From positions 1-36,274 of IMG/VR virus record IMGVR_UViG_3300037102_000108: DNA of 36,274 nt; one strand, given 5' to 3'. Position numbers and translations under genes: made by a program. Below are positions 1-36,274 of the stretch, piece by piece. Source of the DNA: a virus. Numbering within the stretch: position 1 is the first letter of the stretch; each line of letters starts with the position of its first letter. A model generated the notes under the pieces. The model had not been told where the DNA came from. It ran no database searches and saw only the letters and a program-made list of their open reading frames with translations.

Positions 1-31
1 CGGCGGTTAAGATCATCTCTTTGTTTGTCAT
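1..31 (-). CDS. 5' end of a further early-operon gene (partial)
   Basis: Only the first ten codons are in the window (MTNKEMILTA), after which the gene leaves the left edge. The ATG overlaps the stop of the gene upstream as ATGA, and GAGG lies about 7 bases before it, so it is the next member of the same coupled leftward operon. Function cannot be judged from ten residues. Its presence shows that the early operon, and therefore the left prophage end, extends beyond the window. Confidence 0.6.
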   Translation of the reverse strand, partial: MTNKEMILTA

Positions 32-234
32 CGCACAACCTCTTTCGGATTCGCGCGCCACATTTTGTGTAAGACTCTCTGCAGATCGCCCGTCTCTTTC
101 TGAATCTGCTTGCTGGCCGCAAATAAACATGCAAGTGAGCTGATGGAGGGGTTTTCCTTGATCGTGCTCAGGTGCGACTGCGCCGAAGCGATGGCCATTT
201 CCACACATTCAATGCGACGTTCGAGTCGTGTCAC
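28..234 (-). CDS. small early-operon protein, unknown function
   Basis: A 68-residue protein starting at GTG, whose start overlaps the stop of the preceding gene as GTGA. The SD is inside the end of that gene. It is mixed charged and hydrophilic with no membrane segment, and the N-terminal half looks helical (MTRLERRIECVEMAIASAQ). I recognise no family. Its place among coupled genes downstream of transposase A and B suggests an accessory early function such as host takeover or regulation, which is inference only. An internal ATG at residue 13 is an alternative start, but it would break the coupling. Confidence 0.6.
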   Translation of the reverse strand: MTRLERRIECVEMAIASAQSHLSTIKENPSISSLACLFAASKQIQKETGDLQRVLHKMWRANPKEVVR

Positions 235-788
235 TTCGCTCCGCCTTTCTTCGCGGCCTTGGCGGCTTTGCGCTCGGCCTTGGCCACGGCCTCAGCTTCT
301 TTCTGGCGCAGCGCGGCGGCCAGCTCCACCGAGAGCGCCGGAGCCTTCGCGTTCACGTTGAAGCACGACGAGAAGATCGAGAGCAGGCGGCTCTGCACGT
401 CGCTGGAGAAACCGCCGATGGCCAGCTTCAGCGTGCCGGCCGCGTCCTTGCGCAGCGTGTGCTTCACCTTGCGGTCGAAGAGTTCAATGAAGACCTTGGG
501 GAGCTTGAGGCGCGAGAGCTCGCTCTGCAGCTCGCCAACCGGAGCCTCGATGATCTCGACGGTGGAGGCCACGGTGGCGTCGGCAATGTAGAGCGTGCCT
601 TCCAACCGCGTGGTCTTTTCGGCGTTGGCGGGCGTGTAGCCGTAATTCTGCACGGCTTCCAGCAGCGCGCCTTTGGCGGTGGAGAGCTTCTGCTGCGCCT
701 CCTCCACGACAGCCCTCGCCGCGTCGAAGTTCATGCAGAGACCGTCGATCATTTCGGGAGTGGGAGCTTGTTTCTTATTCGGAGTCAT
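231..788 (-). CDS. early-operon protein with Lys/Ala-rich tail, unknown function
   Basis: A 185-residue protein. The first 50 residues look like a helical or coiled-coil segment rich in E, A and Q. The middle is a compact domain (about 55-150), and the end is a basic helix of repeated K, A and E ending in KKGGAK. In many Mu-like phages the gene following transposase B and a few small genes is the end-protecting protein Gam, and size and place would fit. I do not see Gam's diagnostic residues, so I leave it unnamed. It overlaps the next gene by GTGA, and the codons for the final Gly-Gly form the SD of that gene. Confidence 0.7.
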   Translation of the reverse strand: MTPNKKQAPTPEMIDGLCMNFDAARAVVEEAQQKLSTAKGALLEAVQNYGYTPANAEKTTRLEGTLYIADATVASTVEIIEAPVGELQSELSRLKLPKVFIELFDRKVKHTLRKDAAGTLKLAIGGFSSDVQSRLLSIFSSCFNVNAKAPALSVELAAALRQKEAEAVAKAERKAAKAAKKGGAK

Positions 789-1053
789 GGTCAGCCTCGC
801 TTTTCTGGATTGCTTTGAAGGTTTCGTTGAGGTCGTCGAGATAGCGGGAGAGCCGCGTGTGGCAGCAGCCCTGGCCGCAGATTTCCTCGTAGGTGAAAAG
901 TGGATTGCGGTCTGGGTCCGTGGCCTCGATCGGCTGGAAGAGAATGCCTTCGAAGCCCGGCTTCACGATGGCGAAGAGCCAGTGATTCGTGTTGAGCTTC
1001 GGAGCGCCACAGACTCGGCAGATAAACGGTGGAGCTTGCAGAGGAATGAGCAT
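775..1053 (-). CDS. small cysteine-rich, probably zinc-binding protein
   Basis: A 92-residue protein with C12-x2-C15 near the N terminus and C59, C63, C64 and H65 further on, a spacing that could hold one zinc ion. The start is taken at the ATG sharing its A with the upstream stop (TGATG) because GGAGGTGA lies 7 bases before it. A longer reading from 1074 lacks this. The C-terminal 25 residues are acidic and helical. No family is recognised. Its position in the coupled early operon suggests a small regulator or a host-protein-binding factor, but nothing in the sequence decides this. Confidence 0.65.
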   Translation of the reverse strand: MLIPLQAPPFICRVCGAPKLNTNHWLFAIVKPGFEGILFQPIEATDPDRNPLFTYEEICGQGCCHTRLSRYLDDLNETFKAIQKSEADHDSE

Positions 1054-1373
1054 CAGTTCATCACCTCCAAACACCCCAGCGACGAAGACCTATCGCCGGG
1101 GACCCCGTGCGCCGTTTTTGCCGGCGAGCAGCGTACGGCCATGTCGATGGCGGCGTGGGCCGGCTCCATGTTGCGCAAGATGGCCTTGGCGACAGGCACC
1201 GGCACACCGCCGAATTCGTCGATGCAATCGAGCGCGAGCTGCATGTCGGCGCACAGCGTTTTGAGGCAATCGCCGAACTCGGAGGGAATGGCGGTCACAG
1301 CCTTGGCGCTTACGCATTGCGGCTTGCCGTGCTGGTCGATGTAGACCATGCGATTCTGAGGTTGATCGCTCAC
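1053..1373 (-). CDS. early-operon protein, unknown, with a repeat-derived C terminus
   Basis: A 106-residue protein with a GTG start overlapping the upstream stop (GTGA); an ATG nine codons in is possible. The first 85 residues look like an ordinary globular helical domain containing four cysteines (20, 36, 41, 50). The last 15 or so residues are encoded by a 37-base REP-like palindrome (1072-1108) that recurs at 23698-23734, so the C terminus seems to have been replaced or extended by a repeat. The gene ends TGATG into the next. No family recognised. Confidence 0.6.
   Translation of the reverse strand: MSDQPQNRMVYIDQHGKPQCVSAKAVTAIPSEFGDCLKTLCADMQLALDCIDEFGGVPVPVAKAILRNMEPAHAAIDMAVRCSPAKTAHGVPGDRSSSLGCLEVMN
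1072..1108. repeat. REP-like palindromic repeat, copy 1 (inside a gene)
   Basis: This 37-base stretch begins CACCCCAGCGACGAAGACCT. It matches the reverse complement of 23698-23734 at 36 of 37 positions. It is an imperfect hairpin: CCCCAGCGA pairs with TCGCCGGGG around a short loop. Similar GGGGACCCCG-bearing palindromes are, to my knowledge, frequent between genes of Acidobacteria. Here it lies within the 3' end of an early gene. Confidence 0.75.
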
Positions 1374-1594
1374 TTCGCGCCTCCGATTTTGTCGAGTTCC
1401 AGCTTCGCCTTATCGAGGAAAGCGTTGATGGAACGGCTGATCCCGCGGGCTTTTCCAAGCTCATAAGCCACGCCGGGCACGGAATTGCCGCCGTTCAAGT
1501 CCATGCGGATCAGCCGCTCGACCTGGGCTTGAAGCTCCTCGGTGCGAATCGCCGTTTGTCGCAGAAAGTTGTCGAGCGCTTTGGTGTCTCTCAC
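1370..1594 (-). CDS. small helical early protein ending in KIGGAK, unknown function
   Basis: A 74-residue, highly helical, charged protein. The start is the GTG overlapping the upstream stop as GTGA, with GGAGGT 5 to 6 bases before it; longer readings run through the upstream gene in another frame. It ends KIGGAK, the same six residues that end the unrelated protein at 5523-5693. The codons for these residues carry the GGAGG and GTG that start the next gene. No family recognised. Heptad-like L/I spacing suggests helix-helix packing or oligomerisation. Confidence 0.65.
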   Translation of the reverse strand: MRDTKALDNFLRQTAIRTEELQAQVERLIRMDLNGGNSVPGVAYELGKARGISRSINAFLDKAKLELDKIGGAK

Positions 1595-1896
1595 CGGCCA
1601 CCTCCTAGCACGCGCTCGACGGCGCCGCCGGGCAGAAAAGCCGCGCCGATCTCGACAGCGAAGTAAAGAGCGGCCGCGATCACTGCCGCCTTCGTCCAGA
1701 GATCGCAGAGCTTGTGCAGGTGCGCCGAGGGTGTCCAGACTTCCCAGAAGGCTGCCCAGCGGCGCAGACAAGCCCAACGTGTACGCCGGCGCACGCATAG
1801 GATTCTGGCGAGCGGGTACTCACGCATGGAGACTTCCAAATCTTCCGCGGACTCGATGATGAGGTTTTTGCCGGTGCCGAAAAATAGCTTTTTCAT
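1591..1896 (-). CDS. small membrane protein, unknown function
   Basis: A 101-residue protein. The N-terminal 30 residues are soluble. A basic tryptophan-rich stretch (about 34-60) follows, then one clear membrane segment around residues 69-90 with small residues, and a short arginine-rich end. The ATG overlaps the stop of transposase B as ATGA. The gene lies immediately downstream of A and B, where Mu-like phages keep small host-takeover genes. A role at the membrane, for example in superinfection exclusion, is conceivable but not shown. Confidence 0.6.
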   Translation of the reverse strand: MKKLFFGTGKNLIIESAEDLEVSMREYPLARILCVRRRTRWACLRRWAAFWEVWTPSAHLHKLCDLWTKAAVIAAALYFAVEIGAAFLPGGAVERVLGGGR

Positions 1897-2858
1897 GCCA
1901 CGGCCTCAACTTTCTCGGCAATATCGTCCTGCGCGGCCAGTCCTTCGCGTATCTCGCGAACGGCGGCCATCAAACGGCCGATGCTGATGTAGCGCTGGGT
2001 TTTGCGGTCCACGCGGACTGCGATGGTGGCCAGCTCAATCTGCTGGCGGATCAGCGCGGAGTCGAGCGTGAGGCTGGACAATTCCGACTTCAGGATGCCC
2101 GCGGCCTCGTCGGCGGTGATGGCGGGCAGCGTGATCTTGTCGCTGATGCGGCGCTCCAGTTGCTCCAGCGTGCCGGCGAAGCGAGCGAATATCCTGTCAA
2201 GCTCGTGGCTGCCCGCAAAGCAGAGGGAGAAGCGCGGATCTTCATCGAGCAGCTCGCGGACAACCTCGAAGCAATCGATGGAGAGGTGCTGCGCCTCGTC
2301 GAAGTAAAGAACCACGCGCGCCCCGCGAAAATCGAAGCGGAGGTTATGAATCGCGCGGTCGATGGCCGTATCCGATTGCGTTCCGCAGGCGGTGGCCACG
2401 CGCTTCATCAGGTCGCGGGGCGAGATGCGCGCGCGGCAATAGACGCGGAAGATGAATGTCTTCTGAGCGGCTGCGCGCTGGGCGTTGTGCTCGGCAATCA
2501 GGTAGCGGGATACGTCCGTCTTGCCCGAGCCAGGCGGGGCATAAACCATGTAAACTTGCGGCCGCTCCAACAGCCGGGCGAAGACGCCGCGCATGGCGCG
2601 CACAGTGCCGGTCTCGTAGATCTGCGTTGCGAATGGGGCTTCTGGCTCTACCGGGGTGTTTGCGACAAAGCCGGTGATGGCCGCGCAGATGCGCGAGGAG
2701 TTGGTGATGTTGCTGTAGTGGCCGTTCATGAACTGCGCGAGGGTGTTCGGCGAGTAGCCGATTCTCCGCGCGAAGTCCACCGGCGACATGCCGCTGCGAA
2801 TCATGAAGTCGGACGCGAGCCGCTGTGCCTGCGCCGATGTCTGTGTTTGGTCGATCAT
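1893..2858 (-). CDS. MuB-like transposition target ATPase (AAA)
   Basis: A 321-residue ATPase. It has an N-terminal Cro/XRE-type helix-turn-helix (about residues 20-48), as MuB has, then an AAA ATPase domain with Walker A APPGSGKT (107-114) and Walker B VVLYFDEAQ (182-190). In Mu this protein binds target DNA non-specifically as an ATP-dependent filament, delivers it to the transpososome, stimulates MuA and gives target immunity. Length is close to that of MuB (312). It overlaps the transposase gene by four bases (ATGA), so the two subunits are translationally coupled. The family call is secure. Confidence 0.93.
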   Translation of the reverse strand: MIDQTQTSAQAQRLASDFMIRSGMSPVDFARRIGYSPNTLAQFMNGHYSNITNSSRICAAITGFVANTPVEPEAPFATQIYETGTVRAMRGVFARLLERPQVYMVYAPPGSGKTDVSRYLIAEHNAQRAAAQKTFIFRVYCRARISPRDLMKRVATACGTQSDTAIDRAIHNLRFDFRGARVVLYFDEAQHLSIDCFEVVRELLDEDPRFSLCFAGSHELDRIFARFAGTLEQLERRISDKITLPAITADEAAGILKSELSSLTLDSALIRQQIELATIAVRVDRKTQRYISIGRLMAAVREIREGLAAQDDIAEKVEAVA

Positions 2859-4714
2859 GCTTTCTGTCTCTCCAAAAAGATGCGTGCGGCCTCTGCCGGC
2901 GTCGCTGGCCGGTTCGAGGGTTGATTGTCAGGGGACAGTTTTGCGAGGTGGGGATTGCGCTGGGTAATTACGTCAGAAATATCGGTATCGGCGGGGAGTT
3001 GCAGCCGCCGGGCCATTTGCTCCAGCGGCGAGAGCGCGCCATTTTGCCGCGCAACCAGGCTGATTGTGCCCAGCGCTTCGCGCGTCTGCTTTTCCAGGTG
3101 GCGGCGCTGCCTCATGCTCTCGGAGATCAGCGACTGTGTGTGCGGGTCGCTGGGCGCGAAGCGCACGAGTTCCTCGCTTTGAAGGGCGCAGATAAAGTTG
3201 CCGTCGAGATCGAGCGCGGCGGCGTCTTCCGGCGCGCCTGGCTCGTAGGCGATCAGGATGTCGCACTGATTCAAGTTGTGCAGCGCGGCGAAGCCGGCCT
3301 GGTCAGCGGGCACGTAGCGGCGATTGTTCAAACGAACAGCACATTCCTGAACGATTCTGCGCTCGTGTTCCGCCATTAAAAGAGCGAGTGTCGCCGGATC
3401 GGGCGCGGGACGCTGGTTGGGGTTGAGATTGTTTTCAAATACCTGGCGCGGTGTCCCGCCGTCCATGCCAATTCCCGTGTGAGGCGAATCCGCATATTCC
3501 TCCATCCAGGCCAGGCAGGCGCCGATGAAGACTGAAGCCTTGGGATGCTTCGACTCGGCAACGCGGCCATGGCGGGTCAGCTTGCGGTGTTCCATCATCG
3601 CGAGTGAAGTGGAATCGGGACGCGTGAAGGGGCTGCCTGTGGTGTATGTCGGCCAGCATTTATCGAAGTGCTCGTGGACGGTGCCCCAGAAGCGCTCTAT
3701 GTGCTTCGCCTGCCCGTGATAAGGCGCGCAATGCGTTAAGGCAGTCCCCACGCGCGCCAGAAAGCCGGTGGCCTCGATGGACTCAAGCTCAGCCTTGCGC
3801 CAATCCTGCGGCGCCAGTGGCGACTCCATCATGTAGCCGGGGGTCGCGCCTTTGCCCACCTTGCGATAATCCTTGCCGTTGTCAACGTAGACACATTCGG
3901 GAGGGCCGTACTTCGTAATGCCGCGGCGCATGGCGGCGGCGATAGAGCGCGAGCTGCCTTCCCAGCACCAGCTCGCGCCCATCGGCATCCGCGAGCGATA
4001 GTCGAGCCATCCGGTGAGCCGTATGCGGACCGGCGAACCCCACTCGACATTCGAGAAGCAATCGTTGGCGCACTCCACGTCGTGGATCATGTGATCCCCA
4101 ACCCACACAGCGTTGGCGTACACGTCGGTGAAGCCGCGCGTCAGATAGGGGCTCATGCGTTCCTGGTATGCTTTGCGGCCTTCACGGGCATAGACGACGA
4201 GCGACGGCGGCATGGATTTTAACCACGCTCTCACCGTCTCGTATGAAGGCAAATCTTCTTGGGGGACTTCGATCATTTCGCGGTTGCTCACGATGTTCTC
4301 GTGGGCGACGCGGCAGGACATGCGCTGGTCCAAAAAAAGAAATGCGGCGAGCCACGCGGCCCGAGGATAGGCCTCGAAGAATCTTGAAGTGTGCGCGTCT
4401 TTTCGTTTACGGTCAGCCAGCGCCGCAAAGCCGCCTGCCTTGTATGCGCGCAGCCAGTTGTAGAGCGTGCCTCGGGAGATGCTGTGCGCTTCGGCGGCGT
4501 ACTCCACCATCAGGGACGCGCTCGTGACAGGCGTTCCATCTCGCAGTTGCAGACGGCCAAACCGCGCGGGATCGCGTTGATATTCCAGAATCTGCTGCAC
4601 GACGGCGAGCCGCTGGGAGGCTTGCTCCTGGTCTCGCGGCGAGGGCAGCAAAATTCGCTGAGGCGAAGCAACAGGCACGGACATCGGCAAGCAAATCGAG
4701 AGTTGAGTGCTCAA
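2855..4714 (-). CDS. MuA-like DDE transposase
   Basis: A 619-residue transposase that would cut the prophage ends and join them to target DNA for integration and replicative transposition. The catalytic triad is visible in three motifs: D207 in WVGDHMIHD, D278 in YVDNGKDYR, and E340 in GQAKHIERFWG, the last closely matching MuA's own motif. An N-terminal helix-turn-helix (about 75-95, ISRGTLYNWLRAYKAGG) would bind end sites. The C-terminal region is basic and would contact the MuB-like ATPase. The start is a TTG overlapping the upstream stop, with AAGGGG about 6 bases before it. An ATG ten codons in is the alternative. Confidence 0.93.
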   Translation of the reverse strand: MSTQLSICLPMSVPVASPQRILLPSPRDQEQASQRLAVVQQILEYQRDPARFGRLQLRDGTPVTSASLMVEYAAEAHSISRGTLYNWLRAYKAGGFAALADRKRKDAHTSRFFEAYPRAAWLAAFLFLDQRMSCRVAHENIVSNREMIEVPQEDLPSYETVRAWLKSMPPSLVVYAREGRKAYQERMSPYLTRGFTDVYANAVWVGDHMIHDVECANDCFSNVEWGSPVRIRLTGWLDYRSRMPMGASWCWEGSSRSIAAAMRRGITKYGPPECVYVDNGKDYRKVGKGATPGYMMESPLAPQDWRKAELESIEATGFLARVGTALTHCAPYHGQAKHIERFWGTVHEHFDKCWPTYTTGSPFTRPDSTSLAMMEHRKLTRHGRVAESKHPKASVFIGACLAWMEEYADSPHTGIGMDGGTPRQVFENNLNPNQRPAPDPATLALLMAEHERRIVQECAVRLNNRRYVPADQAGFAALHNLNQCDILIAYEPGAPEDAAALDLDGNFICALQSEELVRFAPSDPHTQSLISESMRQRRHLEKQTREALGTISLVARQNGALSPLEQMARRLQLPADTDISDVITQRNPHLAKLSPDNQPSNRPATPAEAARIFLERQKA

Positions 4715-5526
4715 AGAGCGGCCCCTTGCAATTGCTGGTCAAGAAAGGTTTCTGTGTGTTGGCTGGCCGCTGAGCGCGCGGCAAATCTATCCACGGCCCA
4801 AACCACCGCTGCGGTGTAAGGCACCGCGCAGATCAGATCGAAAAGGTAGTGTTGGCCCGACCCTAAGGTGGCGAGGACGATCAGCGCGGCGTAGACGCCG
4901 CCGAGGGCGCGGCCCCAGTTCCAACGGCGAAGGAACCACAAAACCAAAAGAGCGCTGGACATGTGAACGGAAGGCACTCCGTTGGGCGCGGCGGAGATGG
5001 CCAGAAGATGCGGAACAAGGCCGGCCGTCGGCAGTGCCGGGAAAGATGGAAACGCGAACGCCGGGCCGCATACGGGAAAGAGCAAATAGATCGGGAGCGC
5101 GGCGAAGAGGTTCAGCAGGAAGGTCTGCGCCACGCGAATCGCTTCCCGCTCGGGGCGCAGCAGCAGCGTGGCGGCGAAGGCGCCGAGCATGGCCATGGGC
5201 AAAAGCCCGTAGCTCACGCTGACCAGAGTTCTGAGCCAGAGATGCACGGCCACGAGCTGGCCCAGGTGAAAGCTCGGCGAGCCGAAGAGGCGGTCGAACT
5301 GATAGATATAAGCGTCCAACTTGAGCGGACGCAACTGCGATAGCGAATTGGCCGTGAGCTGCGAGAGGATTCCCGCGGGTTCGATCAACAGCGCGGCGAC
5401 GAAAAGCCACTCTGTCTGTTTGCGCGCGGCGGGAGCGAGAAACCAGCGCACGGCCAGCAAAGGCACGATTAGCGCGGTCACGGCAACGCCCGGATAAATA
5501 GTCAGGAAGGATGCAAAAGGGTTCAC
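4711..5526 (-). CDS. PAP2-superfamily integral membrane phosphatase-like protein
   Basis: A 271-residue protein with about six or seven membrane segments. The PAP2 signature is present in its PAP2_3/inositol-phosphotransferase form: GPAFAFP (154-160), GVPSVHMSS (183-191, for the usual PSxH) and GQHYLFDL (224-231, for the usual HYxxD). H188, H226 and D230 would be catalytic. The family removes or transfers phosphate on lipid phosphates at the membrane. It starts at a GTG coupled to the preceding gene and overlaps transposase A by TTGA, so it is a true member of the transposition operon. Such a gene there is unexpected. Its role is unknown: envelope modification or exclusion are possibilities. 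Confidence 0.8.
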   Translation of the reverse strand: MNPFASFLTIYPGVAVTALIVPLLAVRWFLAPAARKQTEWLFVAALLIEPAGILSQLTANSLSQLRPLKLDAYIYQFDRLFGSPSFHLGQLVAVHLWLRTLVSVSYGLLPMAMLGAFAATLLLRPEREAIRVAQTFLLNLFAALPIYLLFPVCGPAFAFPSFPALPTAGLVPHLLAISAAPNGVPSVHMSSALLVLWFLRRWNWGRALGGVYAALIVLATLGSGQHYLFDLICAVPYTAAVVWAVDRFAARSAASQHTETFLDQQLQGAAL

Positions 5527-5693
5527 TTCGCACCCCCGATCTTCGTCGCGCGTTCGCGACGCTCGATGGCTTTGAGTTCAGCCTTTATGGACTCCCATGT
5601 GCGCCAGTCCTGCAGCGTGCGGTACATATCTGCGCGCAGCCAGAGAAAGACGCGCGTGAAGACAGCGGTGAGGCGTGCGGAGAGGGTTTTCAT
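5523..5693 (-). CDS. small basic early protein ending in KIGGAK, unknown
   Basis: A 56-residue protein. The start chosen is the ATG overlapping the upstream stop (ATGA); a longer version reads 12 codons into the upstream gene. It is basic and amphipathic (MKTLSARLTAVFTRVFLWLR) and ends KIGGAK. Its last codons supply GGGGG and the GTG start of the PAP2 gene. A short amphipathic helix next to a membrane-protein gene hints at a peripheral membrane peptide, but there is no recognised family. Confidence 0.5.
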   Translation of the reverse strand: MKTLSARLTAVFTRVFLWLRADMYRTLQDWRTWESIKAELKAIERRERATKIGGAK

Positions 5694-6109
5694 TTCGCGC
5701 CCGTTTTCTTGGAGGCGGCTGCGTTCCATGATGGATTTGCAGAGCGGGCGGCATAAAAGGCTTTTATTTTAGCGAGAGTCTTTCTGCTTTCATCCTCGAT
5801 GGCCACTAGAACTTTGTCAGAGTGGCGGCGTCCTCCAGCGACCTCAACCACATCGCCGACCGGGATCTTCATTCTTATAGCAACGCGCCCACAGACCCCA
5901 TCGAGTCTCGCATCCTGCCCCAAGTTCGAGACTGCCCCTATCTTCTGCATCTCAATAAACATCGGTATCAAAGAGACAGCGACTGTCCCATCTGCCCAGT
6001 GATTCTCAGAACGCTGTGCGGGAGATGCTCCCGGCAAAGATGCAGGCAAGATCAAAAGCCGGAAGGCTTGGCCGATGGCGGCGAAAAAGAGAACGAGGCG
6101 TTTGTTCAT
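5690..6109 (-). CDS. early protein with N-terminal hydrophobic segment, unknown
   Basis: A 139-residue protein with a hydrophobic N terminus after MNKR, roughly residues 5-27. This may be a signal peptide (cut after PGASPA) or an anchor. A domain rich in V, G and D follows, with a segment GRVAIRMKIPVGDVVEVAGG, and the basic end is KKTGAK. The ATG overlaps the stop of the HTH gene (ATGA). No family is recognised. If exported, it would act outside the cytoplasm, together with the PAP2 protein encoded two genes downstream. Confidence 0.55.
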   Translation of the reverse strand: MNKRLVLFFAAIGQAFRLLILPASLPGASPAQRSENHWADGTVAVSLIPMFIEMQKIGAVSNLGQDARLDGVCGRVAIRMKIPVGDVVEVAGGRRHSDKVLVAIEDESRKTLAKIKAFYAARSANPSWNAAASKKTGAK

Positions 6110-6315
6110 GCTGCGCGCCTTTCTGTCTTCCGCGCGAACCGCTGCACTTCGCGTTCGATGCGTGCATATTCCTTGGCCAAGGCGATCTCAACCTGGCGAG
6201 ACTGCCGCAGGCCATTGGCCACAAGGCACAAATGTGAGCGGCTGAGTCCGAGCTGTCGAGCCACTCGGCTCTGAATATTGCGGGTCAACTTGGTGCGAAA
6301 GGTGTTTGCGTTCAT
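6106..6315 (-). CDS. small HTH regulator, first gene of the early operon (Ner-like position)
   Basis: A 69-residue basic protein with a helix-turn-helix-like segment IQSRVARQLGLSRSHLCLVA (about residues 14-33), followed by a charged helix. It is the first gene of the leftward operon, directly across the divergent control region from the repressor, as Ner is in Mu and Cro in lambdoid phages. It probably dampens repressor or early transcription. The ATG at 6315 is preferred because any longer form would read through the early promoter. The Shine-Dalgarno signal is weak or closely spaced (AGGA). Confidence 0.65.
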   Translation of the reverse strand: MNANTFRTKLTRNIQSRVARQLGLSRSHLCLVANGLRQSRQVEIALAKEYARIEREVQRFARKTERRAA

Positions 6316-6367
6316 ATATCCTGTCCAGAGGCGAACCGGGTTTCGATACGCTGTTTGCCTCCAGATC

Positions 6368-6396
6368 ACCATATAACCGCAGGTATGTGATGTCAA
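6368..6396 (-). promoter_or_regulatory. early leftward promoter
   Basis: Read leftward, a perfect -35 TTGACA (6396-6391) is followed after 17 bases by TATGGT (6373-6368) as -10. The expected start of transcription is near 6361, about 46 bases before the HTH gene. The promoter overlaps the first operator-like repeat and the repressor start codon, so repressor binding would block it. Confidence 0.65.
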
Positions 6397-6421
6397 GCGA
6401 AAAAATAACCACAGGTATCTG
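6373..6421 (+). promoter_or_regulatory. paired operator-like repeats in the divergent control region
   Basis: Two 17-base direct repeats, ATAACCGCAGGTATGTG (6373-6389) and ATAACCACAGGTATCTG (6405-6421), differ at two positions and lie 32 bases apart, three helical turns. An inverted, weaker relative (ACAGGATATATG, read leftward) sits at the start of the HTH gene. They cover the -35 region of the early promoter and the first codons and ribosome site of the repressor gene, as expected for autoregulation. They are inferred to be repressor sites. Confidence 0.55.
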
Positions 6422-6923
6422 TCTCGATGCGGAGCAGTCGCTAGTCCAAAAAATTAAGGCATTGCGGGACACTAGACGTCTGAAACAGATAGACTTGGCG
6501 GAATTCTGCGGAGTGACACAAGTATCTGTATCTAAATGGGAAAAGAGCAGGAAGCCGGCGATTCCATCAGCTAAAAATCTCCTCAGGTTGGCGGAATTGG
6601 TTCCAGAAGAAGAGCGCCCATGGTGGAGAGCTCGCGCCTCAGAGCGCGTTGGATTCGAGGTTCAAGGGCTACAAGCTGTATCCCCATCGCCGACGGGACG
6701 AAAGAAGAGCGAACGGGTGGACGCGAAATTGCTGGCGCAGGTGCTTGAAGCGGTGGAAAGGGCGATGAACAAAGCCGGCGGATATTTTTCAACGAAGATT
6801 CGGGCGGATGTTTTAGCCTGGGCGTACGATAGCTGGCGGGAGAACGGGCATCTGGAAGCCTCACAGATCGAAGCCAAAGTCCAGGAGGCCCGAAGTCCAT
6901 CGAACCGGAAAGTGAGAACGTGA
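6390..6923 (+). CDS. XRE-family repressor, probable immunity repressor
   Basis: A 177-residue protein. The N-terminal XRE helix-turn-helix is about residues 18-70 (IDLAEFCGVTQVSVSKWEKS). A linker follows, then a C-terminal domain (about 100-165, LLAQVLEAVERAMNK) that would oligomerise or sense a signal. There is no S24 peptidase active site, so induction is not by LexA-type self-cleavage. The start is the ATG at 6390, since a longer form would run through the early promoter. It is divergent from the early operon and followed directly (TGATG) by the MuF-like gene, so both are probably transcribed in the lysogen. Confidence 0.75.
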   Translation: MSSEKITTGICLDAEQSLVQKIKALRDTRRLKQIDLAEFCGVTQVSVSKWEKSRKPAIPSAKNLLRLAELVPEEERPWWRARASERVGFEVQGLQAVSPSPTGRKKSERVDAKLLAQVLEAVERAMNKAGGYFSTKIRADVLAWAYDSWRENGHLEASQIEAKVQEARSPSNRKVRT

Positions 6924-7528
6924 TGGCAGGATTTAACTTCAACTTAGAAACCGACTATGACATGGGGCAGCACGCAATGTCGATGGTGGAACAGGTTCTC
7001 CGTTGGGATGGAATTTATCGCGCCGATGCGGTTCCGGTAATTGCTCAGCACATCCTTAAAAGCGCAAAGAAAGGCGAGACGGAACGAGATTTCCGGCGTT
7101 GGTGCAATACGCCCGATGCACCATTCTGCATATCCAGTTGGCAAGAGTACGCAACGCCACATTCGGATTCCAGAAAATGGCCAGAGATACTCTTCACTAG
7201 CGTTGTTTTGGATATTTACGCGTCTCATCGATATAACCAGATCAGAGAGTTGTCGAAAGACGATTTGCCTTATTGGCAGCTTGACTGTATGTCCCAGTAC
7301 TGCAAGAAGCATTCATCGCTTGATCAATATATCGCTCGCCCGGATGATCCAATTTGGGAAGACATCTTTCCACCGAACGGCTGGATGTGTGGATGCTCGG
7401 TTTTGCCCATCATGGATTTCGACGTTCCTCCGCGTAAACGGATTGGACGCCCCGTATCCGAAGAGTTACGCACACAGTGCCGAAATTGGTTGCAGACGCG
7501 CCCGGATCATATTTTGAAGTTGCTTTAA
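6923..7528 (+). CDS. stand-alone MuF-like domain protein beside the repressor
   Basis: A 201-residue protein whose second half matches the C-terminal domain of the MuF head protein encoded at 16079-16906. LPYWQ at 115-119 corresponds to 189-193 of that protein, H130 and LD133-134 to H206 and LD209-210, DPIW 142-145 to DPVW 218-221, and PPNGWMCGC 150-158 to PPSGFNCRC 226-234. The segment GETERDFRRW also parallels GGTRDDFHKA. It lacks the N-terminal portal-associated part. The DNA is visibly richer in A and T than the neighbouring genes, suggesting separate origin. It is coupled to the repressor (TGATG). Its function is unknown, and a lysogen-expressed accessory role is inferred. Confidence 0.7.
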   Translation: MAGFNFNLETDYDMGQHAMSMVEQVLRWDGIYRADAVPVIAQHILKSAKKGETERDFRRWCNTPDAPFCISSWQEYATPHSDSRKWPEILFTSVVLDIYASHRYNQIRELSKDDLPYWQLDCMSQYCKKHSSLDQYIARPDDPIWEDIFPPNGWMCGCSVLPIMDFDVPPRKRIGRPVSEELRTQCRNWLQTRPDHILKLL

Positions 7529-7576
7529 TTCCGCAATCATCGAGCCCCTTTTCGCCGCTCACCACGACGCGCATCA

Positions 7577-7591
7577 TTCCAGCTATCGCAC
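7577..7591 (+). promoter_or_regulatory. 15-base motif upstream of the lysis genes
   Basis: TTCCAGCTATCGCAC lies in the 260-base gap between the MuF-like gene and the first late gene. It matches 16928-16942, upstream of the protease gene, at 14 of 15 positions. These are the positions of late promoters Plys and PI in Mu, so it may be the site of a late activator. No activator gene was identified. Confidence 0.4.
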
Positions 7592-7611
7592 CTTGAACAC
7601 CTCTTCCATCA

Positions 7612-7626
7612 CGCGGCGAAGCCGCG
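7612..7626 (+). terminator. possible terminator of the repressor operon
   Basis: A perfect six-base stem CGCGGC/GCCGCG with a GAA loop is followed by TTCTATTCT. The stem is short and the T-tract broken, so it is a weak candidate. The rest of 7529-7788 holds no gene I can support. It carries the 15-base motif and, presumably, the late lysis promoter. Confidence 0.35.
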
Positions 7627-7788
7627 TTCTATTCTGCACACTAACCTGAACGGCAAGCACCGCCAAATTCCGAAAGGAGACAGGCGGAGAGCCAGAGCAG
7701 ACGAGTGTCCGTGGGGTTGGAGGCAGTGCGGTAACACGCTCCAATCCCCGGCCTCCGAAAAACAAGGAAGAGGGAGCTTCCCACCACC

Positions 7789-8016
7789 ATGAACATCAGA
7801 GGAAAATTCACCGTCCGCAGCCACAAGCACTTTCAGTCCGCCGATCCCTACGTCGAGATCGAGCTGTCAGCGCTCTATTCCAACACACCGGAAGACAACA
7901 GCTACGCCAAGTCAACCCCCAGCGGCTCCATCACCATGGCCGTCACCGTGCCCGAAGTGATTGCGACACTAGCCATCGGCAAGGTGTTCTACGTCGATTT
8001 CTCGCCCGCCGACTGA
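7789..8016 (+). CDS. small protein at the start of the late region, unknown
   Basis: A 75-residue protein, mainly beta-strand in character, with alternating hydrophobic residues (ITMAVTVPEVIATLAIG). No membrane segment, cysteine or recognised motif is present. It is the first rightward gene after the 260-base control gap and precedes the lysozyme by 62 bases. GAGGGAG lies upstream of the ATG at somewhat long spacing. It looks like a small structural or accessory protein, and nothing in it assigns a role. Confidence 0.55.
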   Translation: MNIRGKFTVRSHKHFQSADPYVEIELSALYSNTPEDNSYAKSTPSGSITMAVTVPEVIATLAIGKVFYVDFSPAD

Positions 8017-8078
8017 GACAGGCGCCAACGTCAACGCAGCAAAAGCAGGGACCAGGGATCAAGGAATAGGCGGCGACG

Positions 8079-8534
8079 ATGGAATTCAGCGCGGCGGGAA
8101 TGGCGTTGCTCAAGCGGAGCGAGGGTTTCCGGGGAAGGGTCTATCTGGACACGGGAGGCGTTCCGACCATCGGCTGGGGCCACCGCCTATTGCATCCCGA
8201 CAGCTTTCCCGACGGTGTGGACGAGAGGCTGGCCGCGCATATGCTGGCCTGCGACGTGGACGATGCCGAAGAGGCCGTCGAGCACCTGGTCAAGGTTCCG
8301 TTGACCCAAGGCCAGTTCGACGCGCTGGTGGACTTCGTTTTCAACCTGGGCCCCACGCGCCTCTGCAATTCCACACTGCTCAAAGACTTGAACGCCGGCC
8401 ACTACGACGATGCGGCCGGGCAGTTGCTGCGTTGGGATCACGGCATGGAAGCCGGCAAGGAAGTCGAGCTGGCCGATCTGGAGGCGCGACGCAAAGAGGA
8501 AGTGGCGCTCTGGAAAGGCACGGTGACGGCTTGA
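8079..8534 (+). CDS. T4-type lysozyme endolysin (GH24)
   Basis: A 151-residue muramidase that cuts the peptidoglycan glycan chain to release progeny. The GH24 catalytic triad is visible: E15 in LLKRSEGFRG, D24 in RVYLDTGG and T30 in VPTIGWGH. The later conserved LTQGQFDALVDFVFNLG (about 75-91) is also present. Length is typical for the T4/P22 type. There is no signal peptide, so it needs a holin to cross the membrane; candidates are encoded at 11012-12018. The stop overlaps the next gene's TTG start. Confidence 0.93.
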   Translation: MEFSAAGMALLKRSEGFRGRVYLDTGGVPTIGWGHRLLHPDSFPDGVDERLAAHMLACDVDDAEEAVEHLVKVPLTQGQFDALVDFVFNLGPTRLCNSTLLKDLNAGHYDDAAGQLLRWDHGMEAGKEVELADLEARRKEEVALWKGTVTA

Positions 8535-8710
8535 AGCGCTACGAGCTCATCCCGCCGGTGCCACATGGCGAGCGCTATTGGCTCATCTCTGATACGCAAT
8601 GGAGTGACGACCCGAACTTCGCAATTGTGCAGATAGCCGCATGGGCGCCGGACGCTGAAGTTCTCGCAACCAAGATCTGCGCCGCGCTCAACGCGGCGCA
8701 AAGCATTTAA
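8531..8710 (+). CDS. small protein coupled to the lysozyme, unknown
   Basis: A 59-residue protein (MKRYELIPPVPHGERYWLI) whose TTG start overlaps the lysozyme stop as TTGA. It has a proline-rich start, an aromatic segment and a helical end (AEVLATKICAALNAAQ). No membrane segment. A longer reading upstream would lie inside the lysozyme gene in another frame and is rejected. No family recognised. The coupling suggests it is co-produced with the lysozyme. Confidence 0.5.
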   Translation: MKRYELIPPVPHGERYWLISDTQWSDDPNFAIVQIAAWAPDAEVLATKICAALNAAQSI

Positions 8711-8738
8711 CCCGTCAACCGTTGAAGAGGAGAGATAT

Positions 8739-9398
8739 ATGCAAAACCCGCAATCGCAACTTCGTCGTTGGGCGGTAGTGATGCCCATGGCTCTGGCGAC
8801 CATGATTCTGTCTCTGGCTGCTCTGAATACAGCCGGATGCACACAGCAGCAACGGGTCACTGTGGCTCAGGAGATCGTCAACTGGGCGCCGGTCTTCATC
8901 TCGACAGCCGATACCGTCAATGCGGCGGTGGAAGCTCTCGACCCGGTGACCGTGGCAGTGCTCGGGCCAATGACCCTGGCTCTCAACACTTTCGGGCCGC
9001 AGTTTGAGCTGGCCGCGCAGAACTATCTTGCCAACCCGACCCAGACCGCGCTCCAGACGCTTCAGGCGTTGGTTGTGCAGATTCAGCAGAATGCGAACTC
9101 GGCGCTGCTGGCGGCGGCCAAGATCACGAATCCCGTAAGCCAGGCCACGGCAACCAGAAACATCAACCTGATCGCAACCATCGCCAACACTCTTCTGGCA
9201 CTGGTGCAGAGCATCAGCACCAAGGCGCAGGTGGCGGCCATGGCTACGCAGGTTCATGTGACGCTGGCGCAGGTGCGTCCATACATGGACGAGCCGGCAA
9301 TGCAGCGGGCATCTCTGGGCGTTTCGCATGATCTGGCTCTCGCTACCGTTCCTACTCCGGCTCAGTTCTTTGCCGCCGAAGCGCAGCGAGGATTCTGA
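8739..9398 (+). CDS. probable lipoprotein of the lysis region, unknown
   Basis: A 219-residue protein with a lipoprotein-type signal: basic start, hydrophobic core (about 11-30) and lipobox LNTAGC with Cys34. The mature part is a long run of Ala/Thr/Gln-rich helices (NPTQTALQTLQALVVQIQQN), suggesting a helical bundle. A good AGGAG lies before the ATG. Placement in the lysis module makes an outer-membrane spanin-like role conceivable, but it is longer than typical spanins and lacks their proline-rich form. Confidence in export is good and in function low. Confidence 0.65.
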   Translation: MQNPQSQLRRWAVVMPMALATMILSLAALNTAGCTQQQRVTVAQEIVNWAPVFISTADTVNAAVEALDPVTVAVLGPMTLALNTFGPQFELAAQNYLANPTQTALQTLQALVVQIQQNANSALLAAAKITNPVSQATATRNINLIATIANTLLALVQSISTKAQVAAMATQVHVTLAQVRPYMDEPAMQRASLGVSHDLALATVPTPAQFFAAEAQRGF

Positions 9399-9655
9399 TG
9401 AGCAACAAACCTCAAGTCTGGCCGGTTACGCCAGCACAGTACGCCGCGATGGAGACCGAAGTCGCGGCGGCCGGCTACCCGATCTCCGGCGACAGCGGTA
9501 CGACGCAGGCGAAAAAGGGACCTATTACGGCAACCATAGGCTGGCTCTTTGACGGCGCAAAACTGAGCATCACTGTCCTCTCCGCGACGTTTGGCTGCAC
9601 CGGCATAGTCGAGGGCCAGATCGCGGCTGCGGTCAACAAGGCATTGGGGCTGTAA
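9398..9655 (+). CDS. small protein, unknown (paralogue of the next gene)
   Basis: An 85-residue protein starting at the A of the upstream stop (TGATG). The central pattern G-D-S-G-T, then W-x-F-D-G-A-K-L-x-I-T, recurs in the protein at 9733-9984, so the two look like diverged tandem copies. The fold appears to be a small beta sheet followed by a C-terminal helix. No family recognised. Residues that could be catalytic are not evident. Confidence 0.55.
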   Translation: MSNKPQVWPVTPAQYAAMETEVAAAGYPISGDSGTTQAKKGPITATIGWLFDGAKLSITVLSATFGCTGIVEGQIAAAVNKALGL

Positions 9656-9677
9656 ACGAGAAAACCCAAGAAGCCTT

Positions 9678-9710
9678 CCGCCGCCCGGACCAAACCAGGC
9701 CGGGCGGCGG
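9678..9710 (+). other. perfect stem-loop between two small genes
   Basis: An 11-base perfect stem, CCGCCGCCCGG against CCGGGCGGCGG, encloses an 11-base loop. It is not followed by a T-tract, so it is not a standard terminator. It fills most of the 77-base gap before the next gene and may affect transcript stability or attenuation. Confidence 0.6.
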
Positions 9711-9732
9711 GAGCGAAAAAGAGGGCACGCGG

Positions 9733-9984
9733 ATGGCGGTACGCGTCACATTCAGTTCGATCACGCTGATGAGATACCATGCGGTCCGCGCGCGCATCCG
9801 GGCGCAATCGGAGAAGACGGACTGTGTGGGCAATACGGGAACGGCGACGGGCGACAAAATCACCATCGCGTGGACCTACGACGAAGGCGCGCAGAAGTTG
9901 GCGTTCACCTGCACCGAGCGCCCCTGGTGGAAGTCAGAGGGCTTTGTGAGCAGCAAGATTCTCAGCCTGATGGAGGCGTTATGA
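9733..9984 (+). CDS. small protein, unknown (paralogue of the previous gene)
   Basis: An 83-residue protein. GNTGT, then KITIAWTYDEGAQKLAFT, repeats the pattern seen in the preceding 85-residue protein. The first 25 residues are basic. GAGGG precedes the ATG at good spacing. It is coupled to the secreted nuclease gene by ATGA. The pair might form a small beta-structured partner system, but I recognise no family. Confidence 0.55.
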   Translation: MAVRVTFSSITLMRYHAVRARIRAQSEKTDCVGNTGTATGDKITIAWTYDEGAQKLAFTCTERPWWKSEGFVSSKILSLMEAL

Positions 9985-10568
9985 AGAAGCAAATTCGCGG
10001 ATGGGTGTTGCTGGCGCTGGGGTTCGGCGTGGCCGTGTGGATGGCGAGCTGCCTGGCTTATGCGCAGCAGCCGTTGCCGTCGGGCACTTACTACTCGCCG
10101 GAGACGAATCTGGAAACGCAGGACGCGGCCGCGCTCGGCTCGGCGCACAAGACCATCGGCCTGGCGGCTTTTAGCCTGACGGACGAAGCGATTGTGAAAG
10201 TGCTGGCGGACCGGGCGGCGCATGGCGTCGAGGTGTTCATCTATCTCGACCGGGGCGAGCTGCAGGCGGAATGCCGGGGAGATGTAACTTGCGCGCGGAT
10301 TCCGCTGCACGCGCTGATCGGTTTGAAAAATGTTCAGATCCGCGTCAAGCAATCCAAAGTTCTGATGCACCTGAAAAGCTATTGCGTCGATTCGGGCCTG
10401 GTGCGGGATGGGTCCGCCAACTTCTCGGAACAAGGGGAGGCTCGGCAGGACAACTCGGCGACATTTGCGACGGGCGCGGGGGGTACCAAGGCGTTCGTGG
10501 CGAAGTTCGCCGCGATGTGGGCGAGGCCGGACAATCTGACCGTCGCCCAGGCGGTGGCCGGCACCTGA
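9981..10568 (+). CDS. secreted phospholipase-D-type nuclease (Nuc family)
   Basis: A 195-residue protein. An N-terminal signal peptide (MKKQ, hydrophobic core to about 24, probable cut after AYA at 28) is followed by one PLD domain. The HKD motif is H130-x-K132 with D137, continued by GSANFS (144-149). The start of the domain (YYSPETN) and AAHGVEVFIYLDRGE also fit the Nuc type. Members such as pKM101 Nuc are short, dimerise to form one active site, and are periplasmic DNA or RNA nucleases. The gene overlaps its upstream neighbour by ATGA, so it is part of the lysis-region operon. Its target is unknown. Confidence 0.85.
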   Translation: MKKQIRGWVLLALGFGVAVWMASCLAYAQQPLPSGTYYSPETNLETQDAAALGSAHKTIGLAAFSLTDEAIVKVLADRAAHGVEVFIYLDRGELQAECRGDVTCARIPLHALIGLKNVQIRVKQSKVLMHLKSYCVDSGLVRDGSANFSEQGEARQDNSATFATGAGGTKAFVAKFAAMWARPDNLTVAQAVAGT

Positions 10569-10613
10569 GACCGGCAAAAGGCAAAAACGCGCCAGAAGGC
10601 GCTAGGACGCGTC

Positions 10614-10622
10614 GGGGGGGGG
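10614..10622 (+). repeat. G9 homopolymer tract
   Basis: Nine consecutive G lie in the 153-base gap between the nuclease and the zinc-ribbon gene, just after a small hairpin GCGCC-AGAA-GGCGC. Such tracts are prone to slippage in replication and to sequencing error. I see no gene in 10569-10721. Confidence 0.7.
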
Positions 10623-10721
10623 CAAAAGGTAGGTTGATGCCATCGGACCCCCTTGAACGGGCCGACACAAGCGGGAAAGCTGCTTTATGTGGCTTCTGAG
10701 ACGTGGGAAGGAATGGCGGAA

Positions 10722-10967
10722 ATGGAAAATGCTCTCAAACCGAAAAGGATGTGGGTTGGTGGACCTCTCCGGAGGTTCTCTGGGGGCTCCGTGCCGGGGG
10801 CAAGGATGCCGCTCGCAACAGGGGGATATGGAGGCGCTTATATCTGCGACAAATGCCAGAAGCCTGTTGATGGAGTTTACGAAGCCTCCGAGGGATGGAT
10901 TTGCGGCGGTTGCAAAAGGAACGCACCGAAGGAGTCCGAAGCGGAGCTGATCGCGGAAGCTGCTTGA
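10722..10967 (+). CDS. small zinc-ribbon protein
   Basis: An 81-residue protein with a classic zinc ribbon: C42-x2-C45 and C61-x2-C64 separated by 15 residues (YICDKCQKPVDGVYEASE). The start is uncertain. The ATG at 10722 has GGAAGGA nine bases before it, while an ATG three codons earlier has that signal directly adjacent, which is too close. The first 35 residues are basic and glycine-rich. It is probably a nucleic-acid- or protein-binding adaptor, but its role in the lysis region is unknown. Confidence 0.6.
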   Translation: MENALKPKRMWVGGPLRRFSGGSVPGARMPLATGGYGGAYICDKCQKPVDGVYEASEGWICGGCKRNAPKESEAELIAEAA

Positions 10968-11011
10968 TTCGCGGCGGTAATGTGCGCGCATAAGGCAACG
11001 AAGGGGGTTTT

Positions 11012-11458
11012 ATGGGTAAGTTTTGGGCTGAGGTGGTGGTTTGGTGGCAGGGGAAGAAGACCATCCTGGGGGGCGGCCTGGTGATGGCGGCGGCCGTGGT
11101 TGGGGTTTGGTACGGAAAGCTCGACGGGGTTGACGGCCTGACGCTGCTCGGAGTGGGGCTCTCGATCGCCGGATTCAGCGCCAAGGCGAACCGGCACCAG
11201 GCGCAGCTACTGACAGCGCTTCAAGGCGTGGCGCAGGCCGGGATAGATGCGCGGGCTGGAAGGCCGGCGCTGATTGTCCAGGACATGCTTCCGGGCTTGG
11301 CTGCGCTGGCGCCAGAAACTTTGGCTCCGGCAAGTCTGCATCTTTCGGCCAACTCGGTTCAGGAGCTAGCCACAGCGGTTCAGCACCTGGCCGGCAACAG
11401 CAATGGTCCTCCGCTGCCTGTAATTACAGGCTCGGCGGCCGCTGGAGCCGCTCAATGA
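11012..11458 (+). CDS. membrane protein, candidate holin
   Basis: A 148-residue protein. Two hydrophobic segments (about 17-35 and 41-56) are separated by a short GKLDGVDG turn and preceded by a tryptophan-rich amphipathic start. A soluble alanine-rich C-terminal half follows. The hairpin topology and its place in the lysis region next to another small membrane protein suit a class II holin, but the long soluble tail is atypical. AAGGGGG precedes the ATG. It overlaps the next gene by ATGA. Confidence 0.6.
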   Translation: MGKFWAEVVVWWQGKKTILGGGLVMAAAVVGVWYGKLDGVDGLTLLGVGLSIAGFSAKANRHQAQLLTALQGVAQAGIDARAGRPALIVQDMLPGLAALAPETLAPASLHLSANSVQELATAVQHLAGNSNGPPLPVITGSAAAGAAQ

Positions 11459-12018
11459 CGATTCTGGGCCTGAACGGACCTCCGAGGGCTGGGTTGGACA
11501 TGGGCTTCCGCGCCGGCTGGCTCAAGCATGTGGGCCTGGCGATCAGCGGAGCGAGCGGCGCGGCGATTGTGGTAGGCGGCTACGAGGTTCTGAAGGTCCA
11601 GCCAGAGCAATCCTTCAAGCTGCTGGAGAGCTGGGGCCCGGCGTTCCTGATCGCGATTGTGGCGCTGTTTGTGCTGGGGAGATTTCTCGAGGGCTTGAAC
11701 GCGACGGTGCGCGAGAGTTTCAGCATGGTAGCCAACGGAGTGCAGTCCGCCGCCGAGGCATCGAACCGGACAGCGACCGCGCTGACCCGGCTGGCCGACC
11801 TGGGCGGCAAGCAAGCGGAAGAGGTGCGTATGTTGGCGGTCTACGCGGCCCAGGAGTTTCCGGGAATTTATGAGCGGTTTGACCGGCAGGACTTGACGCT
11901 GGAAAAGCAAACCGAGGCGCTAACCAATTTGACAACATCGATGGGCGCATTGACATCGCTACGCGATCTCACCGACGCAATGAACGAACTGAGAGCGGGG
12001 AGAAACAATGGCAACTGA
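11455..12018 (+). CDS. membrane protein with coiled-coil tail, lysis region
   Basis: A 187-residue protein with two membrane segments (about 26-42 and 61-77), then a long helical region with heptad-like spacing (about 85-180: GVQSAAEASNRTATALTRLA). It is coupled to the preceding holin candidate (ATGA). One of the pair may be the holin and the other an antiholin or an inner-membrane spanin-like partner. The coiled coil would suit the latter. No family is firmly recognised. Confidence 0.6.
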   Translation: MTILGLNGPPRAGLDMGFRAGWLKHVGLAISGASGAAIVVGGYEVLKVQPEQSFKLLESWGPAFLIAIVALFVLGRFLEGLNATVRESFSMVANGVQSAAEASNRTATALTRLADLGGKQAEEVRMLAVYAAQEFPGIYERFDRQDLTLEKQTEALTNLTTSMGALTSLRDLTDAMNELRAGRNNGN

Positions 12019-12328
12019 GCAGGAATTGATCCAGACGAGGCGGCGCCGCGGGAACATGTTGAAGCTGATTCGCCAGAATCACGAAAATCAGGCCGACCGC
12101 ATGGATGACTTCGAAATGGCCAAGATGATGCAGAGCCTGGGCGCGCACATGAGCCAGCGCCAGGTGCTGACCATGCTCCAGGATCTCCAAATCTTCGGGT
12201 ACGTCAGCTTCAATCAGCGGTTCTGCGATATCCGGGAGCGCACCATCGCTGAGGAAATCATGCTCACCGCGGCTGGCCTCGGAGCCGTGATCCGCCGCAA
12301 AGACACGGACGAGGTGCTGTTCGACTAG
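12008..12328 (+). CDS. winged-helix-like protein upstream of terminase
   Basis: A 106-residue protein rich in helices, with a pattern suggesting a winged helix: helices at about 10-50, then MSQRQVLTMLQDLQIFGYVS (58-77) and a short wing. GGGGAG precedes the ATG, which overlaps the upstream gene by 11 bases. Mu-like phages carry one or two conserved small genes between lysis and terminase, and this occupies that place. It could bind DNA in packaging or late control. Family not assigned. Confidence 0.6.
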   Translation: MATEQELIQTRRRRGNMLKLIRQNHENQADRMDDFEMAKMMQSLGAHMSQRQVLTMLQDLQIFGYVSFNQRFCDIRERTIAEEIMLTAAGLGAVIRRKDTDEVLFD

Positions 12329-12343
12329 CTGGCGGAGGAAGTT

Positions 12344-12496
12344 ATGAGCGTTGGATGTATGCACAACCCGGAGTTAGCCTGCCCTCAATGCCAGGCGGCC
12401 TTTAATAGGCAAAATCCCGACGGTCGCGAGACACAGAGGCGTCGGGAGTTCGAAGAGCTTCTTGATGAGGTATGCACCTCAAGAAAGAAACGATGA
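12344..12496 (+). CDS. 50-residue zinc-finger-like protein
   Basis: A short gene with GGAGG six bases before the ATG. C5 and H7 near the start and C13-x2-C16 (LACPQCQAAF) form a plausible zinc knuckle. The rest is a charged helix ending in RKKR. Its stop overlaps the ATG of the small terminase gene (ATGA), so the two are probably translated in tandem. It may be a packaging accessory, which is inferred from position alone. Confidence 0.55.
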   Translation: MSVGCMHNPELACPQCQAAFNRQNPDGRETQRRREFEELLDEVCTSRKKR

Positions 12497-13197
12497 CCAA
12501 GCCCAAGCCAAAGACCGGAGAGCCGCGGAAGACGAAGCTGCCGCTCAAGATAGATCGCCTGCCGCAGAGCGCGCAGGACGCGATCAAGGGGCTCTATGAC
12601 CACGGGCGCACCTGGGTGGAGATCGCCGAGCAATCGGCGAAACCCTACAGCGCGGAGTGGGAGAAAGACGGCGGCGGCTTTATCGACTGGCCCGAGGTGG
12701 AGCACGACGTTCTGGATCTCTTCCCCGGCCTGTGCCTGGCTAAGTCTTCGCTGCAGCGATGGTTCGACCTGCGCGTCTCGCAGGTGCGCCGGCAAGTGCT
12801 GGCCGAGAGCGCCAAGGCGCGGGAGTGGGCGGCAGCTTTTGCCGGCAACGATCTGCCGGGAACGAACGCCGCGGTGATGAACGCCATGCGCGACCAGGTC
12901 TTCACGCTGATGCAGAAGGTAGGCCCAGGTGACCAGGATGTATTTCTCAAGGGCTTGAATGCGCTCTCGCTGACCCTGGCGCGGTTGCAGCGTGTGGAGC
13001 TGCAAGCCAAGCGTGTGGAAGTGGACACCCGCAAGATGAAGCTCCTCGAAGATCGGGAAAAGGCCGCGTGTGCGAGGGTTGACGAAGCTACCCAGTCCGC
13101 CGCGAAGAAAGGCACCGGACAGTTCTCCATCGAGGACATCAACCTCCTCCGCGAACGCACCTTTGGTTTGCCGCCACTGGTGATCGCTCATGGATAA
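12493..13197 (+). CDS. small terminase subunit, DUF3486 (Mu gp27-like)
   Basis: A 234-residue protein. An N-terminal helix-turn-helix-like part begins KIDRLPQSAQDAIKGLYDHG, characteristic of DUF3486, continuing GRTWVEIAEQ and a second helix region with SSLQRWFDLR (about 85-94). A long helical oligomerisation part follows. In Mu, gp27 is the DNA-recognition subunit of the packaging terminase. The start is set at the ATG overlapping the preceding short gene; an ATG seven codons upstream exists. It overlaps the large subunit by eight bases. Confidence 0.85.
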   Translation: MTKPKPKTGEPRKTKLPLKIDRLPQSAQDAIKGLYDHGRTWVEIAEQSAKPYSAEWEKDGGGFIDWPEVEHDVLDLFPGLCLAKSSLQRWFDLRVSQVRRQVLAESAKAREWAAAFAGNDLPGTNAAVMNAMRDQVFTLMQKVGPGDQDVFLKGLNALSLTLARLQRVELQAKRVEVDTRKMKLLEDREKAACARVDEATQSAAKKGTGQFSIEDINLLRERTFGLPPLVIAHG

Positions 13198-14617
13198 CAA
13201 TGAGCACATAGCCAAGCCTCCCGCTGTGCTGCAGATGCGGCCGTATCAGCAGCGCTGGATCGACGACAATTCCCGCTTCAAAATCGCGGTGAAAGCCGCG
13301 CGCGTCGGTTACTCCTTTGCCACCGCATACCGCCGCGTCGAAATGTCGATGCGCGTGCCGGGACGCACGACGACAGTGCTCTCCGCCTCGAAAGCCCAAT
13401 CGATCGAATTCGTAGAGACGTGCGCGAAGATCTGCCAGCTCATGGGTGGCACGGCGCAGATGATCGCCAACGAAGATTTCGTCGATGCGCTTGGCCGCAT
13501 CGATGCGATTCAAAGCCGGATAGCCTTTCCGAACGGGAGCCGCATCATTGCGCTCCCGGGCAACCCGCGCACGGCGCGCGGCTATCCCGGCGACGCGGTG
13601 CTTGATGAATTCGCGCATCACGAAGACAGCTACGCGATCTTTGCGGCCGTCTTCCGCCAGGTGGCGCTGGGCAACTCGCTGGAAGTGATCTCCACGCCCA
13701 ACGGCGAGCAGGGCAAGTTCTTCGACATCGCTCGCAATCTGGGCTTGGAGATGGGCGTTGCCCCCACACAGTTCCCGATAAAGAAAGATGGATGGTCCGG
13801 TCATTGGCTTGATGTTTACACGGCTGTGGCCGAGGGTTGCCCGATCAACATCGAAGAGATGCGCCGCGGCTTGAACGATGACGACACATGGAATCAGGAG
13901 TTCTGCTGCGTATTTCTCAAGAGCACCGGGGCCTGGCTGACTCTCGACCTGATTGCCGCCTGTGAAGATGCCGGCGCCACCATCGACCTGCCGCCGGACT
14001 TCCATCCGCGCGGTTCGCTCTACAGCGGCATCGACGTGGGCCGCGATCACGACGCCACATGTCTGTGGCTCGATGAAAAGATCGGCGACGTGGCCTGGAC
14101 CCGCGCCATCGTCAAGCTGCACGCCATGAGCTTTCCCGAGCAGTGCAAGAGACTGAATCCGCTTGTTCGCATGACTTCCCGGAGCGCCATCGACAAGACC
14201 GGCATGGGCGTGGGCCTCTTCGATCTTCTGAATCTGGAGAACGAAGGCCGGCTGATGGGCGTGAGCTTCGGCGGCTCCAACGATGACGGCGTGAAGATGA
14301 AGACCGATCTTGCCATCCGCATCAAGAAGCGCCTGGAGCAGCAGCGCAGCCGTATTCCCTACGATCCGCAGATCCGCGCCGAGCTGCAGGCGATCAAGCG
14401 CCAGGCCACGGCCAGCGGCGTCACCTTCGACGCGCCGCGCATCGAGGTGGACACGGCCGTCGCGGGCGGCGTCAAGAAAAAGCTCTTTGCCCACGCCGAC
14501 GCCTTCTGGGCTAAAGCTCTGGCGGATCTGGCAGGCGACGGCGGCGCGTGCGTGCTGACCGGCGTCCAGACGCCGGAGACACCCACGACTTATTCGCAAA
14601 TCAAGGGGTACCTGTGA
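13190..14617 (+). CDS. large terminase subunit (Mu gp28-like)
   Basis: A 475-residue headful-packaging motor and nuclease. The N-terminal ATPase has a deviant Walker A KAARVGYSFAT (35-45), Walker B AVLDEFA (136-142) and the coupling motif STPNGEQGKF (168-177). The C-terminal RNase-H-like nuclease starts at YSGIDVGRDHDAT, with D282 as first metal ligand. Length and order agree with Mu-like and D3112-like terminases. It overlaps the portal gene by one base (TGATG). Confidence 0.92.
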   Translation: MDNNEHIAKPPAVLQMRPYQQRWIDDNSRFKIAVKAARVGYSFATAYRRVEMSMRVPGRTTTVLSASKAQSIEFVETCAKICQLMGGTAQMIANEDFVDALGRIDAIQSRIAFPNGSRIIALPGNPRTARGYPGDAVLDEFAHHEDSYAIFAAVFRQVALGNSLEVISTPNGEQGKFFDIARNLGLEMGVAPTQFPIKKDGWSGHWLDVYTAVAEGCPINIEEMRRGLNDDDTWNQEFCCVFLKSTGAWLTLDLIAACEDAGATIDLPPDFHPRGSLYSGIDVGRDHDATCLWLDEKIGDVAWTRAIVKLHAMSFPEQCKRLNPLVRMTSRSAIDKTGMGVGLFDLLNLENEGRLMGVSFGGSNDDGVKMKTDLAIRIKKRLEQQRSRIPYDPQIRAELQAIKRQATASGVTFDAPRIEVDTAVAGGVKKKLFAHADAFWAKALADLAGDGGACVLTGVQTPETPTTYSQIKGYL

Positions 14618-16077
14618 TGGCCAACAAAAAGATTGCCGCCGTTCCGCCGCTGCCGCCCAAAGGCGAGATGATCTCGTCTACCAGCCTCTACATGCAGCAG
14701 ATCTCACTTTACCGCAATACGCTGGCCTTCGGCGGTACGCGCAACCCCACGTCGATCTGGGCCGCGATGACCTACAACCAGCCGGAGACTATGGCCTACT
14801 ACCGTGAGCTGGAAGACAAAGACGAGGATGTGGCCAACTGCCTGGATACGCTCAAGCTCTCGGTGCTCGAACGGGATCGCAGCGTGCTGCCCGCTCCGCG
14901 TGATGAATCATCTCTGGCCAAGGATGTAAAGGAGTTCGTCGAAACGCAGCTCGGCAAACTCGACTTCCACACTGTGCTGGATTGCGTTCTCGATGCTCCC
15001 GGCTACGGTTTCAGCGTACAGGAGATGATCTTCGACACCTCGGAGGGCCAGGCGGAGCTGGTGGACATCAGCGATTGCCCACAGGAGCTTTTTCTCTTCG
15101 GCAATCGCTTTTACCCGCAGGTGGGCAATCTGCAACTGCTCGCTAATCCCTGGGCCTCTCAAGGCGCAACGATGCCCGAGGAGAAGTTCCTGATCTTCAG
15201 CTATCGCAAGCGCAGCCGCAACCGCATGGGCCGCCCGCTGCTCAAGGCAGTCTTCTGGCCGAGCTGGTTTAAGCGCAACATCCAGCGGCTGTGGATGCAG
15301 TATGCGGAAAAGGGTCCGGGCACCGCCGTGGTGCATTACAACGATGCGGACAATGCGTCGGAGCGCCAGCAGGCGGTGGCTATTGCCGAGGCCATCAGAG
15401 ACAACACGGCCGTCGCCGTTCCCAAGGGCTTCGAGTATGACCAGGAACTGCTCAAGATAGCCCGGTCTCAAGACCCCAAGGTCTACGAAAACTTCTTTCA
15501 GGCAATGCAGTACTCCATCGCGCGCCGGGTCATGGGCGAGACGTTGACCAGCTTCGGCAACGAAGGCGGCGGCGGATCGAAGGCCCAGGGCCAGACCCAT
15601 GCCGACACGCTGGATAAGCGCAGCGTCGAGCTTTGCCGCAGTTTGCAATCGGTCATCAACGATCAGCTCGTCAAGCCGCTGGTGCTTTGGAACTTCGGGC
15701 CAACGGCGCCCATGCCGATCTGGCAATTCGATCTCGAAGAGGCTGAGGATCTCAATCTTGCCCTCACCGTGGACACCGGCCTGATGCGCATGGGCAAAAA
15801 GTTCAGTGTCGGCTACATCAGTGACCGTTACGACCGGCCGCTGACTACGACCGAAACGGAAGATCAGGAGCTAGTGCCGAACGCGGCCGCGCCGTCTGTG
15901 GCGCTCACCGACCGCTCCAGCGCCACCTTCGCCGAGCGCCAGGCCGAGGCAGCAATGCGCGAGGAGATGGAGCAATACGACAGGCTCTTTGCACAGTTGC
16001 AGGGCGACGCCAAGGGCATCTTTGCGCGCCGCGTGCGCGAGATTGTTGCGACGGCCATGCCACCGGGGGAGAAATAG
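14617..16077 (+). CDS. portal protein, DUF935 (Mu gp29-like)
   Basis: A 486-residue protein that forms the ring through which DNA enters and leaves the head. Typical DUF935 features are the early segment NPTSIWAAMTYNQPETM, a middle domain with FSYRKRSRNRMGRPLLKA (membrane-free, basic), and the C-terminal TLTSFGNEGGGGSKAQGQTH motif common in this family. The start at the ATG sharing its A with the terminase stop has AAGGGG eight bases before it. A longer reading would start inside the terminase gene. Confidence 0.9.
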   Translation: MANKKIAAVPPLPPKGEMISSTSLYMQQISLYRNTLAFGGTRNPTSIWAAMTYNQPETMAYYRELEDKDEDVANCLDTLKLSVLERDRSVLPAPRDESSLAKDVKEFVETQLGKLDFHTVLDCVLDAPGYGFSVQEMIFDTSEGQAELVDISDCPQELFLFGNRFYPQVGNLQLLANPWASQGATMPEEKFLIFSYRKRSRNRMGRPLLKAVFWPSWFKRNIQRLWMQYAEKGPGTAVVHYNDADNASERQQAVAIAEAIRDNTAVAVPKGFEYDQELLKIARSQDPKVYENFFQAMQYSIARRVMGETLTSFGNEGGGGSKAQGQTHADTLDKRSVELCRSLQSVINDQLVKPLVLWNFGPTAPMPIWQFDLEEAEDLNLALTVDTGLMRMGKKFSVGYISDRYDRPLTTTETEDQELVPNAAAPSVALTDRSSATFAERQAEAAMREEMEQYDRLFAQLQGDAKGIFARRVREIVATAMPPGEK

Positions 16078-16078
16078 C

Positions 16079-16906
16079 TTGGCACTCGGCTCAATCCATC
16101 TCGTGCGCTCAGAGCAGACAAAGCTCGGCGATCTTCTGGCTCACCACCTGGCCGCTGCGAATCTGCTGGGCAGGCTGCATATCGCCGGCGTCGGGCTAAA
16201 GAAGCTGCGCCGTCCCGTGCACCTGGCCACCAGCTCGCGGCTGAAGAACTTTGCGGACGACGACGCCCAGGGCGACACGCTCAACGTCGGTTTCAGCTTC
16301 GATGTGCCTCCGGAGGGCGCGGTCGAGTACCTGCGCAATCTGACGCCGGTCACGCGGGATCTCTTCGACGGGCTGAGCAGCCAATACAGAAACGATGCCT
16401 TCACGGTGGCTGGGGTCAGCGACCAGAGGCTGATCGCGAAGATCCGCGACGCGCTGGAAGAGACCATGGCCAAAGGCGGAACGCGCGACGATTTTCACAA
16501 GGCCGTAGACGAGCTGACCTCGGACGCCGGCGTCGAGGATCTCGCGGCCTTCGAGCTGGACACCGTCTTCCAAACCAACGCGGGCAAAGCCTACAGCGCG
16601 GGCAGGCTTGAGCAGATGAAAGAGCCGGGCATGATGGATGCGCTGCCCTACTGGCAATACTGGACGGTCGGCGATCTGCGCGTGAGGCCGGCGCACGCGT
16701 CGCTGGATGGTTTTTGCGCGCGGGCTATTGACCCAGTTTGGTTGAAGATTTATCCGCCCAGCGGCTTCAACTGCCGCTGCGCGGTCATCCCCGTGCTGCC
16801 CGAGGACGCGCCCGAGGGAAGCGATGAAGGCGGCATGGAAAGATTGCCCTTGCTGGCCCGGCTGGGAGTGCCCGAGCCTGGCTTCCACACGCTGTCTGGA
16901 GTGTAG
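16079..16906 (+). CDS. MuF-type minor head protein
   Basis: A 275-residue protein of the MuF family (PF04233), which associates with the portal and is needed for head assembly. The C-terminal domain shows H206, LDG 209-211, DPVW 218-221 and PPSGFNCRCAVIPV (226-239). The upstream helical part carries VFQTNAGKAYSAGR (163-176). The gene begins at a TTG directly after the portal stop, with GGGGGAG at good spacing; no suitable ATG exists. No toxin or enzyme domain follows the MuF part. A second, shorter MuF-like gene lies at 6923-7528. Confidence 0.88.
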   Translation: MALGSIHLVRSEQTKLGDLLAHHLAAANLLGRLHIAGVGLKKLRRPVHLATSSRLKNFADDDAQGDTLNVGFSFDVPPEGAVEYLRNLTPVTRDLFDGLSSQYRNDAFTVAGVSDQRLIAKIRDALEETMAKGGTRDDFHKAVDELTSDAGVEDLAAFELDTVFQTNAGKAYSAGRLEQMKEPGMMDALPYWQYWTVGDLRVRPAHASLDGFCARAIDPVWLKIYPPSGFNCRCAVIPVLPEDAPEGSDEGGMERLPLLARLGVPEPGFHTLSGV

Positions 16907-16909
16907 GTA

Positions 16910-16942
16910 TTCCAGATAGCACAACTGTTCCAGCTACCGCAC
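16910..16942 (+). promoter_or_regulatory. tandem motif upstream of the protease gene
   Basis: TTCCAGATAGCACAAC (16910) and TTCCAGCTACCGCAC (16928-16942) are spaced 18 bases. The second matches the motif before the lysis genes at 14 of 15 positions. In Mu, the late promoter PI lies just upstream of gene I, the protease, which is the same place. This is a candidate late-activator site. The stretch is otherwise a 68-base gap without a gene. Confidence 0.4.
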
Positions 16943-16974
16943 GGGCCGGCGTTACGGTCCGATAGGTTGGTTCC

Positions 16975-18300
16975 ATGGCGAAGACGAAGACTGTCGAAGG
17001 CATCGCGCTCACGGCGGACAAGTTCGCCTCGGCTGGCGATCCGGACAACACCGATACCTGGCATCTGCCGCTGGATACGCATAAGCACGTCAACTCCGCG
17101 CTGGATATGTACGCTCACACCGAGCTTGCCTCCAGCGAAAAGGCTCCTGCCGCGCGCAAAATCGTGGCCCGCGCCAAAGAAGAAGGCCTGGACACCACCG
17201 ACTTCGTGAAGAATCACCTCAGCCAGACGCACGGCGAAGCGCCGCGCCCTTGGATTGAGATCTTTCGCGCCGGCGATTATCGCGGCGCCAACAAAGGCCT
17301 CATCACCCGCGCCGATCTCGACCGCGTGGTGCGCAACTACGACCCCACTTACCACGAAGCGCCAGCTACGATCGGCCACCCTGCCGACGACAAGCCGGCT
17401 TATGGCTGGATTGAGAGCCTGGCCGTCGATGGCGACAAGCTGCTGGCGCGCGAAAAGCAGGTCGATCCCAAGTTTGACGAGGCGCGCAAGGCGGGGCGCT
17501 TCAAGAAGCGTTCGGCCGCGTTCTATTGTGACGCGGACGGCAACATCACCGGCCTGCGGCATGTCGCCTACCTGGGCGCGCAGCCGCCCGAAGTCAAGGG
17601 TTTGCAGGACCTTGCATTCAACGATCACGGATCGAAGTTCATCGAGGTGGACTTCGGGGAGGATGACGTAGTGGCAGACGCAACGAAAACCGTAGCCGAA
17701 CAGATCAAGGCCTACTTCGCCGAGTTGTTTAGCAGCTCCGCGCAACCGAAGACTTTCAGCGAAGACGATGCCAGGCGCATCGCTACCGACGCCGCAACCG
17801 CGACCGCTGCTCCGCTTCAGGCAAAAGTAACTGCGCTGGAGGCCGAGTTGAAAGCGCAGTCCACGAAGTTTGCGGAGCGTGAAACGGCCATCGCCGGCGG
17901 CGAAGTAAAGCAGCGCGCCACGGCGGCCATCACCAAGCTCAAGAGCGCAGGCAAGTGGACTCCAGCGTTCGAGAAGATGGGCCTCGGCCCGGTCTTCGAG
18001 GAGCTGGCCAAGTCCACCGCAACCGTCGAGTTCGGCGAGGGCGACGCGAAGAAGAATATCACCACGCTGGAAACGCTGGTGCTCTTCCTGGAGGGCCTGC
18101 CGAAGATTGTTTCCGGCGGCCGATTCGTGGAAGGCGCTCAGGCTGGACGCGGGCAGACCGCGAGCGGCGATCCGCTGACCAACGCGGCCAGGGCGCGCCA
18201 GAAGGAAAAGAAGATCAGCTTCAGCGAAGCGCTTTCGGAGGTCGCGGAAGAGCATCCCGAGTTGACGGTAGCCAGCGGCTCTTCGGCTGGCGCGGTCTAA
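16975..18300 (+). CDS. prohead protease fused to scaffold (Mu I/Z-like)
   Basis: A 441-residue protein. Residues 1-82 form an extra N-terminal domain (WHLPLDTHKHVNSALDMYAH). A domain with WIEIFRAGDYRG (93-104) and YDPTYHEAPATIGHPADDKP (122-141) follows. The segment KKRSAAFYCDADGNITGLRH (177-196) fits the I-type protease pattern, with S180 the candidate nucleophile. From about 230 a long coiled-coil, Lys/Ala/Glu-rich part is the scaffold. Such proteins shape the prohead and cut themselves and the capsid. In Mu the scaffold Z is made from the same gene by an internal start. Confidence 0.8.
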   Translation: MAKTKTVEGIALTADKFASAGDPDNTDTWHLPLDTHKHVNSALDMYAHTELASSEKAPAARKIVARAKEEGLDTTDFVKNHLSQTHGEAPRPWIEIFRAGDYRGANKGLITRADLDRVVRNYDPTYHEAPATIGHPADDKPAYGWIESLAVDGDKLLAREKQVDPKFDEARKAGRFKKRSAAFYCDADGNITGLRHVAYLGAQPPEVKGLQDLAFNDHGSKFIEVDFGEDDVVADATKTVAEQIKAYFAELFSSSAQPKTFSEDDARRIATDAATATAAPLQAKVTALEAELKAQSTKFAERETAIAGGEVKQRATAAITKLKSAGKWTPAFEKMGLGPVFEELAKSTATVEFGEGDAKKNITTLETLVLFLEGLPKIVSGGRFVEGAQAGRGQTASGDPLTNAARARQKEKKISFSEALSEVAEEHPELTVASGSSAGAV

Positions 18301-18384
18301 CGAGATACACCAGCGGGCCGGAAAAATCGAAAGCAAGACCGGCCCCGCAACCTCTGAAATTCACAGGCCCAAGGAGGGCAAGTC

Positions 18385-18801
18385 ATGACGAACATCAACA
18401 CTGAAACCAAGGGTCCGAAGGGCGTACAGATCAAGGAAAGCCTGATCCCCGGCGGCTCGTCCGGCTTTACCCGCGGCCTCGCCGTTGTCTATGGCACGGA
18501 TGTCTATCATGCCGCCGTGGCCAGCGTGGCCAACTCGCCTTGCATCGGCATCATCGAGGAAGATGCGATCTCTACCACCGAAGCGATCTCTGTGATCGAG
18601 CACGGCCAAACGGTGGGCCAGGTTGGCGCAGCTATTCCGTCCGCGCCGCTAGCGCTCACCAACAACGCCGCCGGCCAGCTTGTGCCGGCGTCCGCAGGAC
18701 AACCGGTGGTGGCTATTGCGCTTGAGACCACGCCGAACGCGGGAGATTACATCTGCGTTTTCGTGCCGGGGCTCTTCGGCCTGGTAGCGGCAATCGCCTA
18801 A
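18385..18801 (+). CDS. head decoration protein
   Basis: A 138-residue protein of beta type, with many Gly, Val and Ala residues (GQTVGQVGAAIPSAPLAL) and the common motif of capsid-stabilising proteins near the end (AIALETTPNAGDYICVFV). It lies between the protease/scaffold and the major capsid, as decoration proteins do in Mu-like and other phages (DUF2190-like). AAGGAGG precedes the ATG at ideal spacing. It is followed by a 13-base perfect stem-loop. Confidence 0.7.
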   Translation: MTNINTETKGPKGVQIKESLIPGGSSGFTRGLAVVYGTDVYHAAVASVANSPCIGIIEEDAISTTEAISVIEHGQTVGQVGAAIPSAPLALTNNAAGQLVPASAGQPVVAIALETTPNAGDYICVFVPGLFGLVAAIA

Positions 18802-18807
18802 CTTTTT

Positions 18808-18844
18808 CCGCCAGGCGCTTAGTGATGAGCCAAGCGCCTGGCGG
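18808..18844 (+). other. perfect 13-base stem-loop before the major capsid gene
   Basis: CCGCCAGGCGCTT pairs perfectly with AAGCGCCTGGCGG around an 11-base loop. A T-run precedes rather than follows it, so it is not an intrinsic terminator for the rightward transcript. It may protect or punctuate the capsid message. Confidence 0.75.
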
Positions 18845-18890
18845 CGCACTGAAACGGAAATCGACCCGCGCAAGCGGCAGGAGGATGTAA

Positions 18891-19946
18891 ATGGGCGGCT
18901 ATGTTGGAACGATGCCGGCTGGGGCTCTGAATGTGGCGTTGTCGAACTTCGCCAAGGAGTTCCGCAACAATGCCTTCGTTGGCGAAACCTTTGCCCCGCG
19001 CGTGCCTGTGGCGCGGCAGTCTTTCCAGTACGTCGTGTGGAATCGCGACGACTTCAAGCTGCCGGGGACCACGCTCCGCGCCCCAGGCGACGAGCCGCAA
19101 TCTGTGCGGCGCAGCTATTCGACCGCGCCGTACATGGCGCAGAGCCACGCGCTCCAGGGCGATGTGCCCTTCGAGAGTGAGAGCTACGGCCTCGGCCTGG
19201 GCTTCTCCACGCGTAAGCAGCTCACCCAGCAGCTCATCAAGCAAATCAATCTCGACCGCGAAGTCGCGATTGCCAGGCTGCTGCTGAGCGAGACCAACTT
19301 CCCCAACTACACCGACCTCAGCGCCGGGACCAACAACCAATGGGACAAGTACCCGTCGGTCCCCGATGTGGGCACTGATGGCTCGCATCCTATCGTGCAG
19401 GTCGAGGCGCTCAAGGCAATTCTGCGCCAGGCTGGCATCCAGGATGCGGACATGAGCCTACTGCTCAGCGATCCAGTTGTGGTCGCGCTGCAGAACCATC
19501 CGGACATCATCAACCGCTTCAAGTACACCGTGGCCGGCTCGATCTCCCTCGATCAGCTCTCGTCGGTCTTCCGCGTGAAGTGCATCCAGGGGAGCGCCAT
19601 CCTGCTCAACCGGCAGAACGTTGCCTCGTGGGTGTGGGGCAGCAACGCCTTCCTCGGCTACGCGCAAGCCGCGCCCACGCAAGACGATGTTTCCTGCGCC
19701 AAGACTTTCGTCTGGACCGGTGGAACGGACGGCAACGGCGCTACGATTGCCGCGCCTCCCTCGACCGTGGACGGTTACGGCGTTCTCGAATGGATCGATC
19801 CGCACCTGGCCAAGAAGAAGTATTGGCAGAGCGTGGATTGGTACTACGACCTGCGCGCCACCGCGCAGGAGACGGGTATCCCCATTCTCAACGCGCTGAG
19901 CATCGCTCCCACCATGGGCACGATCCCCGGCGACATCGAGGGCTAA
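18891..19946 (+). CDS. major capsid protein
   Basis: A 351-residue protein following the decoration protein, with the composition of a HK97-fold capsid. It has an N-terminal helix region (ALNVALSNFAKEFRNNAFVG), a long E-loop-like part with RQSFQYVVWNRDDF, and a P-domain region with GLGLGFSTRKQLTQQLIKQI. The motif ending WQSVDWYYDLRATAQETG is near the C terminus. AGGAGG precedes the ATG. It is flanked by strong stem-loops on both sides. I have not matched it to a named capsid subfamily, so the call rests on position, length and composition. Confidence 0.8.
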   Translation: MGGYVGTMPAGALNVALSNFAKEFRNNAFVGETFAPRVPVARQSFQYVVWNRDDFKLPGTTLRAPGDEPQSVRRSYSTAPYMAQSHALQGDVPFESESYGLGLGFSTRKQLTQQLIKQINLDREVAIARLLLSETNFPNYTDLSAGTNNQWDKYPSVPDVGTDGSHPIVQVEALKAILRQAGIQDADMSLLLSDPVVVALQNHPDIINRFKYTVAGSISLDQLSSVFRVKCIQGSAILLNRQNVASWVWGSNAFLGYAQAAPTQDDVSCAKTFVWTGGTDGNGATIAAPPSTVDGYGVLEWIDPHLAKKKYWQSVDWYYDLRATAQETGIPILNALSIAPTMGTIPGDIEG

Positions 19947-19953
19947 ACCATAT

Positions 19954-19983
19954 CAACGGGGAGGAGGAAACTCCTCCCCGTTG
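19954..19983 (+). other. perfect 13-base stem-loop after the major capsid gene
   Basis: CAACGGGGAGGAG pairs perfectly with CTCCTCCCCGTTG around a GAAA loop, starting eight bases after the capsid stop. No T-tract follows (AGGTGAACG), so it is a weak terminator at most. A GNRA-type loop on a long stem is typical of stable transcript ends or processing barriers. Confidence 0.8.
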
Positions 19984-20001
19984 AGGTGAACGAACGATCC
20001 C

Positions 20002-20024
20002 GGCCGCGGTCTTTAATCCGCGCC
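20002..20024 (+). repeat. leader repeat, copy 1
   Basis: GGCCGCGGTCTTTAAT recurs at 20305-20320 with one mismatch (T/C). Here it forms an imperfect hairpin with CCGCGCC. It lies 29 bases upstream of the small acidic protein gene. Confidence 0.6.
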
Positions 20025-20052
20025 CGGAAAACACCCCGAAGGAGGGTCAACG

Positions 20053-20283
20053 ATGACAGACAGCTCTCACACCGAGCAGACAACGGAAGTCCACGCCGAC
20101 GCGAAGCCTACGACGGACACGAAGACCACAGAGACTCACGACACATCGACGCGGGACGTCGAGAAGCCGAACCCGGAAGCGCCCAACGCGGCCAAGCCCG
20201 CGCCGTCCGATGTTGGGAAGTCTCACGAAGCCGAGGTCAAGACGGACACCCAAACCAAAACCGAAACCAAAACCGGAGCCTGA
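20053..20283 (+). CDS. small hydrophilic low-complexity protein, unknown
   Basis: A 76-residue protein made largely of T, K, E, D and P (TKTTETHDTSTRDVEKPNPE). It has no hydrophobic core and is probably disordered. GAAGGAGG precedes the ATG. It sits directly after the major capsid gene, where some phages encode short linker or decoration peptides. No family is recognised. Confidence 0.5.
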   Translation: MTDSSHTEQTTEVHADAKPTTDTKTTETHDTSTRDVEKPNPEAPNAAKPAPSDVGKSHEAEVKTDTQTKTETKTGA

Positions 20284-20304
20284 GCCGCCCCCAGGAATCG
20301 CATC

Positions 20305-20330
20305 GGCCGCGGTCTTCAATGGCCGCGGCC
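20305..20330 (+). repeat. leader repeat, copy 2, with perfect stem
   Basis: GGCCGCGG and CCGCGGCC form a perfect eight-base stem around a ten-base loop. The left arm and loop repeat the leader at 20002. It lies 24 bases before the GTG of the next small gene, so the leader has been duplicated along with a gene start. Confidence 0.65.
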
Positions 20331-20354
20331 AACGCAAATCAAGAGGAGAACAAA

Positions 20355-20561
20355 GTGGCGAAGCACGAGCCGGAAAACAAGTCCAACGCGGCGAAGCCTG
20401 AAGCGGCCAAGCCCAAGGCAACGAAACCTTATAAGGTGCTGGCCAGCGTGCTGTTTGGCCACCGCATCGTGACCGTGGGATCTATCGTTCGTCTCACCGA
20501 AACCGAGGCCGCAACGCTGCTGGCTCGCGGAGTCGTCGAGGCGGATACAGAAGGCAAGTAA
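20355..20561 (+). CDS. small protein with basic tail and compact C-terminal domain
   Basis: A 68-residue protein starting at GTG, preceded by AGAGGAG at seven bases; an upstream ATG at 20319 has no ribosome site. Residues 1-27 are Lys/Ala/Pro-rich (KPEAAKPKATKPYKVL). Residues 28-65 are a compact domain (GHRIVTVGSIVRLTETEAAT LLARGVVE). That pattern, with a polarity switch and G-V-V-E end, is common in short phage head-associated proteins. The exact family is uncertain. Confidence 0.6.
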   Translation: MAKHEPENKSNAAKPEAAKPKATKPYKVLASVLFGHRIVTVGSIVRLTETEAATLLARGVVEADTEGK

Positions 20562-20573
20562 CTCCGGAGCTGC

Positions 20574-21017
20574 ATGGCCTACGCGACCCAAGCCGATCTG
20601 ATCCCTCTTCGCATGACGACGAAGGACCTGACTGAGCTGACCGACGATGACAACACTGGTGAAATCAACACCACGACGGTCACGGCGGCGCTCGAAGAGG
20701 CTTCAGGTCGCGTAGAGAGCTACTGCCGGATGCGCTATGTCACTCCGCTGCAGCAGTCGGACGATGTGAAGGCGCTGACCCTGGACATTGCGGTCTATCT
20801 GCTTTTTTCCAGGCGGCGCGAGACCACGATCGGCGAGACGGTGCAGCAGCGCTTTGACCAGGCGATCAGCTTTCTCAAGGACATTGCCGCGGCCAAGGCT
20901 TCGCTCGATCAACCCTCCACGGCTCTCCAGCCGCAGGTTTCGCTGGGGGGTCCGACGATCTCAAAGAAAGATCACCATCTCCACTTTAGCGACAAGAACA
21001 TCGAAGGTTTCGTATGA
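20574..21017 (+). CDS. head-completion protein, DUF1320 (Mu gp36-like)
   Basis: A 147-residue protein starting MAYATQADLIPLRMTTKDL and containing ALEEASGRVESYCRMRYVTPL (about 44-64), both characteristic of DUF1320. In Mu and relatives it follows the capsid gene and serves at the head-tail connection. CGGAG precedes the ATG. It overlaps the gpG-like gene by ATGA. Confidence 0.85.
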   Translation: MAYATQADLIPLRMTTKDLTELTDDDNTGEINTTTVTAALEEASGRVESYCRMRYVTPLQQSDDVKALTLDIAVYLLFSRRRETTIGETVQQRFDQAISFLKDIAAAKASLDQPSTALQPQVSLGGPTISKKDHHLHFSDKNIEGFV

Positions 21018-21664
21018 GCGCGGAAGTCATCCAGGTCGATGATGCCAACGTGAAAGTCGCGTTGGGTAAGTTCCGCCTCTCGCTCCAAGCGAAGGGTGAG
21101 CTGATGCAGCAGATCGGCATGTCTATGCTGGTGAGCATCCGGCGCACCTTCCGCGAGCAGGGTTCTCCGGCCAATTCCTGGATGCCCCTGGCGCCTTCGA
21201 CCATCAAAAGCGACCCTAAAAGATACGGCTCCGGTCACAAGCTGCTCATCATGACAGGAACGCTTTTGAACTCGATAGGGATCGCGCAGACTTCTCCGGA
21301 CCAGGTGATTCTCTCAACGAACGTGAAATATGCGGCCGTGCATCAGTTCGGCTCGCGCGATCGCGGCTCGGTTGGCATCGGCCCGCGCACTTCAAAACAA
21401 GATGCCGCCACGGTCAACGTGAAAGAGCACAGCTACGCGCGGCTCTCCGCGGCGCTCGGCAAAGGCAAACTCGGCAATCGCTCGCTGAATATCCGTGGCC
21501 CGCGCAACCAGGTGAAGATCCACGTCCCCGGCCATACACGCCACCAGAACATCCCCGCGCGGCCCTACCTGGTCTTTCGTCCCGAAGATCCTCAGCGCAT
21601 CCAGAGCCTGGTCAACGGTTACATCCGGCGGGCGCGGTCCGCTGCCGGCCTGGGAGGCCAGTGA
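21014..21664 (+). CDS. virion morphogenesis protein (Mu gpG-like)
   Basis: A 216-residue protein of the phage virion morphogenesis family (PF05069). It has the early segment MLVSIRRTFREQGSPANSW, then LLIMTGTLLNSIGI (about 75-88) and VKYAAVHQFGSR (about 104-115), followed by an insert and the final RPYLVFRPEDPQRI. In Mu, gpG is part of head-tail joining and tail completion. The ATG overlaps the upstream stop. The C-terminal 60 residues carry an expanded basic region relative to the shortest family members. Confidence 0.85.
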   Translation: MSAEVIQVDDANVKVALGKFRLSLQAKGELMQQIGMSMLVSIRRTFREQGSPANSWMPLAPSTIKSDPKRYGSGHKLLIMTGTLLNSIGIAQTSPDQVILSTNVKYAAVHQFGSRDRGSVGIGPRTSKQDAATVNVKEHSYARLSAALGKGKLGNRSLNIRGPRNQVKIHVPGHTRHQNIPARPYLVFRPEDPQRIQSLVNGYIRRARSAAGLGGQ

Positions 21665-22182
21665 TGGGCGCTCCCTCGCAATTTCGCATCGATTACGTCG
21701 AGGCTGCTCTGATCGCGCTGCTCAAGAGCGCGATGCCCGCGGCTTATGGCACCGTCGATGCTCCCGTGTCGGTCGATGTGAATCCGGTCAACAGCAAGGA
21801 TTTCAACGACCAGGGCCAGCTCGCGCTCAAGCCGCCGTCGCTGCGCATCCAGTTCAGCGATTCCGATTACAGCAACCTGCGCGATAACCAGCGGCTTACC
21901 TACCAAGCGGGGCTGCTCTTCGACGTGCTCTGCTTTGAATCCAGCCTCCGCTCTAAAGCCGACGAACGCCTGCAAATTCTGGGCCTGGTCGCGGTTGCGC
22001 TCAATCAGCTCGCCGGCGCGCGCCTGGCTCTGGCCGATGGCACCAGGTCGATGCCTCTGGAGATCAAGCGCGTTTCTCTTGTGATTCCCGACGATGGCGG
22101 TCCGGTAGATCAGCTCTTCGCCATCACCGTGCTTATCAGCGGCATCGCGCAATTCGACGGCCCTAACGGAGGAACAGTATGA
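21664..22182 (+). CDS. gp37-like tail-terminator-type protein (DUF1834-like)
   Basis: A 172-residue protein in the slot of Mu gp37, directly after the gpG-like gene. The pattern fits tail terminators: an N-terminal helix (VEAALIALLKSAMPA), a beta region with LRIQFSDSDYSN and a long helix (ERLQILGLVAVALNQLAG). The start is taken at the ATG sharing its A with the upstream stop; a GTG one codon earlier is possible. It overlaps the next gene by ATGA. Confidence 0.7.
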   Translation: MGAPSQFRIDYVEAALIALLKSAMPAAYGTVDAPVSVDVNPVNSKDFNDQGQLALKPPSLRIQFSDSDYSNLRDNQRLTYQAGLLFDVLCFESSLRSKADERLQILGLVAVALNQLAGARLALADGTRSMPLEIKRVSLVIPDDGGPVDQLFAITVLISGIAQFDGPNGGTV

Positions 22183-22511
22183 ACCCTTCTGACTTTGTTC
22201 AAGTGCAGTTGTCTCCGGCGGGTATCGCCCTTTCAGAAAGCACCTCAGTGCGCATCAGCAACGCGCACTTTAACTACTGTTTCACGCCTGGGCAGCCGGT
22301 GAAGGTGCTCAGCAGCGAGTGGCGGCGCACACTCTCTCTTAAAACCTATCAGGGATCTCAAATTCTGGCCCTGGCTCCGGTCGCGGATCCAGCGGCTCCC
22401 CAGAAGCCCACTCCCGCGCCGGGACGTTTCATCTCTCCCGCTGCAAGCCACACCGATGCGCCACAGCCTACGGCCGTGAAGGCCGCTGAATCTCAAGTCG
22501 AGGTGAAGTAA
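22179..22511 (+). CDS. small tail-region protein with Pro-rich tail, unknown
   Basis: A 110-residue protein. Residues 1-68 form a compact domain (NYCFTPGQPVKVLSSEWRRT), and the remaining 40 residues are Pro/Ala-rich and probably flexible. In position it matches Mu gp38, a short protein before the tail tube. I recognise no diagnostic residues. It ends TAATG into the tail-tube gene, with the SD GAGGTGA inside its last codons. Confidence 0.6.
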   Translation: MNPSDFVQVQLSPAGIALSESTSVRISNAHFNYCFTPGQPVKVLSSEWRRTLSLKTYQGSQILALAPVADPAAPQKPTPAPGRFISPAASHTDAPQPTAVKAAESQVEVK

Positions 22512-23536
22512 TGCCCGGTCCATACAACTTTCTTTCGCAATGGAAAACAGCCCGAAACCTGATGCTTAGCGTGAACTCGCAGGCGGCCTGGAATACCGCC
22601 CTGGCCGACGCCGCGCTCACTCAACGCCAGCGCTTCGACGGCGCGGCTGTGCTCGAACGCAAGATCACGCGGCGTACCGATATTGCGTATGCCGGCAAAG
22701 GCACCGCTTTCGCCACCAACGGACAAATCACCAGCTACGAGACAGCTTTGAGCGCCTTCAAGGCTGAACTCTCTCCTTGGCTGGCTGGTTATGCCTTGGC
22801 GTTTCTGATGGGAACCGACACGGTGGTCGGAGTTGCCGCGCCTTACGCGCATTCCTTCACCTTCGATGAATCGACGCGCACGGCAGTGCCGACGACGATC
22901 TATATGGAAGACACCGAGGACGTGCATTACAAGTGCCCGGACATGTGCGTCGGCGATCTCACCCTCACCATCAACGAGCTTGGCGCCATCATGATCGAGA
23001 TCGGCATGACTGGCACCGGCATTCAGATCCTCGGATCGATGACCGGCACATTGCCTGTCGCGCCAGCGGAGACTTATCTTTTGGGGTCGGACGCCGTGTT
23101 GACCTTCGGGCCCGTTGGCGCTCTGGCGTCCCTGGTCGGGCGCCACATGAGCACGACGCTGAAGCTGGAGAATCAGCTTGTTGCTCACCGCGCGCCGGGT
23201 GGCGGCCTCTACGGGATATTTGTCCGCAAGGGAAATCCCAAGTTCTCGCTGGCGACAACCTTCGCGGCCAAGGACACCGACGATGTCTACACGCGCTTTG
23301 CTAACGACACGGCGTGCGATTACGAGCTGGGCGTCAATTCCGGGGCGGATGCGCAGTTGACGATTTCCGTACCCCAGATGCACCTGAAGACGACGAAGCT
23401 GGGCCTTGACGGCGACATGGTCGTCTGGCAGGTGGAGAACGACGAAACCACCAACTACCAGGCGGCTGGAGTCCCTCCTATCTCGATCGGGGTGATCAAC
23501 TCCGTCGCTTCATATCTGGCGGCTCCGGGCGTTTAA
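22511..23536 (+). CDS. major tail (tube) protein
   Basis: A 341-residue protein. The N-terminal part is helical and the centre a beta domain. The pattern ITSYETALSAFKAELSPWLA and later GDLTLTINELGAIMIEIG is typical of siphovirus tail-tube proteins, which stack as hexamers around the DNA channel. No sheath gene precedes it, so the tail is non-contractile. It is followed after 10 bases by a strong terminator, which would allow high-level separate expression. Confidence 0.72.
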   Translation: MPGPYNFLSQWKTARNLMLSVNSQAAWNTALADAALTQRQRFDGAAVLERKITRRTDIAYAGKGTAFATNGQITSYETALSAFKAELSPWLAGYALAFLMGTDTVVGVAAPYAHSFTFDESTRTAVPTTIYMEDTEDVHYKCPDMCVGDLTLTINELGAIMIEIGMTGTGIQILGSMTGTLPVAPAETYLLGSDAVLTFGPVGALASLVGRHMSTTLKLENQLVAHRAPGGGLYGIFVRKGNPKFSLATTFAAKDTDDVYTRFANDTACDYELGVNSGADAQLTISVPQMHLKTTKLGLDGDMVVWQVENDETTNYQAAGVPPISIGVINSVASYLAAPGV

Positions 23537-23546
23537 AGTTTCCTCC

Positions 23547-23580
23547 GGGGGCGCGTCGGGGAAGCGCCCCCTCTTTTTTT
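23547..23580 (+). terminator. Rho-independent terminator after the tail tube gene
   Basis: A perfect stem GGGGGCGC/GCGCCCCC with a nine-base loop is followed by TCTTTTTTT. This is the clearest terminator in the window and ends the head and tail-tube unit, implying a new promoter for the tail genes downstream. The rest of 23581-23763 holds a second REP-like repeat and small hairpins but no gene I can support. Confidence 0.9.
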
Positions 23581-23697
23581 CACACGTCCCCATTTTCTGC
23601 ATCATCCGTGGCACCCCTTCGCCGCGGCGGAAGCTCCGCATGACCTGCGCGGGGCTTCAGCTTCAAGGGTTCCTTCAACCCTCTGGCACTGCCCTTT

Positions 23698-23734
23698 ACG
23701 GGGTCCCCGGCGACAGGTCTTCGTCGCTGGGGTG
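23698..23734. repeat. REP-like palindromic repeat, copy 2
   Basis: This 37-base stretch is the reverse complement of 1072-1108 with one mismatch. Here it is between genes, 29 bases before the next ATG, and adjoined by another hairpin AGGGTT-CCTTC-AACCCT (23667-23682 region). Confidence 0.75.
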
Positions 23735-23763
23735 TCGAAAATCCCAAATGAAAGAAGGAACCT

Positions 23764-24498
23764 ATGTCTACATCCATTGAATTGAAAGCTCCGCGGATCA
23801 TCGTCATCGAAGATCGCGGCAAGCAATACGCCCTTACCCTCGCGCGCATCCCGAAAAAGCTGTGGCTGCGCTACTTCGAGGGCATACTCTCCACCTCGGA
23901 AAACCAGAACGGCAAGCGCGTGGACAGCTTCGACAGCAGCGCCGCGCGGCTCGACCTGGTGGAGCAAAGCCTCACGACCGCCAGCGGCTACGCGTTGCCG
24001 GATGGGAAAACGAGCATCGACCAGGTTGAAGGCTGGAAATCGATGCTGCCTCTTTCGCATCGGCTGGGCGTGGCTAACGCCATCATCTCGGTTTCGGCCA
24101 GCGAGCCTTCCGACGACGATCCGATCTCGCTTGGCCAGGAGTCGGTATTCCTGGATGCGGTGTGGAGCGCCGGCGACGATGGCATCATGCGCAAGTTCAA
24201 GGGTCTGCGCCACAACTTCATATCGCCCACCTCAGAGCAGCAGCGCCGCGTCTCGCGCGATAGCAGCCGCTCGCGCGTGGTGGGCGGCAGCCGCAACGGC
24301 AAGACGCAATGGCTGGGCGCGCAAGCTACCTTGGCGGATCTCTACGACGAGCTGATCGTGAGCGTCGAAGGCTACACGGTGGACGGCGCAGCTCCGGACC
24401 GCGAGGGCATTGTCGAGTTCATGGACACGTATCACAAGGTTGCGGCCGTGGACGTGCTCTTCGCGCCCGCCGCGCCCAAAGTCGAAGAAGAAGCGTAA
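23764..24498 (+). CDS. tail assembly chaperone-position protein
   Basis: A 244-residue protein. The N-terminal beta domain (IIVIEDRGKQYALTLARIPK) and the long helical remainder fit proteins that bind the tape measure during tail assembly. It sits exactly between tail tube and tape measure. AAGGA precedes the ATG. A reading frame shifted by -1 stays open across its end into the next gene, as in chaperone pairs, but no canonical slip site is seen. It ends in an acidic KVEEEA. Confidence 0.6.
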   Translation: MSTSIELKAPRIIVIEDRGKQYALTLARIPKKLWLRYFEGILSTSENQNGKRVDSFDSSAARLDLVEQSLTTASGYALPDGKTSIDQVEGWKSMLPLSHRLGVANAIISVSASEPSDDDPISLGQESVFLDAVWSAGDDGIMRKFKGLRHNFISPTSEQQRRVSRDSSRSRVVGGSRNGKTQWLGAQATLADLYDELIVSVEGYTVDGAAPDREGIVEFMDTYHKVAAVDVLFAPAAPKVEEEA

Positions 24499-24509
24499 CG
24501 AGCGCGGAG

Positions 24510-24905
24510 ATGATCGATGTCTGGAAAGATGCGGAAGGCGTGCGGATGGCCCTCGAAGAGATCTTCGAGAGCGACTTCGTGCGCAGCCGCATCCACTCCG
24601 AAGGCGCCAGCCCCGAGACAATCGAGCGGATGGAGCGCCAGGTTCCGCCGCGCACTCTGGCGTGGGGCTACTACCGCTTTGGCGAGCATCTGCTGCATCT
24701 CGAAGCTCTCCAGCAAGCGGGCATTGGCGTTGCATCGGTGGATCTCGCTGCTTTTGAGGCGGAGGGCCTGCTCGCCCTCCATCGCGCTCGCTCCGCGTTT
24801 AAAGCTCGTCATCCGGCATGCACCGCCTGCGGCGAGCGCCAGCAGAATCGCTTTGGTCGTGAATGCCCCGGCTGTGGCAGCAAGTTCCAACGCAAGAAGG
24901 CATAA
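24510..24905 (+). CDS. small tail-region protein with C-terminal zinc ribbon
   Basis: A 131-residue protein. The first 95 residues are helical and acidic (EIFESDFVRSRIHSEGASPE). The end is a zinc ribbon with C104-x2-C107 and C119-x2-C122 (ACTACGER, CPGCGSK). In place it corresponds to the second tail assembly chaperone of siphoviruses. A zinc ribbon in that protein is not usual to my knowledge. The ATG at 24510 is 12 bases after the previous stop. Confidence 0.6.
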   Translation: MIDVWKDAEGVRMALEEIFESDFVRSRIHSEGASPETIERMERQVPPRTLAWGYYRFGEHLLHLEALQQAGIGVASVDLAAFEAEGLLALHRARSAFKARHPACTACGERQQNRFGRECPGCGSKFQRKKA

Positions 24906-24908
24906 CCC

Positions 24909-27900
24909 ATGTCGGTAGAGACCAGCGCGGTTCAAATCTCGGTGAACGTTGTAGACAACACCTCCAGCCAGGTGCTCTCCGGCGTTGAGCAGAACCTGAA
25001 CAAGCTGGGGGCGGCCGGGACTCGCTCGGGCGCGCAGGTCGAGCAAGGCATGAGGCAGGCCGGCGCGGGAATGCTTTCCGCAACCGAGAAGACGCGCCTG
25101 GCCGCTGAAGAGATGGGCGTGCGCCTTCCCCGCGCCATGATTACGTTGATCGGCCAGAGCAAGGCCGCGCAAGCGGTATTGAGCACTCTCAGCACAGCCA
25201 TGATCGGCTTCGCCACAATCCAGATTGGCGCCATGATCTTTACCGCCGCTGTCGCCGGGGCGCAGAAGCTGTGGAAAGAGTTGACGGGCCTCTCCAAGGC
25301 TACGCAGGACTATCGGGACGAAGTCGCAAAAACGAAAGACGAGAACTTCGGAAACACGCACTCGATTGAGACCACGCGGCTGCGCATCGACGAGGCCTCG
25401 GAGGCGGTCAGGAGATATACCGAGCTGTCGAGAACCGCCGGCGCAACCTGGCTGTGGAGCGCGAAGCATGAACAGCTTGCGGCCGCTGACACAGCAATCG
25501 GATGGCAAAAGAAATTAGATACGCTCCAGCATTCAGCGGAGGCCGAGCAGGCCCATAAGCAAAGGTCGAGCGACATTGAGCTTTGGTCGGCGCAACGCGA
25601 GGCTGATATTTCAAAGATGCCGGAATCCGCCCGGCCAAAAGCAAAACGCGATTTCCAGGTAGAAGAGGCGCGGAAAAAAGCGCACGAAGAAAGATTCTAT
25701 GGAACCGAACAGGACAGAGCGCTGCGCAACCCCGTAGCCGCCAATGCCGGCGCGGACGAAGAGAACCGCGCCGTCACCATTGCAACGCTCAAGGCCGACA
25801 CTGAGCTTGCCGACAGCCGGAAAGGCCACACCAGCGACGCCAAGTCGCAAGTCGCCGAGCTGGCGCGCCTCCACGAGCAGGCACTGGAATCCGGGCTGCG
25901 CGGATCCGCGCTCTATCACCTGCAGGAAGCGGAGGCCATCGAGGATCTGAAGCGCCGAGGCATCACCAGCGCCCAGGCGGTCGCGGACGTTCACGCGAAG
26001 TTTCACAACGAGGAGATGAATCGGCTGCGCGCGCAGCAGTCTGAAACCGAGAAGATGGGCCGCATGGCCTCCATGGCCGGCATGACCGGCATTCAGAAAA
26101 CTCAGGCTGAGGGCGCGAACCGCGCAGCGGACATCAACGCGGACGAAAATCTCGATCCGACAGAACGCGCGAAACGCTTTATTTATGCCAACCAGCAAAC
26201 CAATCAGCAGATTGAAGAGCAGCAGCGCAGCTTCGCCCAGGAGATCAACGCGCTCAATGATTCGACCGCCGCGCACCAGGTGCAGGGCTTTGCGAGGATC
26301 CACGCTGAGGCGGCTCAGCATCTCGATGCGCTACAAAAGAAGTTCGATGAAACCTATGGCCACATGGACCGCTCCACGCCGGGCGGTGCTGCTCAATACG
26401 GCGCGGGCCTCTCGCAGTTGCAGCGTGGCCAGGGGCTGATCGCCTCCGGCGAGACTGGCCAATCTAAGGAGCTGACCCAGAAGAACGCCCAGGAGACGGC
26501 GCAGATCGAAGAGCAGGCGCGGGTCAAGTTCCTCTCGGCCGAGAAACAGAAGACGGCCGCCATCGGCGCTGAGTTGGCGGAGCGTAAGCAAAAATATCTG
26601 GATGAGCTAAACTCCCAGGAGATCTCGCAGGACGATTACAACCGGCGCGTGGCGGCGGCGCAGATGGAAGCCAACGGCCAGATGATCGAGGCCGCAAGCG
26701 AGGCCCGCAAGAAGATGGCCGGCGAGTTCACCGGATTCTTTGAAGGCATGGAGCATCCGGGAAAATACTTTGCCAAGCTGGGCGACAAGGCCGCGGGCGA
26801 AGCGGCCGCATCGCTGTTTCAGCGTTTCCAGGGCGGCAAGGGTGGAGCGGGCGCGGACTCCAAGGGTGGCGCGGGCGGCGTCTTCGGCGACGTTCTCGGC
26901 GGCATGGGCTTCGGCGTCTTCGGCAAAAAAGGCAAAGGCGCAGGCGCGGACGCGAAGGCGGAAATGTCAGCAGGCCACGGCGCGCACGGCGCGGCGGAGA
27001 AAGCCTTCAGCATCACTTCCGCCACGATCCATATAGGTAGCGCGATGATTACAGGCGGCGGTGGGCCTGGCGGCGGCCCTGGCGGCGGCCCTGGCGGCGG
27101 CCCTGGCGGCGGCGGCGGTGGCGTTGGACCTGGTGGCGGCACGACGCTGCTCGCTCCGCGCGTTACAGGCGCAACCGGAGGCTTTGGCGCGGGCGCACCA
27201 TCCACGTCTGCCGGCTCCTCGGCCTGGAGTGCTGGCGGTTCGACCGTTGGCGGCGCGGGCGCCGGCGTTGCGGGAAGTATCGCTTCGGGTCTCGCCGAGC
27301 CTGGCGTAGGACCTGGCCCATCGAAAAGCGCCCAGGTGAAGGGCGCACTCGGCGACGCATCGCAGGGAGTTGCCCTAACCAAGCAGCTCGGGAAGGATTT
27401 CTCAGGGCAAAGTGGAAACGGCAAGAGCGGAGGAGACCCGACCAAAACCTCCAGCGGCAACGGCTCGATGACGAGCGACGGATTCTCTCAGGCAAACGTA
27501 ACCGGAGCGGCGCAAGGCGCCATGGGTGTGTGGGGCGCGCACGAAAGCGGCGGTGGCGTAGGCGGCGGACTGAAGGGCGCAATGAGCGGCGCCGAGATGG
27601 GGATGGAGATCGCAGGTCCGGTGGGCGCGTTGGTCGGCGCAGCGGCCGGCGCGGTCGTGGGAGCCATCGGCAGCAGCCATGCGGCTCGCGACTATGATCT
27701 CAAGACTGTGCGGCCGCGCATCGCCGGCGATCTTTCCTCCTACCAGCAAGGCGGCATGAACTATCTCGACGCCTATTCCGACGCGCAGAGCCTGCAGATG
27801 GAGGCGGCGAAGACGACGCAGAAGATGGGCTCGGCCGACAGCCGCTACTACCAGAACACCATCAAGCCGGAGATCAAAGAGTTCATGGGCAAGCTGGATG

Positions 27901-28229
27901 CGGAGCAAAAGGCCGGGCGCAGCATGTACACCGCCTCGGGCGCTTCCTACGCGACGGGCACGCCCTACGTTCCAGAGACGGGCTTGAACATGAATCACGC
28001 CGGCGAACGCATCTTTTCGAGCGTCGATAACAGCGCGATCACTAAAGCCGTGACCGAGGGGAACGGCGGAAAAATGCCCGTGCAGTCCACCTCGATGGGC
28101 GATGTGCATCTGCACGTCCATGCCATCGACGCAAAGGGCGTCTCGCAGTTCCTCGACAAGTACAAGCACAATATCCGCTCGGCGGTGAATGACAGCTACG
28201 CGGAGAACTCGGGCGGAGGGATGAACTGA
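24909..28229 (+). CDS. tape measure protein
   Basis: A 1106-residue protein that fixes tail length and is ejected with the DNA. The N-terminal part carries a hydrophobic segment (about 88-115, MIGFATIQIGAMIFTAAVAG). A long coiled-coil and Gln/Glu/Ala-rich body (about 120-620) follows. Then comes a very glycine-rich region (about 640-870) with GPGGG repeats, and a hydrophobic glycine-alanine segment (GPVGALVGAAAGAVVGAIG) near 905-923. Length would predict a tail around 160 nm by the usual 1.5 angstrom per residue rule. It overlaps the next gene by TGATG. Confidence 0.9.
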   Translation: MSVETSAVQISVNVVDNTSSQVLSGVEQNLNKLGAAGTRSGAQVEQGMRQAGAGMLSATEKTRLAAEEMGVRLPRAMITLIGQSKAAQAVLSTLSTAMIGFATIQIGAMIFTAAVAGAQKLWKELTGLSKATQDYRDEVAKTKDENFGNTHSIETTRLRIDEASEAVRRYTELSRTAGATWLWSAKHEQLAAADTAIGWQKKLDTLQHSAEAEQAHKQRSSDIELWSAQREADISKMPESARPKAKRDFQVEEARKKAHEERFYGTEQDRALRNPVAANAGADEENRAVTIATLKADTELADSRKGHTSDAKSQVAELARLHEQALESGLRGSALYHLQEAEAIEDLKRRGITSAQAVADVHAKFHNEEMNRLRAQQSETEKMGRMASMAGMTGIQKTQAEGANRAADINADENLDPTERAKRFIYANQQTNQQIEEQQRSFAQEINALNDSTAAHQVQGFARIHAEAAQHLDALQKKFDETYGHMDRSTPGGAAQYGAGLSQLQRGQGLIASGETGQSKELTQKNAQETAQIEEQARVKFLSAEKQKTAAIGAELAERKQKYLDELNSQEISQDDYNRRVAAAQMEANGQMIEAASEARKKMAGEFTGFFEGMEHPGKYFAKLGDKAAGEAAASLFQRFQGGKGGAGADSKGGAGGVFGDVLGGMGFGVFGKKGKGAGADAKAEMSAGHGAHGAAEKAFSITSATIHIGSAMITGGGGPGGGPGGGPGGGPGGGGGGVGPGGGTTLLAPRVTGATGGFGAGAPSTSAGSSAWSAGGSTVGGAGAGVAGSIASGLAEPGVGPGPSKSAQVKGALGDASQGVALTKQLGKDFSGQSGNGKSGGDPTKTSSGNGSMTSDGFSQANVTGAAQGAMGVWGAHESGGGVGGGLKGAMSGAEMGMEIAGPVGALVGAAAGAVVGAIGSSHAARDYDLKTVRPRIAGDLSSYQQGGMNYLDAYSDAQSLQMEAAKTTQKMGSADSRYYQNTIKPEIKEFMGKLDAEQKAGRSMYTASGASYATGTPYVPETGLNMNHAGERIFSSVDNSAITKAVTEGNGGKMPVQSTSMGDVHLHVHAIDAKGVSQFLDKYKHNIRSAVNDSYAENSGGGMN
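27069..27104 (+). repeat. 12-base tandem repeat in the tape measure gene
   Basis: Three exact copies of GGCGGCGGCCCT lie in a row, with partial copies on both sides. They encode GGGP units, giving the polyglycine-proline stretch of the tape measure protein. Copy number would change the protein length by four residues per unit. Confidence 0.85.
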
Positions 28230-29086
28230 TGCCGGCCACGGACATTCTGAACCCGACGACAGTATGGGACGAATCGATCGAAGATTCGATGACGCCCAAC
28301 TATGGCTTCACGCGCAAGCGCACGAGCACCAAGCTCAACAAAAAGGCCGTGGGCGGGACGCCCTGGACGCGGGAGACGCAAAACACCGGGCACACCTTTA
28401 ATCTCACCTGGCTCACGCGCACCTGGGCTTGCGTTCAAAAGCTCAAGTGGTACTACGAGCAATACGAGGACGGCTTCTTCACCATCATCGATCACGATGG
28501 CGGAGGCCGTCAGTACGTCGGCCGCTTCACCACAGAGGTCGTACCCGTCGAGACGGGTAACGGCATGTGGGATGTGCAGAATGTGACCTTTGAGGAGATG
28601 CCGCAGCAGCAGATGGTTGCGTTTCCCAGCGACTGGGCCAACGATGCGATCGCATTCTTTGTCACCAACGATTTCGGCGACCAAAAGCTGGCCACCAGCG
28701 GCGCTTGGACACAGACGGCGCGCGCGGCCGTCGCCGGCGCCCAAGGCACCGAGCATGTGAGCTTGAGTACGGTGGGCACGGCTTACGTCACCATGGACGA
28801 TCCAGGCACGCTGGGCGACTGGGCCTGCTACGAATACCGTGGCTACGGCTTCCGGCTCTACATGCTCAAGGGGCCGGAGTTTGGCAAAGCGGACATATAT
28901 ATAGATGGCGTGCTGCTGGAGACGGTCGATCTCTACAACGCCACCGACATCGGTCCGCAGATCGTGGTCACACAGCAAAACCTGCCGTTGGACATCCATC
29001 GCGTGCAGGTGAACTGCGACGGCACACAGAACGTCGCTGCCACGGGCGCTGCGGTGAGCTGGTATGCGCTGGAGGTGATGAGGTGA
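28229..29086 (+). CDS. distal tail protein-like, with C-terminal beta domain
   Basis: A 285-residue protein. The first 125 residues resemble the N-terminal domain of distal tail/DUF2460-type proteins, with FTIIDHDGGGRQYVGRF (about 89-105) and RFTTEVVPVETGNGMWDVQN. From about 130 to the end is a separate beta-rich domain with many aromatic residues, of a jelly-roll or carbohydrate-binding character (EYRGYGFRLYMLKGPEFGKA). It follows the tape measure as the first tail-tip gene. Confidence 0.65.
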   Translation: MPATDILNPTTVWDESIEDSMTPNYGFTRKRTSTKLNKKAVGGTPWTRETQNTGHTFNLTWLTRTWACVQKLKWYYEQYEDGFFTIIDHDGGGRQYVGRFTTEVVPVETGNGMWDVQNVTFEEMPQQQMVAFPSDWANDAIAFFVTNDFGDQKLATSGAWTQTARAAVAGAQGTEHVSLSTVGTAYVTMDDPGTLGDWACYEYRGYGFRLYMLKGPEFGKADIYIDGVLLETVDLYNATDIGPQIVVTQQNLPLDIHRVQVNCDGTQNVAATGAAVSWYALEVMR

Positions 29087-30297
29087 TCTCCTACCCAGCA
29101 CCACTTCTGGCCACGGGCGGCTCACGCACCGGCGTCGCTCAGGTGAACCTGCTCGACATTCAGGACACGAATGGCAACCTCTACTTTTTCAGCGATCGGC
29201 CAAGCAACGCGCCCGTCGCCATCACTGGCGCCGAACCGGCCTTCGCTTATCCGCCGGTTGCGCCCACTGAGGGGCAAATCGTTGCATGGGCCTATCCCAG
29301 CACCGTGGTGGCCACAGGCGGAGCGAGTGCTGGCAACACAAGCCAGATGAGCGTCAACGGCACCGTGAACGCACTCTTATCGAAGCAAAGCGATACAGAA
29401 GTTGATACCTACGATCAGGAAATAATCTGGTCGGGATTCACTCTCCCTTCCCTTCCCGCAGGTACCGTGATCGCGAAGATGTTCTATGTGGCTATCTTCT
29501 CCGCCGGGGGGACGGGCGGATCCTTCAGTGCGCCTGTGATTCCCCCTTCTCCCGCAACAGTTGTGGGTTGGAACGGGGAAGCCTCTGCCGAGGGGGCCCT
29601 GAACCAATCCATCGCCGCCGTCGCCGCGGGGCTGGAGTCGTACACTATGTCGGCGGAACTCCGGCGCTCGGTATGGGGAGACGAGACCCTCACCAGGATG
29701 GCTATCTCCTTTGTAGGTATCGCCATCTACTACGCCAGCGCCAGCGGCGGCGAAGCCGGTTGGGGTTTCCCCGGAGAGGCGGCCTACGGAGCCGGACCTT
29801 ATATCCCCTGGCTGATGAGCGTCCCTCAATTCAGTTTTCATCGTTCGCTTCAAACCGACATTGGAGCTTTCGTGCTGCAGAATCTGAGTGGCGACACGCT
29901 CAGCCGCGACTTCGAGAAGATCGCGCGGCGCAGCGCTCTCGAAGGCGCATTCTTCATTTATCGCCTCTGGCAAGCCGACGCCCAGGCCGCATGGCTTGAG
30001 GTGCATGGCACGCTTTCTGTGGACGATATCGGTGTCGATACGGTGACACTGAAAGGCTCTCAACTCCTCAATCCTTCGCAAGACGATACTCCGCTGGAGA
30101 TCTACTCGGAGACCTGTCAATTGCAGTGGGGCGGCCCGCGTTGCGGAGCCACCGGCGACGTGGAATGCGGCTATAGCTATCAGAGCTGCCAGTCACTCAG
30201 CCGCATCATGTGCGTGATGAATAACTACGAGACCAATTTCGGCGAGACGGCAGCGAACACCGCTCTGAACGTGACCAACCGGCGGAGAACCATCTGA
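29083..30297 (+). CDS. tail-tip protein of the gpL/DUF2163 type
   Basis: A 404-residue protein starting at a GTG overlapping the preceding stop (GTGA). The N-terminal third is a separate beta domain. The C-terminal part carries a cysteine cluster C345, C354, C362, C369 and C377 (ETCQLQWGGPRCG and ECGYSYQSCQSL), the mark of the DUF2163/BR0599 group of minor tail proteins. Lambda gpL, a related tail-tip protein, binds an iron-sulphur cluster through C-terminal cysteines. A metal site here is an inference. The next gene begins at its stop (TGATG). Confidence 0.65.
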   Translation: MISYPAPLLATGGSRTGVAQVNLLDIQDTNGNLYFFSDRPSNAPVAITGAEPAFAYPPVAPTEGQIVAWAYPSTVVATGGASAGNTSQMSVNGTVNALLSKQSDTEVDTYDQEIIWSGFTLPSLPAGTVIAKMFYVAIFSAGGTGGSFSAPVIPPSPATVVGWNGEASAEGALNQSIAAVAAGLESYTMSAELRRSVWGDETLTRMAISFVGIAIYYASASGGEAGWGFPGEAAYGAGPYIPWLMSVPQFSFHRSLQTDIGAFVLQNLSGDTLSRDFEKIARRSALEGAFFIYRLWQADAQAAWLEVHGTLSVDDIGVDTVTLKGSQLLNPSQDDTPLEIYSETCQLQWGGPRCGATGDVECGYSYQSCQSLSRIMCVMNNYETNFGETAANTALNVTNRRRTI

Positions 30298-33200
30298 TGG
30301 CGAACGCATCCACCACCGCGACCAGCTCCGCCAGCTCGACTACCGGGACTCCCATTCCGCTGACCTACGGCTACGCCTGGGCCACGGGAAAGCGCCACGC
30401 CTACTACATGCTGCAGAACACTGGCGATTCCGTGAACCTGTACACGCGCCTCGGGATATGGCTTCTGGGTCATGGTGAGTGGGATGGCCCCGCCTCTCTG
30501 TGGATCAACGATCTACTCATCTGGATGGGCGGCAACGCGCCCGCGCAAAAAGTCATCCGGAACTACGGCTTCAACTGGATGCAAGCTATTGACGGCAACC
30601 CCGAAGGCTTCGTCTTCAACTTTCACAGCGGTTGCGACACACCAGTTGGCGCGTCGCTCACACCGTCGTCGGTTGGTCCGGATCAGAACGTGGACCTGCT
30701 GTGGCCGCTCTTTCCGCCCGCCATCCAGCCGCTCGCATTCTCGCGCATCGCCTATTACACGCTGATGCGCAAACAGCCCATCCTCAACCAGACCAGCAAC
30801 AACGGCAACGATGCGACGCAATGGACCGACATCGCGCCCATCGGCCTCTGGCGCGCCTTGCGCTGCCGGCTCTTCGACGATGAAGGCAATCAGACGGGCT
30901 ATGCCTTCACCACCAACCCCGTCTGGCACATTGTGGATGTACTGCTGCGCAGGAAGATTTTCCCTGACTATCAGCTCGATCTCACAGCAGGTCCCGATGT
31001 TCTGAACTCAGCCGTTAAGAACCGTTTTGACTGGGGATCGATCTACGCGGCGGCGCAATATTGTGATGAGTTCCTGGCTAACGGCCGCCCGCGTTTTTCG
31101 GGGAACTATGCATTCAGTTCGCAGACCACTCTCCAGGCCGTGCTCGAACAGATGCTGCTCTGCTGCCGGGGCTTTATGTCCGAATACGCCGGCAAAATCG
31201 GAGTGAAGATCGATATGCCGCGCTCCAGCGTCTTCACTTTCAGCCGTGCCCACATTCTGCCTGGCTCATGGGATGCCAGCGACCAATCGCTGCACAAGAG
31301 CGCCAACCGCTATATCGCCAATTCACGCGATCTGCTGGTGCCACTGTGCAGCTACATCCAATCGATCACCTGGAGCGCGGGAGTGAGGCCCGTGGTCACA
31401 ACCACGGCGCCGCATCCCTTCGAAGCAAATGACTGGATCGCCATGGGTGGCACAAACACCACTTACGATGGGCAGTGGCAGGTCTACAGCGTTCCGGCAA
31501 TCATCAATCCGGGAGCCACGGATGAGGTTGATCCCACCACATTTGAGCTGGTTCCTAAGGGCACTAATTATCCGGAGAGCCTGGGCCAGGTGGGTGGCTG
31601 TGGACTGCTCTATTCACGCTTCAAAGAGCGTGCTCCAGAGTTCTGGCATAAGTCCAATATGCTGGCGCGCGGAGTAATCGGGCTGGGCATTCCCCGCCAG
31701 CGCATGAAGGTGAAACAGACACTGGACTTCGCCACCATGACCTGGGATCAGGCCAGTCGCATCACCTGCTATGAGCGCGACCGGCTGCTGGGTCTTGATA
31801 CTACGGGAGCCGACGGGCTTCCCACGGCGCCTTACATCACGCCGCCGTGCGTCAAGCTGCGCACGAGTCTTTTCGCGCGCGATGTCTTCGGCAACCTGGC
31901 TTGCGCCATTCGCCCTGGCGATCACGTTACTCTCGACAGCACAACCAACTTCCAATATGCGGGAGAGTACGAAGTGCTAGAGCCGCTCACGGTCTTTCCT
32001 CCCACCGCGCAAGCCGCGGGCCAGGGCGGAGAGATCGCGCGCAAGCCCTCGGAAAATAGCGGCGAGATAGAGCTTGCGCTCGGACCATATAACGAAGCGG
32101 TCATGTACGACACCAGCGATCCCACGCAAGCCGGCTGGCCATCTGTGCCTGGCAGCGATCCCGGCAATGACAGCAACTACACCAGCATCGGTCTTGCAAA
32201 CGGCGGCCAGTTTGTCTTCTTCAGCGGGCAACTTCCCAGTGGCCAGGCCTTTCAACTGCCGGCCTCGGGATTTCCGCCCGGCAACCTTTTGGCCTGGGCA
32301 TCGGCCGCCGGCGCCAGCGTGCCCGGCAACGATCACTCCGCCAGCGCCATCGTGCTCTGTGCTGCGAGCGCGACTCGACTCTTGACGCTGAATTATTGTG
32401 ATTGGGAATACGGTGCCGGTTCGGGCCTGGAATGGGGCGGCGACCTCAACTACGCCGCGCTGGGATGGCTCAGCCCGGACGTGACAACCACCAGCAACGG
32501 AATCACCTGGCTTGAACTCACGCTGCCAGGCGGAGAAACCATCCTCTTCGGCCAGGGCATTCTTGCGAACGGCGCCACCATCGTTCTGCCGTCTGGTTAC
32601 TCCAGCGCGCAGTGCTTTGCGGTGGCCAACATGCACGATGGCCCGACCAACGGCCACAACGTGGCCCATATGATGGGCGCCTACGTGGATTCGGGTCTGG
32701 TGGTGCATTACGACATCACCGACTGCTCAGGGAACGACTGGCACGGCAACGCTTCAGTTCTCGTCTTTGCCTGGAAAAATAACATGGGCACCGTCACTAC
32801 TCAGGCCCTCAGCGGCGGTAACTGGATGGAAATTCCGCTGAGCAACGGGACAATCTTTGGTGCGGGCTGCGCGCTGAATATGGCGAACGGCGCGACTTTA
32901 GAGATTCCCGCGGCCGCAGGGGACGGCTCGTCGCTCGAAGTAAACATCGGCTCTCACGACGGGGGGACTGGATCTGGAACTAACAACGCCCAGGGCGTTG
33001 GCGCGTGCTATCTCGATGCCGACAATATCGTGCACATGACCTTTCAGGATGGCTCAGGCGACGTGTGGGACGGCACCGCCGATGTCTTCGCCATCTACAG
33101 CACTCCATCTTCAGCCGTTGCCACGCTGGTTCAGGTAACTCCGCCTTCAGCGATGGTGGCGGCTGGCGAAACGCAGCAGTTCTCAGCCACGGTCTTGAAC

Positions 33201-33422
33201 AACGCAAACAGCAATGTTACCTGGGGTGTTGATGGCATCGCGGGCGGCAACGTGACCGTGGGCACGATCAGCGCGGCCGGTTTGTACGCCGCGCCAGCCG
33301 CGGCTGGATCACACACCATCGCGGCAATCAGTGTGGCTGATCCAACCGCGTCAGGATCGGCCGCAGTTACCGTATGGACCGGCAGCGGCATGGGTGGTAG
33401 CTGGACGATCAACGGGAGCTAG
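30297..33422 (+). CDS. J-like tail-tip/host-recognition protein with BIG2 domain
   Basis: A 1041-residue protein. Residues 1-610 form the tail-hub part, with phage tail-tip features (LTYGYAWATGKRHAYYML near 22-39, and a central hub segment). Residues about 625-935 hold three diverged copies of a roughly 100-residue unit with the pattern F-G-x-G-x-L-x-N-G-A-T-I followed by a D-x-S-G-N-x-W motif. Residues about 940-1025 are a BIG2-type Ig domain (TPPSAMVAAGETQQFSATV). The repeats and Ig domain are likely to contact the host surface. Confidence 0.75.
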   Translation: MANASTTATSSASSTTGTPIPLTYGYAWATGKRHAYYMLQNTGDSVNLYTRLGIWLLGHGEWDGPASLWINDLLIWMGGNAPAQKVIRNYGFNWMQAIDGNPEGFVFNFHSGCDTPVGASLTPSSVGPDQNVDLLWPLFPPAIQPLAFSRIAYYTLMRKQPILNQTSNNGNDATQWTDIAPIGLWRALRCRLFDDEGNQTGYAFTTNPVWHIVDVLLRRKIFPDYQLDLTAGPDVLNSAVKNRFDWGSIYAAAQYCDEFLANGRPRFSGNYAFSSQTTLQAVLEQMLLCCRGFMSEYAGKIGVKIDMPRSSVFTFSRAHILPGSWDASDQSLHKSANRYIANSRDLLVPLCSYIQSITWSAGVRPVVTTTAPHPFEANDWIAMGGTNTTYDGQWQVYSVPAIINPGATDEVDPTTFELVPKGTNYPESLGQVGGCGLLYSRFKERAPEFWHKSNMLARGVIGLGIPRQRMKVKQTLDFATMTWDQASRITCYERDRLLGLDTTGADGLPTAPYITPPCVKLRTSLFARDVFGNLACAIRPGDHVTLDSTTNFQYAGEYEVLEPLTVFPPTAQAAGQGGEIARKPSENSGEIELALGPYNEAVMYDTSDPTQAGWPSVPGSDPGNDSNYTSIGLANGGQFVFFSGQLPSGQAFQLPASGFPPGNLLAWASAAGASVPGNDHSASAIVLCAASATRLLTLNYCDWEYGAGSGLEWGGDLNYAALGWLSPDVTTTSNGITWLELTLPGGETILFGQGILANGATIVLPSGYSSAQCFAVANMHDGPTNGHNVAHMMGAYVDSGLVVHYDITDCSGNDWHGNASVLVFAWKNNMGTVTTQALSGGNWMEIPLSNGTIFGAGCALNMANGATLEIPAAAGDGSSLEVNIGSHDGGTGSGTNNAQGVGACYLDADNIVHMTFQDGSGDVWDGTADVFAIYSTPSSAVATLVQVTPPSAMVAAGETQQFSATVLNNANSNVTWGVDGIAGGNVTVGTISAAGLYAAPAAAGSHTIAAISVADPTASGSAAVTVWTGSGMGGSWTINGS

Positions 33423-33423
33423 A

Positions 33424-34494
33424 ATGCCAACGCAGACCATCAATCTGAATAACACGGAGCCGGCAGCGCCAGCCGGGTCGCAAAATGTTCTATGGCAGGC
33501 GGACGCTCCATCTCTCGATCCCACTGTGGTGCGGAATGTTACCGCCTATCACTCGAAATTTGTCGGAGACACGGGCGCTGGCGGAGTTATGGGGTTGGTT
33601 CCGGCTCCCGGCGCCGGCGACGCCGCTGCTGGAAAAGTTCTCAAGGCTGATGGCACCTGGTATGTGCCGCCTAGCGTAGCGTTGCCTTCTGGCCCAGCAA
33701 ATCAGGTTTTAGCCACTCCGAACGGAGCTTCTGGTGCTTCTGTTTTGCGCGTTCTTGTGCCTGCGGATCTGCCGGTTGCAACCATATCGGCTCTCGGTGC
33801 GGTTAAGCCCGATGGCTCGTCGATCACGATTGCAGGTGGTATTATCAGCGCTCCGGGAGGCGGCGGTGGAGGCGGCGGCGGTGGTCTTTGGAGTGGCCTA
33901 CTCGGAACAGTTCCCACGCAGGCCAACACTGGGCTGACTACGGCTTATAACCAAAGCGGAAGCTTCAGCGCCACGGATGCGGCCACGGGAATTCTCATGG
34001 CCGATCCCACATCGGTAAGTGGCGATTGGAACGAGGGAGTTGTTGGGCCGTATCCCTCCGCCCCGTTTGTCCGGCGGGCGCTGATTACTTGGCCAGTCCC
34101 CGGGAATGGTTTTCCTACGGCGTTTTCCTTGCTTGGCCTGGTAATTTGCAATACCCTCAGCGGTCAGGCTATCTTTTTTGGTGCCTCTTGCCGCACTACT
34201 GGCCAGCCACCGCAGTTTTGGGGGCAGAATTATTCTTCGCCTACCGCATTCAATAGCAATTCTTTTACTTCTGACTGGAACCTGACGTTTCCACAGTGGC
34301 TGATCTTGACTGACGACGGAACAACTCTAAATCTGTATGTTACGAGCGATCCGCTGGTGGAGCAGGTTCTTGTCTGGAGCACAACGCGCGCGGCGAGCTA
34401 TCTTGGGGCGTCGGGATTCAATTACCTGGGATTTATGATTACCCCGATGAATGGAGGCATCGCTGGTACCCTGATGGCGTGGCTGACTTCGTAG
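33424..34494 (+). CDS. tail fibre-like protein
   Basis: A 356-residue protein, last of the tail genes. The first 55 residues give a head part (INLNNTEPAAPAGSQNVLWQ). Then come motifs common in fibre shafts (GKVLKADGTWYVPP, LGAVKPDGSSITIAGG), a run of ten glycines near 141-150, and a C-terminal beta domain of about 200 residues with many aromatic residues that may bind a receptor. GGGAG precedes the ATG. It is probably trimeric and set at the tail tip. The 90 bases after its stop hold no gene. Confidence 0.7.
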   Translation: MPTQTINLNNTEPAAPAGSQNVLWQADAPSLDPTVVRNVTAYHSKFVGDTGAGGVMGLVPAPGAGDAAAGKVLKADGTWYVPPSVALPSGPANQVLATPNGASGASVLRVLVPADLPVATISALGAVKPDGSSITIAGGIISAPGGGGGGGGGGLWSGLLGTVPTQANTGLTTAYNQSGSFSATDAATGILMADPTSVSGDWNEGVVGPYPSAPFVRRALITWPVPGNGFPTAFSLLGLVICNTLSGQAIFFGASCRTTGQPPQFWGQNYSSPTAFNSNSFTSDWNLTFPQWLILTDDGTTLNLYVTSDPLVEQVLVWSTTRAASYLGASGFNYLGFMITPMNGGIAGTLMAWLTS

Positions 34495-34588
34495 CCATGG
34501 TTGTGCGCCTCACTTGCCAGCTAAGCTACCGGCAGAGTTATGCGTTTTCTATCATCATTTTGAGGGCGGATGCGGCGGTTCATTTTTG

Positions 34589-34769
34589 GGGAATTACATG
34601 CTTGACTCTCTGGCCAGCGCAAAGAGGGATGACACAATGCGAAAGGAAGGAATTCACAGCCGAAAGGGGACGGATAAACGCCTCATGGGTGCCGTCAACG
34701 GTGAAACTGATGAATTTCTGGGAGCAAGTAACTTCACTTTGCATTCAGGGAGTCAAGCATGTAATTCCC
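34589..34769. mobile_element. MITE-like element, copy 1
   Basis: A 181-bp element with inverted ends GGGAATTACATGCTTGACTC, 23 of 24 bases matching between left end and complement of right end (the next four are TCTG and CCTG). It encodes no transposase or convincing protein. It differs from copy 2 at two positions, so it is a recent duplicate of the same unit. Confidence 0.8.
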
Positions 34770-34790
34770 AAAGTGCGAGAGATTCACGAT

Positions 34791-34978
34791 ATGGAGCGCC
34801 AGATTAAAGAGCGGCAGGTGAAGCTGATGTTCGACCCTCGCAAGTATTGGACACGATAACGGATGTGGTGCTGGCCTACCGGCCAAAACCGAAGACGAAA
34901 GCACAGAAAAATCGGAAGCGGAAGGAGAAGAAACTTGGCGACCATCCATCAATCTCAACTCATGCCCCAAGACAATAA
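34791..34978 (+). pseudogene. frameshifted small basic protein gene (possible)
   Basis: An ATG opens MERQIKERQVKLMFDPRK and then meets TAA after four more codons. Shifting by -1 after the lysine codon at 34842-34844 keeps the frame open as VLDTITDVVLAYRPKPKTKA and a very basic RKRKEKK tail, ending at 34978 inside the methyltransferase start. The two halves read naturally as one protein. It may be a broken gene, a programmed shift or a sequence error. I recall similar PKPK-rich short proteins in Acidobacteria, but this is not checked. Confidence 0.35.
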
Positions 34979-35417
34979 GTTCCATCAGGGCAACGGGGAG
35001 GACGGCAAACATTATTGGCTGACTCCCCCAGCCCTCTATGCCGAACTTGACGCGGAATTTCACTTTGATTTTGACCCGTGTCCCTGTCCATTGCCAGAGG
35101 GATTCGACGGCCTCACATGCGAATGGGGCCAGTCCAACTATGTCAACCCGCCGTTTGGATCCATCATCCATCAAGGCAAGAAGAAAGGCCCGACCGCATG
35201 GGTTCGCAAGGCCATCGAAGAGCAAGCCAAAGGGAAGCGGGTTGTACTTGTCTACCCCGTCGATAAATGGGTACTGATGATTCTCTCTGTCATCGGGACG
35301 AAGGTTCGTAATCTTGGTGACGTGCGATGGTTCGCCGTTGAAGATGGTTCGCAGGGCAAAGGAACAGGCAGGCATATCGCATGTTTCATCTTGGAGCCGG
35401 GGTGCTGTCCGCGATGA
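34935..35417 (+). CDS. phage-type DNA N6-adenine methyltransferase
   Basis: A 160-residue protein of the phage Dam family (PF05869). It has HYWLTPPALYAELDAEFHFD (about 25-44), FDPCPCP, and the catalytic NPPFG motif (about 70-74, in SNYVNPPFGS), then VRKAIEEQAKGKRVVLVYPV. The family adds a methyl group to adenine N6 using SAM, often to guard phage DNA against restriction. The start is a TTG with AGGAG seven bases before it. An ATG nine codons in is an alternative. The stop overlaps the next small gene (ATGA). It lies inside the MITE-bounded unit. Confidence 0.85.
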   Translation: MATIHQSQLMPQDNKFHQGNGEDGKHYWLTPPALYAELDAEFHFDFDPCPCPLPEGFDGLTCEWGQSNYVNPPFGSIIHQGKKKGPTAWVRKAIEEQAKGKRVVLVYPVDKWVLMILSVIGTKVRNLGDVRWFAVEDGSQGKGTGRHIACFILEPGCCPR

Positions 35418-35548
35418 ATCGGTTTGCATCGAGCGTGCGCAGCGGGGAGATCGATAGCATCACGATCTCGACGGATGGCATGGAGCCGGTGGTCATCGAC
35501 AAGGCGGCGGCCGAAAACATCCACCGCCGCGCGAAGAAGAAAAGGTAA
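35414..35548 (+). CDS. 44-residue basic protein coupled to the methyltransferase
   Basis: A short gene whose ATG overlaps the methyltransferase stop (ATGA). The protein runs MNRFASSVRSGEIDSITIST to a basic end RRAKKKR. A short beta segment and a basic helix are all that can be seen. The coupling suggests it acts with, or regulates, the methyltransferase. The 216 bases after it, up to the second MITE copy, hold no gene, only an imperfect palindrome around GTTCAGTTATCAGTGAAC (35705-35722). Confidence 0.5.
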   Translation: MNRFASSVRSGEIDSITISTDGMEPVVIDKAAAENIHRRAKKKR

Positions 35549-35764
35549 CAAGTTTCCGCGCCGGAGTGCGAGCTACGGTGCGGCGAGTGCGCGGTGGATC
35601 GGCGCTCTGGGAGATCGGCCAGACTTGAGCCTATAGACCTCAGAGTTAGCGGACGAGCCAAGCCAGCGATGAAATCCGCATCGCCGCGCACGACGAAAAA
35701 CAGGGTTCAGTTATCAGTGAACAGTGGTCAGTCGGGAGCGAGTTATGTCAGGCATCAAGATTTT

Positions 35765-35945
35765 GGGAATTACATGCTTGACTCTCTGGCCAGCGCAAAG
35801 AGGGATGACACAATGCGAAAGGAAGGAATTCACAGCCGAAAGGGGACGGATAAACGCCTCATGGGTGCCGTCAACGGTGAAACTGATGAATTTCTGGGAG
35901 CAAGTAACTTCACTTTGCATTCAGAGAGTCAAGTATGTAATTCCC
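35765..35945. mobile_element. MITE-like element, copy 2
   Basis: 181 bp, in the same orientation as copy 1 and identical except two positions near the right end. It has the same inverted ends, 23 of 24 matching. Its right flank CATTTTTG equals the left flank of copy 1. Confidence 0.8.
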
Positions 35946-36066
35946 CATTTTTGGGCTAACTGGAGGCGGCAGCCGGGAGGCGTTTCGGATACCTGGCCAG
36001 CCCTGGCGTTTTGCAGGCAGCTCTGAGGCGGTTTTAGTCGCCTTTCAAGCCTATGGAAAATGGAAT

Positions 36067-36131
36067 ATTGCACTCTTTTTCCACAGCTTGAGAAAACCAG
36101 TGCAATCTAATTCCTGTATTCAGTGCAATCA
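36067..36131. promoter_or_regulatory. three GTGCAAT boxes, possible transposase-binding sites of the right phage end
   Basis: CAGTGCAATC occurs at 36098-36107 and again at 36121-36130, 23 bases apart. GAGTGCAAT occurs in the opposite orientation at 36075-36067. Mu's right end carries neighbouring transposase sites about 22 bases apart, which the first two resemble. The precise phage-host junction is not identifiable without the left end or an empty site. 35954-36274 holds no gene I can support. Confidence 0.35.
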
Positions 36132-36215
36132 AACGGCTGCAGCCACAGCACGGGGCTTTTGTGCGTGGACCGGCTCTGCAAAAAGCCATAAAAAGCTGTA
36201 GATAGGTGGAGCTAT

Positions 36216-36255
36216 CCCACCCTAGCGGCAAAAACAAAGACGCAGCGAGGGTGGG
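36216..36255. repeat. REP-like palindrome at the window end
   Basis: CCCACCCT and AGGGTGGG pair across a 24-base A-rich loop, followed by GCACCCG. I associate palindromes of this wording with intergenic DNA in Acidobacteria, so this is probably host sequence beyond the prophage. Confidence 0.5.
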
Positions 36256-36274
36256 GCACCCGCCGCATTCCTTC

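Follow-up and report, generated by a model that had tools for sequence, protein, structure and literature searches.

The route by which accessory genes enter phage genomes is often unknown. Here we ask how a Dam-type DNA methyltransferase gene came to lie between two nearly identical 181-bp elements close to the right-hand terminus of a Mu-like phage. At this locus the footprint of entry is legible: the ends are defined, the target is duplicated over 8 bp, a close relative has the site empty, and relatives of the methyltransferase occur in simple elements on other contigs. The window, i.e. the whole stretch of 36,274 nucleotides that was analysed, is virus record IMGVR_UViG_3300037102_000108. 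It encodes a Mu-type transposase at 2855-4714 (PHROGs match to phrog_310, 8.7e-81). Of 200 genomes from the family to which a Granulicella assembly belongs, 21 had relatives of this transposase, and the top three showed 46-50% identity; an acidobacterial host is therefore likely.

Structure of the unit and its insertion site

An earlier note on this DNA had described two 181-bp copies in direct orientation, 179 of 181 positions identical, around a methyltransferase, and both coordinates and alignment agree with that description (Table 1). The two mismatches between the copies (34749/35925 and 34758/35934) fall inside the right inverted end, and the 24-bp inverted ends of each copy are 96% complementary within the copy. 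Being short, with inverted ends and without a transposase, the element corresponds to the description of a MITE. The virus record contains just these two copies. GC content is lower in the unit (49% in the miniature element and 55% in the cargo) than in the whole window (60%). The location proposed for the unit, past the last tail genes and before the right end of the Mu-like phage, likewise fits the data, as the conservation among three related phages ends near 36147, approximately 195 bp past the unit; host DNA presumably follows from there.

Table 1. Features of the unit and its surroundings, in window coordinates
Feature	Position	Strand	Remarks
Left 8-bp target duplication, CATTTTTG	34581..34588	.	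single in the empty site of L123
Left 181-bp miniature element	34589..34769	+	24-bp IS1595-type inverted ends
Small basic ORF, 43 aa	34847..34978	+	TTG start assumed; homologous to the transposase-adjacent ORF of IS1595-type elements
DNA N-6-adenine methyltransferase, Dam type, 160 aa	34935..35417	+	PF05869
44-aa ORF	35414..35548	+	overlaps the methyltransferase stop (ATGA)
Right 181-bp miniature element	35765..35945	+	24-bp inverted ends
Right 8-bp target duplication, CATTTTTG	35946..35953	.	identical to the left one
Conserved right end of the Mu-like phage	36057..36147	+	alignment with L123, L124 and L126; outside the unit

The match between the flanks was said to be restricted to the outer 8 bp, and this is the case: CATTTTTG is present on both sides, and the inner flanks, AAAGTGCG and AAGATTTT, differ. 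The unit thus has the form of a composite or pseudo-compound transposon, in which direct copies bracket the cargo and the duplication is found outside only, and at the same time that of a mobile insertion cassette, with a passenger, inverted ends, a target duplication and no transposase. The predicted empty site, TTCATTTTTGGGCTAAC, was found with one CATTTTTG in a related viral contig (L123, IMGVR_UViG_3300037148_000062), which shares 97% identity with the window phage in the neighbouring protein and lacks the entire cargo along with the 181-bp copies. Because of this empty site, the unit at 34589-35945 is interpreted as a single insertion with an 8-bp duplication, and together with the contrast between outer and inner flanks it supports the proposal of a composite built from two non-autonomous elements. 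An exact search with the right flank and one CATTTTTG returned three contigs, two filled and identical to the window across the compared stretches, and one, L123, on which the empty state rests. The unit was not found at a second site in a core-pattern search of viral contigs.

Two other histories of the paired copies were considered. Both copies might have inserted independently around a methyltransferase already resident in the phage, and each does possess complete ends. Such events predict a separate duplication for every copy, which disagrees with the matching outer and differing inner flanks, and the relative without the copies is also without the cargo. This candidate was rejected on the flanks and the empty site and is, in our judgement, very improbable. 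Alternatively, a single 181-bp copy may have settled at CATTTTTG, and a circle of one copy and the cargo may later have recombined into it. This would likewise produce a duplication on the outside only, inner flanks that do not match and copies that are almost identical, and PMC12561309 describes such a translocatable-unit route for pseudo-compound transposons. Its single-copy intermediate would be a lone element at CATTTTTG, an arrangement that the earlier note had regarded as a sign of independent insertions; none occurred among the three right-flank contigs (two filled, one empty), few as these are. We consider the circle route unlikely, if worth keeping in mind.

The 181-bp element in other genomes

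Only four viral contigs contained the core pattern of the 181-bp element, two belonging to the window phage and two (L018 and L019) to another. The copy in the latter is a diverged homologue, with a core alignment score of 9 compared with a mean of -28 for shuffled sequences (s.d. 5.8, best shuffle -8). The L019 copy lies near the contig edge (L019:14-194) with unmatched flanks, and may be the end of another composite, carried by a different phage. In none of the four contigs did a lone copy have matching flanks, so that movement of the 181-bp element by itself is hypothetical. No match was obtained in 200 genomes of the family of the Granulicella assembly, in a search that scored few candidates per genome and whose emptiness is uninformative; the core was not found in 298 genomes of the order, nor was there a blastn match to the element in phage or plasmid collections. 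A function as RNA was rejected, as matches to Rfam stayed below gathering scores and were all to eukaryotic families; the predicted fold of the core, too, was no better than that of shuffled sequences (z -1.04 and 0.07).

Genes carried by the unit

The start of the methyltransferase (TTG, 34935) was chosen by alignment to relatives. The product matches PF05869 (1.1e-6, 28.9 bits) and passes the cut-off of 28.1 narrowly, Dam relatives from loci L038 and L034 scoring slightly under it; a longer reading from ATG matches phrog_111 (1.2e-17). It is likely a putative DNA-modifying, Dam-type N6-adenine methyltransferase, which, as its family suggests, would most likely shield phage DNA against host restriction. 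The 44-aa ORF had no convincing relative among the loci compared (best other E 0.74), and no Pfam match up to E 0.1 was obtained with the small basic ORF. A 31-aa peptide upstream of the small ORF was considered as a transposase remnant and discarded, without a convincing relative outside the window phage (best other E 1.4).

The organisation of this cargo can be compared with the 1649-bp element of locus L034, which has the order transposase, small basic ORF, Dam. The window unit keeps the small ORF followed by the methyltransferase, without the transposase; its small ORF is 55% identical to the L034 homologue and its Dam enzyme is 82% identical to the L034 passenger over 155 aa. Because this order is shared, the window cargo seems to be a piece of an IS1595-type transposon, bracketed anew by two miniature relatives. 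Homologues of the small ORF are present in 51 of 56 transposase-bearing elements of the collected set, and in 14 of 14 whose positions were checked the ORF lies downstream of the transposase; a fifteenth, L115, is without it. The ORF (L034:2790-2918 and homologues) is 35-45 aa long, rich in lysine and arginine, and of the type LDAIxDxVLxYRPKPK, and the L034 copy had no match in Pfam or NCBIfam. Among 77 stretches upstream of Dam that were tested, only those of L034 and the window phage contained it; a match of 16 residues in L050 was taken as chance. The homology of the small ORF to that of transposase-bearing elements suggests that the window module was probably IS1595 cargo already, and descent from an element of the L034 plan would be the simplest reading. 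Descent from L034 itself is not claimed, since most Dam relatives lie outside such elements and the tree leaves the cassette-borne enzymes ungrouped.

Dam relatives were located between such ends with an exact duplication in seven of 80 loci, i.e. in two records of the window phage and in L032, L034, L038, L039 and L052. Leaving the window phage aside, these are five loci and four distinct elements, L038 and L039 being one and the same. In L052 the relative is enclosed by variant ends of the GGTACTGACATACTTGGCTCAC type with an exact 8-bp duplication (L052:6120-6627), an end subtype outside the 132-element scan described below. In a hand-picked subset of 56 of the 80 loci, the best-scoring flanks of L061 and L071 matched over 8 bp without any end-like sequence, and both were taken as chance. 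In the tree of Dam enzymes, those of the window and L032 are sisters (95/77). A common origin of the cassette-borne enzymes was rejected, as they are ungrouped and the tree needs five changes, equal to shuffled labels.

These data bear on a further alternative, namely that the methyltransferase locus is of the ordinary phage kind and is associated with IS1595 elements by coincidence. It would accord with the 73 of 80 Dam-relative loci that are outside any such element by this test and with the lack of clustering in the tree. It would leave unexplained why a homologue of the small ORF, so common next to IS1595-type transposases, stands directly upstream of the window Dam, as it does in L034, and we regard coincidence as quite improbable.

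IS1595-type ends and the absent transposase

The earlier note had proposed a search for full-length insertion sequences with the same ends; elements with ends of the same type exist and encode an IS1595 transposase (L109 and L034). The L109 protein contains PF12762 (DDE_Tnp_IS1595, 2.3e-46) and PF12760 (zinc-ribbon, 1.2e-8), both of which were also matched in that of L034, and NF033547 was matched by L034 (2.4e-58) and L177 (1.7e-57). Elements with ends of this type and an IS1595 transposase have exact 8-bp duplications. The family was reportedly founded in a 2009 paper by Siguier and colleagues. A target duplication of 8 bp is the usual size in IS1595 (PMC8101967). Judged by the elements that share this type of ends, the transposase family missing from the window is IS1595.

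The note had also stated that a transposase for the unit is absent from the window, and indeed no IS1595 transposase is present there (best tblastn E 2.4); the unit does not encode a transposase of its own and in this respect is no IS1595 insertion sequence. Elsewhere, relatives of any kind of the L034 transposase occur in 197 of 298 genomes from the order that includes the Granulicella assembly, and the matches listed include eight near-full-length relatives with 60-70% identity. The end pattern is rare in the likely host family, with eight matches in five of 200 genomes. Sequence relatives of this kind indicate that a candidate source of transposase in trans exists in the likely host group. 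Among 51 loci with transposase-less elements, two (L021 and L140) had an IS1595 transposase elsewhere in the fetched stretch. With the L109 protein as the tblastn query, three of 50,697 records of isolated phages matched, so the transposase is rare there.

In the reading that we favour, the unit would be a 1357-bp non-autonomous composite (pseudo-compound) transposon, in which a Dam-type methyltransferase lies between direct 181-bp miniatures whose ends resemble those on which IS1595-family transposases act. Flanks and empty site show it inserted at CATTTTTG, close to the right end of this phage, with an 8-bp duplication, and the transposase would have been supplied in trans by a different element of the cell. 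Synteny points to a cargo that may be what is left of an older autonomous element with the order transposase, small basic ORF, methyltransferase, which would have lost its transposase and been bracketed again by miniature relatives. Several observations count against this explanation. Besides the rarity of the 181-bp element and of the end pattern in the likely host family, the single contig with the empty state, and the many Dam relatives outside such elements and ungrouped in the tree, the left inner flank AAAGTGCG has four G/C letters, and four or more were seen in just seven of 132 duplications. Taken as a whole (composite unit, transposase in trans, Dam cargo from an older IS1595 element), we nevertheless hold it to be probable.

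IS1595-type elements in the collected loci

Loci were gathered, among the matches listed, through their ends, transposase or Dam, and for this reason the counts of elements are not prevalences. Ends were defined by our own consensus with up to four mismatches per end; the label of transposase denotes a tblastn hit at 1e-5, which may be a fragment. In a first set of 102 distinct end pairs, 67 had an exact 8-bp outer match and 71 a match with at most one mismatch, compared with none of 510 comparisons in a shifted-flank control. A larger scan comprised 195 distinct end pairs, and its shifted-flank control again gave no match (0 of 965 comparisons); a later count had an exact match in 128 of 197 pairs. 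The scan yielded 132 distinct elements with 8-bp flanks matching at up to one mismatch, 126 of them exactly; the 132 include overlapping readings at L163 (three) and L175 (two). By contig, 126 of the 132 are viral and six bacterial, and the viral contigs may include misassigned bacterial DNA. An IS1595 transposase hit (tblastn) was recorded in 56 and not in the remaining 76; the median length of the latter is 532 bp. Long terminal repeats (at least 50 bp) were seen in the window unit only. Such cargo is thus usually located in simple elements, and the two-copy composite is exceptional (1 of 132 in the collected set).

A co-directional ORF of at least 60 aa outside the transposase was present in 54 of 56 transposase-bearing elements, a mechanical count in which some may be the small ORF region. 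For 33 transposase-less elements of an earlier set with distinguishable ends, the longest ORF ran from the GGGAATTAC end in 25 and in reverse in six; two had no 40-aa ORF. Of 42 elements, 16 had their insertion point within a crude gene model, versus 1781 of 2100 random points, and the cargo had the same direction as both neighbours in 20, the opposite in three and a mixed arrangement in 19 (n=42). Flanking ORFs were compared with PHROGs (85 of 90, repeats left out); the top families included DNA primase/helicase, with four members, as well as DnaB-like helicase, UvsX-like recombinase and terminase large subunit, with two each. As the flanking ORFs match phage families, at least some of the loci are real phages.

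Cargo of transposase-less elements was first analysed in a batch of 51 ORFs, all of which were used. Pfam assigned five of them to Dam and two to PAPS reductase, and several families were matched once each, including NUDIX, MazG-like, a TnpB-type protein and a further four families of DNA methylase type. The Dam cargo of L032, L034 and L038 is not independent, since these were found via the Dam search. A second batch of 69 out of 76 ORFs, repeats left out, consisted of 49 passengers of transposase-bearing elements and 20 others; Pfam matches were to N6/N4 methylase (six), C5 methylase (four) and Dam, PAPS reductase and Mom (one each), and PHROGs recognised PAPS reductase in five. DNA methyltransferases are the commonest named cargo in the collected set. 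Family matches are few relative to the 120 ORFs, and most cargo is therefore without a named Pfam family.

Some individual cassettes deserve mention. L163:477-1956 contains tandem cassettes (477-1081 and 1090-1956) with the 8-bp CTATATTG before, between and after them, as if the second had used the duplicated target of the first. In L223:2001-3178, a 382-aa ORF is enclosed by IS1595-type ends with an exact 8-bp duplication; from its length and sequence, it is likely the bearer of the single TnpB-type match (OrfB_IS605, Cas12f1-like TNB). The same small gene (MHYRNGREAKNGDK...) is found on different contigs with different 8-bp duplications (L010:3417-3723 and L027:9399-9840), and similar ORFs are present in cassettes of L182, L206 and L219, which suggests that cargo of this type moved repeatedly.

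A broader interpretation has three parts: that environmental phages share gene cassettes run by IS1595-family transposons; that autonomous elements, made up of transposase, small basic ORF and passenger, give rise to derivatives without a transposase and often with a single gene; and that these derivatives tend to settle between phage genes, in co-transcriptional orientation, and pass DNA-modification and other genes among phages. The two-copy composite of the window would then be one way of repackaging cassette cargo. Taking these parts jointly, we lean slightly towards accepting them. If the wider pattern is true, accessory genes of phages, those for DNA modification included, could be tracked as mobile cassettes, and their transfer would be testable in a two-component transposition assay. 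Paired ends with a duplication are a signature by which such cargo can be sought in viral contigs.

Comparison with known systems

Directly oriented IS copies around cargo are referred to as pseudo-compound transposons, with ISApl4/Tn7560 as a case from the IS1595 family (PMC12561309). Like the window unit, Tn7560 consists of cargo between two copies with IS1595-family ends, and its insertion sequence, ISApl4, makes AT-rich duplications that are also of 8 bp. It differs in having full insertion sequences with transposase, drug-resistance cargo and a bacterial setting, whereas the bounding copies in the window are 181 bp long and transposase-less, in a phage, with methyltransferase cargo. No outer duplication of Tn7560 itself was identified in that paper (PMC12561309); the window unit has both a duplication and an empty site.

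TIME-COMPs, as portrayed in PMC4133298 and PMC13367494, are alike in that two miniature non-autonomous copies mobilise the DNA they bracket, sometimes in direct orientation and with target duplication. The TIMEs themselves derive from Tn3, have ends of ~38 bp, duplicate 5 bp of target and have been described mainly from plasmids (PMC4133298 and PMC13367494). By its IS1595-type 24-bp ends, 8-bp duplication and phage location, the window unit falls outside the TIME-COMPs. Mobile insertion cassettes such as MIC231 and mic-qnrD share the inverted ends, target duplication and passenger without transposase, which is also the form of the transposase-less elements in our collected set; they belong to other or unknown IS families and have other cargo (PMC3913671). 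To this form the window unit adds two long terminal copies. A blaPER-1 unit of Acinetobacter johnsonii has one MITE at both ends of the cargo, which it may have mobilised, and differs in the size of the MITE (439 bp), resistance cargo and plasmid location (PMC3934969).

No IS1595-type cassettes in phages appeared among the best-ranked open-licence PubMed Central matches, which are a partial library. Pseudo-compound transposons, TIME-COMPs and mobile insertion cassettes are thus already known; the phage setting, the methyltransferase cargo and the transposase-less, MITE-bounded form of an IS1595-type unit are new.
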